From positions 1 through 64,000 of the forward strand of contig LDXM01000009.1 of NCBI GenBank assembly GCA_001443375.1: a stretch of 64,000 nucleotides of DNA. Direction: 5' to 3'. The notes below the pieces were generated by a model. The model had not been told where the DNA came from. It worked only from the letters and a program-made list of their open reading frames with translations, and did no database searches. Shown here one piece after another: positions 1 through 64,000 of the stretch (the first letter of the stretch is position 1; the number at the start of each line of letters is the position of its first letter). A program made the translations under genes and the position numbers. The stretch comes from Chloroflexi bacterium CSP1-4 (lineage in GTDB: Bacteria; Chloroflexota; Limnocylindria; Limnocylindrales; CSP1-4).

Positions 1-189
1 GTTGTCCGGGCCGCCGGCGGCGAGGTCGCGCTCCCAGTCGACGTGCACGGCGCCGGGGAGATGGCCGGCCTCGTAGGCGAGCCGTCCCGCCCCGTCGGGC
101 CCCCACCGCGCATCGACCACGCGGATGCCCGGCTCATCGAGGTGGGCGGCGAGCCAGGCGGTGGAGACGAGTCGAGCCCGGGCGGTCAT
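1..189 (-). CDS. Rhodanese-type sulfurtransferase, N-terminal fragment
   Basis: Only the first 63 codons are in the window; the gene runs off the left edge. The fragment reads as the start of a rhodanese domain: a start of the type 'LVSTAWLAAHL', then 'VVDARW' and 'YEAGHLPGAVHVDW'. This is the usual N-terminal layout of thiosulfate or 3-mercaptopyruvate sulfurtransferases, with the Asp-Ala-Arg strand and the GHLPGA turn. These enzymes move a sulfane sulfur via an active-site Cys, which lies outside the window. The ATG is the only reasonable start. Whether one or two rhodanese domains are present cannot be seen. Confidence 0.75.
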   Translation of the reverse strand, partial: MTARARLVSTAWLAAHLDEPGIRVVDARWGPDGAGRLAYEAGHLPGAVHVDWERDLAAGGPDN

Positions 190-304
190 GCCGCCACGGT
201 AGCGCGGTGCGGCACCGGTGTCACGGACGGATCCAGACAAGGTCAGCGTCATGCCGCCTACCGCGCGCGGTCCCGTCGGCCTTCGTGTCGAATGGGCTAC
301 GCGA

Positions 305-1612
305 TCACGCGTCGGCCGGCGCCCCCGCGCTCGACTCCTCGACGGCGCGTCCCTCTCGCCCTCCGGCTATCGAGTGCTGCCAGCTGACCGCGACGCTCGC
401 CCCGCCGGCCGGCGAGTCACCGATGTGCCAACGTCCGTTCGTCGCCCGGACGATCGCGTCGGCGATCGCCAGTCCGAGACCGGCACCATCGGCCGTCTCG
501 GTCGCACGGTGGAAGCGGTCCAGGATCCGTTCGCGCTCGGCGGGTGGGATGCCAGGGCCCGAGTCGTCGACCGTCAGGCGGATGCGGCGGCCCTCGGTGG
601 TGACCGACACCGCCACCGCCCCGCCGTCCGGCGAGTACCGGCAGGCGTTGTCGAGCAGGACTCCGAGCAGCCGATCGAGCCACTCGGGCGGGACGGTCAC
701 GATCGCGCTCTGCTCGTCGGTGCGGACTTCGAGCGCCTGGTGGCGCGCCTCCGCGACGACCCGGAACCGATCCACCATCTGGGCCACGAGCACGGTCACG
801 TCGACCGGCTCGGCGTTCGGCTGGCCGCCGGTCCCGTCGAAGCGGGCCAGCCAGAGCATGTCATCGAGCAGCCGGCGGATCCGCTTGCTCTCCTGGTCCA
901 CCCGCCCGAACGCGGTCCGGTACCAGGCCGCCTCGCGATCACGAGCGAGGGCGAGGGTCGTCTGGGCCTCGATGACCGCCAGCGGGGTGCGCAGCTCGTG
1001 GGAGGCGTCGGCCGTGAACTCGAGCTGACGCTGGCGCGCCCGCTCGATCGGTTCGGCTACCCGCTGGCCGATCGCCACGGCGCCCAGGAACACGACGATC
1101 AGCAGGGCCGCTCCGATCGCGATCTCGGCGACGACGAGGGTCGATCGCGTCTGGGCGAGGTTCTCCATGGTCTGGCCGACGACGACGTGCTCGCCTCCCA
1201 CGGAGGCTCCCTGGATACGCACGTCTACGCCGCTGATCGAGACCGTCTCGGGTCCGACGACCTGGCGGTACTCGGCCGGCAGCTCCGCATCAGACGCGTT
1301 GAAGCTGCTCACCGTCCCGTCGCTGTGGACGGTCCAGACGAGCATCGGTGAGCCGAATGGTCGGTCGGGAGGCGGCGGGCGGAAGCCGTTGGAACCGCTG
1401 GAGACCCCGGGCTCGGGCCGGTTGACATGGGCCAGGGCCTGGGCGAGGTCGCGGTCGATCTGCAGTGTCAGGTTGCCGGTGACGATGGCGGCAACGGCGA
1501 TCGCGATGACCAGGTACGCGACACCCACGATCGCGCTCGTGGCCAGCGCGACCCGGATCGAGAGTGCGCGAACGGACGGACCGCTGACCTCTCGAACACC
1601 GGTCGTACTCAC
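305..1612 (-). CDS. Membrane sensor histidine kinase (OmpR-partner type)
   Basis: This 435-residue kinase has two transmembrane helices (about residues 20-50 and 160-185) flanking a roughly 110-residue extracytoplasmic region. A short linker leads to the HisKA helix with the phospho-acceptor motif 'ASHELRTPL', then a HATPase_c domain with the N box (LLDNACRYSPDGG), G1 box (DDSGPGIP) and G2 box (GAGLGLAIADAI). It should autophosphorylate on His and pass phosphate to the regulator encoded just upstream. The start ATG overlaps the regulator's stop by 4 nt (ATGA), so the pair is translationally coupled. The sensed signal is not evident, and a canonical HAMP domain is not clear. Confidence 0.9.
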   Translation of the reverse strand: MSTTGVREVSGPSVRALSIRVALATSAIVGVAYLVIAIAVAAIVTGNLTLQIDRDLAQALAHVNRPEPGVSSGSNGFRPPPPDRPFGSPMLVWTVHSDGTVSSFNASDAELPAEYRQVVGPETVSISGVDVRIQGASVGGEHVVVGQTMENLAQTRSTLVVAEIAIGAALLIVVFLGAVAIGQRVAEPIERARQRQLEFTADASHELRTPLAVIEAQTTLALARDREAAWYRTAFGRVDQESKRIRRLLDDMLWLARFDGTGGQPNAEPVDVTVLVAQMVDRFRVVAEARHQALEVRTDEQSAIVTVPPEWLDRLLGVLLDNACRYSPDGGAVAVSVTTEGRRIRLTVDDSGPGIPPAERERILDRFHRATETADGAGLGLAIADAIVRATNGRWHIGDSPAGGASVAVSWQHSIAGGREGRAVEESSAGAPADA

Positions 1613-2277
1613 ATTTCCTCCAGCCGGTAGCCAGCGCCCCGGACGGTCACGATGCGCACGCCCGCCGTCGGCAGCTTGGCGCGCAGGCGGCTGAGCTGGA
1701 CGTCGATCGCGTTCGACCCGAGCGGATCGGTCTCGTCATGCCAGGCGTGCTCGGCGATCGCCTTACGGCTGACGACCGCCGGCGAGCGGCGCATGAGCAG
1801 CTCCAGGATGTTGTACTCGGTGACGGTCAGGCCGAGCTGGCGGTCGGCCACGCTCGCCTCGTGTTTCACCGGATCGAGCGCCAGGGAACCGCGAACGATG
1901 ACCGGACCGTCGACGCCCCGTGGCCGGCGCTGCAGCGCGCGGACTCGGGCGACGAGCTCTCCGAAGTCGAACGGCTTGACGAGGTAGTCGTCCGCGCCGG
2001 CGTCGAGGCCGCGGATCCGGTCAGGTGGCGCGTCGCGGGCGGTCAGCATGAGCAGCGCCGTCGGCTTGTCGTTCCGGCGCGCCCAGGCGACCACCTCGAT
2101 CCCCTCGGCCCCCGGCATGCGCCAGTCGATGATGGCGACGTCGTAGTCGTAGAACTTGAGCATGTCGATCGCATCATCGCCGCGCTCGACGGCGTCGACG
2201 TGGTAGCCGTGGTCCTCGAGCCCGAGGACGAGGACGTCGCGGAGGCCGGGGTCGTCTTCGGCGACGAGCACACGCAT
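1609..2277 (-). CDS. OmpR/PhoB-family response regulator
   Basis: The protein has 222 residues. The receiver domain (1-120) shows the acidic pair D8-D9, phospho-acceptor D51 in 'AIIDWRMPG', the conserved Thr in 'LTARD' and Lys in 'LVKPFDF'. A winged-helix DNA-binding domain (about 128-222) follows, with 'LTVTEYNILELL' and the C-terminal 'VRIVTVRGAGYRLE' signature of the OmpR family. It is the first gene of a two-gene operon with the kinase that follows. Its 101-bp upstream gap contains no site I can recognise. The target genes are unknown; the neighbouring glycosyltransferase is a possible one by position only. Confidence 0.92.
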   Translation of the reverse strand: MRVLVAEDDPGLRDVLVLGLEDHGYHVDAVERGDDAIDMLKFYDYDVAIIDWRMPGAEGIEVVAWARRNDKPTALLMLTARDAPPDRIRGLDAGADDYLVKPFDFGELVARVRALQRRPRGVDGPVIVRGSLALDPVKHEASVADRQLGLTVTEYNILELLMRRSPAVVSRKAIAEHAWHDETDPLGSNAIDVQLSRLRAKLPTAGVRIVTVRGAGYRLEEM

Positions 2278-2378
2278 CGAGCTGCCTCAACTCCACCTGG
2301 CGAACGGATCGACAGCGTTCGCCACGCATCCGGCGGCCATCGTACGCCGCCGGGCCGAGGCCACGCGCACGAGGCGGG

Positions 2379-4379
2379 TCATGAGCCGGCTCCCGCACAG
2401 TCGTACAGCGAGCTCGAGCCAGATCCGTCGTAGTCGACGACCGTGCAGGCGCTTGTCACCCAGGCCCTTCGATCGGATGTGGTGGCCCCATCCTGGCCGC
2501 CGAACCCGCCTCCACCACGGTCGGTGAGCACGTAGCGCAGCTCACCGGAGGCGATGTAGCTCTTCAGCTCGTCGAGCGTGGGGGCCGGGTCGGAGCCGGT
2601 GAAGCCACCCATGGCCATGACCGGCAGGCCCGACGCGAGCTGGATGGAGCCCGCCTCGTTGGCCGAGTTGGCGGCCACGATCCACGTGGCGCTGCCCTGG
2701 TTGGCGACCAGGTAGTCGACGAGCGCGGAGTCGGCCGAGGCGCCGCCGCCGGGTGGCCCGGCCGTGGCGGATCCGCGTTCGGGCCGAGTGGGCGGCGCGC
2801 CCGACATCGGCGGCGGATATCCGTCATCGGGCATGGTCCCAGCCACGCCTCTCGGCCCGCCACCGAAGCCGACGCCAGCGACGGTGGGTCCCGGGTGCGG
2901 ATCGCCACCGCTGTACGCCACCCCGATCGTTGCGGCGGCGTACGAGGCCGGCGCCAGGACGACCGCGCACAGGCCGACGGCGGCTGCGGCGCCGGCGACG
3001 CGCCGAAGGGCGTCACGCCAGCGCGGGACTGAGGTCAGGACGAGCACGCCGGCCGCGCTGGCGGCCAGCGTGACCGCCAGCGGGCCGATGATCGGGGCGA
3101 ACTCCGGCGTCCGACCGAGCAGCCACCACCCGAAGACGGCCGAGCCGATGAGGGCCATGCCCATGAAGATCCCACCGAACCAGGTGCGCGAGCGCAGGCC
3201 CCACAGGTCGACGACGCTTGCCCCGACGAGGGCTGCGATGGCTGGGGCGAGGGCGACCGCATAGTAGGAATGAACGACGCCCGACATGAAGCTGAACACG
3301 AGCGCGGTGGTCGCGAACCAGCTCCCCCACAGCACGTATCCGGCCAGGCCACGATCGATCCGTGGTCGACGCCGGCGGAGCCACAGCCCCAGCCACAGGC
3401 CGGCGAGGGCGAGTGGGATGAACCAGGCGATCTCACCGAACCAGTCGTCATTGAACAACCGGAACAGGCCTGCCTCGCCGCCAAACCCCGCGCCGCCGCC
3501 TCGACCGGCAGGCCCGCTTGCGCCGAAGAGTCGGCCCAGCCCGTCGTAGCCGAAGATGAGGTCGAGCGCGGACCCCGTCGTGCTCCCGCCGATGAACGGG
3601 CGGACGCCAGGGGGGATGAGCTCGACGATGGCCACCCACCAGCCGCTCGTGACGAGGACGGTGGCGACCGCGACGAGGAGCCCGACGATCCGGCGCCGGA
3701 CGGTCGTGTTCGCCGAGAGCGCGTAGACGAAGGCGAAGCCCGGCAGCACGAGGTACGCCTGGAGATACTTCGTCAGGAAGGCGAACCCGACCAGTGTCCC
3801 CGCAGCCACCACCCAGCGGTAGCGGCCGTCGTGGATCGCCTGGAGGAGCGCCCAGGCGGCAGTCACGAGCAAGAAGGTCAGCACCGCGTCGGGGTTGTTG
3901 AAGCGGAACATGAGGACTGCGGCCGGGGTAAGGGCCATGACAAGGGCTGCGATCACCGCCGCAGCCGGACCGAACGAGCGCCTGACGGCCATGAACAGGA
4001 CCCCCACGGTCGCCACGCCGGCCAGCGCCTGAGGCAGCAGGATGCTCCACGAGCTGAGCCCGAACGCTCGCACGGACAGGCCCATGACCCAGGTGGCGAC
4101 GGGCGGCTTGTCGATCGTGATGAAGTTGGCCGCGTCGAACGAACCGAAGAAGAACGCCGACCAGCTCTGCGAGGCCGCCAGCGCGGCGGCCGAGTAGTAG
4201 GCGTTGGCGTAGCCGCTGACGGTCAGGTTCCAGATGTAAAGGACGCCGGCCAGCGAGATGACACCAACGAACGCCGGGATCACCCAGGCGGGCTCGTCGG
4301 TCCCGCCGCGTGCACGGTCCCAGACGCGGCTGAGCGGTCCGCTCCGGGGAGCGATCGGCTCCCGGATGATGGCGGTCAT
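2379..4379 (-). CDS. Integral membrane glycosyltransferase, GT39/ArnT-like
   Basis: The protein has 666 residues. It is a polytopic lipid-linked-sugar glycosyltransferase of the ArnT/PMT_2 type: an N-terminal cytoplasmic segment, 10-13 hydrophobic helices, and the early loop 'FITIDKPPVATWVMGL' that carries the family's DKPP active-site signature. A long extracytoplasmic C-terminal part follows (about 500-666), with a Gly/Pro-rich stretch then 'YLVANQGSATWIVAANSA', as in YkcB-like enzymes. The ATG at 4379 is chosen because AGGAGACC sits just upstream; the frame stays open further upstream but the translation there is Arg/Pro-rich shadow sequence. The gene follows a GtrA gene, a pairing seen for enzymes that decorate wall or membrane glycans. 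The acceptor is unknown. Confidence 0.85.
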   Translation of the reverse strand: MTAIIREPIAPRSGPLSRVWDRARGGTDEPAWVIPAFVGVISLAGVLYIWNLTVSGYANAYYSAAALAASQSWSAFFFGSFDAANFITIDKPPVATWVMGLSVRAFGLSSWSILLPQALAGVATVGVLFMAVRRSFGPAAAVIAALVMALTPAAVLMFRFNNPDAVLTFLLVTAAWALLQAIHDGRYRWVVAAGTLVGFAFLTKYLQAYLVLPGFAFVYALSANTTVRRRIVGLLVAVATVLVTSGWWVAIVELIPPGVRPFIGGSTTGSALDLIFGYDGLGRLFGASGPAGRGGGAGFGGEAGLFRLFNDDWFGEIAWFIPLALAGLWLGLWLRRRRPRIDRGLAGYVLWGSWFATTALVFSFMSGVVHSYYAVALAPAIAALVGASVVDLWGLRSRTWFGGIFMGMALIGSAVFGWWLLGRTPEFAPIIGPLAVTLAASAAGVLVLTSVPRWRDALRRVAGAAAAVGLCAVVLAPASYAAATIGVAYSGGDPHPGPTVAGVGFGGGPRGVAGTMPDDGYPPPMSGAPPTRPERGSATAGPPGGGASADSALVDYLVANQGSATWIVAANSANEAGSIQLASGLPVMAMGGFTGSDPAPTLDELKSYIASGELRYVLTDRGGGGFGGQDGATTSDRRAWVTSACTVVDYDGSGSSSLYDCAGAGS

Positions 4380-4411
4380 CAAGGTCTCCTTTTCGAGGGT
4401 GCGGCCGGCGG

Positions 4412-4867
4412 TCAACGGCCGGGGGTCGCGACGCCCAGGCCACGAGGACGAGCTCCGTCGAGCACGAGTCGAAGGAGCAGGAAGCGCACGATCGTTGCCA
4501 GGGCGTTGGCAACGACGAGGATGGCCAGCTCGACTGCCCGACTGGCCTCCGGTGCCGCGAGGTCGAGAAGGACGAGGGATGCGGACGTGATGGCCAGAGC
4601 CGCCCCGAAGGCGAGCAGGCCCGCCCCGTGATCGCGGGCGAGGCCGTCGCGGCCACGGACGTCGAACGTCAGACGACGGTTCGCCGCCGTGTTGCCAAGC
4701 GCCGTGGCGACAAGCGCGACGGCGTTGGCGACCGGGGCCGGCCAGGCGACTCGCAGGACGGCGTACAGGACGAGGTAGGCGAGCGTGCTGACGACGCCGA
4801 TCGCCCCGAAGGTGGCGACCTGTCGAAGCCCCTGGAGGGGCACCGAAGACGAGGTGCGTGATGTCAC
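4412..4867 (-). CDS. GtrA-family membrane protein
   Basis: The protein has 151 residues and four predicted transmembrane helices, typical of GtrA/DPMS family small proteins. The signature 'FGAIGVVSTLAYLVLY' near the N-terminus and 'TALGNTAANRRLTFDVRGRD' in the first loop fit this family. GtrA proteins are thought to help flip or position polyprenyl-phosphate-linked sugars for partner glycosyltransferases. Here the partner is the large glycosyltransferase 32 bp downstream on the same strand. The start is GTG, preceded by GGAGACT at good spacing. Confidence 0.85.
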   Translation of the reverse strand: MTSRTSSSVPLQGLRQVATFGAIGVVSTLAYLVLYAVLRVAWPAPVANAVALVATALGNTAANRRLTFDVRGRDGLARDHGAGLLAFGAALAITSASLVLLDLAAPEASRAVELAILVVANALATIVRFLLLRLVLDGARPRGLGVATPGR

Positions 4868-5226
4868 ACCAGCAGTCTCCGGGGGTCATCCTTTCGGATC
4901 GGTTACGCCCCCGCCACCCGGTGTTGTTCGTGACGCACCAACGACGCATTTCGGGGGCATCGAAGGTGGCCGACCGGGCCTCGGAGGCCAAGGTCGGCCC
5001 CGCTTCGAGCGTGGGGACCCGGTCGGACGATCCCGGCCAGGGGTCATCCACCGCGAATTCGCGCGTTTGGTGTTTCCGGAACAACGCGGCCGGCCGGGGC
5101 CCTCCGCGCGGCCGCCCGGCTGTCGTGCGACGACCGGGCGGGCCCAGGACCCGCCCGGCCGTCCGGGACACCCGGCGGAAGGGGGCCGGGCGCCCTGGGA
5201 TAGCGCGTCCCGGTCACCGCGGGGAG
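4868..5226. other. Intergenic stretch without a gene
   Basis: This 359-bp stretch lies between the GtrA gene and the 3' end of the SQR-like gene. Frames that cross it read as low-complexity Arg/Pro/Gly translation, so I see no gene. It holds a possible terminator hairpin for the sulfur operon (5134-5158) and must contain the promoter of the gtrA-glycosyltransferase pair, which I cannot place with confidence. Confidence 0.6.
5134..5158. terminator. GC-rich hairpin, possible terminator of the sulfur operon
   Basis: A perfect 9-bp inverted repeat, CCGGGCGGG / CCCGCCCGG, with a 7-nt loop lies about 70 bp past the stop codon of the SQR-like gene. No T-run follows on either strand, so a classical intrinsic terminator is not shown; its role is inferred from position only. 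Confidence 0.35.
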
Positions 5227-6384
5227 CTACACGCGGCCCTTCGGCACGGTGTGCCAGTAGGTCTTGTTGAAGACGACCTTGCCGAGGTGCCAGAAGCGGT
5301 TCGGCTTGGGCGGGTTCGGGGGGTGGTCGTAGTCGAACTGGAGAAGCGTGCCCTTCCCGTCGCCCACCTCGAAGAAGCACACCACCTTGCCCTCGTACGA
5401 GCCGGCCCTGGCGTCCGGTTCGCGCCCCAGGACGCGGGCAGCGATCCGCTCGGCCACCACGGGCGCCTCGAAGTGCGCGGTCGATCCGGCCTTCGAGAGC
5501 GGCAGGTCGGTGGCGTCGCCCAGCGCAAAGACGTCCGGCCGCCCGCCCACCTGGAGGGTATGCCGGTCGGTCGGCAACCAGCCGCCCGGCGCGGGGGCGA
5601 GCCCGGCGTCGATGAGCACCTGGGCGCCCTTGTGCGGCGGCACCAGGACCAGCAGGTCGTACGGCAGCTCCTCGCCCTCGAGGCTCTGCACGACCTTGCG
5701 CTCCGGGTCGATCGTCTCCACGTTGAAGAACGTGTGCAACTCGATGCCCTTCTGGGCAAGGATGGGCGTGGCCATGTCGCTGACGCTCTCGATGGTGAAG
5801 GCGCGCCCGATGGGCGAGCAGAAGTGGATCTCGCTCTTCTCGCGCAGGCCGCGCTCGCGCAGCTCGGCCTCCATCAGGAAGGCCACCTCGAGCGGCGCCG
5901 GCGGGCACTTGTAGGGCATGCCCGCGATGCCCACCACGATCCGCCCGCCGGTGAAGGCGTCGAGCGCGTGACGGAGCTTGAGCGCCGCCTCGGCCGAGTA
6001 GAAGTGGTGCGCCTCCTGCGCGAAGTGCTCGATCGCCTCGGGCACGATGCGCGAGCCGGTGGCCAGCACGAGATGGTCGTAGCCCAGCCACTGGCCGTCG
6101 GCCAGCTCCACGACATGACTCTCGGGGGCGATGCGCACGACGTCGCCGACGACGAGCCGGACGCGCCTGTCGAGCAGCGAGCGCTCGGGCCGGGCCAGCC
6201 GCTCGGCCCGCTCACCGCCCATGGCGATGTACATGAAGCCCGGCTGGTAGACGTGGCTGCCCTTGCTGTCGACGACGGTCAGGGTGACGTCGCCGTCGTC
6301 GATCGGTCGGCGCAGGCGCTTGACCAGCAGGTTGGCGACGAGCGTGCCGCCCACGCCTCCGCCGAGGATGAGGATGCGGTTCAC
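5227..6384 (-). CDS. FAD-dependent oxidoreductase, sulfide:quinone reductase-like
   Basis: The protein has 385 residues, the usual SQR length. The N-terminal Rossmann motif is 'ILILGGGVGG', and the second FAD-contacting motif is 'DVFALGDATDLPLSKAG' near residue 290. Cys160 sits in 'GMPYKCPPAP', the same position and motif as a catalytic Cys of SQR-family enzymes; Cys336 is a candidate second redox Cys. Such enzymes oxidise sulfide (or persulfides) at the membrane and pass electrons to quinone. It is the last gene of the arsR-dsrE-tusA-SQR operon, which supports sulfane-sulfur chemistry. The exact substrate cannot be fixed from sequence; related FCC-type or rhodoquinone-type paralogues remain possible. 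Confidence 0.82.
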   Translation of the reverse strand: MNRILILGGGVGGTLVANLLVKRLRRPIDDGDVTLTVVDSKGSHVYQPGFMYIAMGGERAERLARPERSLLDRRVRLVVGDVVRIAPESHVVELADGQWLGYDHLVLATGSRIVPEAIEHFAQEAHHFYSAEAALKLRHALDAFTGGRIVVGIAGMPYKCPPAPLEVAFLMEAELRERGLREKSEIHFCSPIGRAFTIESVSDMATPILAQKGIELHTFFNVETIDPERKVVQSLEGEELPYDLLVLVPPHKGAQVLIDAGLAPAPGGWLPTDRHTLQVGGRPDVFALGDATDLPLSKAGSTAHFEAPVVAERIAARVLGREPDARAGSYEGKVVCFFEVGDGKGTLLQFDYDHPPNPPKPNRFWHLGKVVFNKTYWHTVPKGRV

Positions 6385-6399
6385 AGGGGAGGCTCCCTT

Positions 6400-6651
6400 C
6401 TAGCGGAGCTTCTCGACGACGATCTCGTCGTAGCCGTCCCTGGTCTCGAGGGCGACCAGGCGATGCCCGGCCTTCTCGATCCACCTGGGGATGTCGATCT
6501 TGGAGCCGCGATCGGACGACCAGACGGCGATGACGTCGCCCACCTGGGACTCGCGGATGGCCCGGATGAGCTCCATCAGCGGGCCAGGGCAGAAGCTGCC
6601 GCGAGCGTCGATGGTGCGGGTGATGGCGGGGGTGGAGGGGGTCTCGAGCAT
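6400..6651 (-). CDS. TusA-family sulfur carrier
   Basis: The protein has 83 residues from the ATG at 6651. It shows the TusA fold start 'TIDARGSFCPGPLMELIRAI', where Cys21 of the CPxP motif carries persulfide sulfur. The frame stays open for 18 more codons upstream, but those overlap the previous gene and read 'APSSSSEKH'; the shorter form has AAGGA about 10 nt upstream and the normal family length, so I prefer it. It would relay sulfane sulfur between the DsrE-like protein before it and the SQR-like enzyme after it (15 bp gap). Confidence 0.85.
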   Translation of the reverse strand: MLETPSTPAITRTIDARGSFCPGPLMELIRAIRESQVGDVIAVWSSDRGSKIDIPRWIEKAGHRLVALETRDGYDEIVVEKLR

Positions 6652-6679
6652 GTCGCTCACGTCCTTGCCTATGTGCTTC

Positions 6680-7093
6680 TCAGATGAAGACGACGGGGCC
6701 GCCACCGGCGGCCAGGTAGAAGGCGGTCACGCCCTCGACTCCGTCCACGAGGGGATCGAGGTCGCCGGGCTCGAGGTGCAGGAGGTCCATGGAGAGCGAG
6801 CAGGCCTCGATATCGACCCCGCCCAGCTCCTTGGCCTGACGCAGGGTCTCGGCCCAGCTGGCCTGTCCCGCGGCACGGAGGGCGTCCACCGCCTCGCGCC
6901 CCGCGACGCCGGCCTCGGGCGCCAGCCCGTGGTCAGCCTCGATCCGATCCGAGCGGAAGGCTTCGAGCGCCCAGTACTGCAGGAAGACGTTCACCGGCCG
7001 GCCGAGCGCCGCGGCGCCGGCCGTCAGGACGGCGGCGGCATTGAGCTTGTCGTCCGTGCCGGAAAAGAGGACGAGGTTGAGGGGCTCTTCCAT
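6680..7093 (-). CDS. DsrE/DsrE2-like sulfur-relay protein
   Basis: The protein has 137 residues and belongs to the DsrE/F superfamily: strand 'NLVLFSGTDDKLNAAAVL', a single conserved Cys in 'EACSLSMDLL' near residue 100, and a Gly-rich C-terminus 'YLAAGGGPVVFI'. DsrE2-type proteins accept sulfane sulfur on this Cys and exchange it with TusA, encoded next. The start ATG at 7093 is chosen because GAGGTG precedes it by 6 nt; an in-frame GTG at 7102 overlaps the arsR stop. Confidence is high for the superfamily, lower for the exact subtype. Confidence 0.82.
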   Translation of the reverse strand: MEEPLNLVLFSGTDDKLNAAAVLTAGAAALGRPVNVFLQYWALEAFRSDRIEADHGLAPEAGVAGREAVDALRAAGQASWAETLRQAKELGGVDIEACSLSMDLLHLEPGDLDPLVDGVEGVTAFYLAAGGGPVVFI

Positions 7094-7098
7094 GGCGT

Positions 7099-7455
7099 TC
7101 ACCTCGGGAAGGGGAGGGTGGGCTGCGGGCCCGTGGGCGCCGCGGTCGTGACGGAAAGACCGGCCAGCCGCGCCAGGCGGCGGCGGAGGACGCCGCGCAT
7201 CAGGTCGCAGGCGACCACCACGTCGGGGTCGGCGAGCCGGTAGCGGACCTCGCGGCCCTCGCGCTCGGCCTCGACGATGCCGGCCGCGCGCATCACGGCG
7301 AGATGCTGCGACACGTTCGGCTGGCTCAGGCCCATCTCGGCGGCCAGCCGGCCGACCTCACGGGGACCGGCGGCGAGGACGTGGATGATCTCGAGGCGTC
7401 GCGCGTTGGCGATCGTCTTGACGGTCTCGGCCTGGAGCTCGTAGAGCGGATCCAT
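7099..7455 (-). CDS. ArsR/SmtB-family regulator of the sulfur operon
   Basis: The protein has 118 residues and a winged helix-turn-helix: 'AETVKTIANARRLEIIHVL', recognition helix region 'LSQPNVSQHLAVMRAAGI', wing 'REGREVRYRLAD'. It heads the arsR-dsrE-tusA-SQR operon, so autoregulation by a sulfur or redox signal is the likely role, as for SqrR/BigR. Unlike those two-Cys persulfide sensors it has only one Cys (Cys83), so an intramolecular disulfide or polysulfide switch is not possible in this chain. The ATG at 7455 starts the family-like sequence; the longer open frame upstream has no relatedness to ArsR proteins. Confidence 0.85.
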   Translation of the reverse strand: MDPLYELQAETVKTIANARRLEIIHVLAAGPREVGRLAAEMGLSQPNVSQHLAVMRAAGIVEAEREGREVRYRLADPDVVVACDLMRGVLRRRLARLAGLSVTTAAPTGPQPTLPFPR

Positions 7456-7471
7456 GCCTGCACAATGGACC

Positions 7472-7481
7472 CATGCGCATG
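7472..7481. promoter_or_regulatory. Short palindrome upstream of arsR
   Basis: CATGCGCATG is a perfect 10-bp palindrome 17 bp upstream of the arsR start codon. Its position suits an autoregulatory ArsR operator, but it is short and the assignment is only positional. Confidence 0.25.
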
Positions 7482-7535
7482 TGAGCATCAGTGCCCGGAG
7501 TCCCGTCGCCGGGGGCCGGCGGTCACTCGACGACG

Positions 7536-7549
7536 GGGCCATCCGGCCC
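7536..7549. promoter_or_regulatory. DosR-box-like inverted repeat upstream of arsR operon
   Basis: GGGCC-ATCC-GGCCC is a perfect 5-4-5 inverted repeat 81 bp upstream of the arsR start. It shares arm sequence and spacing with the site before the hydrogenase operon. Its function is inferred from this recurrence. Confidence 0.45.
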
Positions 7550-7705
7550 GGACGGGGCCACCCCCAGGTCATGCCAGCGGGTCATGCGGGACAGCGGATC
7601 CGAGCGTGGCTGCCATGCCGTTGAATCACATCGTCGGGTGAACGCGCTCGCGTCCCCGGCTTCGCATGCCAGCCGGTCCTGAGCGGCGCCCCGGCAACCC
7701 CCGGG

Positions 7706-8659
7706 TCAGGCGCTGGCCATCTCCCGAGCCTCGTCCTTCTCGGCACGGTCGCGTGACCCGCCGGCGATCCGCTCGCGCACCACGAGCACCGAGCACGGCG
7801 CGTGGTGGAGGACGTTGCGCGCCACCGAGCCGAGCACCAGGCGGGCGAGACCGGTGTGCCCGCGCGTGCCCATCACGACGACGTCGGCGCCGGTCTCCCG
7901 GGCGGCCGCGACGATCTCGTGAGCGGCGTCGCCGGAGCGCACGTCCGCCTCGGCGGACAACCCCGCGCGCCGCATGCGATCGGCCGTGTCGGTGGCGATG
8001 CGGCGATGTGCCTCCACGGCCGCCTCGCGGCCTTCCCGGATCGCGTCGCCGTCCGAAGGCGCGTACTTCGTGGGGAACGCCGGCTCCCACGGCACTGGCT
8101 GGGCGGCCACGCTCAGGACGCGCAGCGGCAGTCCAGCGAAGATCGGCCAGCGCAGGAGCTTCTCGGCCGCGGCCCGCGCGCCGGCCGAACCGTCGTCGGC
8201 GAGGAGCGCCGAGGCGAACTGCCGGCGGCGCGCCACGAGCACCGGGCACGGCGCATGGTCGACGACCTCGGCCGAGACGGAGCCGAGCAGCATCTCCTCG
8301 AGGGCCCCGTGACCACGGCTGCCGACGATCACGAGGTCTGCGCCGAAGCGACGCGCCTCCTCGACGATGGCCGTCGCCGCCCGCCCGCGGATGACGGCCG
8401 ACTGGACGCTGCGCTCGCGTTCTTGGAGCCTCGCGGCGGTCGCCGCCGCGTACTCGCCGAGCTCCTGCAGGTAGCGCTGCTCGAGCTCGTCGGCGTTGGC
8501 CGGCGCGACCGCATACCAGGGTGCACCGAAGAGGGCCCCGCCGATCTCGAGGGCGGCGACGACGCGCAGCGTCGATGCCGGCGGCCACGGGATGCCGGCG
8601 GCGAGGTCGCGTGCCAGCTCGGAGGGTGTCGATCCGTCGACAGCGATGAGGATGCGCAT
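7706..8659 (-). CDS. Tandem-domain universal stress protein
   Basis: The protein has 317 residues with two UspA domains. Domain 1 (1-150) starts 'MRILIAVDGSTPSE' and domain 2 covers about 155-305. Both keep the ATP-binding signature G-2x-G-9x-G-S: 'GSRGHGALEEMLLGS' and 'GTRGHTGLARLVLGS'. Tandem Usp proteins of this size are members of the mycobacterial DosR regulon, where they bind ATP and act in growth arrest. Two DosR-box-like repeats lie in the 231-bp gap to the divergent uspA-like gene. An upstream GGAGG-like sequence supports the ATG at 8659. The biochemical role beyond ATP binding is not known. Confidence 0.9.
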   Translation of the reverse strand: MRILIAVDGSTPSELARDLAAGIPWPPASTLRVVAALEIGGALFGAPWYAVAPANADELEQRYLQELGEYAAATAARLQERERSVQSAVIRGRAATAIVEEARRFGADLVIVGSRGHGALEEMLLGSVSAEVVDHAPCPVLVARRRQFASALLADDGSAGARAAAEKLLRWPIFAGLPLRVLSVAAQPVPWEPAFPTKYAPSDGDAIREGREAAVEAHRRIATDTADRMRRAGLSAEADVRSGDAAHEIVAAARETGADVVVMGTRGHTGLARLVLGSVARNVLHHAPCSVLVVRERIAGGSRDRAEKDEAREMASA

Positions 8660-8711
8660 CGGAGGGCCTCCTTGCGCGCCAATGTTGGGTCACCGTCGGC
8701 GCGGCGACGAT

Positions 8712-8724
8712 GGCGGAATGGCCC
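8712..8724. promoter_or_regulatory. DosR-box-like site between divergent usp genes (1)
   Basis: On the minus strand this reads GGGCCATTCCGCC, one arm identical to the hydrogenase-operon site and a degenerate second arm. It lies 53 bp upstream of the tandem usp gene. Confidence 0.35.
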
Positions 8725-8764
8725 GAAGCGCAGCGCCGGACGGCCCTACGAGGAGCAGGGCTTC

Positions 8765-8778
8765 GGGCCGTTCGGACC
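8765..8778. promoter_or_regulatory. DosR-box-like site between divergent usp genes (2)
   Basis: GGGCC-GTTC-GGACC is a near-perfect 5-4-5 inverted repeat about halfway between the two divergent usp start codons, so it could serve either promoter. Confidence 0.4.
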
Positions 8779-8890
8779 GTCGGGAGGCGACCACCGGCCG
8801 TGGGAACCGCGGGGCGAGACGCGGACCATGTGAGACGTACGAGCGTCCGCCCGTCCTGACGGGCGCGAGCGGAAACGGAGCGCAGTGCAG

Positions 8891-9292
8891 ATGAAGAAGA
8901 TCCTCGTCGCCTACGACGGGGGCGAGGCGGCCCTGAAGGCGCTGAACACGGCTGCCGACCTCGCCCAGGCGCTGGGCGCCACCGTCAGCGTGGTCAGCGT
9001 CGTGCCGGTCCACGGCGGACGCATCGGCCTCGATCCATGGGACGACAGCGAGGTCCATGCCAAGGAGCTGACCGAGGCGCGCCGCCTGCTGCGCGAGCGC
9101 GGCATCGACGCCGCGCTCCTCGAGCCGGTCGGTGAGCCGGCCCCGACCATCGAGCGGATCGCTCGCGAGGGCGAGTTCGACACGATCATCCTCGGCTCGC
9201 GCCACCTCAACGCGCTCGAGCGGGTGCTCCAGGGCAGCGTGTCGGAGCACGTCGCCACGCACGCCGACGCGACCGTCGTCGTCGTTCGGTAG
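8891..9292 (+). CDS. Single-domain universal stress protein
   Basis: The protein has 133 residues and one Usp domain: 'KKILVAYDGGEAALKAL' at the N-terminus and 'IILGSRHLNALERVLQGSVSEHV' near the end. The nucleotide-binding signature is altered: the second Gly of G-2x-G is His, so ATP binding is uncertain. The ATG at 8891 has GGAG 10 nt upstream; an in-frame GTG two codons earlier is too close to it. It is divergent from the tandem usp gene and likely shares regulation with it. Confidence 0.87.
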   Translation: MKKILVAYDGGEAALKALNTAADLAQALGATVSVVSVVPVHGGRIGLDPWDDSEVHAKELTEARRLLRERGIDAALLEPVGEPAPTIERIAREGEFDTIILGSRHLNALERVLQGSVSEHVATHADATVVVVR

Positions 9293-9395
9293 AGCGTTTC
9301 ACCCGGGGGGAGCCGCCGGCCGCGGACGAGCACCGTGGCCGGCGTTCGTTCGCCCGTCGCAGGATCGACGGTCCGGGCGTTCCCCCAGTTCGCGG

Positions 9396-11063
9396 CTACG
9401 CGCCCCGGGACCGGTCCACCGAGAGCACGCGCGGGTCGGTCCGCAGGTGGACGACGGTGACGCCGTCGGCGGCGAGGGCCGCCTCGATCGCCCCGGCCAC
9501 CTCCGCATCACGCTCGACCCGTGAGGCGCGGGCGCCGCAGGCCTCGGCCACGGCCGCGAAGTCGATGGGACCCAGGTCCGTGGCCGTGACCCGCCCCGGG
9601 TGGGCCTCTTCCTGGTGCACACGGATGGTGCCATACATGCGGTTGTCGTGGACCAGCGCCACGAGGCGCAGCCGTTCGCGCACGGCCGTCTCGAGTTCGG
9701 CCATGAGCATCGCGAAGCCGCCGTCGCCGGCGAGGGCGACGACTGTCCGGTCGGGCGCGGCGACGGCGGCGCCGATGGCCGCCGGCAGCGCGTAGCCCAT
9801 CGCGCCCGATGTCGGCCCCAGGAAGCGCCCGCCCCGGGGGAGCGGCACGTGGCGCGCGGCCCAGCCGGCGAAGTTGCCCGCGTCGGTGGTGAGGATCGTG
9901 CCGTCGGGGAGCAGCGCGCGGAGCGCCCGTGCCACCGCGGCCGGATGGACGCCCCGCGGATCGGGCTGCTCACCGGCTGGGATCGCGATCGCCGCGAGGA
10001 AGGTGGCCCGGTCGGCGTCGTTCGCGGCTCGGCGGGCCATCCGGTCCGCCTCCGGCATCGGCCGCGAGACCGCCCTGGCCCCCGCCGCGGCGAGGAAGAC
10101 GCCGGCGTCGGCCCGCACGGCGACGTCCGGTGCCGGCCGGTCTCCGCTGAACCCCGGCTCGAGGTCCACGTGGACGAGGCGTGCCCCTGGGGCTGGCACG
10201 GCATACCCGAACGTGGCGATCTCGGAGAGCCGCGTGCCCACGGCCACGACGACGTCGGCGGCGACGAGCCGCTCGCGTACCGTGCGCGGCCCGGAGAGGC
10301 CACTCATCCCGAGGTACAGCCGGTGACCGTTAGGGAAGACATCGGGCCGGCGCCACGCGGCGACGACCGGCGCCTCCGCCGCCTCGGCGAAGGCGAGCAG
10401 GGCCGCCTCCGCAGCCGAGCGCAGGACGCCGGCGCCGGCGACGATGACCGGCGACCGGGCGCCCGCCAGCGCGGCCAGGACGGCGTCGACCTGGGCCGGC
10501 GACGGCGCGGGCCGGTCGGGCTCGGCGGCCGGCACGGCGAGCGGGCCCGAGACCTCTGCCTCGAGCACGTCCTCGGGGACGGCGATGAGCACCGGGCCGG
10601 GCCGACCCGAGCGGGCCAGCGAGACCATCCGCGCCGTCTCGGCGGCCAGGCGCTCGGCGTCGTCGACCTCGACGGCGGCCTTGCACAGCCGGCCGAAGGT
10701 CGCGACCTGGTCGACTTCCTGGAAGGCCTCCCGACCCCGGAACGCGCGCGGTACCTGGCCGACGACGGCGATCAGCGGGGTCGAGTCCTGGCGCGCCGTG
10801 TGGAGGGCGATGGCGAGGTTGGCGGCCCCCACCGCACGCGTCGCCAGGCAGACTGCGGGCCGCCCGGTCAGCTGGCCCACGGCCTCGGCCATGAAGCCGG
10901 CGCCGCCTTCGTGGCGGGTGGCGATGGTGCGCAGCGGCGCGTCGTGGAGCGCGTCGAGGACGCCGAGGAAGCTCTCGCCCGGGACCGTGAAGGCGAAACG
11001 GATCCCGGCCGCGGCAAGCGTCTGGACGACGGCCTGGCCGCCGGTCCGGGAGATGCCGGTCAT
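9396..11063 (-). CDS. Thiamine-diphosphate-dependent enzyme, acetolactate synthase-like
   Basis: The protein has 555 residues with the three-domain layout of the POX/AHAS family. The PYR domain (1-170) carries the catalytic Glu in 'FTVPGESFLGVL'. The central domain covers about 190-330. The C-terminal PP domain has the ThDP/Mg motif 'LAGDGGFAMLMAELETAV' followed by 'HDNRMYG'. It is not next to a small regulatory subunit or to ilv genes, so a catabolic or fermentative role is as likely as branched-chain synthesis. The ATG at 11063 starts the family match; the frame continues upstream only as shadow sequence, and no strong ribosome-binding site is visible. The substrate is not determined. Confidence 0.82.
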   Translation of the reverse strand: MTGISRTGGQAVVQTLAAAGIRFAFTVPGESFLGVLDALHDAPLRTIATRHEGGAGFMAEAVGQLTGRPAVCLATRAVGAANLAIALHTARQDSTPLIAVVGQVPRAFRGREAFQEVDQVATFGRLCKAAVEVDDAERLAAETARMVSLARSGRPGPVLIAVPEDVLEAEVSGPLAVPAAEPDRPAPSPAQVDAVLAALAGARSPVIVAGAGVLRSAAEAALLAFAEAAEAPVVAAWRRPDVFPNGHRLYLGMSGLSGPRTVRERLVAADVVVAVGTRLSEIATFGYAVPAPGARLVHVDLEPGFSGDRPAPDVAVRADAGVFLAAAGARAVSRPMPEADRMARRAANDADRATFLAAIAIPAGEQPDPRGVHPAAVARALRALLPDGTILTTDAGNFAGWAARHVPLPRGGRFLGPTSGAMGYALPAAIGAAVAAPDRTVVALAGDGGFAMLMAELETAVRERLRLVALVHDNRMYGTIRVHQEEAHPGRVTATDLGPIDFAAVAEACGARASRVERDAEVAGAIEAALAADGVTVVHLRTDPRVLSVDRSRGA

Positions 11064-11215
11064 AGTGGCGATGGTAGGGGCTGGCGGACCGCGTGTCCCC
11101 CTTCGTGACCGACGGCACTGGTGCGCGGACGCGCCACCCGCGAACATCGTCGTCGGTGGGCCGCGCGGGCCGGGCGCCCGCTCTCGCACGCCCGCGAGTG
11201 GCGAGGAGGGATCCG

Positions 11216-11758
11216 ATGGTCGTCATGTCGCCCGCCGCAACCCCCGTCAACACCCCCGTCGCCGAGCTGCTCGACTGGCTGGGCGCCCACGGCATCGCCT
11301 ACGACCTGCACGAGCACCCGCTCACCTTCACCGCGCTCGAGACGGCCCGCGTGGAGGGCCTCGATCCGCACGCCTTCGCCAAGACCCTCGCGGTCGCCGC
11401 CGCGGATGGGCAGCGGGCGCTCGTGGCCCTCGACGCCTGCGATCATCTCGACCTCTGGAAGATGGCCCACCTGCTCGGCACCGAGCGGGCGCGGCTGCTG
11501 ACCGAGGTGGAGCTGCTCGACCTCGCGCCGCGCTGCGACATCGGCGCGTTGCCGCCCGTCGGCGACCTCTTCGGCGTGCCGGTCTTCGCCGACCTCGCGC
11601 TGCGCGACGTGGAACGGCTCACCTTCCATGCTGGCAGCCATCGTCATGCCGTGCGGCTCGACCGGGCCGACTGGGAGCGGGCCGCCCGTGTCCGCTTCGC
11701 GGACCTGGCCACGCCGATGGACGAGCCCGGCTATCGCTCGGAGTGGGACTGGTCCTGA
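11216..11758 (+). CDS. YbaK/EbsC-type aminoacyl-tRNA deacylase
   Basis: The protein has 180 residues of the YbaK/ProX editing superfamily: 'NTPVAELLDWLGAHGIAYDLHEHP', the conserved Lys in 'AFAKTLAVAA', and a GALPPVGD-type loop ('DIGALPPVGDLFGVPVFAD'). These proteins hydrolyse mischarged Cys-tRNA(Pro) or related tRNAs in trans. AGGAGGG six nt before the ATG at 11216 decides the start. Its last 28 nt overlap the 3' end of the convergent Lon-like gene. Confidence 0.85.
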   Translation: MVVMSPAATPVNTPVAELLDWLGAHGIAYDLHEHPLTFTALETARVEGLDPHAFAKTLAVAAADGQRALVALDACDHLDLWKMAHLLGTERARLLTEVELLDLAPRCDIGALPPVGDLFGVPVFADLALRDVERLTFHAGSHRHAVRLDRADWERAARVRFADLATPMDEPGYRSEWDWS

Positions 11759-14166
11759 GCCGACCGTTCGGCGCTGAACGCCCGGGCCTGCTCGGCGAGC
11801 TCGGCCAGTGCCGCGGCCACCCGCCCGTTGACCGAATCGGGCGGGTACTGGCCGTCGGCGTCCGGCGCGCCGGCGGGCATCCCGGTGAGCAGCTCCAGCG
11901 CCTCGTCCGCCGTGCGCACGGCGTAGACGCGGAAGCGGCCCGCCTCGGCGGCCTCGACCACGTCGCGCCGCAGCATCAGGTTACGGACGTTCGCGGCTGG
12001 GATGATCGCCCCTTCGCCGCCGCGCCAGCCGCGCCGTTCGCACACGTCGTGGAAGCCCTCGAGCTTCTCGTCCACGCCGCCCACCGGCTGGACGTTGCCC
12101 TGCTGGTCGATCGACCCGGTCACCGCCAGCGACTGGCGGAGCGGCACCTGCCCGATCGCGGACAGGAGGGCGCAGGCCTCGGCCAGCGAGGCGCTGTCGC
12201 CGTCCACGCCAGCGTATGACTGCTCGAAGACGAGGCTGGCCTGCAGCGCGAGCGGGCGGCGCCGCGCGTAGCGCCCACCGAGGAAGCCCGTGAGGATGAG
12301 GACGCCCTTGGAGTGGATGGGCCCGCCCAGCGCGACCTCGCGCTCGATGTCGACGACCTCGCCGCGCCCGAGTCGCGCGCGGGCCGTGATGCGGCTCGGC
12401 TGGCCGAAGGCCGCTTCGCCGATCTGGACGACCGAAAGCCCGTTGACCTGGCCGACCGCCTCGCCGGACGTCTCGATGAGGATCGTGCCGCGGCCGACCT
12501 CTTCGAGCATGCGATCGCGGATGCGGCCTGCGCGCTGGCGCTGGGCGTCCACGGCGCGATCGACGTCGTCCGCCGTCACCGTCTCATGACCGGCCTCGTC
12601 CGCCCAGCGGTCGGCCTCGCGCAGGAGGTTGGTCAGGCTGCGCATGTGGGTCGACACCTTTCCGGAATCGCCGGCCAGCCGCGCCGCCTGCTCGATCACG
12701 CGCGCCACGGCCGTCGCGTCGAGCGGCCGCTCCTCGGCGCGTCGGGCGAGGGTCGCGATGAGGCGGGCGTAGAGTGCGTCCGACTCGGGTGTCCGGTCCA
12801 TCCGGTCGTCGAAGTCGGCCTGCACCTTGAACAGCTCGAGGAAGTCGGGGTCGAGTTCGCACAGCATGTAGTAGAGGAGCCGGTCGCCCACCAGCGCGAC
12901 CTTCACGTCGAGCGGGATGGGCTCCGGCTCGAGCGAGACCGTGCTGATGAGTCCGAGGGACTGGCCCAGCGACTCGATGCTGATCCTGCCGGCCCGAAGC
13001 GCTCGCTTCAGCTCCTCCCACGCGTACGGCTGGGTCAGCACCTTGCGCGCGTCGAGCACGAGGTAGCCCCCGTTGGCACGGTGCAGCGCGCCCGCGCGGA
13101 TGAGCGTGAAGTCCGTGACCAGGGCGCCGAGCTGGGCGGTGTGCTCGACGCGGCCGATGAGGTTGGCCTGGGTGGGGTGGTCCTCGTAGACGACCGGGGC
13201 CCCGCTCGTGGCGCGGTGGTCGACCAGCAGGTTCACCTGGAAGCGGCGGAAGGTCGGCGCCTCCGCGACGACCCCGCGGATGGCACTCGAGAACGTCTGG
13301 CCGGCCATGGCCGCTGCGGCGATGAACTCGTCCGCGCTGGCCACGACGTCCCGCTCGACAACATCGAGGTGCGCCAGCACCTCGGGTAGGTCGGCGAAGT
13401 CCCGGCGGAGCTCGTCGATGAGGTGGCCCACGGCGCGCTTCGTGACGTCCCGGTTGAGCGTCCGGATCGCCTCGCGCTTGCTGCGCTCCCAGCGCGGCAC
13501 CTGCTCGAGGGTACGCTCCAGCTCCTCCTCGAGCGTGGAGGTGGCGGCATTCAGGCGGGCCTGCTCGTCGGCCGACAGGCGCTTGAACTCGTCCTTGCCC
13601 AGCACCTCGCCGCCCTTCAGGGGGGCGAGGCCGAGGCCGAGCGGCGTGCTGATGACGGCCACGCCGAGCTGGCGGGCGTGGTCCTCGACCGCGGCCACGG
13701 CAAGGTCGCGCCGCCGCTTCGCCTCGTCCTCGAGAGCGGCCTTGCGGTCGCGGTACTCGTCGGTCTCGAAGGCGGCGGGGATCGCGCTGCGCAGCTCCAG
13801 CGAGAGCCGGTCCATCGCGTCACGCAGCGCTGCGCCCCGTCCGACCGGCAGCCGCAGCGCCCGGGGCCGCTGTGGCTGCTCGAAATCATGGACGTAGCAC
13901 ACGTCCGGCGGCACCGGCTCGGTCGCCGCCCGGCGCTCGAGGAACTGGCGGATGACGTGGTACTTGCCGATACCCTCGGGGCCCAGCGCGAAGAGGTTGT
14001 AGCCGTCGTGCCGCATGCCGATGGCGAAGCGGACGGCCTCCACGGCACGATCCTGCCCGACGATCTGGTCGAGGTCTTGCAGCTCGGCGGTGGTGGCGAA
14101 GCCGAGCCCGGCCGGGTCGGTGACGCGCCGCAGCGCATCGGGCAGAAGCGGTGCAGGCACATCCAT
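11731..14166 (-). CDS. Lon-like ATP-dependent protease (AAA_32/LonH type)
   Basis: The protein has 811 residues. The N-terminal half is an AAA-type module with 'FALGPEGIGKYHVIRQFL' as a degenerate Walker A (Tyr in place of the usual Thr/Ser) and an inserted helical region (about 150-300). 'HRANGGYLVLDA' (Walker B region) follows near residue 385. The C-terminal domain is a Lon protease with catalytic Ser in 'DGDSASLAEACALLSA' and Lys in 'VGGVDEKLEGFHDVC', a Ser-Lys dyad. This matches the YcbZ/LonH group rather than classical LonA. GGAGG nine nt upstream supports the ATG at 14166. The gene converges on and overlaps the deacylase gene. Its targets are unknown. Confidence 0.85.
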   Translation of the reverse strand: MDVPAPLLPDALRRVTDPAGLGFATTAELQDLDQIVGQDRAVEAVRFAIGMRHDGYNLFALGPEGIGKYHVIRQFLERRAATEPVPPDVCYVHDFEQPQRPRALRLPVGRGAALRDAMDRLSLELRSAIPAAFETDEYRDRKAALEDEAKRRRDLAVAAVEDHARQLGVAVISTPLGLGLAPLKGGEVLGKDEFKRLSADEQARLNAATSTLEEELERTLEQVPRWERSKREAIRTLNRDVTKRAVGHLIDELRRDFADLPEVLAHLDVVERDVVASADEFIAAAAMAGQTFSSAIRGVVAEAPTFRRFQVNLLVDHRATSGAPVVYEDHPTQANLIGRVEHTAQLGALVTDFTLIRAGALHRANGGYLVLDARKVLTQPYAWEELKRALRAGRISIESLGQSLGLISTVSLEPEPIPLDVKVALVGDRLLYYMLCELDPDFLELFKVQADFDDRMDRTPESDALYARLIATLARRAEERPLDATAVARVIEQAARLAGDSGKVSTHMRSLTNLLREADRWADEAGHETVTADDVDRAVDAQRQRAGRIRDRMLEEVGRGTILIETSGEAVGQVNGLSVVQIGEAAFGQPSRITARARLGRGEVVDIEREVALGGPIHSKGVLILTGFLGGRYARRRPLALQASLVFEQSYAGVDGDSASLAEACALLSAIGQVPLRQSLAVTGSIDQQGNVQPVGGVDEKLEGFHDVCERRGWRGGEGAIIPAANVRNLMLRRDVVEAAEAGRFRVYAVRTADEALELLTGMPAGAPDADGQYPPDSVNGRVAAALAELAEQARAFSAERSAQDQSHSER

Positions 14167-14245
14167 CGATCGACCCTCCGAACCCGGCCCTGGGCGGCTT
14201 CGGGGGCGAGAGTACCAGCCGGACGGCCGCATCGTGGCCGCCCGG

Positions 14246-15715
14246 TCACCCCTTGATCACCGCCAGCGGCCGCAGCCGCGCCACCGGCCGCACCAGGCCC
14301 GCGGCGGCGGAGACCCGGACGACCGCCTCGACATCCTTGTACGCGATCGACGCCTCCTCGGCCAGGAGGTCGCGCCGCTCCGCGCGCACCTCGATGCCCT
14401 GCCGGGCGAGATCGCGGGCCACGTCCACGCCCCGCAGCTGCCGGATCGCGGCGTGGCGGGACATGAGCCGCCCGGCCCCGTGGCAGCTGGAGCCGAAGGT
14501 GGCCTCCATGGCCCCCTGTGCCCCCACCGCCACGTACGAGGCGCGGCCCATGTCGCCGGGGATGAGGACCGGCTGCCCCACCGACCGGTAGGGTGCCGGG
14601 ACGTCCGGGTGCCCGGCCGGGAAGGCGCGTGTGGCGCCCTTGCGGTGGACGCAGACGTCCTCGAGCGTGCCCTCCACGAAGTGCCGCTCGAACTTGGCGA
14701 TGTTGTGCGAGAGGTCGTAGACCTGGTGGAGGCCGAGCCGCTCCGCGCTGCGCCCGAAGACCCGGGCGAACGTCTCGCGTACCGCCGCGGCGATGAGCTG
14801 GCGGTTGGCCCAGGCGAAGTTCGCCGCCGCGGCCATGGCGGCGAGGTAGGCCTCGGCCTCGGGCGAGCCGAGCGGCGCGCAGGCGAGCTGCCGATCGGGC
14901 AGCACGATCTTCAAGCGGGCCACCGTTCGGTCCATGGCCGCGAGGTGGTCGGTGCAGACCTGGTGACCCAGCCCGCGCGAGCCGCAGTGGATCATCACGG
15001 TCACGCCGCCGTGGCGCAGGCCGAGGGCCTCGGCCGCCTCGGGATCCTCGATCCGGTCGACCACCTGGACCTCGAGGAAGTGGTTGCCCGAGCCGAGCGT
15101 CCCGAGCTGCGGTGCGCCCCGTTCGTGGGCACGGGGCGACACGCCGGTCGCCTCCGCACCGGCCAGCGCGCCGTGCTCCTCGGTCCGCTCCAGGTCCTCG
15201 TGCCAGCCGTGGCCGTCCTGGACCGCCCAGGCGGCACCCCGCGTCATGACCGCGTCCAGCTCGGCCCGGGAGAGGCGCCGGCTGCCGTGCGCCCCCACGC
15301 CGGAGGGGACGGCCCGGAATAGCTCGTCCGCCAGGTGCCCCAGGATCGGGCGGACGTCCGGCTCGTCGAGGTCGGAGCGGAGCAGGCGCACGCCGCAGTT
15401 GATGTCGAAGCCGATCCCGCCAGGACTGACGACTCCGCCCTCGCGGCGCATCGCGGCCACCCCGCCCACCGGGAAGCCGTAGCCCCAGTGCACGTCCGGC
15501 ATGGCCAGCGAGGCACCCACGATCCCCGGCAGCGTGGCCACGTTCGCCACCTGCTCGAGGGCCGGGTCGTCCCGGAGCAGGGCCATCATCGCCTCGTCGG
15601 CATAGACGATGCCGTCGACGCGCATCCCGGGACGGGCATCGCGCGGGATCCGCCAGCGCGTGGCGTCGAGGCGCTCGACGGGGACGGGGCCCGTCGCGGA
15701 GGGAGCGTGTCGCAT
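14246..15715 (-). CDS. rtcB: RtcB-type RNA ligase
   Basis: The protein has 489 residues, the normal RtcB length. Motifs seen: 'MPDVHWGYGFPVGGVAAM', 'GGIGFDINCGVRLLR' (Mn-binding Cys), 'GTLGSGNHFLEVQ', 'MIHCGSRGLGHQVC', 'YDLSHNIAKFE' and the guanylylated His in 'SSCHGAGRLMSRHAA'. It joins 2',3'-cyclic-phosphate or 3'-phosphate RNA ends to 5'-OH ends using GTP and Mn. The gene for its activator archease is directly upstream (11 bp gap), so the two form an operon. This suggests RNA repair, not tRNA splicing, since bacterial tRNAs here need no such ligation. Confidence 0.95.
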   Translation of the reverse strand: MRHAPSATGPVPVERLDATRWRIPRDARPGMRVDGIVYADEAMMALLRDDPALEQVANVATLPGIVGASLAMPDVHWGYGFPVGGVAAMRREGGVVSPGGIGFDINCGVRLLRSDLDEPDVRPILGHLADELFRAVPSGVGAHGSRRLSRAELDAVMTRGAAWAVQDGHGWHEDLERTEEHGALAGAEATGVSPRAHERGAPQLGTLGSGNHFLEVQVVDRIEDPEAAEALGLRHGGVTVMIHCGSRGLGHQVCTDHLAAMDRTVARLKIVLPDRQLACAPLGSPEAEAYLAAMAAAANFAWANRQLIAAAVRETFARVFGRSAERLGLHQVYDLSHNIAKFERHFVEGTLEDVCVHRKGATRAFPAGHPDVPAPYRSVGQPVLIPGDMGRASYVAVGAQGAMEATFGSSCHGAGRLMSRHAAIRQLRGVDVARDLARQGIEVRAERRDLLAEEASIAYKDVEAVVRVSAAAGLVRPVARLRPLAVIKG

Positions 15716-15726
15716 CGCCGGCCGCC

Positions 15727-16185
15727 TCAGACGTCCAGGTAGGCCGTCAGCGCCCAGCCGCCGTCGTGGGGCTCGACCCGCAGCGCATGGTAGGTGGGCG
15801 ACTTGACCCCGACGCGTGGCCGGGCGCCATCGGGTCCGTAGGCGACCAGGCGCACGCGGGCGCGGAGCACCCACGGCGCGTCGGGGCCGCCGTGCTCCTC
15901 GATCCCCTCGACGGTGGTGGCCGCGACCGCGGCTCCGGCAGCGTCGGCGAGCCCGATCAGCTCGTCGAGCCAGGCGAAGGCGAGTCCCTCGAGGTCGGTG
16001 GCCGATCGCTCGACCCGCCGCTCCACCCATGGGGCTCCGGGGGGCACGTCGGCGGCCAGCTCGGCCAGGGCCGTCGCCGCCTCCTCGAAGAGGGCCGGAA
16101 GATCGGGCGCCTCCGCGCGCAGGCCGACGTCGGCCGTATGGGGGAGCGCCTCGTGACGGCGGCCAAGCCCGTTCGGAGCCGGCAT
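15727..16185 (-). CDS. Archease, RtcB activator
   Basis: The protein has 152 residues. The archease signature 'HEALPHTADVGLRAEAP' is at the N-terminus, 'FEEAATALAELAAD' follows, and the C-terminus ends in the conserved Asp of 'ALTAYLDV'. Archease speeds up guanylylation and multiple turnover of RtcB, encoded next. A GGGTC-GTTC-GACCC inverted repeat lies 28 bp before the start. Confidence 0.93.
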   Translation of the reverse strand: MPAPNGLGRRHEALPHTADVGLRAEAPDLPALFEEAATALAELAADVPPGAPWVERRVERSATDLEGLAFAWLDELIGLADAAGAAVAATTVEGIEEHGGPDAPWVLRARVRLVAYGPDGARPRVGVKSPTYHALRVEPHDGGWALTAYLDV

Positions 16186-16212
16186 GCTCTGGCCCTCCGG
16201 GGGACGCCCGCG

Positions 16213-16226
16213 GGGTCGTTCGACCC
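16213..16226. promoter_or_regulatory. Inverted repeat upstream of archease-rtcB
   Basis: GGGTC-GTTC-GACCC is a perfect 5-4-5 inverted repeat 28 bp upstream of the archease start. It has the same layout and spacer as other DosR-box-like sites here but T/A at the fourth arm position, so it may be a variant site or chance. Confidence 0.35.
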
Positions 16227-16259
16227 GACCGCTCGATTCTACGCCCGGCCCATCCGAGG

Positions 16260-17933
16260 TCAGCGCAGGCCGGCCAGCTCCTGGAGCGTGCGCCAGTTCG
16301 CGAGCCGATCGGCCTGAGTGGCGAGGATCTCCGCCGTGGGCGCGCCCTCTGCGCCGAAATGCGGCGCGAAGCGGCCCTCCGTCCGGGCGAAGGCCAGGAA
16401 GTCCACGACGCTCCCGTCGGGGTTCTTGGCCCAGTCGTCGCGCGTGGCCGGGTTGCCGGTGAGCGAGAGACGCTGCGCGATCGACTCGCCGCGACGGGGG
16501 TCGTAGGTGAAGAGCGGGAAGGCCCGCGAATCGACCGCCAGCTTCGCCTGGCGCATGGCCGCCTCGTCGCCGATGCCGTGTTCGGGCTGGCAGGGCGTGT
16601 AGGCGATGATCACCGCCGGGCCGGGGTACGCGTTGGCCTCCATGATCGCCCGGTAGAAGTGGTTCACGTGGGCCGGCGTCGTCTGGGCCACGTAGGCCTC
16701 ACCGTGGGCGACGAGGATGCGGCCCAGCTCCTTGCGCCGCTCCGAACGCCCGCGCAGCTCGGCGCCGAACGCGGAGAGCTTGGTCACCTGGCCGCCGAAG
16801 GAGGCCGTCGAGGCCTGACCGCCGGTGTTCGAGTAGACGCCGGTGTCGAGCACGAGGACCTTGATGTCGGCCCCCGCCGCGACCATGCGCGAGAGCGACT
16901 GGAAGCCGATGTCGTACATCGCCCCGTCGCCGCCGAGCACCCACAGCCGCCGCCCCGGGTGGCCGGCCTGGTCCCAGCGCTCGCGGATGCCGAGCGCGTC
17001 GGCCGGCGCGTTCTCGAAGAGCGAGTTGGTCCAGGGCACCAGGAACGGGTTGAAGGGGTACGTGCTGCCGTAGACGGTGTTGCAACCGGTGGCCGCCACG
17101 ATGCCCATCGACTCGGGACCGTGCACCTGGCGCGTCGCCGCCACGAGCATGCGGATGGCCGTGGCCTCGCCGCAGCCGGCGCACGAGCCGGCCCCTCCGA
17201 CGTAGCCCAGGGCGTGCTCGCCGAGCATGAGGTCGGCCAGCGCCTTCTCGTTGCGGTACTCGGGCGGCGTCAACGGCAGCGTGCGGAAGAAGCGCATGTC
17301 GCGCGCGAAGCGGTCCAGGGTGGCCTCGCCCGTGCCCTCCTCGACGGGCACCTTGTCGATCATGCGCAGCGCGTCGTAGCCCAGCTCGTGGCAGACGTCC
17401 ACGCAGGCGGCGCAGCCCTTGCAGTGGCGCGGGTCGACGAAGATCCCGAAGGAGGCCGGCTCGAGGCCCTTCCGCGCCGGCACCTCGGCGTACTTGGTGG
17501 TGTGCGCGAAGTGCGTCCCGGCGGTCGCCGCGGCCAGCGCGGGGTCGGGCTCGGTAGCGGCGAAGTCCTCGACCGCCCCGGCGACCTTGGACTCGGGCAG
17601 GGCCACGCCCAGGATGGCCGTGTCGGGGCAGGCGCTGACGCAGGTCATACAGCCCACGCATGCCTCGCGGATGAACTCGGGGATCTGCGGCGCCAGGTGG
17701 CTGAAGTCACGCACCGAGGCGGTCCCCGGCGGGATGATGCTGCGCGCCACGCCCGCGTCGGCCGGCAGCTCGGCGTCCGCCACGCCGCGCCGGTAGGCGG
17801 CGACCACGGAGCGGTTGAAGTCGTCGACGTAGGCCTCAGTGTCGAAGACCAATTCGGCCAGCGCCAGCTCGCCCTCGTGCAGCTCCTTGGGCTGGCCGGC
17901 CTCCTTGACCAGCACGTCGGCGGCCTCACGCAT
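16260..17933 (-). CDS. Pyruvate:ferredoxin oxidoreductase, fused delta-beta chain
   Basis: The protein has 557 residues. An N-terminal segment with two [4Fe-4S] ferredoxin motifs, 'CVGCMTCVSACP' and 'CKGCAACVDVCHELGYD' (about 90-190), joins a ThDP-binding beta domain with 'GSCAGCGEATAIRM', 'TGCNTVYGSTYPFNP', 'LGGDGAMYDIGFQSLSRM' and 'DTGVYSNTGGQAS'. It pairs with the alpha-gamma chain to oxidise pyruvate (or another 2-oxoacid) with CoA, giving acyl-CoA, CO2 and reduced ferredoxin. The start at 17933 overlaps the CBS gene by 8 nt. 'NTGGQAS' and 'STYPFNP' are as in pyruvate-specific enzymes, but substrate choice is inference. It is the last gene of a long operon. Confidence 0.9.
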   Translation of the reverse strand: MREAADVLVKEAGQPKELHEGELALAELVFDTEAYVDDFNRSVVAAYRRGVADAELPADAGVARSIIPPGTASVRDFSHLAPQIPEFIREACVGCMTCVSACPDTAILGVALPESKVAGAVEDFAATEPDPALAAATAGTHFAHTTKYAEVPARKGLEPASFGIFVDPRHCKGCAACVDVCHELGYDALRMIDKVPVEEGTGEATLDRFARDMRFFRTLPLTPPEYRNEKALADLMLGEHALGYVGGAGSCAGCGEATAIRMLVAATRQVHGPESMGIVAATGCNTVYGSTYPFNPFLVPWTNSLFENAPADALGIRERWDQAGHPGRRLWVLGGDGAMYDIGFQSLSRMVAAGADIKVLVLDTGVYSNTGGQASTASFGGQVTKLSAFGAELRGRSERRKELGRILVAHGEAYVAQTTPAHVNHFYRAIMEANAYPGPAVIIAYTPCQPEHGIGDEAAMRQAKLAVDSRAFPLFTYDPRRGESIAQRLSLTGNPATRDDWAKNPDGSVVDFLAFARTEGRFAPHFGAEGAPTAEILATQADRLANWRTLQELAGLR

Positions 17934-18348
17934 CGCGGATCGCCTCCGCCATGGCGCGCACGATGTCACCCGCGGAGATGACGCCGATGGGCGTCTCCTC
18001 GTCCTCACCGACGACGACGAGGCGATGGACGTGGCGCTCCTCCATGAGCCGGGCCGCCTCGTCCACGCCCATGGTCGCGACGGCCGTGAGGGCCGGACTG
18101 GTCATGAGGTGGCGCACCGCGAGTCCCGGCCAGCTCGACCAGAGGTGCTCGGTGGCGCGGGCGCGCACGAGGTCGGTCTGGCTGAGCACACCCACGAGGA
18201 GGCCGCCGGCGTCCACCACCGGCAGGCCGTGCACGCGGGAGAGGTCGAAGATGCCGACGGCCTCGGCCAGGGGGGCATCGGCCCGGATGACGATCGGGTC
18301 GGGGGTCATGAGATCGCCCACGGTCGGGGGGCGCTGGGTCGTGGTCAT
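17926..18348 (-). CDS. CBS-domain pair protein
   Basis: The protein has 140 residues that are almost entirely two CBS domains: 'VGDLMTPDPIVIRADAPLAEA' to 'LSQTDLVRAR', then 'VRHLMTSPALTAVATMGVDEA' to 'VISAGDIVRAMAEA'. CBS pairs bind adenine nucleotides or similar ligands and regulate partner proteins. The gene sits between the two chains of pyruvate:ferredoxin oxidoreductase and overlaps both (ATGA at its start, 8 nt at its end), so it is probably made in step with them and may sense energy charge for the enzyme. That role is inference. Confidence 0.88.
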   Translation of the reverse strand: MTTTQRPPTVGDLMTPDPIVIRADAPLAEAVGIFDLSRVHGLPVVDAGGLLVGVLSQTDLVRARATEHLWSSWPGLAVRHLMTSPALTAVATMGVDEAARLMEERHVHRLVVVGEDEETPIGVISAGDIVRAMAEAIRDA

Positions 18349-20321
18349 CGGGAGGCCTCCACGGGGACGAGGTCGGCGGGCGCCGCCGGCATGGCGCCGA
18401 GGACGGCGCCGCTGACGTCGACGAGGTGGTCGTAGGCGGCCTCGATGACCGCCAGGTTGGCGTCCACGACCGCACCGCCCTTCTTGCCGTAGAAGCGGTC
18501 GAGGCGCTCCCGCACGGCGGCCAGGAGCGCCGTCCGGTCGAGCCCGGCGCGGCCGGCGAACGGCGCCACGCGCAGGAAGACGCCGACCAGGGCGACGCCC
18601 TGCATGCGCACCACGAGGTCGGGCCGCGGAGCATGTCGGCGGGCCAGCTCGAGCGTGTCGAGCGCCCAGAGGTGCAGCCGCCGGGCCACCATCTCGGCGC
18701 GCACGCGTGCCGGCACCGCGGCCCAGACGGCTTCCGGGTCCGACATCGTCGTCTGCACGAAGACGTCGCCGCCGTCGGCCAGGCCGCGCAACGGGTCGCC
18801 CTGCTCGAAGGCCTCGATGGCGTGCAGCGGCACGAAGTCGACGCTGCTGAGCTCCGCGTGCTCCCGGATGGGCCGGTCGGCGATGGTCAGGTAGTAGGTC
18901 GTGGGCAGGCCCTTCTTCTCCGATCCGTAGCGCGGGTAGGCCTGGACGTGGAGGCCGAACAGCTCGCCCACGATGGTGGCCACGACCTTGTTCGTGGTCA
19001 CCGATCCGAAGCCGCCGATGGAGTGGCCGCGCATCGAGTAGGCGCCGTCGGGCCGCAGGTCCACGTTCGCGGCGGTGAGCGCGAGCGGGTGGCGGATGCC
19101 GACCACGGCGCGCGGCTGCTGGCGCACGACGGCCGGGTCGGCCAGCCGGTCGAAGACGGCCACCAGGTCGCCGGCCGAGACGTCGCGCGAGCCGAGGCCG
19201 GCCGAGACGGAGAGGACCGCCGGGGCCGCTCCGCCGCCGCCCAGCCGGTCGAAGAGCGCGGCCTTCAGCTCGCGCGTGAGTGGGTTGTCGGCAGCGGTCG
19301 GCTCGTCCGTGCGCTCGACGACCGCGATGGCCCGGGCCCCGGCCAGGGCGTCGGCGAGCGCGGTGGCGGGGAAGGGCCGGAACGCGGTCAGCGCCAGCGC
19401 GCCGGCGCGGCGACCCCGTGCGCGCAGGTGATCGACCACCGCGATGGCGGTGTCGGCCAGCGTGCCCATGGCCACCAGGATCTCCTCGGCGTCGTCGCAG
19501 CGGTACGGTGCCACGAGGTCGTAGCGGCGCCCGGTCAGCTCGGTCCACTCGGCCATGGCGCGCCGCAGCACGGGGGCCAGGCGGTCGGTGAAACCACGCT
19601 GCGCGATGCGCCCCTTCATGTAGCTGTCCTGGTTCTGCACGACGCCGGTCATCAGCGCCCGGGCCGGATCGAACCAGTCGCGCAGCCGCTCGCGCGGGTC
19701 GCCCACGAAGGTCCGCAGCAGCTCGTCCTCCGGCAGCAGCACGTTCTCCAGGGTGTGCGTGGTGAGGAAGCCGTCCTGGCAGACGAGGAACGGCGTCTCG
19801 GTCTCCTCGGCCGCGCGTCGGGCGATGGCGGTCAGGTCGGCCGCCTCCTGGGCGTTGCGCGCGAAGACGATGCCCCAACCCGTGTCGGCCACGCCCATCA
19901 CGTCGTCGTGGCCGGCGTGGATGTTGAGGGCCTGGCTGCTCAGCGCCCGCGCCCCGACATGGAAGACCGCCGGCAGCCGCTTGCCGGAGATGACGTAGAG
20001 GACCTCCTTCATGAGGATCAGGCCCTGCCCGGCGGTGAAGTTCGTGACCCGCCCGCCGGCCAGTGCGAAGCCCTCCGCGGCGGAGGCCGAGGAGTGCTCC
20101 GACTCGGGTTCGAGGAACCTGAGCGGCGTGCCCCACAGGTTGCGCAGGCCGTTCGCCACGGCCACCTGGTAGACGGTGGCCATCGTCGTCGACGGCGTGA
20201 TGGGGTAGGCGCAGGCGGCCTCGGAGATGCGTGTCTCCACATGCGCGATGGCCTCGGAGCCGTCGACGATGGCCGGGACGCCGGGGAAGGGCACGCCGGA
20301 CCGGGACGCGTCGTTCTTCAT
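18345..20321 (-). CDS. Pyruvate:ferredoxin oxidoreductase, fused alpha-gamma chain
   Basis: The protein has 658 residues. The alpha part (about 10-420) has 'EAIAHVETRISEAACAYPITPSTTM' and 'ESEHSSASAAEGFALAGGRV'. The gamma part (about 435-658) has 'MRGHSIGGFGSVTTNKVVA', 'YPRYGSEKKGLPTTYYLT' and 'FYGKKGGAVVDANLAVIEAA'. With the delta-beta chain it completes a 2-oxoacid:ferredoxin oxidoreductase with all four domain types. The ATG at 20321 is chosen from the family N-terminus; its ribosome-binding site is weak and an in-frame ATG at 20363 is possible. The 71-bp gap before it, the largest in this gene run, holds a DosR-box-like repeat, so a second promoter may start here. Confidence 0.88.
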   Translation of the reverse strand: MKNDASRSGVPFPGVPAIVDGSEAIAHVETRISEAACAYPITPSTTMATVYQVAVANGLRNLWGTPLRFLEPESEHSSASAAEGFALAGGRVTNFTAGQGLILMKEVLYVISGKRLPAVFHVGARALSSQALNIHAGHDDVMGVADTGWGIVFARNAQEAADLTAIARRAAEETETPFLVCQDGFLTTHTLENVLLPEDELLRTFVGDPRERLRDWFDPARALMTGVVQNQDSYMKGRIAQRGFTDRLAPVLRRAMAEWTELTGRRYDLVAPYRCDDAEEILVAMGTLADTAIAVVDHLRARGRRAGALALTAFRPFPATALADALAGARAIAVVERTDEPTAADNPLTRELKAALFDRLGGGGAAPAVLSVSAGLGSRDVSAGDLVAVFDRLADPAVVRQQPRAVVGIRHPLALTAANVDLRPDGAYSMRGHSIGGFGSVTTNKVVATIVGELFGLHVQAYPRYGSEKKGLPTTYYLTIADRPIREHAELSSVDFVPLHAIEAFEQGDPLRGLADGGDVFVQTTMSDPEAVWAAVPARVRAEMVARRLHLWALDTLELARRHAPRPDLVVRMQGVALVGVFLRVAPFAGRAGLDRTALLAAVRERLDRFYGKKGGAVVDANLAVIEAAYDHLVDVSGAVLGAMPAAPADLVPVEASR

Positions 20322-20378
20322 GACCCGAGGGTGCCCGGCGATCCCCGGGCGCGGGAGGGGCATGTTGCCCGGATTCGG

Positions 20379-20392
20379 GGGCCGTTGGGCTC
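20379..20392. promoter_or_regulatory. DosR-box-like site upstream of the PFOR genes
   Basis: GGGCC-GTTG-GGCTC is an imperfect 5-4-5 repeat 58 bp upstream of the alpha-gamma start, just after the preceding gene's stop codon. One mismatch in the second arm makes it a weak candidate. Confidence 0.3.
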
Positions 20393-21136
20393 TCACGTCG
20401 TCGGGGCGGCCCGCTCCACGGCCGCCGCGATCGCTCGCTCGAGCGCCGCCCGGCGCCGCGGAACCAGTCGGTCGCAGGCCCAGTCCCAGTGGACGGCGAC
20501 CCAGTCGCCCGGCTGCACGCCGTCAACGAAACCGCGCCCGCCGATCCGGGCGAGGATGCGCTCCGGCCGCTCGTCGCCGAGGCGCAGCCGCCCGTCCACG
20601 ATCTCCAGCGGCCGGGCCATCGCCACGAGCGCATCGCCGTCCACCGCGACCACGCGCGCCGGCCGGACGAGGCAACGCTCCATCGTGCGCAGCAGAGCGT
20701 CGCGCGAGCCGTCACCCATCAACCCCACGCGCGGGTAGATCTCCAGCACGTGGAAGGCGTGATGGGGCACGGCGCCGGCCTCGGGCTTCGCCTCCAGCCA
20801 GCGCCAGTCGCGGGCGGGCATCCGACGGCGGAAGCGGCGCTCGAGATCGTCCCCGAACGCCCGCGGACCGATCCGGTCCAACAGCTCGCCGCCGACCCAG
20901 TAGGCCTCGACGACCCGCCCGTCGAGCGGGCCCCGCGCCTCCGGCGCCTCGGCCAGCAGCTCGAGGTATGGCCGCGCGCCGGCGAACTCGCCGCAGAGCC
21001 GCCGCAGGTCAGGGTCGTCCACGCCCTCGACGACGTGCTCGAAGAGCTCGCCGGGCGACTCGCCGCCGCAGTAGCCGAGCGCGTTCGGGCGGAACGCGAA
21101 GCGGGCGAAGCGGAGGGCGCCGGACGGCTCAGCCAT
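20393..21136 (-). CDS. DUF6390-like protein of the hydrogenase cluster
   Basis: The protein has 247 residues without signal peptide or membrane helices. The N-terminus reads 'FARFAFRPNALGYCGGES', and later 'PRDWRWLE'-like, 'HHAFHVLEIYPRVGLM' and 'WVAVHWDWACDRL' segments are present. I recognise this, with moderate confidence, as the uncharacterised DUF6390 family, which is known from hydrogenase neighbourhoods. It overlaps the transporter gene upstream by 8 nt and lies between hydrogenase maturation genes and the pyruvate oxidoreductase. Trp/His-rich segments could bind a ligand or cofactor. No function is assigned. Confidence 0.7.
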   Translation of the reverse strand: MAEPSGALRFARFAFRPNALGYCGGESPGELFEHVVEGVDDPDLRRLCGEFAGARPYLELLAEAPEARGPLDGRVVEAYWVGGELLDRIGPRAFGDDLERRFRRRMPARDWRWLEAKPEAGAVPHHAFHVLEIYPRVGLMGDGSRDALLRTMERCLVRPARVVAVDGDALVAMARPLEIVDGRLRLGDERPERILARIGGRGFVDGVQPGDWVAVHWDWACDRLVPRRRAALERAIAAAVERAAPTT

Positions 21137-22070
21137 CGGCGGCCACGCGGTCGGAGGCGCGTCCGCGAAGCGCGACCCCGGCCATGACGGCGGCCCCCAG
21201 CGCCAGGAGCGCGAGGCCCGCCAGGCGCGACTCGGCCGGCAGCGTCCCGCCGGCGATCGCCCGCAGCGCGGCGGTGATGAGTGCCCCGACGACGAGGACG
21301 CTGGTGACCACGGTCGCCGGCGCCCGCTCGAGGGCCCCGTACCAGCAGCCGACGTAGCCGGCCAGGAGGACGGCCGTGAGGGCCACGAACCCCCACTGCG
21401 TCGCGGTCCAGGCGCCCAGGCCGGCCGGCCCGCCGCCGGATGCGACCACGCCGAGGAGCACGATGGAGCCGACCGTCATGCGCGCCGCCGCGCCGGTCGG
21501 TGCGCCGATGCGCGGCAGGAGCCGGCGCGCCACGATCGCCTCGAGCGCCCAGAGGAGCGTCGCGGCGAGGATGAGCAGCTCCCCGGCGCCGAGGCCCAGG
21601 CCGGTCGGCGGGTCGAGCAGGAACGTGCCGGCGACGAGGGCGGCCAGAGCGGCCAGCGTCCACGCTCCGTGGCGCTCGCCGAGCAGCGGCCAGGCCAGCA
21701 GGGCGACCCACAGGAAGAGTGTCTTCTGGATGACCGCGGAGGCGGGCGACGCTGCGAGCGCCAGGCCCTGGAAGAAGAGGCCGAAGGCGACGCCGCCACC
21801 GACGATGCCGAGGAAGGCGAGCCCCAGCACCTCGCGGCGCCCCGCCGGGGCCCGGTCGGCCGGCCGGACACCGCGCGGACGGCGGGCCGCCGCGACCGCC
21901 AGCACGCCGATGAAGGCGAGACCGACGAGCCCGTTGCGGACGCCCGCAAGGAGCGTGGGGTCGGGGAAGCTCTTGACCATCAGGCCGTTGAGGTAGACGG
22001 AGACGCCGCTGATGCCGGCTGCCGCGAAGGCGAGGCGGACACCCCAGCCGGTCGTGCGCGGGATCCTCAT
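21129..22070 (-). CDS. EamA/DMT-family membrane transporter
   Basis: The protein has 313 residues with about ten transmembrane helices in two EamA repeats (about 5-150 and 165-305). Typical features are 'GISGVSVYLNGLMVKSF' near the N-terminus, 'NGLVGLAFIGVLAVAAARR', and 'SAVIQKTLFLWVALLAW' in repeat 1, and 'ERAPATVVTSVLVVGALITA' in repeat 2. The substrate is unknown. It is embedded in the hydrogenase maturation genes: its ATG overlaps the hypC stop (ATGA) and its end overlaps the next gene. GGAGG nine nt upstream supports the ATG. A metal or small-metabolite role tied to the hydrogenase is possible but not shown. Confidence 0.85.
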   Translation of the reverse strand: MRIPRTTGWGVRLAFAAAGISGVSVYLNGLMVKSFPDPTLLAGVRNGLVGLAFIGVLAVAAARRPRGVRPADRAPAGRREVLGLAFLGIVGGGVAFGLFFQGLALAASPASAVIQKTLFLWVALLAWPLLGERHGAWTLAALAALVAGTFLLDPPTGLGLGAGELLILAATLLWALEAIVARRLLPRIGAPTGAAARMTVGSIVLLGVVASGGGPAGLGAWTATQWGFVALTAVLLAGYVGCWYGALERAPATVVTSVLVVGALITAALRAIAGGTLPAESRLAGLALLALGAAVMAGVALRGRASDRVAADG

Positions 22071-22330
22071 GGTTCGGTTCCTCCCACTCCTTGGTGGCTG
22101 CCTGGTGCCTGCGGCGTCGTTGCCGGATCGCCGTCGCGGGCGGCGGCGATGGCGGCGGCTTCGGTGGGGGAGAGGCGCCGGAGGATCGAGCCGAGCCCCG
22201 CCAGCACGCGGTCGCCCGGCTGTGCGTCGGGATGGATCAGCGTCGAGCAGTGCAGGAGGCCCCCCTCGACGGCGACCAGAGCGTGGTGGCCGTCGCGCTC
22301 GACGACCGTCCCGAGGGCGGTCAGGCACAT
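22067..22330 (-). CDS. hypC: HypC/HupF-family hydrogenase maturation chaperone
   Basis: The protein has 87 residues beginning Met-Cys-Leu, with the essential Cys2 that carries the Fe(CN)2CO intermediate with HypD. The beta-barrel part continues with 'VVERDGHHALVAVEGGLLH' and 'QPGDRVLAGLGSILRRLSPTE'. It follows the maturation protease with a 10-nt overlap and would serve the large subunit encoded in the same operon. It may be specific to this hydrogenase, since hypA, B, D, E and F are not in the window. Confidence 0.85.
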   Translation of the reverse strand: MCLTALGTVVERDGHHALVAVEGGLLHCSTLIHPDAQPGDRVLAGLGSILRRLSPTEAAAIAAARDGDPATTPQAPGSHQGVGGTEP

Positions 22331-22782
22331 CGCTCCACCTCCCCCGCGAGCGCCCGGTCGATCGAGGCGGCGAGTACGGGAAGGGCGGCGCGGACGGCGG
22401 GTGACAGGTCCTGGCCCCAGCCGAACCGTTCGCCGGCCACGCCCACGAAACGGCCCTCGAGCGGCCGCCGGCGCAGCGCCGCGGCGAGGGTCAGGACGGC
22501 GGGCAGCGGCAGCGCATGGGTCGAGCCGGACGGGTCGGCCGGCAGCGCCGCGACGGCGCCCAGCGGCTGCTCCACGATCGTGCCCGGCTCGGGGCCGCGA
22601 ACCGCATCCACGATCACGAAGGGGCCACCGTCGAGCAGCGCATCGACCTCGAGGGCAGGGCAACGCCGCACGTCCACGCCCCGCAGCGCGGATCGCCGCA
22701 GGAGGCGCACGGCGGCCGCGGGAGCCCCATCATCGCCGCGCTGGCTCTCGCCGAGGACGAGGAGGCGGACGGGACCGCTCAT
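22321..22782 (-). CDS. Hydrogenase maturation endopeptidase (HycI/HybD type)
   Basis: The protein has 153 residues. 'RLLVLGESQRGDDGAPAAA' corresponds to the family N-terminal motif with a metal-binding Glu, 'VIVDAVRGPEPGT' supplies the Asp and 'GSTHALPLPAVL' the His of the nickel-recognition triad. It would cut the C-terminal tail of the large subunit after the last nickel ligand. That tail (about ten residues) is present in the gene directly upstream, which it overlaps by 4 nt. The common GxGN start of the motif is GES here. Confidence 0.85.
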   Translation of the reverse strand: MSGPVRLLVLGESQRGDDGAPAAAVRLLRRSALRGVDVRRCPALEVDALLDGGPFVIVDAVRGPEPGTIVEQPLGAVAALPADPSGSTHALPLPAVLTLAAALRRRPLEGRFVGVAGERFGWGQDLSPAVRAALPVLAASIDRALAGEVERCA

Positions 22783-24116
22783 GGCTCCCGCTCCACGGTC
22801 AGATCGAGGAAGTGGGTGGCGCAGGAGATGCAGGGGTCGTAGCTGCGGACGAGCTGCTCGATCCTCGTCCGCGCCGTCTCTTCGGGCACGTCGAGGACGC
22901 CCGGCGCGACGGTGACCAGCGCCTCCTCGATGGCCGCCTGGTTCTGGCTGGTGGGAGGCACGATGCGCGCCTCGGCGACGCGGCCCCGCTCGTCGATTTC
23001 GTACCGGTGGAAGAGGAGGCCGCGCGGCGCCTCGGTCGCCCAGGCCGCCGTCCCCGGGCGCGCCCGCCAGGTGGCCAGCGCCGTCTCCGGCGCCCGGTAG
23101 CCGGCCACGATGTCGCGGGCCTCGGCCGCGGCATGGACGAGCTCCACCGCGCGCGCGACGATGCTCCGGTAGGGGTTGACGCGGATCTCCTCAGCCAGGC
23201 CGGTCGCGGCGAGCGCCTCGGCCGCGAGCGGATGGAGCCGGTCGCCGGCCAGCGTCACCCGTGCCGCCGGGCCGACGAGGTAGGCGCCACCGTCGAGCGT
23301 GCGCGCGTGCAGGGCGTTGGTGCCCTCCACCTGCTCCTCGCGGAAGGCCGCCTCCCAGTCGGTCGCGGGCAGGTCCAGCCCGTCGCTCGAGACGATCCGG
23401 CCTTCGTTCATCGGGTAGTCGTCCGGGTGCCGCAGGGCCACCAGGCGCGCCGCCTGGCGCAGGTCGGGCGTGGGCAGCCCGGCGACCCAGCGCACGGTCT
23501 CGAGGGCCTGCTCCACCGCCGCCTCGAGGGCGGGGCGGAGAGCGGCCATCTCGCGCGGCCGCGGGGCGCGGCTGAAGCCGCCGACGCGGACGCTGACCGG
23601 GTGGATGGGCCGGCCGCCGAGCAGGGCCACGATCGCGTTGCCGGTCTTCTTCAGCGCCAGGCCACGTTCCACGGCGCCGCGATCCGCCTGTGCCAGCGCG
23701 ACCACGCTCTCGAAGCCGAGGAAGTCCGGCGCGTGCAGGAGGTAGACGTGGAGGGCGTGGCTCTCGATCCACTCGCCGCAGTAGAGCAGGCGGCGCAGGG
23801 TCCGCACGGCCGGGTCCACGTCGACGCGATAGAGGGCCTCGAAGGCGTGCACGGCGCTCATCTGGTAGGCCACCGGGCAGATGCCGCAGATGCGGGCCAC
23901 GATGTCGAGCACGTCGTCGGGGCGGCGGCCCACGACGAGCCGCTCGAAGTAGCGTGGCGCCTCGAAGATGGCCAGGCGCGCTTCCACGACCACCCCTCCG
24001 CGCACGCGCAGGCGCAGCGAGCCCTCGCCCTCGACGCGGGTCAGCTGTCCGACGTCGAAGCGGCGCTCGGTGGTCGCGCCGGCGCCCGCGGCGCCGCGGC
24101 CCTCACCGCCGTGCAT
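22779..24116 (-). CDS. [NiFe] hydrogenase large (catalytic) subunit, group 3b-like
   Basis: The protein has 445 residues. Nickel ligands are present in the N-terminal 'RICGICPVAYQ' (about residue 75) and C-terminal 'DPCISCATH' motifs, so all four Cys are kept. The short tail after the last His (FLDLTVEREP) is what the downstream-encoded protease would remove. Length, motifs and the accompanying NAD(P)-type electron-transfer subunit match cytoplasmic group 3b (sulfhydrogenase-like) enzymes that couple H2 with NAD(P)H. The ATG at 24116 overlaps the small-subunit end by 14 nt. Assignment to 3b against other group 3 types is inferred from the partner subunits. Confidence 0.92.
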   Translation of the reverse strand: MHGGEGRGAAGAGATTERRFDVGQLTRVEGEGSLRLRVRGGVVVEARLAIFEAPRYFERLVVGRRPDDVLDIVARICGICPVAYQMSAVHAFEALYRVDVDPAVRTLRRLLYCGEWIESHALHVYLLHAPDFLGFESVVALAQADRGAVERGLALKKTGNAIVALLGGRPIHPVSVRVGGFSRAPRPREMAALRPALEAAVEQALETVRWVAGLPTPDLRQAARLVALRHPDDYPMNEGRIVSSDGLDLPATDWEAAFREEQVEGTNALHARTLDGGAYLVGPAARVTLAGDRLHPLAAEALAATGLAEEIRVNPYRSIVARAVELVHAAAEARDIVAGYRAPETALATWRARPGTAAWATEAPRGLLFHRYEIDERGRVAEARIVPPTSQNQAAIEEALVTVAPGVLDVPEETARTRIEQLVRSYDPCISCATHFLDLTVEREP

Positions 24117-24909
24117 CGTCGCCCCCCGTGGCGGCGGCGGCCGCGAGTCCGGCCGCAGCGGCCCGCGCGAACGGCGGCGCCAGCGCGGTGAAGCCGGCGA
24201 AGCGCTCGTCCACGTCTGCCGGCGCATTGCCCAGCACGACGAGCGAGCGCCGCAGCCCGGGCACGTTGGCCGTCTCGCGCGGACCGAAGCAGGCATAGCA
24301 GCCGCGCCCGAAGGCCGGGCAGATGGCGCCGCAGCCGGTGCGCGTCACCGGGCCCAGGCAGGGCTCGCCGTGGGCGACGACGACGCACACCGAGCCGGCG
24401 CGCTTGCAGGCGAGGCAGACCGCCTCGTCGGGCAGACGCGGCCGGCGCCCGAGGAGCGTGGCGGTCAGGAACTCGAGCAGCTGCCCGGGGTCGATGGGGC
24501 AGCCGCGCAGCTCGGCGTCCACGGGCACGTGGTCGGCGATCGGGGTGGCCGTGGCCAGCGACTCGATCCACTCGGGATGCGGATAGATGGAGGCCCGCCA
24601 GGCGTCGTGGTCGGCGAAGACGCGCAGGGCCTGGATGCCGCCTGTCGTGGCGCAGGCGCCGATCGTCACGAGCTTCGCCGCCTGCCGCCGCAGCTCGACG
24701 ATCGCCTCGGCCTGCTCGGGCGTGCTCACCGAGCCCTCCACGAGCAGGAGCTCGTACGGTCCCGCCGAGCGCGCCGAAGTCGCCTCGGCGAACTCCACGA
24801 TCTCCACCTGCTCGGCGATGCCCAGCAGCTGGTCCTCGAGATCGAGGAGGGTCAGCTGGCAGCCGTCGCAGGAGGCGAACTTGACCACCCCGAGTCGCGG
24901 TCTGGCCAT
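24103..24909 (-). CDS. [NiFe] hydrogenase small subunit
   Basis: The protein has 268 residues and no twin-arginine signal, so it is cytoplasmic. Cys clusters: 'FASCDGCQLTLLDLED' (proximal cluster), 'GACATTGG', 'LRGCPIDPGQLLEFL', then 'CLACKRAG' and 'CLGPVTRTGCGAICPAFGRGCYACFGP' for the medial and distal [4Fe-4S] clusters. These pass electrons between the active site and the fused electron-transfer subunit encoded just upstream, whose stop codon overlaps this ATG by one base (TGATG). Confidence 0.92.
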   Translation of the reverse strand: MARPRLGVVKFASCDGCQLTLLDLEDQLLGIAEQVEIVEFAEATSARSAGPYELLLVEGSVSTPEQAEAIVELRRQAAKLVTIGACATTGGIQALRVFADHDAWRASIYPHPEWIESLATATPIADHVPVDAELRGCPIDPGQLLEFLTATLLGRRPRLPDEAVCLACKRAGSVCVVVAHGEPCLGPVTRTGCGAICPAFGRGCYACFGPRETANVPGLRRSLVVLGNAPADVDERFAGFTALAPPFARAAAAGLAAAAATGGDDARR

Positions 24910-26882
24910 CAGAGTCCCTCCCGCCCGAAGGCATCGCCGAGCTCGGCGATGGAGAAGACGGGACCATCGCGGCAGACGAAGAAGCGACCCAGCTGGCAGT
25001 GCCCGCAGAGCCCGACGCCGCACTCCATGTGTCGCTCCAGGGTCACGAAGATGCGCTCGTCGGGGATGCCGCGGGCGCGCAGGACCTCGACCGTCGCCTC
25101 CATCATCCGCTCGGGACCGCAGACGGCGGCCACGGCACCCTCCGGCAGCCGCTCCGCGTGGTCGAAGAGGTGGGTCACGACGCCGACGCGCCCGAGCCAA
25201 TCGGCCCCGGCGCGATCGACCGTCTCGGTCACGGCGATCCCCGCCGCCGACCAGGCGCCAAGCTCGCCCACGAAGAGCCGGTCACGCGGCGTCCGAGCGC
25301 CGAGGTAAACGGTCACGTCGCGGAACCGCTCGCGTTCGGCCGCGATGGCCTCGATGAGCGAGCGCAGGGGGGCCAGCCCGATGCCGCCGGCGACGACGAT
25401 CACGTTGCGGTCGAGCATCCGCTCGAGCGGCCAGCCGCGGCCGAGCGGACCGCGCACGCCGACCGTCGCGCCGTGCCCCAAGGCGGTCAGGGCGGCCGTC
25501 GCCGGGCCCGCGGCGCGGACGGTCATCTCGATGGCGCCCCGGCGCGCACGCGAGACGGAGATCGGCGCGGCCGAGAAGCCCGGCGGCCCGGCCATGACGA
25601 ACTGCCCGGCTCCGGGGACCTGTCCCTCCCAGGCCAGCGTCAGCGTCGTCACGTTCGCGGTCTCCCGGTGCGTGGCGACGACCCGGGCTGGGCGCAGCCA
25701 GGCCTCGTCCGGCGCCGGCGTCACGGCCGGCAGGTGCATCCCCGTGACGACCGCTCGCGGCGGCGGGGCGATCGCCGCCAGCTCTTCCCGCACGTCGATG
25801 CCGGCCGGGCACCAGGTCACACAACGGCCGCAGCCGATGCATCCGAATGTGCCGAACTGGTCCACCCAGGTGGCGAACTTGTGGGTCAGCCACTGGCGGT
25901 AGCGGTCCTGCGGGCGGGAGCGGAAGTTGCCGCCGGCCACCGCCGCGAAGCTGCCGGTGAAGCAGGAGTCCCACGTGCGCTCGCTGAGCGTCTCGGCACC
26001 GGCGAGGTCGGAGCGCTGCGTGACGCTGGTGCAGAAGCACGTCGGGCAGACGAGCGTGCAATTGGCGCAGGTGAGGCAGCGTTCGGCGACGTCCGCCCAG
26101 CGGGGACTGTCGAGCGCCGCCATCAGCCGCGACGGCAGCCCCGGCGCCGCCACCCCCGCATTCGCCGCCACTGCGGCGCGCGCCGCGGCCACGCCGCCGG
26201 CGGCCGCGTCGCGCTCCTCAGCCGTCGCCAGGCGAACCGGAAGTCGCTCCAGGAGCTCGCGGCCGCGCCGCGAACCGGCCGTCACGACGAAGCCGTCGTC
26301 GAGCTCGGTCAGGACGACGTCGGCGCCATCGGATACCTCGGGACCGGTGCCCATCGAGGTGCAGAAGCAGGTCGAAGCGGCCGTCGTGCACTGGATCGCG
26401 ATCACGAGCGCGGATCGGCGGCGCGCGGCATAGTCCGGATCCGCGACGGGCCCGCCCAGCAGGACGCGATCCTGGACGGCGAGCGCGGCCAGCTCGCAGG
26501 CGCGGACGCCGAGGAAGGCCAGCGGCGCGGCGTCGGGCGTGGCTGGCTCGAACGCCACGACGGCGCCGTCCCGCCTCGTCGTGCCCACGGGAACGGTGGG
26601 CGGGAAGGTCCAGCGCTTCCAGCTCGACGGACCGACCGTGTGATCGAAGAGACGCCCCGGCCGCCCGGCCTCGAGGCGGTAGCGGCCCGGGGTCTGCGAC
26701 TCGCGTATGCCTTCCGGCAGCGCATCCGGGCCGTCGAGCTCATCGAGCATCACCGCGCCGTCGCGGACGGTCGGGCCGATGAGGCGCCGGCCGTCGTCGC
26801 GCACGAGCGCGAAGAGGGCTCCGAGGTCCTTTCGCGCCAGGAACCCGGGTCCGTGCGCTGGAGCCTCGGTCGCGCTGATCAC
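24909..26882 (-). CDS. Fused hydrogenase beta-gamma electron-transfer subunit (HydB-HydG type)
   Basis: This single 657-residue frame combines two subunits that are normally separate in group 3b hydrogenases. Residues 1 to about 370 form the iron-sulfur beta subunit with 'CLTCANCTLVCPTCFC' and 'CIGCGRCVTWCPAG'. Residues from about 385 form a ferredoxin-NADP reductase-like gamma subunit: 'PARVVATHRETANVTTLTL', FAD-binding 'APISVSRARRG', NAD(P)-binding 'VVAGGIGLAPLRSL', and a C-terminal [2Fe-2S] motif 'CGVGLCGHCQLGRFFVC'. No stop or good internal start separates them. It would link NAD(P)H to the small subunit. The start is GTG at 26882, overlapping the preceding stop (GTGA); a GTG at 26885 is equally possible. 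Confidence 0.88.
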   Translation of the reverse strand: MISATEAPAHGPGFLARKDLGALFALVRDDGRRLIGPTVRDGAVMLDELDGPDALPEGIRESQTPGRYRLEAGRPGRLFDHTVGPSSWKRWTFPPTVPVGTTRRDGAVVAFEPATPDAAPLAFLGVRACELAALAVQDRVLLGGPVADPDYAARRRSALVIAIQCTTAASTCFCTSMGTGPEVSDGADVVLTELDDGFVVTAGSRRGRELLERLPVRLATAEERDAAAGGVAAARAAVAANAGVAAPGLPSRLMAALDSPRWADVAERCLTCANCTLVCPTCFCTSVTQRSDLAGAETLSERTWDSCFTGSFAAVAGGNFRSRPQDRYRQWLTHKFATWVDQFGTFGCIGCGRCVTWCPAGIDVREELAAIAPPPRAVVTGMHLPAVTPAPDEAWLRPARVVATHRETANVTTLTLAWEGQVPGAGQFVMAGPPGFSAAPISVSRARRGAIEMTVRAAGPATAALTALGHGATVGVRGPLGRGWPLERMLDRNVIVVAGGIGLAPLRSLIEAIAAERERFRDVTVYLGARTPRDRLFVGELGAWSAAGIAVTETVDRAGADWLGRVGVVTHLFDHAERLPEGAVAAVCGPERMMEATVEVLRARGIPDERIFVTLERHMECGVGLCGHCQLGRFFVCRDGPVFSIAELGDAFGREGL

Positions 26883-27361
26883 CACGAGGCCTCGACCTGG
26901 CCGGCGAACAGGTCGAGCAGCTGCAGCCGCGTCCCGTCGAGCCGTCGCGCGACGGCCTCGAGGACGCGCGGGTAGAGCGAGGCGGCGAGCGCGTCGTCCG
27001 CCCGCAGCGCGGCGCGCAGGGCGACCGCATCGACGACGAGCGCGCGCACCGGTTCGACGGCCACGCCGGTCGAGGTCGAGCGATACGGCGGCACGATCGC
27101 CGACCAGCCGTAGATGTCGCCGGGCTCGACGGTCAGGATGGTCACCTGGCCGCGGCCGGGCACGTGCAGGCGCAGCGCGACGCGCCCGCTCAGGACCAGC
27201 CCGAAACCGGTCGTGGGCTGGCCCTCGCGCACCATCTCCGTGCCGGCCCCGACCTCGCGCTCGACGGCGAGCTCGAGGAAGGCCGTGCGGGCATGGGGCG
27301 GGAGATCGGAGCCGAACCAGGAAGCGGCCAGTTCGGCCGCGAGCGAACGACGATCTGCCAT
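26879..27361 (-). CDS. Cyclic-nucleotide-binding-domain protein without DNA-binding domain
   Basis: The protein has 160 residues. It is a single CRP-like cNMP-binding domain: 'GTEMVREGQPTTGFGLVLSG', 'VEPGDIYGWSAIVPPYRS' and 'VEPVRALVVDAVALRAAL', ending in a C-helix. No helix-turn-helix follows, so it is not a CRP transcription factor; it more likely regulates a partner protein. It is the first gene of the hydrogenase operon and overlaps the fused subunit gene by 4 nt. The Gly-Asp-Ile-Tyr-Gly-Trp-Ser segment replaces the usual GE-x-x-GE phosphate-binding cassette, so the ligand may not be cAMP. Confidence 0.82.
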   Translation of the reverse strand: MADRRSLAAELAASWFGSDLPPHARTAFLELAVEREVGAGTEMVREGQPTTGFGLVLSGRVALRLHVPGRGQVTILTVEPGDIYGWSAIVPPYRSTSTGVAVEPVRALVVDAVALRAALRADDALAASLYPRVLEAVARRLDGTRLQLLDLFAGQVEASW

Positions 27362-27462
27362 GGCCGCACCATAGTATGCGCGGCTCTGCCGACGGCAGGG
27401 CCGTCGGTCGCATCGTAGCGTCGGTCGCGGGTGGTCGCAGCACCTCGAACAAGGGCCGGAAT

Positions 27463-27480
27463 TAGGGCCATTCGGCCCTA
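27463..27480. promoter_or_regulatory. Perfect DosR-box-like palindrome upstream of the hydrogenase operon
   Basis: TAGGGCC-ATTC-GGCCCTA has 7-bp perfect arms and a 4-nt spacer, 102 bp upstream of the first operon gene. It is the longest of the recurring repeats and keeps the GGG-N2-N4-N2-CCC layout of the mycobacterial DosR box. A second half-site (AGGGCC) lies 12 bp before it. Confidence 0.55.
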
Positions 27481-27567
27481 CCTCTGGCGCTCGCGATGCC
27501 GCTACGTTCCCCGACGAGAGCGGACGCCGCAGGGGACGCGCGGCGGCCGCTCCTTCTTTGCCCGGAC

Positions 27568-28839
27568 TCAGATCCGGAAGATCTCCCGCGCCTTGGCCGT
27601 GAGCTGGTCGCGGAACTCGGGATGGGCGATGGCGATGAGTGCCCGCGCGCGCTCCTGGACGCTCTTGCCGAAGAGCTCGGCCACGCCCCACTCGGTCACG
27701 ATCGTGCGCACGTGCGCGCGCGTGGTGACGACGCCCGAGCCCTCGGCCAGGAAGGGCGTGATGCGCGAGTGGCGCCCGTCGCCTGCGGTGGAGGGGAGGG
27801 CGATGATGGCGCGACCCTCCTCGGCAAGTGCGGCGCCGCGGATGAAGTCCATCTGGCCGCCCACGCCGCTGTAGAGGCGGTAGCCGATCGAGTCGGCCGA
27901 GACCTGGCCGGTGAGGTCGACCGAGATGGCGGAGTTGATGGCGGTCATGCGGCTGAACTGGCGGATGACGTGCGTGTCGTTGGTGTAGTCGACCGGCCGC
28001 ATCTCGACCATCGGGTTGTCGTCCACGAAACGGTACAGGCGCTCCGTACCCATCATGAAGGCGGTCACCAGCTTGCCCCGGTTACGCTCCTTGCGCGCGC
28101 CGGTGACGATCCCGGCCTCGACCAGGTCGACCACGACGTCCGTGAACATCTCGGTGTGCACACCCAGGTCGCGTTTCGCGTGCAGGGCCAGCCCCACGGC
28201 GGACGGGATGGCCCCGATGCCCATCTGGAGCGTCGCCCCGTCGGGCACGAGGTCCGCCACGTACTCGCCGATGCGGCGCTCCACGTCGCCGATGACGGGG
28301 TTCGCGTGGACGTAGGGCGGCACCTCGACCTCGACGCCCAGGTCGATCTCCGATGCATGCACGAAGGCGTCCCCGAGCGTGCGCGGCATGGCCGAGTTGA
28401 GCTGGGCGATGACCGTCTTCGCGCTGCGTACCGCCGCCAGCACGGCATCCACGGATGTCCCCAGCGAGCAGAAGCCGTGCGCGTCGGGCGGGGTGACGTT
28501 GATGAGGACCGCGTCGAGCGGCAGCAGCCCGCTGGTGAAGAGGCGCGGTACGTCCGAGAGGAAGGCCGGGATGTACTCCGCCCGACCCTCGGCGATGGCC
28601 GCGCGGGCGTTCGGCCCGATGAACAGGGCCAGGTGGCGGAAGGACCCGGCGAGCTCGGGCGCGAGATGCGGCCCCGGGCCCTCGATGTGGAGGTGGACCA
28701 CGCGCACGTCCCGCAGCTCCGGAGCACGCGCCACGAGGGCGTCGAGCAGGACGGAGGGCGTGGCGCTCGCACCGTGGACGTAGACCTGCTGACCGGAACG
28801 GATCCCGGCCACGGCCTCTTCGGCGCTGACGATTCGCAT
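27568..28839 (-). CDS. Acetyl-CoA hydrolase/transferase family protein (4-hydroxybutyrate CoA-transferase-like)
   Basis: The protein has 423 residues spanning both halves of the AcH/CoA-transferase fold: 'YVHGASATPSVLLDAL' at the N-terminus, 'INVTPPDAHGFCSLGTSVDA', and the C-terminal part with 'DNPMVEMRPVDYTND', which holds the Glu that forms the CoA-thioester intermediate. 'GVGGQMDFIRGAALAEEGRAI' is the usual oxyanion loop. It moves CoA between acyl groups and carboxylates, for example making acetate from the acetyl-CoA that the pyruvate oxidoreductase yields. The 206-bp gap after it, up to the hydrogenase operon start, has no gene. Substrate pair not determined. Confidence 0.87.
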   Translation of the reverse strand: MRIVSAEEAVAGIRSGQQVYVHGASATPSVLLDALVARAPELRDVRVVHLHIEGPGPHLAPELAGSFRHLALFIGPNARAAIAEGRAEYIPAFLSDVPRLFTSGLLPLDAVLINVTPPDAHGFCSLGTSVDAVLAAVRSAKTVIAQLNSAMPRTLGDAFVHASEIDLGVEVEVPPYVHANPVIGDVERRIGEYVADLVPDGATLQMGIGAIPSAVGLALHAKRDLGVHTEMFTDVVVDLVEAGIVTGARKERNRGKLVTAFMMGTERLYRFVDDNPMVEMRPVDYTNDTHVIRQFSRMTAINSAISVDLTGQVSADSIGYRLYSGVGGQMDFIRGAALAEEGRAIIALPSTAGDGRHSRITPFLAEGSGVVTTRAHVRTIVTEWGVAELFGKSVQERARALIAIAHPEFRDQLTAKAREIFRI

Positions 28840-28897
28840 GACCCGATGGTCCCTCGTTCGCGCTTTCCCGCGACGTGCCGCTCGGCCGGTCGGCGAT

Positions 28898-28911
28898 GGG
28901 CCTGCCGGCCC
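28898..28911. promoter_or_regulatory. DosR-box-like inverted repeat upstream of the CoA-transferase gene
   Basis: GGGCC-TGCC-GGCCC is a perfect 5-4-5 repeat 59 bp upstream of the start codon. The arms match the other sites but the spacer differs, and such a G/C-only string can arise by chance in this genome. Confidence 0.35.
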
Positions 28912-28925
28912 GTCCTGCTCCCGGC

Positions 28926-29594
28926 TCAGCCGGAGCCGGGGATGCGGTGCTTGGCCACGAAGGCGGCGGCCTGGGCGCGCCGCTCGAGGTTGAGCTTGGA
29001 GAGGATCGAGCTGACGTAGTTCTTGACCGTCTTGTCGGAGAGGAAGACCTCGGACGCGATCTCCTTGTTCGTCTTGCCCTCGGCAACCAGGGCGAGGATG
29101 CGCTGCTCCTGCGCCGTGAGCGCGGCCAGCTCGTCGGTATAGGTGCCGGTGGCGATGCGGCGCACGCGCTCGAGGACCTTCTCGGTCACGGCCGGATCGA
29201 GCAGCGACTCGCCGCGTCCGACCGCCTCGAGGGCATTGACCAGGTCGCGGCCGCGGATCTGCTTGAGGAGGTAGCCGCTGGCGCCGGCGATGATCGCGGA
29301 AAGGACTGCCTCCTCGTCGGGGTAACTGGTGAGGATGATCACGCGCACCTCGGGCATCTCGGCGCGGATCTCCCGGCAGGCCTCGATGCCCGATCCGTCG
29401 GGCAGGCGCACGTCCATGACCACCAGGTCAGGGCGGAATCGCCGCACGACCGAGAGCGCCTCCTCGGCGGTGCCGGCCTCGCCCACGACCTGGAACGCCT
29501 CGCGCCGGCCAAGCAGCGCCACCAGCCCCTGGCGCACGACCTCGTGATCGTCCACCACCACGAGCCGCAGCGGCCGGACCTCGCCTTCGCTCAC
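28926..29594 (-). CDS. NarL/LuxR-family response regulator, DosR/DevR-like
   Basis: The protein has 222 residues. The receiver domain has the acidic pair D15-D16, phospho-acceptor D61 in 'VMDVRLPDGSGIEACREI', 'LTSYPDEEAVLSAI' and Lys111 in 'GASGYLLKQIRG'. The C-terminal helix-turn-helix reads 'AEGKTNKEIASEVFLSDKTV' followed by KNYVS and 'LNLERRAQAAAF'. This is strikingly close to mycobacterial DosR (DevR), and the DNA-contacting Lys, Lys and Asn of its KTVKNYVS helix are kept here as K188, K191 and N192. It overlaps the kinase gene upstream by 4 nt. The recurring GGGCC-N4-GGCCC repeats nearby are candidate targets. Confidence 0.92.
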   Translation of the reverse strand: MSEGEVRPLRLVVVDDHEVVRQGLVALLGRREAFQVVGEAGTAEEALSVVRRFRPDLVVMDVRLPDGSGIEACREIRAEMPEVRVIILTSYPDEEAVLSAIIAGASGYLLKQIRGRDLVNALEAVGRGESLLDPAVTEKVLERVRRIATGTYTDELAALTAQEQRILALVAEGKTNKEIASEVFLSDKTVKNYVSSILSKLNLERRAQAAAFVAKHRIPGSG

Positions 29595-31192
29595 GCGTCC
29601 GCCTCCTCCATCCTGGTCGTCCCTGGGTCGGCCGTCTCGACGTGCGGCACGATGACGATGATACGTGTGCCGCGTCTCGCCTCGCTCTGGATGTCGATGA
29701 TGCCGCCCAGCCCGGCGGCGCGCTCGCGCATGTTGCGCAGGCCCTGGTGGCTGGGCCCGAAGCGGCGGCCGGCCGCGAAGCCGACGCCGTTGTCCGCGAC
29801 GACGAGGCGGATCCCCTCCGGGATCCGGTGCGCATGGATCGTGGCGCGCGAGGCGCGGGCGTGGCGGGCGACGTTGCTCAGCGCCTCGCGCGCGATGCTC
29901 AGCAGCTCGAGCGTCTTGGACTCCGGCAGCTCCAGTTCGTGGACCCCGGCGGCCTCGAGCTCGATGTCCACCATCGTGTTGAGGCGGAACTCGTCGGCCA
30001 GCGCCGCCAGGCCGCCGACCAGCCCGGCTTGCTCGAGCAGCTCGGGGCGGAGGCCGAAGATGAAGTTGCGGATGTCGCGGATGGAGAGGTTGAGCGACTC
30101 GATGGCGCGGTCGATCCGGGCGCGGGCGTCGTCCGGCTCGCTCTCCACGGACTCGGCCGCCTCCTCCAGGGAGAGCGCGACGGCGTAGATGCCCTGGATG
30201 ATCCCGTCGTGGAGGTCGCGACCGATGCGCTCCCGCTCCTCGACGATGGCCAGCTGGCCGATCCGCTCGTGGAGCCGGGCGCTCTCGATGGCGATCCCGG
30301 CGTGCCGGGAGAACGCCTCGACGAGCTCCAGGTCGGTGGTGGTGAAGGCGACGCCGCCCCGGCGGTTGGTGAGGTAGAGGTTGCCCACCGAGCTGCCGCG
30401 CACCAGGACCGGCACGCCGATGAACGAGTGCATCGGCGGGTGATGCGGCGGGAACCCGTGATGGCGCGGGTCGGCGGCGATGTCGGGCACGAGGAGCGAG
30501 CGTCTCTCGCGGACGATCAGCCCCAGCAGTCCGCGGCCGCTGGGCGGGTCGCCGATCCGCTCGCGTTCGGCCTCACTGATGCCGCTCGTGATGAAACGGT
30601 CGATCTGCCCCTCCTGGTCGACGATGCCCAGTGCGGCGTACTCGGCCTCGACCAGGTCCCGCACGCGATCGACGATGAGCTGCAGCACGGTGTCGAGGTC
30701 GAGGACGCCGGCGATGGCCCGGGTCGCGGCGTCGAGGGCAACCAGCCTTGTGGCGGCCCGGTGAGCCTCTGCCCGCGCCCACGTGGCGTCGAGCGCCAGC
30801 TCGATGGCGCGGATGGCCTGCTCTGCGCCGCGGCGCCGGCCGGGATCCTCCCGCTCGGCGTCGGGGTCGACGACGAGCCGCCCCAGGCGCACGCGGCCCG
30901 CGTCTCCGCGCAACTCGACAGCCTGCAGGTCCCTGCGCCTGGCGGCCGGCCGGCGACGGAGGCTCCCGGCGCCGAGCGCGAGGGGCGGCAGCGGCGAGGC
31001 CTCCACGTCGAGGTAGGCGCCGGCGATGCCGTTGGCGGAGACGAGGCGCTCGAAGGCGGCGCGCAGCTCGACCCGCTGCCGGGCCGAGGGCCTGCGCACC
31101 CAGGCATGGAAGGCGTCGAGCACGGCGTGGAGGGGCAGCCGGCCGTCGGGCGAGCCGGCCTCGAGGCGCTCGTGGGTCGCGACGTCGCGCAC
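29591..31192 (-). CDS. GAF-domain sensor histidine kinase, DosS/DevS-like
   Basis: The protein has 533 residues, soluble. Residues 1-150 resemble nothing I know. A GAF domain (about 165-305) contains 'GFPPHHPPMHSFIGVPVLVR' and 'GNLYLTNRRGG'. In DosS GAF-A the equivalent stretch is GFPPYHPPM and its His is the proximal heme ligand (His149); His251 is the counterpart here. A HisKA_3 domain follows with phospho-acceptor His328 in 'ERIGRDLHDGIIQGIYAVAL', then a HATPase with 'VVADNGVGFAAGRRFG' and 'GLRNMRERAAGLGG'. It probably senses O2, NO or redox state through heme and phosphorylates the regulator encoded next. Only one GAF domain is clear, against two in DosS. Confidence 0.9.
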   Translation of the reverse strand: MRDVATHERLEAGSPDGRLPLHAVLDAFHAWVRRPSARQRVELRAAFERLVSANGIAGAYLDVEASPLPPLALGAGSLRRRPAARRRDLQAVELRGDAGRVRLGRLVVDPDAEREDPGRRRGAEQAIRAIELALDATWARAEAHRAATRLVALDAATRAIAGVLDLDTVLQLIVDRVRDLVEAEYAALGIVDQEGQIDRFITSGISEAERERIGDPPSGRGLLGLIVRERRSLLVPDIAADPRHHGFPPHHPPMHSFIGVPVLVRGSSVGNLYLTNRRGGVAFTTTDLELVEAFSRHAGIAIESARLHERIGQLAIVEERERIGRDLHDGIIQGIYAVALSLEEAAESVESEPDDARARIDRAIESLNLSIRDIRNFIFGLRPELLEQAGLVGGLAALADEFRLNTMVDIELEAAGVHELELPESKTLELLSIAREALSNVARHARASRATIHAHRIPEGIRLVVADNGVGFAAGRRFGPSHQGLRNMRERAAGLGGIIDIQSEARRGTRIIVIVPHVETADPGTTRMEEADA

Positions 31193-31222
31193 GGTTCGAG
31201 GGTAGCAGGGTGCCGGCCGGGA

Positions 31223-31236
31223 TGGCCGTTCGGCCC
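31223..31236. promoter_or_regulatory. DosR-box-like site between the kinase and the multicopper oxidase (1)
   Basis: TGGCC-GTTC-GGCCC lies 31 bp upstream of the kinase start and 61 bp upstream of the divergent oxidase start. It could mediate autoregulation of the two-component system. Confidence 0.42.
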
Positions 31237-31245
31237 TGCGCGAAC

Positions 31246-31258
31246 GGACCGAATGCCA
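31246..31258. promoter_or_regulatory. DosR-box-like site between the kinase and the multicopper oxidase (2)
   Basis: On the minus strand GGCATTCGGTCC follows the same N-TTC-GG pattern with degenerate arms, nine bp from the first site. Paired boxes are usual for DosR targets, which makes it a reasonable second half of a tandem. Confidence 0.3.
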
Positions 31259-31282
31259 CGCAGCGGCGCCGGCGATCCTCCG

Positions 31283-31288
31283 CTAGCA
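31283..31288 (+). promoter_or_regulatory. Possible -10 element of the multicopper oxidase gene
   Basis: TAGCAT lies nine bp before the ATG of the oxidase gene, so the transcript would have almost no leader. No clear -35 hexamer is seen, consistent with an activator-dependent promoter under the two upstream repeats. Confidence 0.3.
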
Positions 31289-31296
31289 TCGCGGCC

Positions 31297-32472
31297 ATGA
31301 ATGAGCCGAACGTCCCCCCTACCGTTTCCACCGGATCCACCACCGAGGACCCCACGCCCGGCCTGACGCGGCGCGGCTTCCTGCGCGGTGCCGCCGTGGC
31401 CGGCGCCGGCCTTGCGGCGGTCACCGTCGCCGCCTGCGCCCCGGGCACGTCCGCGGGCTGGACCTACCCGCCCGGCGGCGCCTCCCCGCGCCCGTCGGGT
31501 GAACCGGCCACCGCGTCGCCCACGCCTGCGCCCACCGCCTCGCCGGCCGGCCCCACCCCGATGCCGAGCGATCAGGGTGGCGGCCAGCATGACGACCAGG
31601 CGGAGGCGGTCGTCAAGCGTTTCCTCGACGGAGAATGGCAGAGCGTGGGTCCCTCGGGCAACGAGCCGCTCGCGCCGACGATCGACGGCGACTGGAAGGT
31701 CTTCGAGATGGACTGCTCACCCTTCGACTGGAAGATCGATGCGGTCAAGCCGCCGGTCAAGGCCGTCGGCTTCAACAAGACCTGGCCGGGGCCGCTGCTG
31801 CGGGTCGTCGAGGGCGACAAGGTGCGCGCCACGTTCCGCAACGACCTCGATGAGTCGACCGGCATCCACTTCCACGGCCAAGAGGTCCCCAACGCCATGG
31901 ACGGCGTGCCGTTCGTGACGCAGAAGCCGATCATGCCCGGCGAGTCCTTTACGTATGAGTTCGTGGCGAAGCCCTCGGGCTCGCACATGTACCACTCGCA
32001 TCACAACGCCACCGACCAGGTCGGCCGCGGGCTCTTGGGCGCCTTCATCGTCGACCCGAAGGACCCGACGAAGCGCTACGACAGCCTCTACGGCGCGACC
32101 CAGGACATCGTCTGGATCAGCAACGACGCGCTGGGCGGCTTCACCATCAACGGCCGTGGCTTCCCGGCCACGAAGCCCATCGTGGCCCAGAAGGGCGAGA
32201 CGATCGTCATCCGCTTCATGAACGAGGGCGTGATGATGCACCCCTGGCACCTGCACGGGATGGCCATGCGCATCGTCGCCCGTGACGGCTACCCACTGGG
32301 CAGCGCCGCCTTCACCTGCGACACCCTCGGCGTCAACCCGGGCGAGCGCTGGGATGCCGTGATCGAGTGCCGCAATCCCGGTGCCTGGGCCTTCCACTGC
32401 CACATCCTGCCCCACGCGGAGGGTCCCGCCGGCATGTTCGGCATGGTGACCGCGCTGGTGGTCCAGGACTAG
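31297..32472 (+). CDS. Tat-exported two-domain multicopper oxidase
   Basis: The protein has 391 residues. The N-terminus has a twin-arginine signal, 'TRRGFLRGAAVAGAGLAAV', ending in a lipobox-like 'TVAAC', so it is probably an exported lipoprotein. A Pro/Ser/Thr-rich linker precedes two cupredoxin domains. Copper ligands: 'GIHFHGQEV' and 'HMYHSHHN' in domain 1; 'HPWHLHGMAM' and 'AFHCHILPHAEGPAGM' in domain 2, giving a trinuclear centre and a type 1 site with Met as axial ligand. It would oxidise a phenolic, metal or similar substrate with O2, or act as a nitrite-reductase-like enzyme. It is divergent from the DosS-like kinase. Confidence 0.88.
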   Translation: MNEPNVPPTVSTGSTTEDPTPGLTRRGFLRGAAVAGAGLAAVTVAACAPGTSAGWTYPPGGASPRPSGEPATASPTPAPTASPAGPTPMPSDQGGGQHDDQAEAVVKRFLDGEWQSVGPSGNEPLAPTIDGDWKVFEMDCSPFDWKIDAVKPPVKAVGFNKTWPGPLLRVVEGDKVRATFRNDLDESTGIHFHGQEVPNAMDGVPFVTQKPIMPGESFTYEFVAKPSGSHMYHSHHNATDQVGRGLLGAFIVDPKDPTKRYDSLYGATQDIVWISNDALGGFTINGRGFPATKPIVAQKGETIVIRFMNEGVMMHPWHLHGMAMRIVARDGYPLGSAAFTCDTLGVNPGERWDAVIECRNPGAWAFHCHILPHAEGPAGMFGMVTALVVQD

Positions 32473-32626
32473 CTTCGGGCTTCAGGTCGCGTCACGAAGT
32501 GGGCCTGCGCGCTCCCGCCCGACATCAGATGGCTCCTTCCGCTGGTGACCGACGGCTCGCCGGCGCTGAGCCTCTGGGCTCATGAGGCCGGCCTCGTGCC
32601 GGCACACCCCAGCTCCTGGGCGCGAT

Positions 32627-33133
32627 TCACGCGGGGCGGACCGAGCCGAGGACGAGGGCGACTCCGAGCACGATGAGCGCGACCGGCCAGAGGAGGTCGA
32701 AGTCGAAGTCGGGCAGGAACTGGCGGACGAGGAAGAGGGCGCCCACGACGACGAGGATGGCGCCGAAGACGATGGCCCCGTTGCCGCCGCCGCTGCCTCG
32801 GGCGGCGCGTCGCGCTCGGCGCTCGGCACGACGCTGGGCCCGCCAGTCGGGGGGAACCGCAGCGGTGGCAGCCTCGGACGCCTGGGCGCCTGTTCCGGCC
32901 GCGTCGCCGGTCGGCGTGGGCGCGGTGGGCGCCAGACGGGCATCCGCTGACTCCTCGGGCACGACGATGGCCATAACCACGTACACGAGGAGCGCCAGGA
33001 AACCGGTGGGCAGCACGAGCACAGCCCAGATGATGCGCACGAGCGAGGGATCGAGGTCCAGCCGCTCGGCGAGGCCGCCCGCGACGCCGGCGATCATCCG
33101 CTCGTCACGGGATCGGTAGAGGCGATCGTCCAT
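32627..33133 (-). CDS. PspC-domain membrane protein
   Basis: The protein has 168 residues. An N-terminal PspC domain ('LYRSRDERMIAGVAGGLAER', then 'LDPSLVRIIWAVLVL') has one or two transmembrane helices. An Ala/Arg-rich cytoplasmic linker follows, then a C-terminal hydrophobic pair 'GAIVFGAILVVVGALFLVRQ' and 'LLWPVALIVLGVALVLG'. Its ATG shares a base with the stop of the preceding gene (TGATG). Such PspC-LiaI/F pairs belong to cell-envelope stress modules. The 154-bp stretch from here to the oxidase 3' end has no gene. Confidence 0.85.
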   Translation of the reverse strand: MDDRLYRSRDERMIAGVAGGLAERLDLDPSLVRIIWAVLVLPTGFLALLVYVVMAIVVPEESADARLAPTAPTPTGDAAGTGAQASEAATAAVPPDWRAQRRAERRARRAARGSGGGNGAIVFGAILVVVGALFLVRQFLPDFDFDLLWPVALIVLGVALVLGSVRPA

Positions 33134-34101
33134 CAGTCACATCCTCCACGGCGCACGGTCGCGGAGCCGACGTTGACGCTGAGCGTGAGCTCGCTGCGCT
33201 CGCTCGCCGTCGCCCAGTCGTCCGACTCCCACGCGTCGCCGTTGCGTCTGAAACCACCCTGGAAGCTCGTCGAGGCGAGCGTCTCGCTCGACGTCACGCG
33301 CAGCCCGACACCGAACGGGATGCAGACCTTGAGGCTGGCCGCGTTGACCGAGGCGCTGCCGCGCGTGGCGCTGGCGGGCAGCGTGAGGTCGGTATCCGCG
33401 GCGTTCACCGAGAGGGAGAAGTGCCCGACGCGCGCCTCCGACAGGTCGATGCTCCCGTCGGCGGCGTTGAGCGAGGCGCTGAGCGACGAGATGACGGCTC
33501 CGCCGAGGTCGGCCCTCAGCGTCCCGGCGTCGACGGTCAGGGCCAGGTCGAGGGTCGTCGCGGTGGGCAGCGTCACGGCGAGTCGCGCCCGCCCGCGGTC
33601 GGAGAAGAGGTTTCCCGGCCGGTTCTCGGGTTCGACGCTGAGCGAGGCCGGCCCGCCCCGCACGTCGACGGCGCCGTCGGGCCAGCCCGACGCATCGACG
33701 GACCATCCGCCGCCGCCGCTCGTGGAGACGGCCATCTCCCCGCACGCGACGTGGAGATCGATGGCGGCCACGCCCCCGCTGAAGACGCCCGTCTGGACCG
33801 GCGCTCCCGAGGGAATGCCGTCTCCGGGACCGACGCAGGCGATGCCGACGCGCGGACCGACGGCCAGCGCCGCGCCGATGACGATGCCCAAGGTCCCGGC
33901 CACGAGGATGCCACCCAGCGGGGCCAGGGACGTGCGTCCGAGGATGAGCCCCACGCCGAGCCCCACGATGATCAACGGCCAGAGGCGCCACGCGTCCGCC
34001 ACGGCCGCGGCGTCGAGCCAGTCGAAGCGCACGGCGAGCGGTATGGCCCCGACGACGATGAGGAAGACGCCCCAGTCGAGATAACCACGCCGGATGTGCA
34101 T
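33133..34101 (-). CDS. LiaI/LiaF-like membrane protein with adhesin-type beta-helix domain
   Basis: The protein has 322 residues. Three to four N-terminal hydrophobic helices include 'LDWGVFLIVVGAIPLAVRF' and 'LWPLIIVGLGVGLILG', as in the LiaI/LiaF toast-rack family. The soluble C-terminal half (about 110-322) is a repetitive Ser/Asp/Ala-rich beta structure with 'LSASLNAADGSIDLSEA', 'FSLSVNAADTDLTLPA' and similar repeats, as in DUF4097 or LiaF C-terminal domains. It is translationally coupled to the PspC gene and follows the amidohydrolase gene by 4 bp. A role in envelope-stress sensing is inferred from family and neighbour. Confidence 0.8.
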   Translation of the reverse strand: MHIRRGYLDWGVFLIVVGAIPLAVRFDWLDAAAVADAWRLWPLIIVGLGVGLILGRTSLAPLGGILVAGTLGIVIGAALAVGPRVGIACVGPGDGIPSGAPVQTGVFSGGVAAIDLHVACGEMAVSTSGGGGWSVDASGWPDGAVDVRGGPASLSVEPENRPGNLFSDRGRARLAVTLPTATTLDLALTVDAGTLRADLGGAVISSLSASLNAADGSIDLSEARVGHFSLSVNAADTDLTLPASATRGSASVNAASLKVCIPFGVGLRVTSSETLASTSFQGGFRRNGDAWESDDWATASERSELTLSVNVGSATVRRGGCD

Positions 34102-34105
34102 GTCG

Positions 34106-34954
34106 TCAGTCCTCCTGTCGGGCGATCGCCCCCCATGCCTCGGCGTACAGATCGGCGCGGATGGGCAGGTAGCCCGGATAGTCCGTGCGGGCCTTCGCGA
34201 TCGCCGCCCGCTCGAGTCGGACGATCGCGATCGGGTCGCTCGTCTCGAGGAGCACGGTGCCGTCGGGCGCGACGGCGATCGACGGTCCGCCCAGTGGCAC
34301 GCCGGCCTCGGGCCGCGGCCGGTTCACGGACAGGACGTAGGCGCTGCTGGTCATGGCGTTCGCCCGGAAGACGACTCGCCACCGCTCGTACAGGTCCTGC
34401 TCCGTGGCGCGCGGCGCGAGGATCGCCTCGGCACCCAGCGCGCCGAGCAGATGGCAACCTTCGGGGCGGTTGACGTCCGAGCAGATCTGGACGCCGACGG
34501 GCATGCCGAAGGCGTCGATGCGCTCAGGCGGTCGCGTGCCGGGCACGTAGTGGCTCGTCTCCCAGAACCCGGGTTCCTCGGGCAGGTGGAGCTTCGCGTA
34601 CGTGGCGAGCAGCTTCCCCCGCGCGTCGAACACGAGGGCCGTGTTACGTCGATGGCCGTCCCCCGGATCGCGCACGATCGCGCCGCCGACGACGCCGATG
34701 CCGACCTCCCGGCTGGCCGCCGCGAGGAGCTGATGGCGGTGACCGCCGGGTTCCTCAGCGTCGTCGTCGCGGGTGTCCGTCGTGGCGGGCGACCAGGGGT
34801 TGAGCGGGATCTCCGGCAGGACCGCCAGTTCGGCCCCGGCGGCCCTCGCCTCGGCCAGCCGGGCCCGTAACCGGACGCCAGGCTCGGCGTCGAAGAAGAC
34901 GTCGCTGATGAGGGCGACGGTCAGGCCGTCACCCGCTTCCACCTGTCGGGACAT
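34106..34954 (-). CDS. Carbon-nitrogen hydrolase (nitrilase superfamily)
   Basis: The protein has 282 residues with the Glu-Lys-Cys triad of the superfamily: Glu in 'LAVLPEIPLNPW', Lys in 'TYAKLHLPEEPGFWE', Cys in 'VGVQICSDVNRPEG'. Length and motifs fit aliphatic amidases or N-carbamoyl amidases; nitrile hydrolysis is less likely. The substrate is unknown. The ATG at 34954 starts the recognisable sequence; the frame stays open upstream but overlaps the divergent gene. It begins an operon-like run with the LiaF-like and PspC genes (4 bp gap). Confidence 0.85.
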   Translation of the reverse strand: MSRQVEAGDGLTVALISDVFFDAEPGVRLRARLAEARAAGAELAVLPEIPLNPWSPATTDTRDDDAEEPGGHRHQLLAAASREVGIGVVGGAIVRDPGDGHRRNTALVFDARGKLLATYAKLHLPEEPGFWETSHYVPGTRPPERIDAFGMPVGVQICSDVNRPEGCHLLGALGAEAILAPRATEQDLYERWRVVFRANAMTSSAYVLSVNRPRPEAGVPLGGPSIAVAPDGTVLLETSDPIAIVRLERAAIAKARTDYPGYLPIRADLYAEAWGAIARQED

Positions 34955-34990
34955 GGACGGCAGGATACCGTTGCGAGGGCGGACGGGGGA

Positions 34991-35004
34991 GGGCCATTCG
35001 GCAC
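34991..35004. promoter_or_regulatory. DosR-box-like site between the amidohydrolase and gene 35054
   Basis: GGGCC-ATTC-GGCAC keeps one perfect arm and the ATTC spacer of the hydrogenase site; the second arm has one mismatch. It lies 37 bp upstream of the amidohydrolase start and 50 bp upstream of the divergent gene. Confidence 0.38.
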
Positions 35005-35053
35005 GCGGGGGGCGTGGTACCGTGCCGGCAGCGACGAAACGGAGGACGAGCGG

Positions 35054-35569
35054 ATGCGGCTGAGCGACTGGCGTGCCACGGCCCCCGGCCACCGTGTGAT
35101 GACGGCCAAGGTCGCCGCGGCCTACGAGCCGGCCCTCGCCGTCCTGGGGGCGCCCGTGGACCCGGTGGCGTTCGTGGCCTGGGGCGACGATCCCGACACG
35201 CGCTACACGATCATGGCCGCCTCCGACGGCGGGCTCATCATCGTCAACGTGCGGGTCAACGTGCCGCAGGAGGGGCCACGCGCGGCCGGAAAGTTGATCC
35301 GCTGGAGCCGCGTGCAGATCGGCGAGCTGGCGGTCGAGGCGCACCACGGCCATCGCTACCTGACCGCGCAGGTGGAGGGGTACATCCTGCAGGGCGTGGA
35401 CGACAGCGCCGACCAGATCGGCGCCTGGGTCGCCCACGTCTTCGCCCGGATCGACGAGCGGGTGAGCGACGGGGCCGCCGCCCCAGGGGCGGACAGATCG
35501 AACGTCCGTTCTACAGGGGTGATCGTTCGTTCCGGGGACCAGCCGGGCGGCGGCGGCCCCGGAGGCTGA
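35054..35569 (+). CDS. Conserved-looking protein of unknown function
   Basis: The protein has 171 residues and I do not recognise it. It has no signal peptide or membrane helix. The first 140 residues look like a compact alpha/beta domain with strands 'RYTIMAASDGGLIIVNVRVN' and 'YLTAQVEGYILQGV' and an ending 'WVAHVFARIDERV'. The last 30 residues are Gly/Pro-rich and look disordered. Third-codon-position GC preference matches neighbouring real genes. It is followed directly by plsC (2 bp gap), so the two may be cotranscribed. Confidence 0.65.
   Translation: MRLSDWRATAPGHRVMTAKVAAAYEPALAVLGAPVDPVAFVAWGDDPDTRYTIMAASDGGLIIVNVRVNVPQEGPRAAGKLIRWSRVQIGELAVEAHHGHRYLTAQVEGYILQGVDDSADQIGAWVAHVFARIDERVSDGAAAPGADRSNVRSTGVIVRSGDQPGGGGPGG
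35500..35511. promoter_or_regulatory. GAAC-N4-GTTC palindrome, SOS-box-like
   Basis: GAACGTCCGTTC matches the Gram-positive LexA consensus GAAC-N4-GTTC and is followed by a second GTTCG-rich stretch. It lies inside the 3' end of the preceding gene, 60 bp before plsC. One such site per 65 kb is expected by chance. Confidence 0.2.
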
Positions 35570-35571
35570 CG

Positions 35572-36414
35572 ATGCCCGACCCGGCCGAGGACGGCCGGCC
35601 CACCTTCGTCGACCCGGCCCACGATCCGATCCCCGCCTGGCGCCGGACGTTCCGCTACCACCTCATGCGCTCGTTCCTCTGGTTCGTCCTGCGCTGCTGG
35701 TTCCGGTTCTGGCTGGAGGGCTTCGGGCGGCTGCCGCGCGGTCCCTACGTGGCCTGCATCAACCACCCCGGCTGGCTCGACCCGATGGTCGTCTACGCCA
35801 CATGGCCATCCTCGCCACGCGTCTACGTCTACGGACCCAGGGAGGACGACATGACGGTCGGCGCCAAGAACCGCCTGATCGACTGGGTGGGCAGCGCCGT
35901 GCCCTTCGACCCCCGCAAGGCGCGGCTGCTCACGTCCGCCAAACGCGCCGTCGCCGTCCTCGACGCCGGGCGCGTGCTCGTCGTGGCGGGGGAGGGGCGC
36001 CTGACCGAGGACGAGGACGTCGTCCTGCCCCTCAACGAGGGCCCCGCCTTCTTCGCCATCCGGGCGGGCGTGCCGCTGGTCGCCGTGGCCATCAACGGCA
36101 CGCGCTGGCTCCGCTTCGGCAAGACCATCCGCGTGAGGGTCGGCGAGCCGATCGCGACGACCGGGCTCCGTGCCGACCGGGAGACGGTCGGCGCCCTCAC
36201 CGACCGGCTCCAGGCGACGCTCGGGGAGATGGTGCTGGGCTACCCGGATCAGGCCGTGCCCGGTCCCTTCGGCCGGTGGCTGACCGAGCTCTTCGCCGAG
36301 CGGCCCTGGCGCACTCCGGAGGCCCCAGCAGCCGCGCCGGAGACCGCGGCCGACCCGCCGGAGGCGCTGCCCGGGACCGACGACGCCTCACCCGACCCTC
36401 CCGGCATGCGATAA
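35572..36414 (+). CDS. 1-acyl-sn-glycerol-3-phosphate acyltransferase family protein (PlsC-like)
   Basis: The protein has 280 residues. It shows the acyltransferase block I H-x4-D motif as 'CINHPGWLDPMVVYATWP', the later block 'GEGRLTEDEDVVLPLNEGPA' in place of the usual EGTRS, and 'VPLVAVAINGTRWLRFGKTI'. A hydrophobic segment near 'LMRSFLWFVLRCWFRFWL' would anchor it in the membrane. It probably acylates lysophosphatidate or a related lipid. The C-terminal 35 residues are Pro/Ala-rich. GGAGG before the ATG at 35572 decides the start. Confidence 0.85.
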   Translation: MPDPAEDGRPTFVDPAHDPIPAWRRTFRYHLMRSFLWFVLRCWFRFWLEGFGRLPRGPYVACINHPGWLDPMVVYATWPSSPRVYVYGPREDDMTVGAKNRLIDWVGSAVPFDPRKARLLTSAKRAVAVLDAGRVLVVAGEGRLTEDEDVVLPLNEGPAFFAIRAGVPLVAVAINGTRWLRFGKTIRVRVGEPIATTGLRADRETVGALTDRLQATLGEMVLGYPDQAVPGPFGRWLTELFAERPWRTPEAPAAAPETAADPPEALPGTDDASPDPPGMR

Positions 36415-36450
36415 TCCCGCCGCTTCCACCACCCCGTTCAGGAGCCTCGC

Positions 36451-36816
36451 TTGGGCGCGACCGGACTGTCCGACAACCCGCAGGAGTACCGCTCCCGGCT
36501 CGATGGACAGCCGGAGGAGCAGATCGACGCGTGGTGCATCGAGCTCATGCGCGACCTCTCCATCCGCCTCGGCGTCCGGCGCGTCCTGCGCGACTTCATG
36601 AAGGCGGCGCGCATCGACGAGCGTGAGCTCGAGCGGGTCTACGCAGGCGGTGGCGGCCCCCCGGCAACCTTCGGGCGGACGGGGGACGGAGAGGTCATGG
36701 TTCCGGCGATCACGCTCCACTGCCTTGTGCCCGGGCTGCGCCGGGCGGTGCCGGATGCCCGCGCGCGCCTCACGACCTACCTCGTGGACAGCTTTCACGA
36801 GCTCGTCTACATCTAG
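36451..36816 (+). CDS. Small protein of unknown function
   Basis: The protein has 121 residues and I do not recognise it. It starts with TTG, supported by GGAG six nt upstream; no ATG fits. It is mostly helical, with 'QIDAWCIELMRDLSIRLGVRRVLRDFMKAARIDERELERVY' segments and a C-terminus 'TTYLVDSFHELVYI'. No signal peptide or membrane helix. It sits between plsC and the prenyltransferase gene, both lipid enzymes, and its end overlaps the most likely start of the latter. Confidence 0.62.
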   Translation: MGATGLSDNPQEYRSRLDGQPEEQIDAWCIELMRDLSIRLGVRRVLRDFMKAARIDERELERVYAGGGGPPATFGRTGDGEVMVPAITLHCLVPGLRRAVPDARARLTTYLVDSFHELVYI

Positions 36817-37681
36817 GCCGCCGCTCCCCGACGATCGCTTCGCGGCGGCTGCGAGCGCGCGACTCGGTCCGCTGGCCGTTCTCCACCCCTTCCCGACCCT
36901 GCTGGTCGCGGCGGCCACCGGTGCGATCGCCGCGATCGCCGGCGCGGACCTCGCCCGGAGCGTCGCGCTGGCCCTGGCCATGGCCGGCTTCCAGGCCTCC
37001 ATCGGGGCCCTGAACGACATCCACGATCGATCGGACGACGAGGTGGCCAAGCCCTGGAAGCCGCTGCCCGCGGGCCGCGTCACGTTCGCCGCGGCCCGTG
37101 CGACCGCCTTGGGCGGAGGCCTGCTCGGCTTCCTCCTATCGGCCGCGGCGGGCCCGGCCGCGCTCGCGATCGGGCTGATCGGCTACGGCCTGGGCGTGGC
37201 CTACGATCTGGGCCTCAAGCGCACCGGCTGGGGCTGGCTCGCCTTCGCCCTGGCACTGCCGCTGGTGCCGGTCTACGCCTGGGTCGGCGCCGCTGCCCGG
37301 CTGCCGCCGGACACGCTCGTCGTGGCGGTCATGGGGCCGCTGGCCGGCCTGGCCCTGGCCTGCGCCAACGGGCTCGTCGACCTCGAGCGCGACGCCGTGG
37401 CCGGCGGACGGGGCGTCGCCGTCCGGCTGGGGCGGTGGCGCGCGACGGCCGCGATCGTCGCGGCGGACATCGCGCTGGTCGCCGTCGCCTGGGCCACCTC
37501 GACCGGGGAGCGAGGCGTGACGCCGGCCCTCGTCGCCGCCACCGTCACGCTGGCCGTCGGCGCGGCGTGGTCGGCCCGGATGGCCGTGCGCTGGCGCTGG
37601 CTCGGCTGGCAGGCACAGGCGGCGGGCGTGGCCATCCTCGCCGTGGGCTGGCTGGCGGGCGCCGCGCGCGCCGGCGGGTGA
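36755..37681 (+). CDS. UbiA-family prenyltransferase, start uncertain
   Basis: The membrane part is a clear UbiA enzyme of about 280 residues with 8-9 helices: 'VLHPFPTLLVAAATG', the first Asp-rich motif 'GALNDIHDRSDDEVAKPWKPL' region (read as N-D-x2-D-x4-D), and the second 'NGLVDLERDAVAGGRGVAV'. It would transfer a prenyl chain to an aromatic or lipid acceptor. No ATG, GTG or TTG lies between the previous stop codon and the HPFP motif. The nearest ATG in frame is 36755, inside the previous gene; a CTG near 36871 is the alternative. Coordinates of the start are therefore provisional. Confidence 0.72.
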   Translation: MPARASRPTSWTAFTSSSTSRPPLPDDRFAAAASARLGPLAVLHPFPTLLVAAATGAIAAIAGADLARSVALALAMAGFQASIGALNDIHDRSDDEVAKPWKPLPAGRVTFAAARATALGGGLLGFLLSAAAGPAALAIGLIGYGLGVAYDLGLKRTGWGWLAFALALPLVPVYAWVGAAARLPPDTLVVAVMGPLAGLALACANGLVDLERDAVAGGRGVAVRLGRWRATAAIVAADIALVAVAWATSTGERGVTPALVAATVTLAVGAAWSARMAVRWRWLGWQAQAAGVAILAVGWLAGAARAGG

Positions 37682-37685
37682 CGCC

Positions 37686-38699
37686 TCAGGACTCGCGGTC
37701 GGCAGACCCGGAGCGGACGAGCGCGATCGCGTTCTCCAGCTTCAGCTTCACGATGGTCAGGTACTTGGCCAGGTTCGAGCGATCCACCTCGCCGATGTCC
37801 GACAGCGCCGCCGGCGAGCGCAGCACGCCGACCAGCTCGTCGAGCGCCTCCGCCAGACGCCCCTTGGCGTTGATGAGCGAGTCCTCGCCCAGCGGCACCG
37901 GGTGGCGCACGCCGGTCCAGGCCGCGCTGGCCTCGATCTCCTCGGCGCCGTCGGCGTGGGCCGCGGCGCGGGGACGCTCCTCGTTGTCGGTCACGCGGGG
38001 CCGCCGGCCCTCGATCTTCTCGCGCAGCTTGACCAGGCTCAGCTCGCCGCGGGCGACCTGCTCCGACAGCCGACGCCGCTTGCGTGGGTCCTCGATCTTC
38101 AGCAGCTCGTAGGCGTGAGAGAGGGTGTCCTTGCGCAAAGACACGAGCTGCTTGATCTCCGCCGGCGCGTCGGCGAGCCGCAGCCGGTTCTCGATGTAGC
38201 CCTTGTCCTTGCCCAGCTTCTGGGCCAGCTTGCGGACGCTATAGCCGTGCTCCTGCGTCATGCGCTCATACATCAGCGCCTCGTCGAGTGGCGAGAGATC
38301 CTCGCGCTGGAGGTTCTCGATGATGGCGATCTCGAGTGCCGTGTCGTCATCGATGATCTCGATCATGGCCGGGACGGTGGCCAGGCCGGCCATCTTCGCG
38401 GCGCGCCAGCGTCGCTCGCCGGCGATGAGCTGATAGCGACCGCCGGGCAGCGGCCGCACGAGGACCGGCTGGAGGACGCCGTGCTCCCTGACGCTCGCCG
38501 ACAGCTCCGCGAGCGTCGCCTCGTCGAAGGAGAGGCGCGGCTGTTCCGGGTTCGCCTCGATTCGCTCGAGTGGCACGTTGCGGATGCTGGTCGCCCGCGA
38601 GGACCCCTCCGGCGACAGGAAGCTGATGATCGACGGTGAGAGCTCGCGCTCTTCGGACAGTCGTCGGGCCGCGGTGCCGCGGAAATCAGGCCTGGCCAA
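37686..38699 (-). CDS. parB: Chromosome partitioning protein ParB
   Basis: The protein has 337 residues. The N-terminal ParB/CTPase domain has 'PRLSFDEATLAELSASV', 'GERRWRAAKMAGL' (94 onward) and 'IIENLQREDLSPLDEA' (about 127). The central helix-turn-helix region is 'YSVRKLAQKLGKDKGYIENR' (153-172) and a C-terminal dimerisation domain follows. The DNA-binding part differs from the common 'TQEELA..VGKSRSxVAN' pattern, so its target may differ too. TTG at 38699 is the start, preceded by GGAGGTGAT. It overlaps parA by 14 nt. One copy of the SLRKD-coding palindrome lies inside this gene. Confidence 0.93.
   Translation of the reverse strand: MARPDFRGTAARRLSEERELSPSIISFLSPEGSSRATSIRNVPLERIEANPEQPRLSFDEATLAELSASVREHGVLQPVLVRPLPGGRYQLIAGERRWRAAKMAGLATVPAMIEIIDDDTALEIAIIENLQREDLSPLDEALMYERMTQEHGYSVRKLAQKLGKDKGYIENRLRLADAPAEIKQLVSLRKDTLSHAYELLKIEDPRKRRRLSEQVARGELSLVKLREKIEGRRPRVTDNEERPRAAAHADGAEEIEASAAWTGVRHPVPLGEDSLINAKGRLAEALDELVGVLRSPAALSDIGEVDRSNLAKYLTIVKLKLENAIALVRSGSADRES
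38127..38142. repeat. parS-like palindrome copy 1 (inside parB, one mismatch)
   Basis: GTCCTTGCGCAAAGAC differs at one base from the perfect palindrome GTCTTTGCGCAAAGAC found at 39715 and 41316. Many bacteria keep parS sites inside or next to parB. Confidence 0.5.
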
Positions 38700-39462
38700 G
38701 ATCGATCACCTCCCGTGCCAGCTCGCGGAAGGTGCGAGCCGCCTCCGATGTACTCGCGTAGGCCGTGACGGGGCGGCCCGCGAGTGGCGCCTCGCCGAGC
38801 TTGACCGTCTGGCGCACGATGGCGCTGAAAACGTGGTGGTCACCGAGCTCGCGCAGTTCGTCGAGCATCTCGCGGCCGAGGATCGTGCGCCCGTCGTAGA
38901 ACGTCGGCAGCAGGCCCATCACGCGCAGGTCCCGGTTGAGGCCCTTGGCGCGGATCTGATTGATGACCTTGACCAGCGCGGTGAGGCCCTTCAGCGCGTA
39001 GTACTGCGTCTGCACCGGGATGATCACGCTGTTGGCGGCGACGAGGCCGTTGATGGTCAGCAGGCCGAGCGTCGGTGGGCAGTCGATGAGCACGTAGTCG
39101 TAGCCCTCGTCCACCCAGCCGGCCAGCGCCTCGCGTAGCGCGTGCTCGCGGCCGATGGCGGTGAAGAGCTCCACCTCGGTCGAGGCCAGCTCCAGCGTCG
39201 AAGGCGCCACGTCGATCCCCGATGTCTGCGTGGGGATCACGACCTCCCTCATGGTCGATCGCGAATCGGCGAGCACGTCGGCCATCGACCGCTCGACCGT
39301 GCCCAGGTTGATGCCGAGGCCGACGGTCAGGTTGGCCTGCGCATCCATGTCGACGCACAGGACGCGGTAGCCCTGCTCGGCCAGTGCTCCGGCCAGGTTG
39401 ATCGCGGTGGTGGTCTTGCCGACTCCGCCCTTCTGATTCGCGATCGCGATCACATTGGCCAC
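38686..39462 (-). CDS. parA: Chromosome partitioning ATPase ParA/Soj
   Basis: The protein has 258 residues. The deviant Walker A 'NQKGGVGKTTTAINLAGAL' is at the N-terminus, with 'VDMDAQANLTVGLG' (Walker A') and 'YVLIDCPPTLGLLTINGL' (Walker B). The short N-terminus without a helix-turn-helix makes it the chromosomal Soj type. It drives segregation with ParB and in some species also acts on DnaA. GTG at 39462 is preferred because AGGTGAT precedes it by 8 nt; an ATG 11 codons upstream has no ribosome-binding site. Confidence 0.94.
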   Translation of the reverse strand: MANVIAIANQKGGVGKTTTAINLAGALAEQGYRVLCVDMDAQANLTVGLGINLGTVERSMADVLADSRSTMREVVIPTQTSGIDVAPSTLELASTEVELFTAIGREHALREALAGWVDEGYDYVLIDCPPTLGLLTINGLVAANSVIIPVQTQYYALKGLTALVKVINQIRAKGLNRDLRVMGLLPTFYDGRTILGREMLDELRELGDHHVFSAIVRQTVKLGEAPLAGRPVTAYASTSEAARTFRELAREVIDLGQA

Positions 39463-39540
39463 GGGGGCATCACCTCGTCTTGCTGTAGTCGTCATCGGGA
39501 TGCGGAATCTACACCGCGAGCGGCATCGGGCTCCAGCCGG

Positions 39541-39603
39541 TTATCCACAGTCTGGCCGAGTTGTTCACCGTCGCTGTGGATATCACCGTCGCCCTGTGGA
39601 AGC
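39541..39603. promoter_or_regulatory. DnaA-box cluster, candidate replication origin region
   Basis: A perfect DnaA box TTATCCACA is at 39541-39549. On the opposite strand ATATCCACA (one mismatch) is at 39575-39583 and GCTTCCACA at 39595-39603; TTGTTCACC at 39561 is a weaker match. The cluster lies in the 290-bp gap between parA and the divergent carboxylase gene, where predominant gene orientation changes. No clear AT-rich unwinding element is seen, so the gap may be the origin or only a DnaA-bound control site. Confidence 0.5.
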
Positions 39604-39714
39604 AGAGGCGCCCCCGCCGGGTGACCTTCGGCCCGCCTCGGCACGCCGCTGCAGCACCTGCCGGATCCCCCCGGCGGGGCACTATCATGGACTCGACGTC
39701 GAGATGCGCAGTCC

Positions 39715-39730
39715 GTCTTTGCGCAAAGAC
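39715..39730. repeat. parS-like palindrome copy 2
   Basis: GTCTTTGCGCAAAGAC is a perfect 16-bp palindrome in the parA-carboxylase gap, 22 bp before the carboxylase start codon and 130 bp from the nearest DnaA box. It could be a ParB site or an operator for the downstream operon. Confidence 0.55.
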
Positions 39731-39752
39731 GGTGGCCAGGAGGAACCCACCG

Positions 39753-41306
<1,554 letters not shown>

Positions 41307-41310
41307 GGAG

Positions 41311-42906
41311 ATGGCGTCTTTGCGCAAAGACGGGCGGCCGTTCCGCCGCATCCTCATCGCCAACCGCGGCGAGATCGCGCTGCGCCTGATCCGAGCCTGT
41401 CGCGAGATGGGCATCGAGTCGGTCGCCGTCTTCAGTGATGTCGACGCCGGCATGCGCCATGTCCGGGCCGCCGACCAGGCCGTGCGCATCGGGCCGGCGC
41501 CGGCGGCGGAGAGCTACCTCGTCGTCGAGCGCATCGTCGAGGCGGCGCTCTCGACCGGGGCGGAGGCGATCCACCCGGGCTACGGGTTCCTGTCGGAGCG
41601 GCCGGCCCTGGCCGAGGCCTGCGTCGCCGCGGGCATCGTCTTCATCGGACCGGAGCCGGCCACGCTGCACGGTCTCGGCGACAAGCTGAACGCGCGGCGG
41701 GCCGCGTCGGCGGTCGGGGTGCCCGTGGTGCCGGGGACGTTGGAGCCGGCACCGGTCGATCGGCCCGACGCGGCGGCATCGATCGTCGCCGAAGCCGAGC
41801 GCATCGGCTTTCCGGTGCTGGTCAAGGCGGCCGCCGGGGGAGGGGGCCGCGGCATGCGACTCGTGGAGCGCGCCGCCGACCTGCCGGCTGCGCTCGTGGC
41901 GGCGTCGCACGAGGCGGAGGCGGCCTTCGGGGATGGCAGCGTCTACCTCGAGCGGCGCATCGACAGGGCGCGGCACGTCGAGGTGCAGCTGCTGGGTGAC
42001 GCGCACGGCGCCGTCGTCGCCCTCGGCGAACGCGACTGCTCCGTCCAACGCCGGCACCAGAAGCTCGTGGAGGAGGCGCCCGCGCCCGGCTTCGATGAGG
42101 CCCGACGGCGCGAGCTTCACGCCCTGGGCGTCTCCGTGGCTCGGGCCGTCGGGCTGCGCAACGCCGCGACCGCCGAGTTCCTCGTCGCCCCCGACGGCGC
42201 GGCCTGGTTCCTCGAGGTCAACGCGCGCCTCCAGGTGGAGCATGGCGTGACCGAGCTCGTGAGTGGCCTCGACCTCGTCCACGAGCAGCTCCGCATCGCC
42301 GCCGGCGAGCCGCTGCGCGACCGGGTCCTGGCCGCCGCCGAGGCCGCGGCGACGCCCGATCGTCATGCCATCGAAGTCCGGCTGAGCGCCGAGGATCCCG
42401 CCCGCGGCTTCGCGCCCGTGCCCGGCACGGTGGGCCGCTGGCGGCCACCGGGCGGACCGGGCGTGCGCATGGACGACTGGATCGAGGACGGCACCCGCGT
42501 GGGCGGCGACTACGACCCCCTGCTGGCCAAGCTGCTGGTCGTCGCCGAGGACCGGGACATGGCGCTCGCCCGACTGGCCCGGGCGCTGGACGAGCTCGTC
42601 GTAACTGGCATCCAGACGACCGTGCCCTTCGACCGCTGGCTGGTGGACGAGCCCCATTTCCGCGCCGGTGACCTCTCGACGGACTTCGTGCCCGACCACT
42701 GGGACCCGGCGCCGGTCCGGACCGAGGCCGCGCATCGCGCGGCTCGGCTGGCCGCCGAGGCCTGGGCGGCGGGGTTGGCGGCGCCGTCGCGCCCGACGCT
42801 CGCCGGCACGTCACCCGCCGTCGGGGTGCCGGCCGACGACGCGGATGGTCGTTCCGGCTGGCTCGCGAGTGGGCGGCGGGAGGTCGTGGACCGATGGCCG
42901 CGCTGA
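41311..42906 (+). CDS. Biotin carboxylase subunit of acyl-CoA carboxylase
   Basis: The protein has 531 residues. 'RRILIANRGEIALRLIRACR' at the N-terminus, 'IHPGYGFLSERPALAEAC', ATP-grasp Gly-rich loop 'VKAAAGGGGRGMRLV', 'ERDCSVQRRHQKLVEEAPAP' and 'FLEVNARLQVEHGVTELVSG' are all present. The BCCP is a separate gene that overlaps its last 13 nt, so this is the split form. The last 60 residues (Ala/Gly-rich) extend past the usual domain. The ATG at 41311 directly follows GAGGAG with almost no spacing; TTG at 41320 would have better spacing. The start codon region is covered by the palindrome. Confidence 0.92.
   Translation: MASLRKDGRPFRRILIANRGEIALRLIRACREMGIESVAVFSDVDAGMRHVRAADQAVRIGPAPAAESYLVVERIVEAALSTGAEAIHPGYGFLSERPALAEACVAAGIVFIGPEPATLHGLGDKLNARRAASAVGVPVVPGTLEPAPVDRPDAAASIVAEAERIGFPVLVKAAAGGGGRGMRLVERAADLPAALVAASHEAEAAFGDGSVYLERRIDRARHVEVQLLGDAHGAVVALGERDCSVQRRHQKLVEEAPAPGFDEARRRELHALGVSVARAVGLRNAATAEFLVAPDGAAWFLEVNARLQVEHGVTELVSGLDLVHEQLRIAAGEPLRDRVLAAAEAAATPDRHAIEVRLSAEDPARGFAPVPGTVGRWRPPGGPGVRMDDWIEDGTRVGGDYDPLLAKLLVVAEDRDMALARLARALDELVVTGIQTTVPFDRWLVDEPHFRAGDLSTDFVPDHWDPAPVRTEAAHRAARLAAEAWAAGLAAPSRPTLAGTSPAVGVPADDADGRSGWLASGRREVVDRWPR
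41316..41331. repeat. parS-like palindrome copy 3
   Basis: A second exact copy of GTCTTTGCGCAAAGAC, beginning two bases after the ATG of the biotin carboxylase gene and encoding SLRKD at its N-terminus. Confidence 0.55.
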
Positions 42907-43385
42907 GCGCGAACGGCACCGGGCGGCCCGCCGGACCGGCGCGCGTGGTCGTCGACGGGCCCGAGCCGCTGGTCCTTGACGTCACGCCCGGCGAGGGCCT
43001 CCCGGCCGGAGCGACCGTCATTCGGCTGCCCGAGCGGCACGGTTCCCCCGGCCCGGCTCGATTCGAGGTGGTCGTGGACGGCTGGCGGTTCGAAGCCACC
43101 GTCGAGTCGGCGGCCCGCGCCGAGCTGCGCGAGCGGGCCGCGCGCCTCGGGGGGAGCCGGATGGCGGCCGCTCGCCAGGTCATCCGGGCCCAGATCCCGG
43201 GGCGCGTGGTGACCGTCGCCATCGCGGTCGGCGAGGCCGTCCAGGCGGGCCAGCGCCTCCTCTCGATCGAGGCCATGAAGATGGAGAACGCCGTCCTGGC
43301 GCCCCGGGCCGGTACCATCGAGCGCGTCGGCGTCCTGGCCGGCCAGACGATCGAGCTGGGAGACGAGCTGGTGGTGATCGCGTGA
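42894..43385 (+). CDS. Biotin carboxyl carrier protein subunit
   Basis: The protein has 163 residues. The C-terminal biotinyl domain (about 90-163) has the attachment site '[19 protein letters not shown]', with the Lys between the two Met residues biotinylated. The N-terminal 85 residues, with beta strands such as '[17 protein letters not shown]', link it to the carboxylase. It overlaps the biotin carboxylase gene by 13 nt and the mutase gene by 4 nt (GTGA). Confidence 0.9.
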
Positions 43386-45055
43386 GCGCGGGCGGGGAGG
43401 GGCGCGATATCGGTCGCGACCGCTGGCGGGCGACCACCCGGGCCCGTGCCTTGGCCGAGCAGGCCGAGCGACGCGCGAGCTTCCGGACCTCGAGCGACAT
43501 CGAGGTCCGCGACCTCTACATCCCCGCCGACATCGGCGGCCTGGACGAGGAGCGCGACCTGGGCCGGCCCGGGGAGTTCCCCTTCACCCGCGGCGTGCAG
43601 GCCACGATGTATCGCGGCCGCCTCTGGACGATGCGCCAGTACGCGGGCTTCTCGACCGCCGCCGATACCAACAGGCGCTTCCGCTACCTGCTCGAGAAGG
43701 GCCAGACCGGCCTCTCGGTGGCCTTCGACCTGCCCACCCAGATGGGCTACGACTCGGACGCCGCCCAGGCCGCCGGCGAGGTCGGGCGGGTGGGGGTGCC
43801 GATCAGCACGCTGGCCGACATGGAAACGCTCCTCGACGGGCTGCCGCTCGACTCGGTCAGCCTCTCCCTGACCATCAACGCCACGGCCGCGATCCTGCTC
43901 GCCTTCACCGTCGTCGCTGCCGAGAAGCGTGGCATCCCCCGGGCGAAGCTGTCGGGCACGGTCCAGAACGACCTGCTCAAGGAGTACATCGCCCGGGGCA
44001 CCTACATCTACCCGCCCAAGCCGTCGATGCGCCTGGTGACCGACATCTTCGAGTTCTGCTCGAGCGAGATGCCGCGCTGGAACACGATCTCGATCTCCGG
44101 CTACCACATGCGCGAGGCGGGGGCCACGGCCGCCCAGGAGCTGGCGTTCACGCTGGCCGACGCCGTGGCGTACGTCGAGGCGGCGGTCGCCCGCGGGCTC
44201 GACGTGGACCGCTTCGCCGGCCGCCTGAGCTTCTTCTTCGCCGCCTGGAGCGAGCTGTTCGAGGAAGTGGCCAAGTTCCGCGCGGCGCGCCGCATGTGGG
44301 CGCGCATCATGCGCGACCGCTTCGGGGCGCAGGACCCGCGCTCGATGACCTGCCGCTTCCACGTCCAGACCGCCGGCTCGAGCCTGACCGCCCAGTCCAT
44401 CGACAACAACGTCGTGCGCACCACCGTCCAGGCGCTCTCCGCCGTCCTCGGCGGCGCCCAGAGCCTGCACACGAACTCCCGCGACGAGGCGCTGGCCTTG
44501 CCCACCGAGGAGGCGGCCCGCCTGGCGCTGCGCACGCAGCAGATCCTCGCCTTCGAGGCCGGCGTGACCGAGACGCCGGACCCGCTCGCGGGCAGCTACT
44601 ACGTGGAGACGCTGACGAACGAGCTGGAGGCCGCCGCCGAGGCCTACCTGGCCGAGATCGAGGCGCTCGGGGGCACGCTCGCCGCCCTCGAGACGGGCTA
44701 CCAGCAGCGCCAGATCCAGGAGGCGGCGTACGGCGTCCAGCGCCGCATCGAGGCGGGCGACCTCGTCGTCGTCGGGGTCAACCGCTACGTGGACGATGCG
44801 ACTCCATCGCCTCCCCTCCAGCAGATCGACCCCCGCGCCGAGGCCGAGCAGGTCGCGCGCGTCCAACGGCTCCGCGCCGAGCGCGACGGTGCGGCCTGTG
44901 AGCGGGCGCTGTCCCGGCTCGAGGAGACCGCCCGCGCGACCGGCAACCTCATGCCCGCGATCATCGAGGCCGTCGAGGCCCACGCCACGCTGGGCGAGAT
45001 CGCCGATCGGCTGCGTGCGGCCTGGGGTGAGCACCGGGAGCTCGTCACCGTCTGA
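43382..45055 (+). CDS. Methylmalonyl-CoA mutase large subunit-like protein (substrate-binding half)
   Basis: The protein has 557 residues. It contains the TIM-barrel substrate domain of acyl-CoA mutases: '[20 protein letters not shown]', '[20 protein letters not shown]', '[17 protein letters not shown]', '[20 protein letters not shown]' and '[14 protein letters not shown]'. The B12-binding domain is absent, so a separate small subunit must supply it; none is in this window. It would isomerise methylmalonyl-CoA to succinyl-CoA. Genes for the matching carboxylase precede it and the epimerase follows, so methylmalonyl-CoA is the natural substrate; isobutyryl-CoA or ethylmalonyl-CoA mutases look similar. 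The start is GTG. Confidence 0.9.
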
Positions 45056-45092
45056 GGCAGAGGCCTTCCCCCATGTGCGACGATTGGCGGCC

Positions 45093-45563
45093 ATGACACC
45101 TCCGTCCGACGCCGCTCGCATCGCCCACGAGCATCGCCTCGGGCGGATCCACCACGTGGCCCTCGTCGTGCGCGACCTCGAGGGAGCGCTCGGCTTCTAC
45201 CGCGACATCCTCGGCCTGCCGGTCGAGCTCGTGCAGGCCATCCCCGAGGACCGCGTGACGATCGCCTTCCTGCCCGTGGACGACACGAAGATCGAGCTCG
45301 TGCAGCCCACCGACGACATGACCGGCGTGGCGCGCTTCCTGGCCAGCAAGGGAGAGGGCTTCCACCACATCTGCTTCGAGGTGCCGCACCTCGCCGACAC
45401 GCTGACCCGGCTGGCCATCGACGGCGTCGAGCTCATCGACAGCGTGCCGCGCAAGGGCGCCGAGGGACCCGTCGCCTTCCTCCACCCGCGCTCCTGCCGT
45501 GGCGTCCTGGTCGAGCTGATCGAGGCGCCGGGCGGCCCCTCCTGGGGCGCCCTGGGCTACTGA
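45093..45563 (+). CDS. mce: Methylmalonyl-CoA epimerase (VOC family)
   Basis: The protein has 156 residues of the glyoxalase/VOC fold: '[19 protein letters not shown]' with a metal-binding His, 'IELVQPTDD', '[18 protein letters not shown]' and '[17 protein letters not shown]'-type ending with the metal-binding Glu. It interconverts (S)- and (R)-methylmalonyl-CoA between the carboxylase and the mutase. It lies 37 bp after the mutase gene. The last 7 nt overlap the convergent sucD gene. The start is ATG at 45093. Confidence 0.93.
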
Positions 45564-46444
45564 GGGCGGACGCCGGCCGAGAGGAGCAGGCGCGGGATCT
45601 CGGTGGGGGAGGCGGCGATGCGGACCCCGGCCGCCTCGAGCGCCACGACCTTGCCCGCCGCCGTGCCCATGCCGCCCGAGACGATGGCCCCGGCATGGCC
45701 CATGCGCTTGCCCTCGGGGGCGGTGCGGCCGGCGATGAAGGCGACCATGGGCATGCCCTGCAGCTGCTCCGCGGCGAAGGCCGCCGCCTGCTCCTCTTCG
45801 CTGCCGCCGATCTCTCCGATGAGCACGATGGCGTCCGTCTCGGGGTCGTCGCGGAAGAGCGCCAGCACATCGCTGAAGGTGAGCCCGTGGATGGGGTCGC
45901 CGCCGATGCCCACGCAGGTGGACTGGCCGATGCCCGCGTCGGACATGGCCTGCACGACCTCGTAGGTCAGCGTCCCGGAGCGCGACACGAGGCCCACGCG
46001 GCCCTCGCGGTGGATCGAGGCCGGGATGATGCCCACCTTGGCGCGCCCGGGCGACGTGGCGCCGGGGCAGTTGGGGCCGATGAGCTTGGCGCCCGCCGCC
46101 TCGACGACTGGCACGACCTTCAGCATGTCCAGCGCGGGGATGCCCTCGGTGATGCAGAAGATGGCGCCGATCCCCGCGTCCACCGCCTCCAGGATCGCGT
46201 CCGGGGCGCCCGACGCGGGGACGTAGATGACGCTCGTGTTCGCCCCGGCCTCGGCCACCGCCTGGGCGACGGTGTCGAAGATCGGGACGGAGCCGTCGAG
46301 TGCGCGCTGGCCGCCCTTGCCGGGCCGCTGGCCGGCCACGATGCGCGTGCCGTAGGCCTGCATCTGGCGGGAGTGGAACTCCCCTTCGCGGCCGGTGATG
46401 CCCTGCACGACGAGGCGCGTCTCGCGCCCCACGAGGATGCTCAT
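45557..46444 (-). CDS. sucD: Succinyl-CoA ligase alpha subunit
   Basis: The protein has 295 residues. CoA-binding domain '[19 protein letters not shown]', '[21 protein letters not shown]', and the phospho-His in '[18 protein letters not shown]'. With SucC it converts succinyl-CoA to succinate with substrate-level phosphorylation, taking the product of the mutase on to succinate dehydrogenase. Its ATG overlaps the sucC stop by 4 nt. The operon runs against its neighbours. Confidence 0.95.
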
Positions 46445-47622
46445 GCCGCCGCTCCGGCCCGCTCGGCTGCGGCGACGGCCCGGGCGGCTGCGTCATCGAG
46501 GCTGGTCGCCGTCTCGAACGCGGCCGCCTCGAGGATCGTCGCCGCCTCAGCCGCGTTGGTGCCCACGATGCGCACGACCATGGGCACGTCACGCTCCTGC
46601 TGCGCTCGTGCCTCGATCAGGCCGCGGGCGACCTCGTCGCCGCGGGTGATGCCGCCGAAGATGTTGACGAGGATGGCGCGCACGTTGGCGTCGCTGAGGA
46701 TGAGGCGCATGGCGGTGGCGACCTTGTCGGAGCGCGCCCCGCCGCCGATGTCGAGGAAGTTCGCCGGCGCGCCGCCGGCGCGCTTGACGAGGTCCATGGT
46801 GGTCATGGCCAGCCCGGCGCCGTTGACCATGCAGCCGATCGTGCCCTCGAGCTTGATGAAGCTGAGATCTGCGGCACGGGCCTCCACGTCGGCGGGGTCC
46901 TCCTCGTCGAGGTCCCGCATCGCCTCCAGCTCCGGGTGACGCGGCAGCGCCGAGTCGTCGATGGTGACCTTGGCGTCGAGGCACTGCAGGCTCAGCGTCT
47001 CGGTGCCGTCGGAAGCCCGCTCGCGCACGATGGCCAGCGGGTTGACCTCGACGAGGTCGGCGTCGTTGGCGACCATCGTCGCCACCAGGCCGCGCGCGAT
47101 GGCCACCGCCTCAGCCAGGTGGGCGCCCAGGCCGAGGGCGAAGGCCATCTGGCGCGCCTGGTACCCGAGCAGCCCCAGGTGGGGGTGGGCGTGGACGCGA
47201 ACGACGGCCGCGGGATCGGTCCGGGCGACCTCCTCGATCTCGACGCCGCCGGCCGCCGAGCCCATGAGCAGGATGCGCCGCGCCGCGCGGTCGATGACGG
47301 CGCCGAGGTAGTACTCGTGGACGATGTCGGCGGCGGGCGCGACCAGCACTCGGCGCACCCGGATCCCTCGGATCTCCATACCCAGGATGGCCCGGCCGAT
47401 CGCCGCGGCCTCCTCGGGGTTGGCCGCCAGCTTCACCCCGCCGGCCTTGCCGCGCCCGCCGACGAGGACCTGGGCCTTGACCACGACGCGTTCCGCACCC
47501 CCCGCCAGATACCCGACGGCGGCCTCGCCCACCTCGTGCGGCGTCGTCGCCACCGACCATGCTGGGACCGGTAGCCCGGAGGCCCGCAGGAGCTGCCTGG
47601 CGTGGAACTCCTGGAGCTTCAA
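46441..47622 (-). CDS. sucC: Succinyl-CoA ligase beta subunit
   Basis: The protein has 393 residues. It starts with TTG ([11 protein letters not shown] follows), decided by GGAGG six nt upstream. ATP-grasp part: '[18 protein letters not shown]'. The C-terminal part has '[20 protein letters not shown]', '[10 protein letters not shown]' and '[17 protein letters not shown]', all standard for SucC. The 181-bp gap to sdhC holds the divergent promoters of sucCD and sdhCDAB. Confidence 0.95.
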
Positions 47623-47717
47623 GCGGGTCCTCCGTGACGGGCGATCGGGGCGGCTCAGGATACCCCAGCGCAGCCCGCCGCCGCCCTGCGCCGCCGATCC
47701 CGGGTCCGCGATTCGCG

Positions 47718-47723
47718 CTAGGA
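47718..47723 (+). promoter_or_regulatory. Possible -10 element of the sdh operon
   Basis: TAGGAT lies 80 bp upstream of the sdhC start codon, similar to the TAAGAT and TAGAAT elements before mraZ and rnpB. No matching -35 hexamer is evident. Confidence 0.3.
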
Positions 47724-47803
47724 TGACGCCGTCCGAGCGGCTGCCGAACGGCACGAGGCACCGCCCGCGCGTATGGCTCCCGGCACCACCAGACGGAGGT
47801 CGC

Positions 47804-48181
47804 ATGCTGCTCCGCTACCGAGGTGGCGAGGGGATGATCGCCTGGGCCTTCCACCGCATCAGCGGCGTGGCCATCTGGGCGTTCGTGCTGCTCCACGTCG
47901 TGGACATCTACCTCGTCGGCGGCAACCCGGAGCTGTATGACGAGGTCCTGAAGGTCTACGCCAGCTTCCCCGGCCGCATCCTGGAGGTGCTCCTCGGGGC
48001 GGCGCTGCTGTACCACGCATTGAACGGACTGCGTATCATCATCATGGACTTCTGGCCCCCACTGACGCGCTACCACCGGGCGCTGTGGTACGGCTGCTGG
48101 GCGATCTTCATCGCGGTCGGCCTGCCGGTGGCCTACGAGATCATGGCCCCGGTCTACGGCTGGCCGGAGTTCTTCCGATGA
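47804..48181 (+). CDS. sdhC: Succinate dehydrogenase cytochrome b subunit
   Basis: The protein has 125 residues and three transmembrane helices: '[20 protein letters not shown]', '[20 protein letters not shown]', '[20 protein letters not shown]'. The 'HRISG' start and the His in 'LLHVVDIYL' and 'LLYHALNG' fit the heme-binding and quinone-binding residues of the SdhC family. ACGGAGG before the ATG supports the start. It anchors SdhAB in the membrane with SdhD; the stop overlaps sdhD. Confidence 0.9.
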
Positions 48182-48572
48182 TGCGCTACTCGCGCTCGGG
48201 CCGCCCCAAGCCGCCGGGTGGCGGACGGGAGACCGCGGTCTGGTACCTGATGCGCCTGAGCGGCCTCGCCCTCTTCGTGCTGGCCCTCGCGCACTACCTC
48301 ATCCTGCACTTCGTCTTCGACCCGGCCGACCAGGACGTGGACTTCATCACCAACGAGCGCTGGAACCAGCTCTTCTGGCGGGCGTTCGACTGGACGCTGC
48401 TGATGATGGTCCTCTTCCACGGTTTCATGGGCGTGCGCACGATCATCACCGACTACGCCCACCGGCCTCGGGTGCGGGTGGCGAGCCTGACGGCGCTCTA
48501 CCTCCTCGGCGCGCTCCTGTTCGTGCTGGGCACCAACGTGGTGATGACGCTGCCGATGCCCGGGGCGCCCTG

Positions 48573-48573
<1 letters not shown>
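48178..48573 (+). CDS. sdhD: Succinate dehydrogenase membrane anchor subunit
   Basis: The protein has 131 residues and three hydrophobic helices: '[20 protein letters not shown]', '[20 protein letters not shown]', '[20 protein letters not shown]'. The His residues in 'LAHYLILHF' and 'LFHGFMG' are candidate heme ligands. It is the second anchor of complex II. Two adjacent ATG codons could start it; the first overlaps the sdhC stop. Confidence 0.88.
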
Positions 48574-50333
<1,760 letters not shown>

Positions 50334-50346
50334 GGCCGAAGCCCCG

Positions 50347-51045
50347 ATGCAGGTCGATCTGCGCGTCCTCCGCTACGACCCGGAGCGGGACTCCAAGCCG
50401 TACTGGGCCGAATACCTCGTGGAGTCCGGTCCCATGGAGCGTGTCCTCGACCTGCTGCACAGGGTGAAGTGGGAGCAGGACGGGACGCTCACCTTCCGGC
50501 GCTCCTGCGCCCACGGCGTGTGCGGCTCGGACGCCATGCTCATCAATGGTCGCAACCGGCTGGCCTGCAAGATCCGCGTGGACCAGCTGGGCCGGCGCAT
50601 CTCGGTGGCGCCGCTGCCCGGCCTGCCGGTCGTGAAGGACCTCGTGGTGGACATGGAGGACTTCTTCGCGAAGTACCGCAGCGTGCGGCCCTACCTCGTC
50701 AACGAGGCGCCTCTGCCGGCTCGCGAGCGGCTCCAGTCGCCCCAGGCCCGGGCCCGTTACGACGACACGACGAAGTGCATCCTGTGCGCCGCCTGCACCA
50801 CGTCGTGCCCCTCGTTCTGGGCCCAGAAGAGCTACGTGGGGCCGGCTGCGATCGTCAACGCCCACCGTTTCGTCTTCGATTCCCGCGACGAGGCGGCGCA
50901 GGAGCGGCTCGAGATCCTGGCCGACAAGGACGGCGTGTGGCGCTGCCGCACGGTCTTCAACTGCACCGACGCCTGCCCGCGCGGCATCAACATCACGCAG
51001 GCCATCCTCGAGGTCTCGGCGGCCATCGTCGAGCGTCGGATCTGA
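50347..51045 (+). CDS. sdhB: Succinate dehydrogenase iron-sulfur subunit
   Basis: The protein has 232 residues. [2Fe-2S] motif 'RRSCAHGVCGSDAM' with Asp in the third ligand position, as also known from E. coli SdhB, and a fourth Cys in 'RLACK'. [4Fe-4S] motif 'CILCAACTTSCPSFW' and the third cluster 'CRTVFNCTDACPRGINIT'. It carries electrons from SdhA to quinone. The ATG lies 13 bp after sdhA. Confidence 0.95.
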   Translation: MQVDLRVLRYDPERDSKPYWAEYLVESGPMERVLDLLHRVKWEQDGTLTFRRSCAHGVCGSDAMLINGRNRLACKIRVDQLGRRISVAPLPGLPVVKDLVVDMEDFFAKYRSVRPYLVNEAPLPARERLQSPQARARYDDTTKCILCAACTTSCPSFWAQKSYVGPAAIVNAHRFVFDSRDEAAQERLEILADKDGVWRCRTVFNCTDACPRGINITQAILEVSAAIVERRI

Positions 51046-51046
51046 T

Positions 51047-51592
51047 GTGAGCGGGGAGGGGGGTCCGTTGCGGCTCATCATCCGGACCGACGGCGCGTCC
51101 CGGGGGAATCCCGGTCCGGCGTCGTGCGGCGCCGTGCTCATCGATGCGTCGCGCCCGGATGCCTTCGAGCCCGACGCCGAGCCGGTGGCCATCGTGGCGC
51201 GCGCCCTGGGCATACGCACGAACAACGTGGCCGAGTACGCTGGCCTCGTGCTCGCCCTGCGCGAAGCGCGACGCCTGCGGGCCGAGGAAGTGGACCTGCG
51301 GCTCGATTCGAAACTCATCGTCGAGCAGCTCAGCGGTCGCTGGCGGGTCAAGGACGCCAAGCTGCGCGGTCTCCACGATGAGGCGCGCCGACACCTCGCC
51401 ACGTTCGGGCGCTGGACCGCCACGCACGAGCCTCGGGCTCGCAACCACGCCGCCGACGCCCTGGCCAACCTCGTCCTCGACGACCCGGACAGCGCCGCCC
51501 GCGTCGTGGCCGAGGTCGCGCGGCGCAACGGACGGCCGCCGGCCAGTGAGCCCGAGGCAGGCGAAACGGAGGTCCCGGGACCCGGGGCGTAG
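51047..51592 (+). CDS. Ribonuclease HI-type protein
   Basis: The protein has 181 residues. It has the RNase H catalytic Asp in 'IIRTDGASRGNPGPASCGAV', Glu in 'NNVAEYAGLVLALREA', Asp in 'DLRLDSKLIVEQLSGRW' and the fourth acidic residue in 'NHAADALANL'. It would cut RNA in RNA-DNA hybrids. GTG at 51047 is the first start after sdhB; a TTG at 51068 has a better ribosome-binding site (GGGGAGGGG) and would remove seven residues. The last 35 residues are not part of the domain. Confidence 0.88.
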   Translation: MSGEGGPLRLIIRTDGASRGNPGPASCGAVLIDASRPDAFEPDAEPVAIVARALGIRTNNVAEYAGLVLALREARRLRAEEVDLRLDSKLIVEQLSGRWRVKDAKLRGLHDEARRHLATFGRWTATHEPRARNHAADALANLVLDDPDSAARVVAEVARRNGRPPASEPEAGETEVPGPGA

Positions 51593-51595
51593 AAT
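51590..51595 (+). promoter_or_regulatory. -10 element of the RNase P RNA gene
   Basis: TAGAAT overlaps the stop region of the RNase H gene, a few bases before the folded 5' end of RNase P RNA. A good -35 hexamer is not seen at 16-18 bp. Confidence 0.45.
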
Positions 51596-51597
51596 CG

Positions 51598-51968
51598 AGC
51601 GGCCAGCGAGGCGATCGGACGGTCGCGTGCCACGTCGGGGAAACCCGTGGCGGCACGAGGAAAGTCCGAGCTCCACGACGCAGGGTAGCGGGTAACACCC
51701 GTCCGCCGCGAGGCGAGGACCAGCGCCACAGAGACGAGCCGGCTCCCCGGTCCGCCGGGGCGCCGGGTGAAACGGGCAAGCTCTACCCGGTGCAAGGCCG
51801 AATAGGAGGGCGCGATCACGGCTTCGGCCGCGGTCACGGGTGCGTCGCCCGGGCCCTCGGGTAGGCCGCTAGAGGCGGCGGGCGACCGCCGTCGTAGATG
51901 GATGACCGTCGCCGCGATCGCGAGGTCGCGGGACAGAACTCGGCTTACAGGTCGCGCTCGCTGGCGCT
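51598..51968 (+). ncRNA. rnpB: RNase P RNA (bacterial type A)
   Basis: Conserved elements appear in the right order: GAGGAAAGTCCGAGCTCCAC near 51657, 'GGGTGAAACGGG' and 'GGTGCAAGGCCGAATAGG' in the middle, 'TAGATGGATGACCGTC' near 51896, and ACAGAA..GGCTTACAG at the 3' end. The termini can pair as helix P1: AGCGGCCAGCGA with TCGCTGGCGCT. Length (about 370 nt) is normal. It is the catalytic RNA that trims tRNA 5' ends. The ends are set by P1 and may be off by a few bases. Confidence 0.95.
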
Positions 51969-51971
51969 TCC

Positions 51972-52166
51972 CTAATCCTCGTCCGGGCGGAAGATGTGGC
52001 GGGCGGCGCAGCTCTCGCAGATGGGGCGCGCCGCCTCGAGATCGCCCAGTGGGATGGGCACGGACCGGTCGGGGTAGAGGCACTCCGCTTCGTACACCGC
52101 GCCGGGCTGCTTCCGGACGGCCACCAGGCGCCGGAACGTGCAGCGGCGCAGGTGTCGTTCGGGCAT
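51972..52166 (-). CDS. Small four-cysteine protein, possible zinc ribbon
   Basis: The protein has 64 residues from the ATG at 52166 (80 from GTG at 52214). It has Cys in 'LRRCTFRR', 'EAECLYPD' and a 'CESCAARH' pair near the end, which could bind one zinc ion. I do not recognise a named family. Its stop codon is 3 bp from the 3' end of the convergent RNase P RNA. Reading-frame statistics cannot be judged from so short a gene. Confidence 0.5.
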   Translation of the reverse strand: MPERHLRRCTFRRLVAVRKQPGAVYEAECLYPDRSVPIPLGDLEAARPICESCAARHIFRPDED

Positions 52167-52397
52167 CGCCTCGGGCGGCGTGCTCGGCCTCGCGGAGGGC
52201 TGCAGGAGCGCCACGGTCCCTGTGCTGGACCTCTCGGATTCCGAGGATGGACCGACGACGCAGGCGTCGGTCGATGTCGGGGCCGGAGCCTAGCATCGTG
52301 GCCAAGGCCTCGGCAAGGGCCGAGAAGGTACTACCCGGGTACCGGCGACCCCCGTGCTAGACTCCCGCCCCACCAACCCGGGAGCGCAGGAGGATCT

Positions 52398-53294
52398 GTG
52401 GCGAAGGGACGCGCGGGACCCGGCGCCGACGACATGGCGCTCGAGGCCGCCGAACGAGCCGCGGCCGCGGAAGCGCAGCACGTCGTGGCAGGTCCGGCAC
52501 CCGCGGACGATACCGAGGCGCCGCCCGAGGACCTCGCGACGGCGACGCACCGGGCGCTCGCGGCGCTGCCCGGACGCTCACCACGGCTCGAGGTCTGCCC
52601 CTTCCTCCGCGCCGGCGAGGGCCCCAACACCGCGCCGGCCGATCGTCCGAACGCCGCACAGCACTGCTGGGCATTCGACGAGCCGCTCGTGCTGGGCCTC
52701 CGGCAGCAGGAGCTCGTGTGCCTCCGTATCGGTCACGGCCACTGCCCGCGCTTCGCCCGCGGAGAGGAGCGGGTCCGCCGCACGCTGGCCCCGGGCCTGG
52801 GACGTCGTCGCCGGCCGGCCCCCGCGGTGCTGCTGGCCGCCGGTCTGCTGGTCGGGGCGATCCTCGTGGCCGCGGGGGCGGTGAGCGGGGGGTTGTCCCT
52901 CCCGGGAGGGTCGGGTGTGGCTGCCGGTCCGACGCCATCGCCGAGCGCTCCACCGGCCACACCCGCGCCCACCCCCCAGCCGACCCTCGCGCCGACGCCG
53001 GCGATCGATCCGACGCCGACCCCGCCGCCCGAGCCGACGCCGACCCCGGCGCCGGTCCCGACCGCCTCGCCGGCCCCGAGCGTCGCGCTGCCAGCCGCAT
53101 GGCAGGGTCTGGCGGCCTGCCCGGCGCCCGATGACTGCTACGTCTACCGGGTCCAGAGGAACGACACGCTCTATGGCATCGCCGCGAAGTTCGGCACGAC
53201 ACTGAACGTCGTGCTCGACCTCAACCCGGCTATCAGCGATCCGAGCACCATCCACGTGGGCGACCAGATCAAGGTGCCGCCGCCCCCTGCCTGA
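52398..53294 (+). CDS. Membrane-anchored LysM-domain protein
   Basis: The protein has 298 residues. The N-terminal cytoplasmic part (1-130) has a four-Cys module: 'VCPFLRAGEG', 'AAQHCWAFDEP', 'ELVCLRIGHGHCPRF'. One transmembrane helix 'VLLAAGLLVGAILVAAGAV' follows, then an 80-residue Pro/Thr/Ala linker. A C-terminal LysM domain has 'YRVQRNDTLYGIAAKFGTTL' and 'GDQIKVPP' and would bind peptidoglycan outside the cell. GTG at 52398 has AGGAGG six nt upstream. It links a possible metal- or redox-sensing module inside to the wall outside. Confidence 0.82.
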   Translation: MAKGRAGPGADDMALEAAERAAAAEAQHVVAGPAPADDTEAPPEDLATATHRALAALPGRSPRLEVCPFLRAGEGPNTAPADRPNAAQHCWAFDEPLVLGLRQQELVCLRIGHGHCPRFARGEERVRRTLAPGLGRRRRPAPAVLLAAGLLVGAILVAAGAVSGGLSLPGGSGVAAGPTPSPSAPPATPAPTPQPTLAPTPAIDPTPTPPPEPTPTPAPVPTASPAPSVALPAAWQGLAACPAPDDCYVYRVQRNDTLYGIAAKFGTTLNVVLDLNPAISDPSTIHVGDQIKVPPPPA

Positions 53295-53450
53295 TCGGGC
53301 GGATCGACCGCGCCGGCGGCGACCGCACCGACTCGGCCATCGACGCCCCGGGCGACCGCCTGACGGTCGGTGGCGCCTGGACGATCCCGAACGTCCGCGG
53401 CGTCCAGGAGGCCGATGTCTTGGGCCGTCAACACCCGTGCAGAAACGGGC

Positions 53451-53478
53451 TTGACGCGACCCCTGCGCGGTGTAAGAT
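53451..53478 (+). promoter_or_regulatory. mraZ: Promoter of the mraZ cluster
   Basis: TTGACG (-35) and TAAGAT (-10) are separated by 16 bp. This is the best sigma-70-type promoter in the window. It would start transcription near 53485, just before the MraZ-type repeats. Confidence 0.65.
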
Positions 53479-53487
53479 GCCGTCCAC

Positions 53488-53523
53488 GTGGCGCAAAGTG
53501 GCGCGAAGTGGGGAACTGGGGTG
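53488..53523 (+). promoter_or_regulatory. MraZ operator repeats
   Basis: GTGGCG (53488), GTGGCG (53498) and GTGGGG (53508) are spaced exactly 10 bp apart, followed by TGGGGTG at 53517. MraZ is known to bind three or four such GTGG-type direct repeats with 10-bp phasing upstream of its own gene. Their place at the start of the transcript fits repression. Confidence 0.7.
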
Positions 53524-53621
53524 AATGTCGGGTGGGAAACCCGGTCCGCCGGCCCTCGAATGGGGGCCGGCGGCCGACCCGACCGTCGCCCCGACCTCGG
53601 CAATCGTGAGGCGCAAGCAGG

Positions 53622-54050
53622 GTGTTCACCGGCGAGTACCGACACACGGTCGACGGGAAGGGCCGCATCGCGGTCCCGGCCCGCTTCCGGTCGAAGCTCG
53701 ACGGCGGCGCCTTCGTCTCGCGCTGGATCGACGGCTGCCTGGGCATCTTCCCGCGGGACGTCTTCGAGGAGCTGGCGGACCGCGTGGCCGCCAAGCCGGT
53801 CACGGACGCAGGTGCCCGCACCTTCTCGCGCTTCGTCTTCTCGGGGGCCTTCGAGGTCGAACTCGATGGCCAGGGTCGGGTGGTCGTGCCGCCCGGTCTC
53901 CGGGAGTGGGCGGGCCTGGAAGGGGAGACCGTGGTGGTGGGATCGCGCGACCACATCGAGCTGTGGGAACCCCGCAAGTGGGCGGCCTACAGCGAGGCGA
54001 TGACCTCGCCCGATGTCCTCGCCGAGCACCTCCAGGGCCTCGGCATCTAG
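53622..54050 (+). CDS. mraZ: Transcriptional regulator MraZ
   Basis: The protein has 142 residues with two AbrB-like repeats: 'GEYRHTVDGKGRIAVPARFR' and 'ELDGQGRVVVPPGLREWAG', each with the DxxGR motif. MraZ is an oligomeric DNA-binding protein that controls the division and wall cluster by binding repeats like those just upstream. The start is GTG at 53622, which gives the normal MFTGEY beginning. Confidence 0.95.
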   Translation: MFTGEYRHTVDGKGRIAVPARFRSKLDGGAFVSRWIDGCLGIFPRDVFEELADRVAAKPVTDAGARTFSRFVFSGAFEVELDGQGRVVVPPGLREWAGLEGETVVVGSRDHIELWEPRKWAAYSEAMTSPDVLAEHLQGLGI

Positions 54051-54093
54051 CGGACCAGACGCGTCTTCAGGGTCCGGACGGATCCGCAGCTCG

Positions 54094-55050
54094 GTGGTGG
54101 CAAGGCCGGAAGCAGGGCACCAGCCCGTGATGGTGGAGGAAGTCATGCAGGCTCTCTCGCCCGTCCCGGGCAGCCTCCAGGTCGATGCCACCCTTGGCGG
54201 CGGAGGGCACGCCGTCCGGATCCTGGAGGCGAATGCGCCTGATGGCCGCCTGCTCGGCCTGGATGCCGATCAGGCGGCCATCGCCAGGTGCGCCGTCCGC
54301 CTTGCGTCGTTCGGGGAGCGCGCGGTCCTGCGTCAGGCGAACTTCGAGGAGCTCGCCGGGCTCGCCCCGGCGGCCGGCTTCGAGCGCGTCGATGGGGTCC
54401 TCTTCGACCTCGGGCTGAGCTCCTTCCAGCTCGCCGACGAGGAGCGCGGCTTCAGCTTCCGCGCCGAGGGACCGCTCGACCTGCGCTTCGATCCGACCCG
54501 CGGCCGGCCGGCCAGCGCGTTGCTCGAGGAGCTCGACGAACGCGAGCTGGCCCGGGTCCTGCGAGCCCACGGCGAGGAGCCCTTCGCCGGGCGCATCGCC
54601 CGCGCCATCGTCGCCGAGCGCGAGCGTGGACCGATCGCCAGCGCAGCCCGACTGGGCGCTCTCGTCGAGCGCGTCGTCCCCACGCCGCGCGGGGGACGAC
54701 GTCGTACGCATCCCGCCACGCGGACGTTCCAGGCCCTGCGTATCGCGGTCAACCGCGAGCTCGAGGTGCTGCCGGCGGCCCTGGCCGCGGCCGTGGACCT
54801 GCTGCGCCCGGGAGGCCGGCTGGTCGTGCTCGCGTACCACTCACTCGAGGACCGCATCGTCAAGCGTTTCGTCGCGGCCGAGCGGCGCGGATGCGTCTGC
54901 CCGCCGGTGCTGCCGGTCTGCGTCTGCGGGCACTCGGCGCGGCTCCGCCCCATCGGTCCCAGCCCGGCCTTCCCCACGGCCGAGGAGGTGGCCCACAACC
55001 CTCGCGCCCGGAGCGCCCGCCTGCGGGCCGCCGAGCGCCTGGCCGCTTGA
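54094..55050 (+). CDS. rsmH: 16S rRNA m4C1402 methyltransferase RsmH
   Basis: The protein has 318 residues. 'GHQPVMVEEVMQALSPVPG' at the N-terminus, SAM-binding 'VDATLGGGGHAVRIL', 'LGLDADQAAI', 'VDGVLFDLGLSSFQLADEER', 'THPATRTFQALRIAVNREL' and 'LAYHSLEDRIVKRF' are all typical of RsmH (MraW). It methylates C1402 of 16S rRNA with SAM. GTG at 54094 or 54097 is the start since the HxPVM motif must be included; no strong ribosome-binding site is seen. Confidence 0.95.
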   Translation: MVARPEAGHQPVMVEEVMQALSPVPGSLQVDATLGGGGHAVRILEANAPDGRLLGLDADQAAIARCAVRLASFGERAVLRQANFEELAGLAPAAGFERVDGVLFDLGLSSFQLADEERGFSFRAEGPLDLRFDPTRGRPASALLEELDERELARVLRAHGEEPFAGRIARAIVAERERGPIASAARLGALVERVVPTPRGGRRRTHPATRTFQALRIAVNRELEVLPAALAAAVDLLRPGGRLVVLAYHSLEDRIVKRFVAAERRGCVCPPVLPVCVCGHSARLRPIGPSPAFPTAEEVAHNPRARSARLRAAERLAA

Positions 55051-55143
55051 GCCGCCGCATCGACCGAGATCAGCGCGGCCACTCCACCACGAGCCACTCA
55101 GGAGCAGCAGCCCGGGAGTACCGGCCCAGAGGAGGGACCGAAC

Positions 55144-55350
55144 GTGAGCCGACACCAATCCCGCCGCCGCCGAACGTATGGGCGACGACAGCACGAACTG
55201 CATGAGCGCCGTATCGACCGCGGCACGTGGGACATGTCCGACGACGCCCGCGGTACCCGGCTCGACGGCGCCGACGACGGCTTCGGCTCGGGTTCGCCGT
55301 TGTACGACCTGCTCTCGCCCCGCCTCCGCTTCGCCGAAGGCCGCGGGTGA
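55144..55350 (+). CDS. Small basic/acidic protein between rsmH and ftsL, unknown
   Basis: The protein has 68 residues and I do not recognise it. The first 25 are very basic ('SRHQSRRRRTYGRRQHELHE'), the rest acidic and Gly/Ser-rich, ending 'SPLYDLLSPRLRFAEGRG'. AGGAGGG lies eight nt before the GTG start, one of the best ribosome-binding sites in the window. Its stop overlaps the ftsL-like ATG (TGATG), so at the least its translation would couple to ftsL. No membrane helix. It may be a lineage-specific division protein or a translated leader. Confidence 0.6.
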   Translation: MSRHQSRRRRTYGRRQHELHERRIDRGTWDMSDDARGTRLDGADDGFGSGSPLYDLLSPRLRFAEGRG

Positions 55351-55700
55351 TGGCCGTCTACGAGGGCGCCCGCCGCATCGCACGGCCGCTGGTCCCGCCG
55401 CGCCGCCAGCGGACGGTCCGGGTTCGGGCACGCCGCGGCACCAGCCGCGTCGGCCTGACGCTGGCGGCGATCCTCGTCGTCTTCCTGCTGGCCCTCTTCT
55501 ACCTGACCCAGACGCTGGGCGTGGCAGCGCTCAACTACGACATCGACACACTTATCGCCGAGCGCAGTGCGATCGAGCAGCAGCTCCAGTCGGTCGCAGG
55601 CGACATCGCGCGCTGGGGCGCCGAGCCGGCCATCATCAAGGGCGCCCAGCAGGCCGGTCTCGACCGGCTCGGTGACGGCGTCCGCATCCCCGCTCGCTGA
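55350..55700 (+). CDS. FtsL-like septum protein
   Basis: The protein has 116 residues in the standard FtsL position. The topology is bitopic: a basic cytoplasmic N-terminus of about 40 residues, one transmembrane helix 'VGLTLAAILVVFLLALFYLT', and an extracytoplasmic coiled coil 'IDTLIAERSAIEQQLQSVAG'. FtsL, with FtsB and FtsQ, activates the FtsWI synthase at the septum. FtsL sequences diverge strongly, so the call rests on position, topology and length. Confidence 0.75.
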   Translation: MAVYEGARRIARPLVPPRRQRTVRVRARRGTSRVGLTLAAILVVFLLALFYLTQTLGVAALNYDIDTLIAERSAIEQQLQSVAGDIARWGAEPAIIKGAQQAGLDRLGDGVRIPAR

Positions 55701-55707
55701 TCGAACG

Positions 55708-57513
55708 ATGCTGGGTCGGACCGACCGGCGCCCCCGCCTCGTCATCCTCCTGGTCTTCGTCGTGCTGGGGGCCGCGGCCCTGGGAGCGCGGCTCGCCTAC
55801 TGGCAGGTCGTGCGTGGCGCCGAGCTGCGCGACGACGCCTTGGCGCAGCTCGAGCGGGCGATCAAGGTGCCGGTCCAGCGCGGCGAGATCTACGATCGCT
55901 CGGGCACCATCGTGCTGGCCACCACCGGCTACCGCGACCTGCTGGCAGCCTATCCCAAGCGGATCCCGGCAGCGGACAAGGCCGCCGTCGCCGATGAGCT
56001 GGTGGCCATCCTCGACCTGGAGGGAGCGGCGGCGGAGAAGCTGCGCACGACGATCGGCGGCGCTGCCGAGTACGCGGTCCTGGCGCAGCTCCTCACGCAG
56101 GGCCAGAGCGAGGATGTCAGCGCCGGCCTGGCCGACGGGCGACTGCTGGGCCTGGAGCTCGACCCACAGCCGATCCGCATCTATCCCAGCCAGGGCGGGG
56201 CCCCGGCGACCACGCTGGCCAGCCAGCTGCTGGGCTTCACGAACCGCGAAGGCGAGGGCCAGTACGGCATCGAGCAGCGCTACCAGGACCTGCTGGCGGG
56301 CCGCCCGCGCATCGTCACCGCGCTGCGGGACGTGGCCGGCCGGCCGATCGCCGACTCGGAGCGCGCGGTGGACACCGGCGCGCCGGGTGCCGACCTCGTC
56401 CTGACCATCGATGCCGGTCTGCAGCTCCAGCTCGAGAAGGAGCTGTATGCCGCCTGGGTGGCGGACCGGGCCCAGACGGTCAGCGCCGTGGTCATGGACC
56501 CCCAGACCGGCGAGATCCTGGCCTGGGCGAGCGTGCCCGGCTACGACGCGAACGAGTACCAGCGCGTGGCGAAGGAGGATCCGGGGCTCTTCCTGGACCC
56601 GGTCGTGGGCGCCGTCTACGAACCCGGCTCGGTCATGAAGATGTACGTCGCAGCGGCCGCCTACGAAGCGGACGTGGTGACCCCGCAGACTCGCATCAAC
56701 GACAGCGGCAGCCTGCGCATCGGCCGTTCGACGATCTGGGACAGTGACAAGCGCGCCATGGGCCGGATGGCCTTCGAGGACGGCATCGCCTACTCGCGCA
56801 ACATCGTCGCCGCGCGCGTGGCGCGCATGCTGGGCCCCGATGTGCGCTCGGCGGCGGCGTCGCTCTACGACATCTGGGCGCGGCTGGGCATCGGCCGCGC
56901 CACCGGCGTGGACACGTCGGGCGAGCTGCCCGGCCTGGTGGTCGACCCGGCCGTCAAACGGTGGGCGGAGATCGACCTGGCCAACCGGAGCTTCGGCCAG
57001 GGCGTGGCCGTGACGCAGCTGCAGCTGGCCACGTCCTTCTCGACCATGGTCAACGGCGGCTACCGGGTGACCCCGTACCTCGTGGACGGCATCGGCGGAG
57101 AGCGCCTCGAGCGGCCGCCGGCCGAGCCGGTCATCGACGCGCAGCTGTCGGCCGAGCTGACCGACCTCATGACGCACGTCGTGACCAGCGTCCCGTGGTA
57201 CGCCGAGGGCACGCTCATCCCCGGCTACGCGGTCGGCGGCAAGACCGGCACGGCCCAGATCTGGGATGGCGAGCGCCAGGACTGGATGCCCCTGACATTC
57301 AACTTCAGCTTCGTCGGCTTCGTCGGGCAGGACGGGCCGGACGCGGTCATCGCCGTGCGCATCGGCGACACGCGGCCGAAGGTCATCCGGCAGGGTGAGC
57401 TCAAGCTCAGCATCACGTCGTTTGAGCTCTTCCGGCGCATCGCGCTCGACACCATCGACGTCCTCGGCATCCCGCCGGCCGAGGCGTCGCGCCGCGATGA
57501 CCTGGGGCGTTGA
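55708..57513 (+). CDS. Class B penicillin-binding protein (FtsI/PBP2-type transpeptidase)
   Basis: The protein has 601 residues. N-terminal transmembrane helix 'VILLVFVVLGAAALGARLAY', a dimerisation/pedestal domain (about 45-225) with 'RGEIYDRSGTIVLA', and a transpeptidase domain with the catalytic Ser in 'EPGSVMKMY' (SxxK), 'SRN' in 'YSRNIVAA' (SxN) and 'GGKTGTAQ' (KTG). It crosslinks septal peptidoglycan and partners FtsW, encoded in the same cluster. The ATG lies 7 bp after ftsL. It ends inside murF; murE is not found between them. Confidence 0.93.
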   Translation: MLGRTDRRPRLVILLVFVVLGAAALGARLAYWQVVRGAELRDDALAQLERAIKVPVQRGEIYDRSGTIVLATTGYRDLLAAYPKRIPAADKAAVADELVAILDLEGAAAEKLRTTIGGAAEYAVLAQLLTQGQSEDVSAGLADGRLLGLELDPQPIRIYPSQGGAPATTLASQLLGFTNREGEGQYGIEQRYQDLLAGRPRIVTALRDVAGRPIADSERAVDTGAPGADLVLTIDAGLQLQLEKELYAAWVADRAQTVSAVVMDPQTGEILAWASVPGYDANEYQRVAKEDPGLFLDPVVGAVYEPGSVMKMYVAAAAYEADVVTPQTRINDSGSLRIGRSTIWDSDKRAMGRMAFEDGIAYSRNIVAARVARMLGPDVRSAAASLYDIWARLGIGRATGVDTSGELPGLVVDPAVKRWAEIDLANRSFGQGVAVTQLQLATSFSTMVNGGYRVTPYLVDGIGGERLERPPAEPVIDAQLSAELTDLMTHVVTSVPWYAEGTLIPGYAVGGKTGTAQIWDGERQDWMPLTFNFSFVGFVGQDGPDAVIAVRIGDTRPKVIRQGELKLSITSFELFRRIALDTIDVLGIPPAEASRRDDLGR

Positions 57514-58987
57514 GGCGGCCGTGCGAGAATGGCCCACGATCGTGAATGACGCGCCGAGCCCGCCGCCCATCGCGCCGGGCGTGCCCGCGCTCGATGCGCG
57601 CGAGCTGGCCGCAGCGGTGGGTGGGACGCTCCTGCGGTCCTCCGCGCGGCCGATCCGCGGCGCAGCCGTGGACTCGCGACGGGTCAGCCCCGGCAACGTC
57701 TTCTTCGCCCTCCCCGGCGAGCGCACCGACGGCCATCGCTTCCTTGCCCAGGCCGCCGCCGCGGGTGCCGCCGCGCTCGTCGTCAGCGAGCCGCTCGATA
57801 CGGCCGGGCTCGACGCTCTGGGCGACGTGACCGTCGTGCAGGTCGCGGCCGGGCTGACCGCCCTGCACGCGCTGGCCGCGGCGTGGCGTGCGCGCTTTTC
57901 GCCGCTCGTGGTCGGCATCACGGGCTCCTACGCCAAGACGTCCACGAAAGAGGCGGTCGCGGTCGTCCTTGCTGCGGACCGCCCGACGCTCAAGAGCGAG
58001 GGCAACGAGAACAACGAGATCGGACTCCCGCTCACCCTGCTGCGCCTGGGTCCCGAGCACCAGGCGGTCGTGCTCGAGATGGGCATGTACATCGAGGGCG
58101 ACATCGCCACCCTGGCCGCGCTCGCTCGCCCACGCATCGGTGTGGTCACGGCGGTGAGCGGCATCCACCTCGAGCGTGCCGGCTCGCTCGCGACCATCGA
58201 GTTCGAGAAGGGCCGGCTGGTCGAGGTCCTGCCCCGCGACGGCGCGGCGATCCTCAACGCCGATGACCCGGCCGTGCGGCGCATGGCCGCCCGCACCAGC
58301 GCAGCGGTCACGACCTACGGCTTCGCGGAGGACGCGGACGTGGCCGCGGAGGCCGTCGAGTCGCTGGGCGGGGAGGGGATGCGCTTCGTCCTCCGCACCC
58401 GCGGCCGGCGCACCCCCGTGCGGACCCCGGCCCTGGGCCGGCTCGCCGTGCACAACGCGCTGGCCGCGGCAGCGGTCGGGCTCGCCGTGGGCATGACCCC
58501 CAAGGCCATCGCCGCTGCGCTCGGCCGCGGCTTCAGCTCGCCGCACCGGACGACGCTGCTCGACGCGGGACCGTGGCGGGTCCTCGACGACAGCTACAAC
58601 GCCGGGCCGGAGACGATGGCCGCGGCGCTCGACCTGCTGGCCACGCTGCCCGGCCGGCGCGTGGCGGTCCTGGGCGAGATGCTCGAGCTGGGCCAGGCCT
58701 CGAAGGCGGCCCATCGCGCCGTCGGCGCACGGGCCGCCGGCGTGGCAACGCTGCTCGTCGCCGTCGGCCGGGGTGGCCGGGGCATCGCCGCCGGGGCGCG
58801 CGCGGCCGGCCTGGCCCCGGCAGCGGCCTTCGAGACGGCAGACGCCGACGCGGCGCTGGGAACGCTCCTCCCGCTCCTGGCGGCCGGCGACGTCGTGCTC
58901 GTCAAGGGCTCGCGGGGCGTCGCCCTCGACCGGCTCGTGGATCGTCTCGTGGCCATCGGTCGGTCCGGGCACGGTGCTCGCGCGTGA
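57497..58987 (+). CDS. murF: UDP-MurNAc-tripeptide:D-Ala-D-Ala ligase MurF
   Basis: The protein has 496 residues. 'DSRRVSPGNVFFALPG' is the Mur N-terminal motif, 'GNENNEIGLPLTLLRL' is specific to MurF, and 'VLDDSYNAGPETMAAALDLL' is the C-terminal ligase motif. It adds D-Ala-D-Ala to the UDP-MurNAc peptide. The P-loop reads GSYAKTSTK: the Gly before the catalytic Lys is Ala146, an unusual change. The ATG at 57497 overlaps the pbp gene by 17 nt; GTG at 57521 or 57542 are alternatives, because the first 30 residues are not part of the family. Confidence 0.92.
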   Translation: MTWGVEAAVREWPTIVNDAPSPPPIAPGVPALDARELAAAVGGTLLRSSARPIRGAAVDSRRVSPGNVFFALPGERTDGHRFLAQAAAAGAAALVVSEPLDTAGLDALGDVTVVQVAAGLTALHALAAAWRARFSPLVVGITGSYAKTSTKEAVAVVLAADRPTLKSEGNENNEIGLPLTLLRLGPEHQAVVLEMGMYIEGDIATLAALARPRIGVVTAVSGIHLERAGSLATIEFEKGRLVEVLPRDGAAILNADDPAVRRMAARTSAAVTTYGFAEDADVAAEAVESLGGEGMRFVLRTRGRRTPVRTPALGRLAVHNALAAAAVGLAVGMTPKAIAAALGRGFSSPHRTTLLDAGPWRVLDDSYNAGPETMAAALDLLATLPGRRVAVLGEMLELGQASKAAHRAVGARAAGVATLLVAVGRGGRGIAAGARAAGLAPAAAFETADADAALGTLLPLLAAGDVVLVKGSRGVALDRLVDRLVAIGRSGHGARA

Positions 58988-59964
58988 ACGTCCTCGCCGT
59001 GCAGGGCATCCTGCTCGCCTTCGCCCTCGTCGTCCTGCTCATGCGCCCGTACCTGGGCGTGCTGCGCCGGCTCGGCTTCGGCAAGCGCATCCGCATCGAG
59101 GGACCGGAGGCGCACTACACCAAGGAGGGCACGCCCACGATGGGCGGCCTCCTCATCATCGCCGTCGTCATCGGTCTGGCGCTGGCCCTCGATCTCGTCG
59201 ACGCCTCGACCTTCGCGCCCCTTGCGGCGCTCGGCCTGGTCGGCCTCCTGGGCGCCGCGGACGACTACCTCAACGCCAAGACCGGCGACGGCATCCGCGG
59301 CCGCCAGAAGATGCTGTGGCTGACCGTGGTGGCCATCTTCGCCGCGCAGCAGATCCAGCGCACCTACGCCATCGACGCGGTGGCCGTGCCGTTCATCGGC
59401 GCGGTGCAGATCGAGCCGTTTGCCTACGTCGCCTTCGCGGCCTTCGCCATCATCGCCGCGAGCAACGGCGTGAACATCACCGACGGGCTGGACGGGCTGG
59501 CAGGCGGCACGCTCATCTTCGCCTTCGTGGCCTACCTGGTCATCGCCGCCCTCAACGTGCCCTTCGCGCAGCCCAACCTGGCCGTCCTGTGCGCGCTGAT
59601 CATCGGCGCCCTGCTGGGCTTTCTCTGGTTCAACGTGCACCCCGCGCAGGTCTTCATGGGCGACTCGGGGTCGCTCGCCCTGGGGGCCGCGCTGGCCGTC
59701 ACCGCGCTCATCGCCGGCCAGATCCTCATCCTGCCTCTGATCGGCATCATCTTCGTGGCCGAGACGGCCTCGGTCATCCTGCAGATCGCCTTCTATCGCG
59801 TCAGCGGCGGTCGCCGCCTGTTCCGCATGAGCCCGCTGCACCATCACTTCGAGCTGGGCGGCTGGGACGAGGAGAAGATCACCATGCGCTTCTGGATCGT
59901 GGGCCTGCTGGCCGCGATGCTCGGCGTGGTGCTCTTCCTGGCCACCGTGGACCGGCTGGCATGA
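58984..59964 (+). CDS. mraY: Phospho-MurNAc-pentapeptide transferase MraY
   Basis: The protein has 326 residues and about ten transmembrane helices. Signatures: 'EAHYTKEGTPTMGGLLII', 'LGAADDYLNAKTGDGIRGRQ' with the catalytic Asp pair, 'NGVNITDGLDGLAGG', 'HPAQVFMGDSGSLALGAAL', and 'SPLHHHFELGGWDEEKI'. It makes lipid I from UDP-MurNAc-pentapeptide and undecaprenyl phosphate. The GTG start overlaps the murF stop (GTGA). Confidence 0.96.
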   Translation: MNVLAVQGILLAFALVVLLMRPYLGVLRRLGFGKRIRIEGPEAHYTKEGTPTMGGLLIIAVVIGLALALDLVDASTFAPLAALGLVGLLGAADDYLNAKTGDGIRGRQKMLWLTVVAIFAAQQIQRTYAIDAVAVPFIGAVQIEPFAYVAFAAFAIIAASNGVNITDGLDGLAGGTLIFAFVAYLVIAALNVPFAQPNLAVLCALIIGALLGFLWFNVHPAQVFMGDSGSLALGAALAVTALIAGQILILPLIGIIFVAETASVILQIAFYRVSGGRRLFRMSPLHHHFELGGWDEEKITMRFWIVGLLAAMLGVVLFLATVDRLA

Positions 59965-61484
59965 GCGCGGCCGGTTCGATGGTCGAGCCGCTCGACGCCG
60001 CCGCCCTCACCCTCGATGCCTTCCGCGACCGCCCGGTCGCCGTCCTCGGGCTCGCGCGCAGCGGCATCGCCCTGGCCCGTTTCCTGGCCGACCGGGGCGC
60101 TCGCGTCACCGTCTACGACGTGCGCCCCGCGGCCGACCTGGGCGAAGCGATCGCCGCGCTCGGCGGCCGGGACGTGCGGCTCCTCCTTGGGCCGGAGCAG
60201 GATCCCGTCGCCGCCCTGCGCGACGAGGCGATGATCGCGACCTCGCCCAGCGTGAGCAGCCGCTACCCGACGACCGAGCCGCGCCTGCGCGCCGCGCTCG
60301 GCGCCGTGGAGGCCGAGGGCCGCGTGCCGGTCATCAGCGAGTCGGACCTCTTCCTCCGCCTCTGCCCCGCGCCGACCGTCGGCATCACGGGTACCAAGGG
60401 CAAGACGACGACGGCCTCGCTCAGCGCGGCGATCCTGGCCGCGGGCGCCGCACCGGTCGTGCTGGGCGGCAACATCGGCGCCCCGCTCGTGGAACGCCTG
60501 CCGGACCTGACCCGGCATCACCGCGTCGTGCTCGAGCTCTCGGATCTGCAGCTGCCGACGCTCTCGCGTGGCACCACGGTCGCCGTCTACACCCACGTCA
60601 CGCAGGACCACCTCGACCGCCACGGCAGCGTCCACGCTTACCGCGCCGCGAAGCGCCGTCTGGCCGAGCTGGTGGACCCGGAGGGTGCCCTCGTCCTCGA
60701 TGCCGAGGATCCCGTGAGCGCTGCGTACGCAGGGCTGGGCACCGCGCCGGTGACGCTCTACCGGCGCGACATGCCGCTGCCGGGCGGTGTCGGCGTCGTG
60801 GGTGGCTGGATCGTGGCGGCCGGTGTGCAGCGCCTGGCCCTGGCAGGCGGCGGGCCGGCAGCGACCGGTCCCGGTGGCCGGGTCATGCCGCTCGAAGAGG
60901 TGCCCCTCCCGGGTGAGCACAACGTCAGCAACGTGCTGGCCGCCGTGACCGTGGGACTGCTCTTCGGCATCGCGCCCGACGGCATCCGCCGGGCCGTGGC
61001 GGCCTTCGAGGGGGTCGAGCACCGCCTGGAGCTGGTGGCCGAAGAGAACGGCGTGCGCTACGTGAACGATTCCCAGGGGACGCAGCCGGATGCGGTCATC
61101 GCCGCGCTGCGCAGCTACCCCGTGCCCCTCGTGCTCATCGCCGGCGGGCGCGCCAAGGGCGTGCCCATCGACGAGCTGGCCCGCGTGGCCGTGCGGCGGG
61201 CCAGTGCCGTGGTGTTCATCGGCGAGAGCGCGCCGGAGTTCGCGGCCACCTTCGCCGCGGCCGGGCACGCCCACCTCGAGCGGGCGCCCAGCCTGGAGGC
61301 CGCGGTCGAGCGGGCCGACGCGATCGCGCGCTCGGAGCTGGCCTCGGCGCCGGTCGGCAGCACCGCCACCGTCATGCTGAGCCCCGCCGCCGCCAGCTTC
61401 GACATGTTCACCGACTACGCCGCTCGCGGCCGCGCCTTCAAGGCGGCTGTCCACGCGCTCATCGCTGCGAGGAGCCGATCGTGA
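59961..61484 (+). CDS. murD: UDP-MurNAc-L-Ala:D-Glu ligase MurD
   Basis: The protein has 507 residues. N-terminal Rossmann part 'VAVLGLARSGIALARFLADR', P-loop 'GITGTKGKTTTASLSA', 'THVTQDHLDRHGSVHAYRAA', and C-terminal 'VRYVNDSQGTQPDAVIAAL' and 'LIAGGRAKGVP'. It adds D-glutamate to UDP-MurNAc-L-Ala. The strand before the second motif reads 'LELSDLQL' in place of the usual LELSSFQL. It is longer than most MurD (about 450) by a segment near 270-310. The ATG overlaps the mraY stop by 4 nt. Confidence 0.93.
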   Translation: MSAAGSMVEPLDAAALTLDAFRDRPVAVLGLARSGIALARFLADRGARVTVYDVRPAADLGEAIAALGGRDVRLLLGPEQDPVAALRDEAMIATSPSVSSRYPTTEPRLRAALGAVEAEGRVPVISESDLFLRLCPAPTVGITGTKGKTTTASLSAAILAAGAAPVVLGGNIGAPLVERLPDLTRHHRVVLELSDLQLPTLSRGTTVAVYTHVTQDHLDRHGSVHAYRAAKRRLAELVDPEGALVLDAEDPVSAAYAGLGTAPVTLYRRDMPLPGGVGVVGGWIVAAGVQRLALAGGGPAATGPGGRVMPLEEVPLPGEHNVSNVLAAVTVGLLFGIAPDGIRRAVAAFEGVEHRLELVAEENGVRYVNDSQGTQPDAVIAALRSYPVPLVLIAGGRAKGVPIDELARVAVRRASAVVFIGESAPEFAATFAAAGHAHLERAPSLEAAVERADAIARSELASAPVGSTATVMLSPAAASFDMFTDYAARGRAFKAAVHALIAARSRS

Positions 61485-62821
61485 GGAACCCGCCCATCGC
61501 CGTGCCCGCGCCCGGTGCTCGCGGCCGCGCCGGTCGGGGCCGCGTCGAGGAGGCCCCGCGCGTCGCCGGACGGCCGGGCGTGCGCGACCGCTCGCGCACC
61601 GTGGCCCTGGTGCGTGAGCGCCACGCCCCCGACTACGCGATCCTCGTGGCTGTCGTCGCGCTGGCCGCCATCGGCATCCTGATGGTCTACTCGAGTTCGG
61701 GCATCCGGGCCTACGTGACCCAGGACGACAGTTTCGCCGACGTCGGGCCGCAGCTCGTCTGGGCGATCCTGGGCATCGGGGCCATGGTCGCCGCGATGCA
61801 CATCGACTATCGCTTCTGGCGCCTCGTGTCGCTGCCGCTCTTCGTCGGCGCCCTGGCGCTGCTGGCGCTGGTGCTCGTGCCCAGCGTGGGCACGGTGGTG
61901 GGCGGCTCGGCGCGCTGGCTGAAGCTCGGGTCGCTGCCGGCCATCCACCCGGCGGAGTTCGCCAAGCTCGCCCTGGTCGTCTACCTGGCGCACTGGATGG
62001 CCAGTCGGGGCGTGCGCATCTCGAGTGTCCTGCACGGCACGCTGCCCTTCCTGCTCATCGCCGGGCCGGTCGTGGCGCTCGTCCTCAAGGAGCCCGACCT
62101 GGGCACGACCGGCGTGCTGGCCATGACCGCCTTCGTCCTCTTCTTCGTCGCCGGCGCCAACCTCTGGCAGTTCCTGCTGCTCGTTCCGGCAGGCGTCGCG
62201 GCGGTCGTCTACGTCATCTACAGCCACCCCTACCAGCTGCAGCGGGTGACGACCTTCCTCGACCCCTGGAGCGATCCGCGCGGAACGGGCTTCCACACCA
62301 TCCAGGGCCTGCTCGCCCTGGCCCTCGGTGGCATCGTCGGCGAGGGGCTCGGTCAGAGCCGCGCGGCCGGCGGGCTGTACCTGCCGAACGCCTCGAACGA
62401 CTTCATCTTCGCGGTCATCGGCGAGGAGTTCGGGTTGATCGGCGGCCTGCTCGTCGTCGGCCTCTTCCTCGTCTTCGCCTACCAGGGCATCCGGGTGGCC
62501 CTGAGCGCGCCTGACACGTTCGGGGGCCTGCTGGCCACCGGGATCACGTCCTGGCTGACGCTGCAGGCCTTCGTGAACATCGGGGTGGTGGTCAACCTGC
62601 TGCCGATCACCGGCATCACGCTGCCCTTCGTGAGCGATGGCGGCTCCTCGCTCATGGTCAGTTTCGCGGCGGTCGGTATCCTCCTTTCCATCTCCCGCGA
62701 GACCCAAGCCCGAGGCACCTGGAACGATGCGGATCCTCATCGCCGGCGGTGGTTCCGGCGGGCACATCCTGCCGGCGCTGGCGGTCGTGCGGTCCCTGCG
62801 CGAGCGGCGAACGGACGTTGA
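61481..62821 (+). CDS. ftsW: FtsW/RodA-family peptidoglycan polymerase
   Basis: The protein has 446 residues. A basic N-terminal tail of about 45 residues precedes ten transmembrane helices (SEDS fold). Signatures: 'ILMVYSSSGIRAYV', 'GGSARWLKLGSLPAIHPAEF', 'LKEPDLGTTGVLAMTAF', 'LPNASNDFIFAVIGEEFGLI', 'LPITGITLPFVSDGGSSLMV'. It polymerises lipid II at the septum with the class B PBP. Its last 32 codons overlap the start of murG in another frame, giving a basic tail. Confidence 0.94.
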   Translation: MRNPPIAVPAPGARGRAGRGRVEEAPRVAGRPGVRDRSRTVALVRERHAPDYAILVAVVALAAIGILMVYSSSGIRAYVTQDDSFADVGPQLVWAILGIGAMVAAMHIDYRFWRLVSLPLFVGALALLALVLVPSVGTVVGGSARWLKLGSLPAIHPAEFAKLALVVYLAHWMASRGVRISSVLHGTLPFLLIAGPVVALVLKEPDLGTTGVLAMTAFVLFFVAGANLWQFLLLVPAGVAAVVYVIYSHPYQLQRVTTFLDPWSDPRGTGFHTIQGLLALALGGIVGEGLGQSRAAGGLYLPNASNDFIFAVIGEEFGLIGGLLVVGLFLVFAYQGIRVALSAPDTFGGLLATGITSWLTLQAFVNIGVVVNLLPITGITLPFVSDGGSSLMVSFAAVGILLSISRETQARGTWNDADPHRRRWFRRAHPAGAGGRAVPARAANGR

Positions 62822-63869
62822 CCCGCTCTGGGTCGGCGGCCATCGCGGCCTGGAGGCCTCGCTCGTGCCCGGCGCGCACATCCCGCTCACCCGCCTCTGG
62901 CTGCGCTCGCTGCGCACCGTCGATCGCTCGTTGAGTACCTTCCTCGACCCGCTGCGCCTGGCCGGCTCGATCCCCCAGGCGCTGCTTCTCCTCGCCCGCT
63001 GGCAGCCCCGGGCGGTCTTCACGACCGGCGGCTACGTGGCCATCCCGGTGCTGCTGGCCGCCCGGCTGTTGCGCGTCCCGTCGCTTCTGTGGGAGGGCAA
63101 CCTGGTGCCCGGTCGCAGCGTGCGCGCCACGGCGGGCCTCGCCTCGGCCATCGCCGTCAGCTTCGAGGCCACGGGCCGCGCCCTGCCGGGTCCCTGCTAC
63201 GTGACCGGCACGCCGACGCGGCCGCTGGCCGGCCTCGATGGCGCGGCCGCCCGGGAGCGGCTGGGCATCGAGACGAGCGAGCGGGTCGTCCTCGTCTTCG
63301 GCGGCTCGCAGGCCGTGCGCCGCTTCGACGACGCCGTGGACGCCGCACTGCCCTCGCTCGTCCAGCGGGCCACGGTGATCCACGTCACCGGCGAGGCGGG
63401 CTACGGCGCCGCCCTGCGCCGCCGCGAGGCGCTGCCCGAGGATCGTCGCCAGCGCTACCGGCCCTACGCCTTCCTGCGCGAGGAGATGGCCGACGCCCTG
63501 GTCGCCGCCGACCTCGTCGTCGGGCGCGCCGGCTCGTCCACGCTGGCCGAGGTGACCGCGCTGGGCCTGCCCATGGTCGTCGTGCCCTATCCTCACGCCG
63601 GAGGCCACCAGCGGGCGAATGCGCGCACGCTCGGCGAGGCGGGCGCGGCCATCGTGATCGAGGACGCGGCCTTCGACGGCGACGCGCTCCTCGCGGCCGC
63701 GTCCGTGCTCGACGATGCGGCGCGCCTGGCCGCGATGGGCGCCGCCAGCCGCAGCCTGGGCCGGCGGGGCGCCGCCGAAGCGAACGCGGAATTGCTGCTG
63801 GCCCTGGCCGAGCGGCGCCCGCTGCCCGGCGACGAGGTCATCGCGGCCATCGCACGGGGCGCCGCGTGA
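62727..63869 (+). CDS. murG: UDP-GlcNAc:lipid I GlcNAc transferase MurG
   Basis: The protein has 380 residues. 'MRILIAGGGSGGHILPALAV' at the N-terminus, 'TTGGYVAIPVLLAARLL', 'LVFGGSQAVRRFDDAV', and the donor-binding 'VGRAGSSTLAEVTALGLPMV' and 'PYPHAGGHQRANARTL'. It converts lipid I to lipid II at the inner face of the membrane. The ATG lies 95 nt before the end of ftsW. Confidence 0.96.
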   Translation: MRILIAGGGSGGHILPALAVVRSLRERRTDVDPLWVGGHRGLEASLVPGAHIPLTRLWLRSLRTVDRSLSTFLDPLRLAGSIPQALLLLARWQPRAVFTTGGYVAIPVLLAARLLRVPSLLWEGNLVPGRSVRATAGLASAIAVSFEATGRALPGPCYVTGTPTRPLAGLDGAAARERLGIETSERVVLVFGGSQAVRRFDDAVDAALPSLVQRATVIHVTGEAGYGAALRRREALPEDRRQRYRPYAFLREEMADALVAADLVVGRAGSSTLAEVTALGLPMVVVPYPHAGGHQRANARTLGEAGAAIVIEDAAFDGDALLAAASVLDDAARLAAMGAASRSLGRRGAAEANAELLLALAERRPLPGDEVIAAIARGAA

Positions 63870-64000
63870 CCGTGGCGGGCTCCGCGGTGCGCCGGCTCTC
63901 ACCCGACGAGGCGGCGACGCTGGGCACGGAGATCCAGCGCCGGATCGGCGTGAAGACGTCGCGCCAGGAGCCGCTGGCGCGCTTCACGACGATGCGCGTC
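63866..64000 (+). CDS. murB: UDP-N-acetylenolpyruvoylglucosamine reductase MurB, N-terminal fragment
   Basis: Only 45 codons are in the window. The end, 'SRQEPLARFTTMRV', is the MurB beginning that leads into the FAD-binding RVGG motif. MurB makes UDP-MurNAc from the enolpyruvyl precursor with NADPH. The GTG start overlaps the murG stop (GTGA). murC, which usually follows murG, is not here. A longer MurB/MurC arrangement beyond the window cannot be excluded. Confidence 0.75.
   Translation, partial: MTVAGSAVRRLSPDEAATLGTEIQRRIGVKTSRQEPLARFTTMRV

Follow-up and report, generated by a model that had tools for sequence, protein, structure and literature searches.

A 68-codon open reading frame (ORF) at positions 55144-55350 of the forward strand, within the 64,000-nucleotide stretch of Chloroflexi bacterium CSP1-4 DNA analysed here (the window), is a real and unclassified gene found across many uncultured Chloroflexota, as established by conserved orthologues and codon-level selection. 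It starts with GTG, ends with TGA and lies between an upstream ORF that we take to be rsmH (mraW; 54130-55050, forward strand) and ftsL (55350-55700, forward strand; 116 amino acids). The latter was assigned from NCBIfam FtsL models (E 0.007-0.009, under the model cut-offs), a membrane stretch (KD19 2.75) and its position before a downstream ORF (55708-57513, forward strand) that is presumably ftsI. The genes after ftsI are taken from position and recall to be murF, mraY and murD, and those after murD are ftsW, murG, ddl, ftsQ, ftsA and ftsZ by Pfam matches. A hydrophobic ORF of 107 amino acids between ftsQ and ftsA (L157:6923-7246; about 66922-67245 of contig C9 of G000) presumably resembles the small, basic membrane protein that is commonly encoded at this place. 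As 76 ORFs of at least 60 amino acids overlap a 12-kb stretch of this GC-rich DNA, ORF length alone is no evidence of a gene. The first-pass annotation had proposed that the division cluster contains a genuine small protein positioned for coupling to ftsL, and this proposal is strongly supported by the conservation, position and selection described below.

We searched 61 genomes with the protein and obtained matches at E<=1 in 46 of them. Thirty places were fetched from this search, 28 of which held rsmH, ftsL and ftsI; the two excluded were one without rsmH at a contig end and an off-target place (L029) with all three genes absent nearby. L015 escaped the search pattern and is missing from the first orthologue set. 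The 28 orthologues were extracted and aligned (A1), and a profile of this alignment was run on 177 genomes of the class, giving matches at E<=0.01 in 111. The window belongs to family f1, which accounts for 94 of these matches (107 genomes); f4, a second Candidatus Limnocylindria family, has 16 matches in 22 genomes, and there were one of 28 in f3 and none among the 19 of f2 or the single genome of f5. The 94 f1 matches are profile matches, with genomic place checked for some only, and the sole f3 match (G138, E 0.004) was dropped because its rsmH lies on a different contig. For comparison, the window's rsmH was matched at E<=1e-20 by 161 of the 177 genomes. Ten of the 13 f1 genomes without a profile match also gave no rsmH match at this threshold; in the non-matching G088 and G121, rsmH matches were weaker than E 1e-20, with positions not listed. 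Another f1 genome, G082, retains a degraded 26-codon remnant, MTRSHQASLRRSYGHRQRLNPDRGID, still adjoining ftsL (L096, reverse strand 127-207), indicating that the small protein can be lost. Two f4 genomes (G163 and G168) gave no profile match, yet the gene was present on direct reading.

The first 69 orthologues had been picked by the pattern RR-YGRR, and 56 named loci by a pattern of the same residues. Because these sets were motif-selected, the nine invariant residues and the first pN/pS values obtained from them were too favourable. To address this bias, we retrieved 87 f1 loci from the position of rsmH, regardless of how they scored with the profile; with the window added and L268 removed, being cut off by a contig end, 87 loci remained. 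At 81 of them, the A1 profile matches an ORF whose end meets the start of the presumed ftsL, itself a membrane-anchored ORF (anchored orthologues). The other six lacked a qualifying pair of ORF and ftsL start, but a profile match lay beside rsmH by coordinates in all six. A frame that was not conserved in relatives had been named beforehand as the result that would speak against the gene; an orthologous ORF at 81 of 87 f1 loci is the opposite outcome. Among the 56 named loci, rsmH was directly upstream of the small gene in 53 of the 53 that were testable, and ftsI was downstream in 53 of 53.

Residue conservation is concentrated in the N-terminus, which reads about MSKRHQxSRRRxYGRRQHExxER. In window numbering, R9 and R15 were kept in all 81 anchored sequences, Y12 in 80, H4, R8 and G13 in 79, H17, E21 and R22 in 76, and R14 and E18 in 74. 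RR-YGRR was kept in 72, while nine vary (YGPR, YGKR, YGHR and others). Three orthologues of genus g27 (L217, L222 and L228) carry YGPRQ or YAPRQ instead of YGRRQ, so that a proline falls midway along the predicted helix.

Selection acts on the amino-acid sequence of the small protein. Heterozygosity at the first, second and third codon positions of the N-terminus was 0.20, 0.18 and 0.46 among the anchored orthologues. In 111 same-genus pairs of equal length, N-terminal pN/pS was 0.231 against 2.02 and 2.62 in the shifted frames, and pN was lower than pS in 111 of 111 pairs. The corresponding tail value was 0.756 (1.14 and 1.16 in the shifted frames), with pN lower than pS in 94 of 111 pairs; kinship was ignored in all these tests. 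The first motif-selected set had given 0.156 for the N-terminus and 0.558 for the tail (52 pairs of at least 60% identity). A looser pairing, in which 296 pairs were selected for low pS and tails could contain gaps, yielded 0.44 and 1.24, values that we distrust since pS is near saturation. The evidence for selection on the tail is weak under either pairing, and the frame-specific excess of synonymous change as a whole is that of a protein-coding sequence.

We then considered how the gene is placed for translation. A Shine-Dalgarno (SD) sequence read as GAGGAGGG (55129-55136, forward strand) contains AGGAGG ending 8 nucleotides upstream of the GTG, in agreement with the very strong ribosome-binding site first noticed. 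The stop codon said to be shared with the ftsL start is so as a one-base overlap: the TGA (55348-55350) and the ftsL ATG (55350-55352) have one base in common in TGATG (55348-55352, forward strand). An SD run of at least 4 bases of AGGAGG preceded the small gene at 74 of the 81 anchored loci (40% after shuffling). For ftsL it was present at 13 of 81, which is chance level (15.9% after shuffling). The first, motif-selected set had given 65 of 69 and 11 of 65, respectively. At 53 of 81 anchored loci, ftsL starts two bases after the first base of the small-gene stop. In f4, the small gene has an SD run of 5 or 6 in 16 of 16 cases, and ftsL a run of at least 4 in 5 of 15. Stop-start overlap or closeness without an SD of ftsL's own is the arrangement in f1, while f4 is mixed. 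In f2, f3 and f5, where the gene is absent, ftsL and the rsmH stop overlap by 4 nucleotides at 16 of 17 loci, and at the remaining one ftsL starts 30 nucleotides downstream.

The combination of a strong small-gene SD with a chance-level ftsL SD suggests that ftsL is probably translated by coupling to the small gene. Ribosomes would load at the small gene and cross the stop-start overlap to ftsL, a step to which these counts lend good support. Judged from the gene order in families with and without it, the small gene appears to have replaced rsmH as the cistron handing ribosomes to ftsL. Such coupling would lead to the small protein and FtsL being made together and would uncouple FtsL output from rsmH. 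The f4 ftsL genes that carry their own SD argue against coupling as a rule.

The family is restricted in distribution and unclassified in the databases searched. No Pfam or NCBIfam family was matched at E<=0.01 by any of 57 members, and no PHROGs family by 28 members at the same threshold. One NCBIfam CRISPR match for one relative (E 0.18) is at chance level. The sole PDB profile match, lectin CSL3 (E 6e-5), was taken as chance, as it consists of two 11-residue stretches that reach only about E 2 each; no ribosomal protein was among the PDB profile matches. In 400 genomes of the phylum, all 37 matches at E<=0.001 fell within f1 or f4. When 84,980 genomes, one for each species, were scanned with a pattern that would miss divergent members such as those of f4, 96 pattern matches were obtained. 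Fifty-six of these encode relatives, and all 56 come from metagenome-assembled genomes titled Chloroflexi/Chloroflexota, Candidatus Limnocylindrales or, once, Anaerolinea sp. By eye, no comparable ORF followed rsmH in 23 loci outside the class. In a tree of RsmH and FtsI (57 taxa), f1 joins f2 (support 98) and then f4 (100), and f3 plus f5 (100) stand apart with outgroup taxa in between, so that the class is not recovered from these two genes. The simplest history would be that the gene was gained before f1, f2 and f4 diverged and was later lost in f2, a family with genomes of about 0.8-1.2 Mb. We found no description of this gene in the literature examined, subscription papers being largely outside reach, nor in the accessible part of PMC10608941. 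In the part of PMC8871954 available, unidentified sequences between mraW and ftsI are merged as ftsL by location, a procedure that could hide such a gene.

Charge divides the small protein into the two parts, basic then acidic, that the first-pass annotation had described: net charge is +6 over residues 1-22 and −2 over residues 23-68. The division recurs among the 81 anchored orthologues, with an N-terminus averaging +6.0 and a tail that is negative in 75. Codons 2-22 (55147-55209, forward strand) encode the basic N-terminus, the best conserved part, which had not been singled out earlier. AlphaFold2 run on 57 sequences predicted a helix over residues 2-34, with mean pLDDT of 90 and 94 in the first two ten-residue blocks; a relative's prediction gave a helix over residues 3-28. 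Only this N-terminal helix is predicted with confidence, and the variable, mostly acidic tail (codons 23-68; 55210-55347, forward strand) has low confidence. Conserved positions showed no preferred helix face in the motif-selected set (R 0.10; 55% of shuffles as high), so a one-faced helix is unsupported. No membrane stretch was detected (maximum KD19 0.11 in the window protein and at most 1.18 across 69 orthologues), and the small protein is best explained as soluble and cytoplasmic.

The C-terminal SPLYDLLSPRLRF (55294-55332, forward strand), first pointed out as a putative interaction motif, is partly borne out: it is the window's form of a clade-specific tail element, and the tails of other sublineages differ. 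One regular expression found this element, F-x-F-L-D-P-R-x-P-R-L-R-F (YDLLSPRLRF in the window), in 27 of 69 orthologues versus a mean of 1.0 in shuffled tails, and the element occurs in 25 of the 81 anchored tails. The 16 f4 sequences keep the basic start, MS[RK]G...HQ..RRR.YS.RQ, and have a different acidic tail. FtsZ (L157:8679-9878) ends in EDLDIPAFLRRKS, presumably a canonical C-terminal peptide, to which the GLDFEAPTSWGVRL present in the small-protein tails of several f4 members may bear a loose likeness.

As to function, we favour at roughly even chances the reading that the gene encodes a cytoplasmic accessory division protein of the dcw cluster, coupled to FtsL. Under this proposal the small protein may work alongside FtsL and FtsI at the cytoplasmic face of the divisome, and its acidic tail might rest against the cytoplasmic tail of FtsL, which is very basic (+10 over 33 residues). 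Like FtsL and DivIC, which belong to the division apparatus, it is small, and FtsL is encoded next to it; unlike them it has no membrane segment, FtsL being a separate membrane-spanning ORF. In E. coli, FtsN has a short basic cytoplasmic segment, a membrane anchor and a SPOR domain. The small protein is like the first of these and differs from FtsN in having neither a membrane segment nor a Pfam SPOR match. By analogy with the FtsN cytoplasmic domain, the basic N-terminal helix could bind one partner, for which FtsA is a candidate. Titles in the reference list of PMC5508204 state that this FtsN domain binds the 1C subdomain of FtsA and that FtsN has a conserved FtsA motif. A SPOR profile matched 2 of 22 genomes, both of f3 and barely above cut-off. 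A DivIC profile matched 19 of 22 at E<=0.01, 11 above cut-off. Neither profile matched in the window's genome.

Several observations weigh against parts of this proposal. FtsA was found in 37 of 37 chosen class genomes and SepF in none of the 37, so profiling the two failed as a discriminator; FtsA is also present in families without the small gene and does not track it. From the same counts, the class seems reliant on FtsA for FtsZ anchoring. A surface-docking helix fits poorly with conserved positions that have no preferred face. The weak selection on the tail (pN/pS 0.76, or 1.24 with looser pairing) and the G082 remnant, by which the protein can be lost, also count against the division reading.

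The FtsL cytoplasmic tail was compared among families. Its median length is 101 residues in f2 (7 loci), 49 in f1 (from 17 of 19 loci), 45.5 in f4 and 46 in f3; medians were used because the chosen FtsL start is doubtful for L017, L080 and L205. At the f2 loci L158-L164, from genomes of about 1 Mb, it is twice that of the other three families. In f2, the sister of f1, it is as if FtsL compensates for the missing gene. Against compensation, the f2 lengthening is one evolutionary event and f3 tails are short (46) without the gene; hhalign detected no similarity between the small protein and the long f2 FtsL tail. A more specific form of the division reading makes the small protein a previously unrecognised, lineage-specific divisome part in the cytoplasm, a linker with two charged ends that connects the ring of FtsA and FtsZ to the synthase complex of FtsL and FtsI. 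Its gene would have entered the otherwise very conserved dcw cluster together with a ribosome-loading site, and in the streamlined sister family an FtsL cytoplasmic tail of twice the length would have taken the protein's place. We regard this version as distinctly unlikely.

The main competitor to a division role is an RNA- or ribosome-binding protein whose arginine-rich helix acts on its own operon mRNA or on rRNA, perhaps as a dcw autoregulator or a partner of RsmH. A net charge of +6 in 22 residues, a helix predicted at a pLDDT of about 90, conserved residues all round that helix rather than on one face, and the upstream neighbour RsmH, a 16S rRNA methyltransferase, are all in keeping with it. 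Arginine-rich-motif RNA-binding helices are short and very basic, and the small protein recalls them in its predicted helix and charge; it departs from them in its long acidic tail. No Rfam match was found in 53000-57000, the gene overlaps ftsL and not rsmH, and lectin CSL3 rather than any ribosomal protein was the PDB profile match, leaving RNA binding rather unlikely. A cytoplasmic role unrelated to division or RNA, for example that of an adaptor peptide merely travelling in the operon, would suit the bipolar charge and the low-confidence tail, both common in adaptor proteins. Because the location is fixed across two families, a link with the neighbours is indicated, and we consider such a role improbable.

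The two remaining explanations deny the protein a function of its own. Translationally coupled leader cistrons combine a strong SD on a small ORF with a stop-start overlap with the next gene, and the small gene matches this description. If it were a leader cistron only, its translation would deliver ribosomes to ftsL and the peptide would be inert, as also suggested by the chance-level ftsL SD and by the degraded G082 copy that still ends next to ftsL. Unlike such leaders, the small protein is itself conserved at the amino-acid level: N-terminal pN/pS is 0.23 with pN below pS in every pair, and R9, R15 and Y12 are kept in 81, 81 and 80 of 81 orthologues. An inert peptide is accordingly very improbable. 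Long chance ORFs are frequent in this GC-rich DNA, but a chance ORF has next to no probability here, being refuted by frame-specific selection and by conservation of frame, position, SD and sequence at 81 of 87 motif-blind loci.

The rsmH-ftsL junction is part of one of the most conserved bacterial gene clusters, and a conserved, unclassified gene at this junction seems to have become the point at which ribosomes are loaded for ftsL. If the small protein acts in division, it would represent a new family of division proteins, in a phylum where this process has received little attention. In any case, a new gene seems to have rewired translational coupling here, and the small gene may serve as a marker of two Limnocylindria families.
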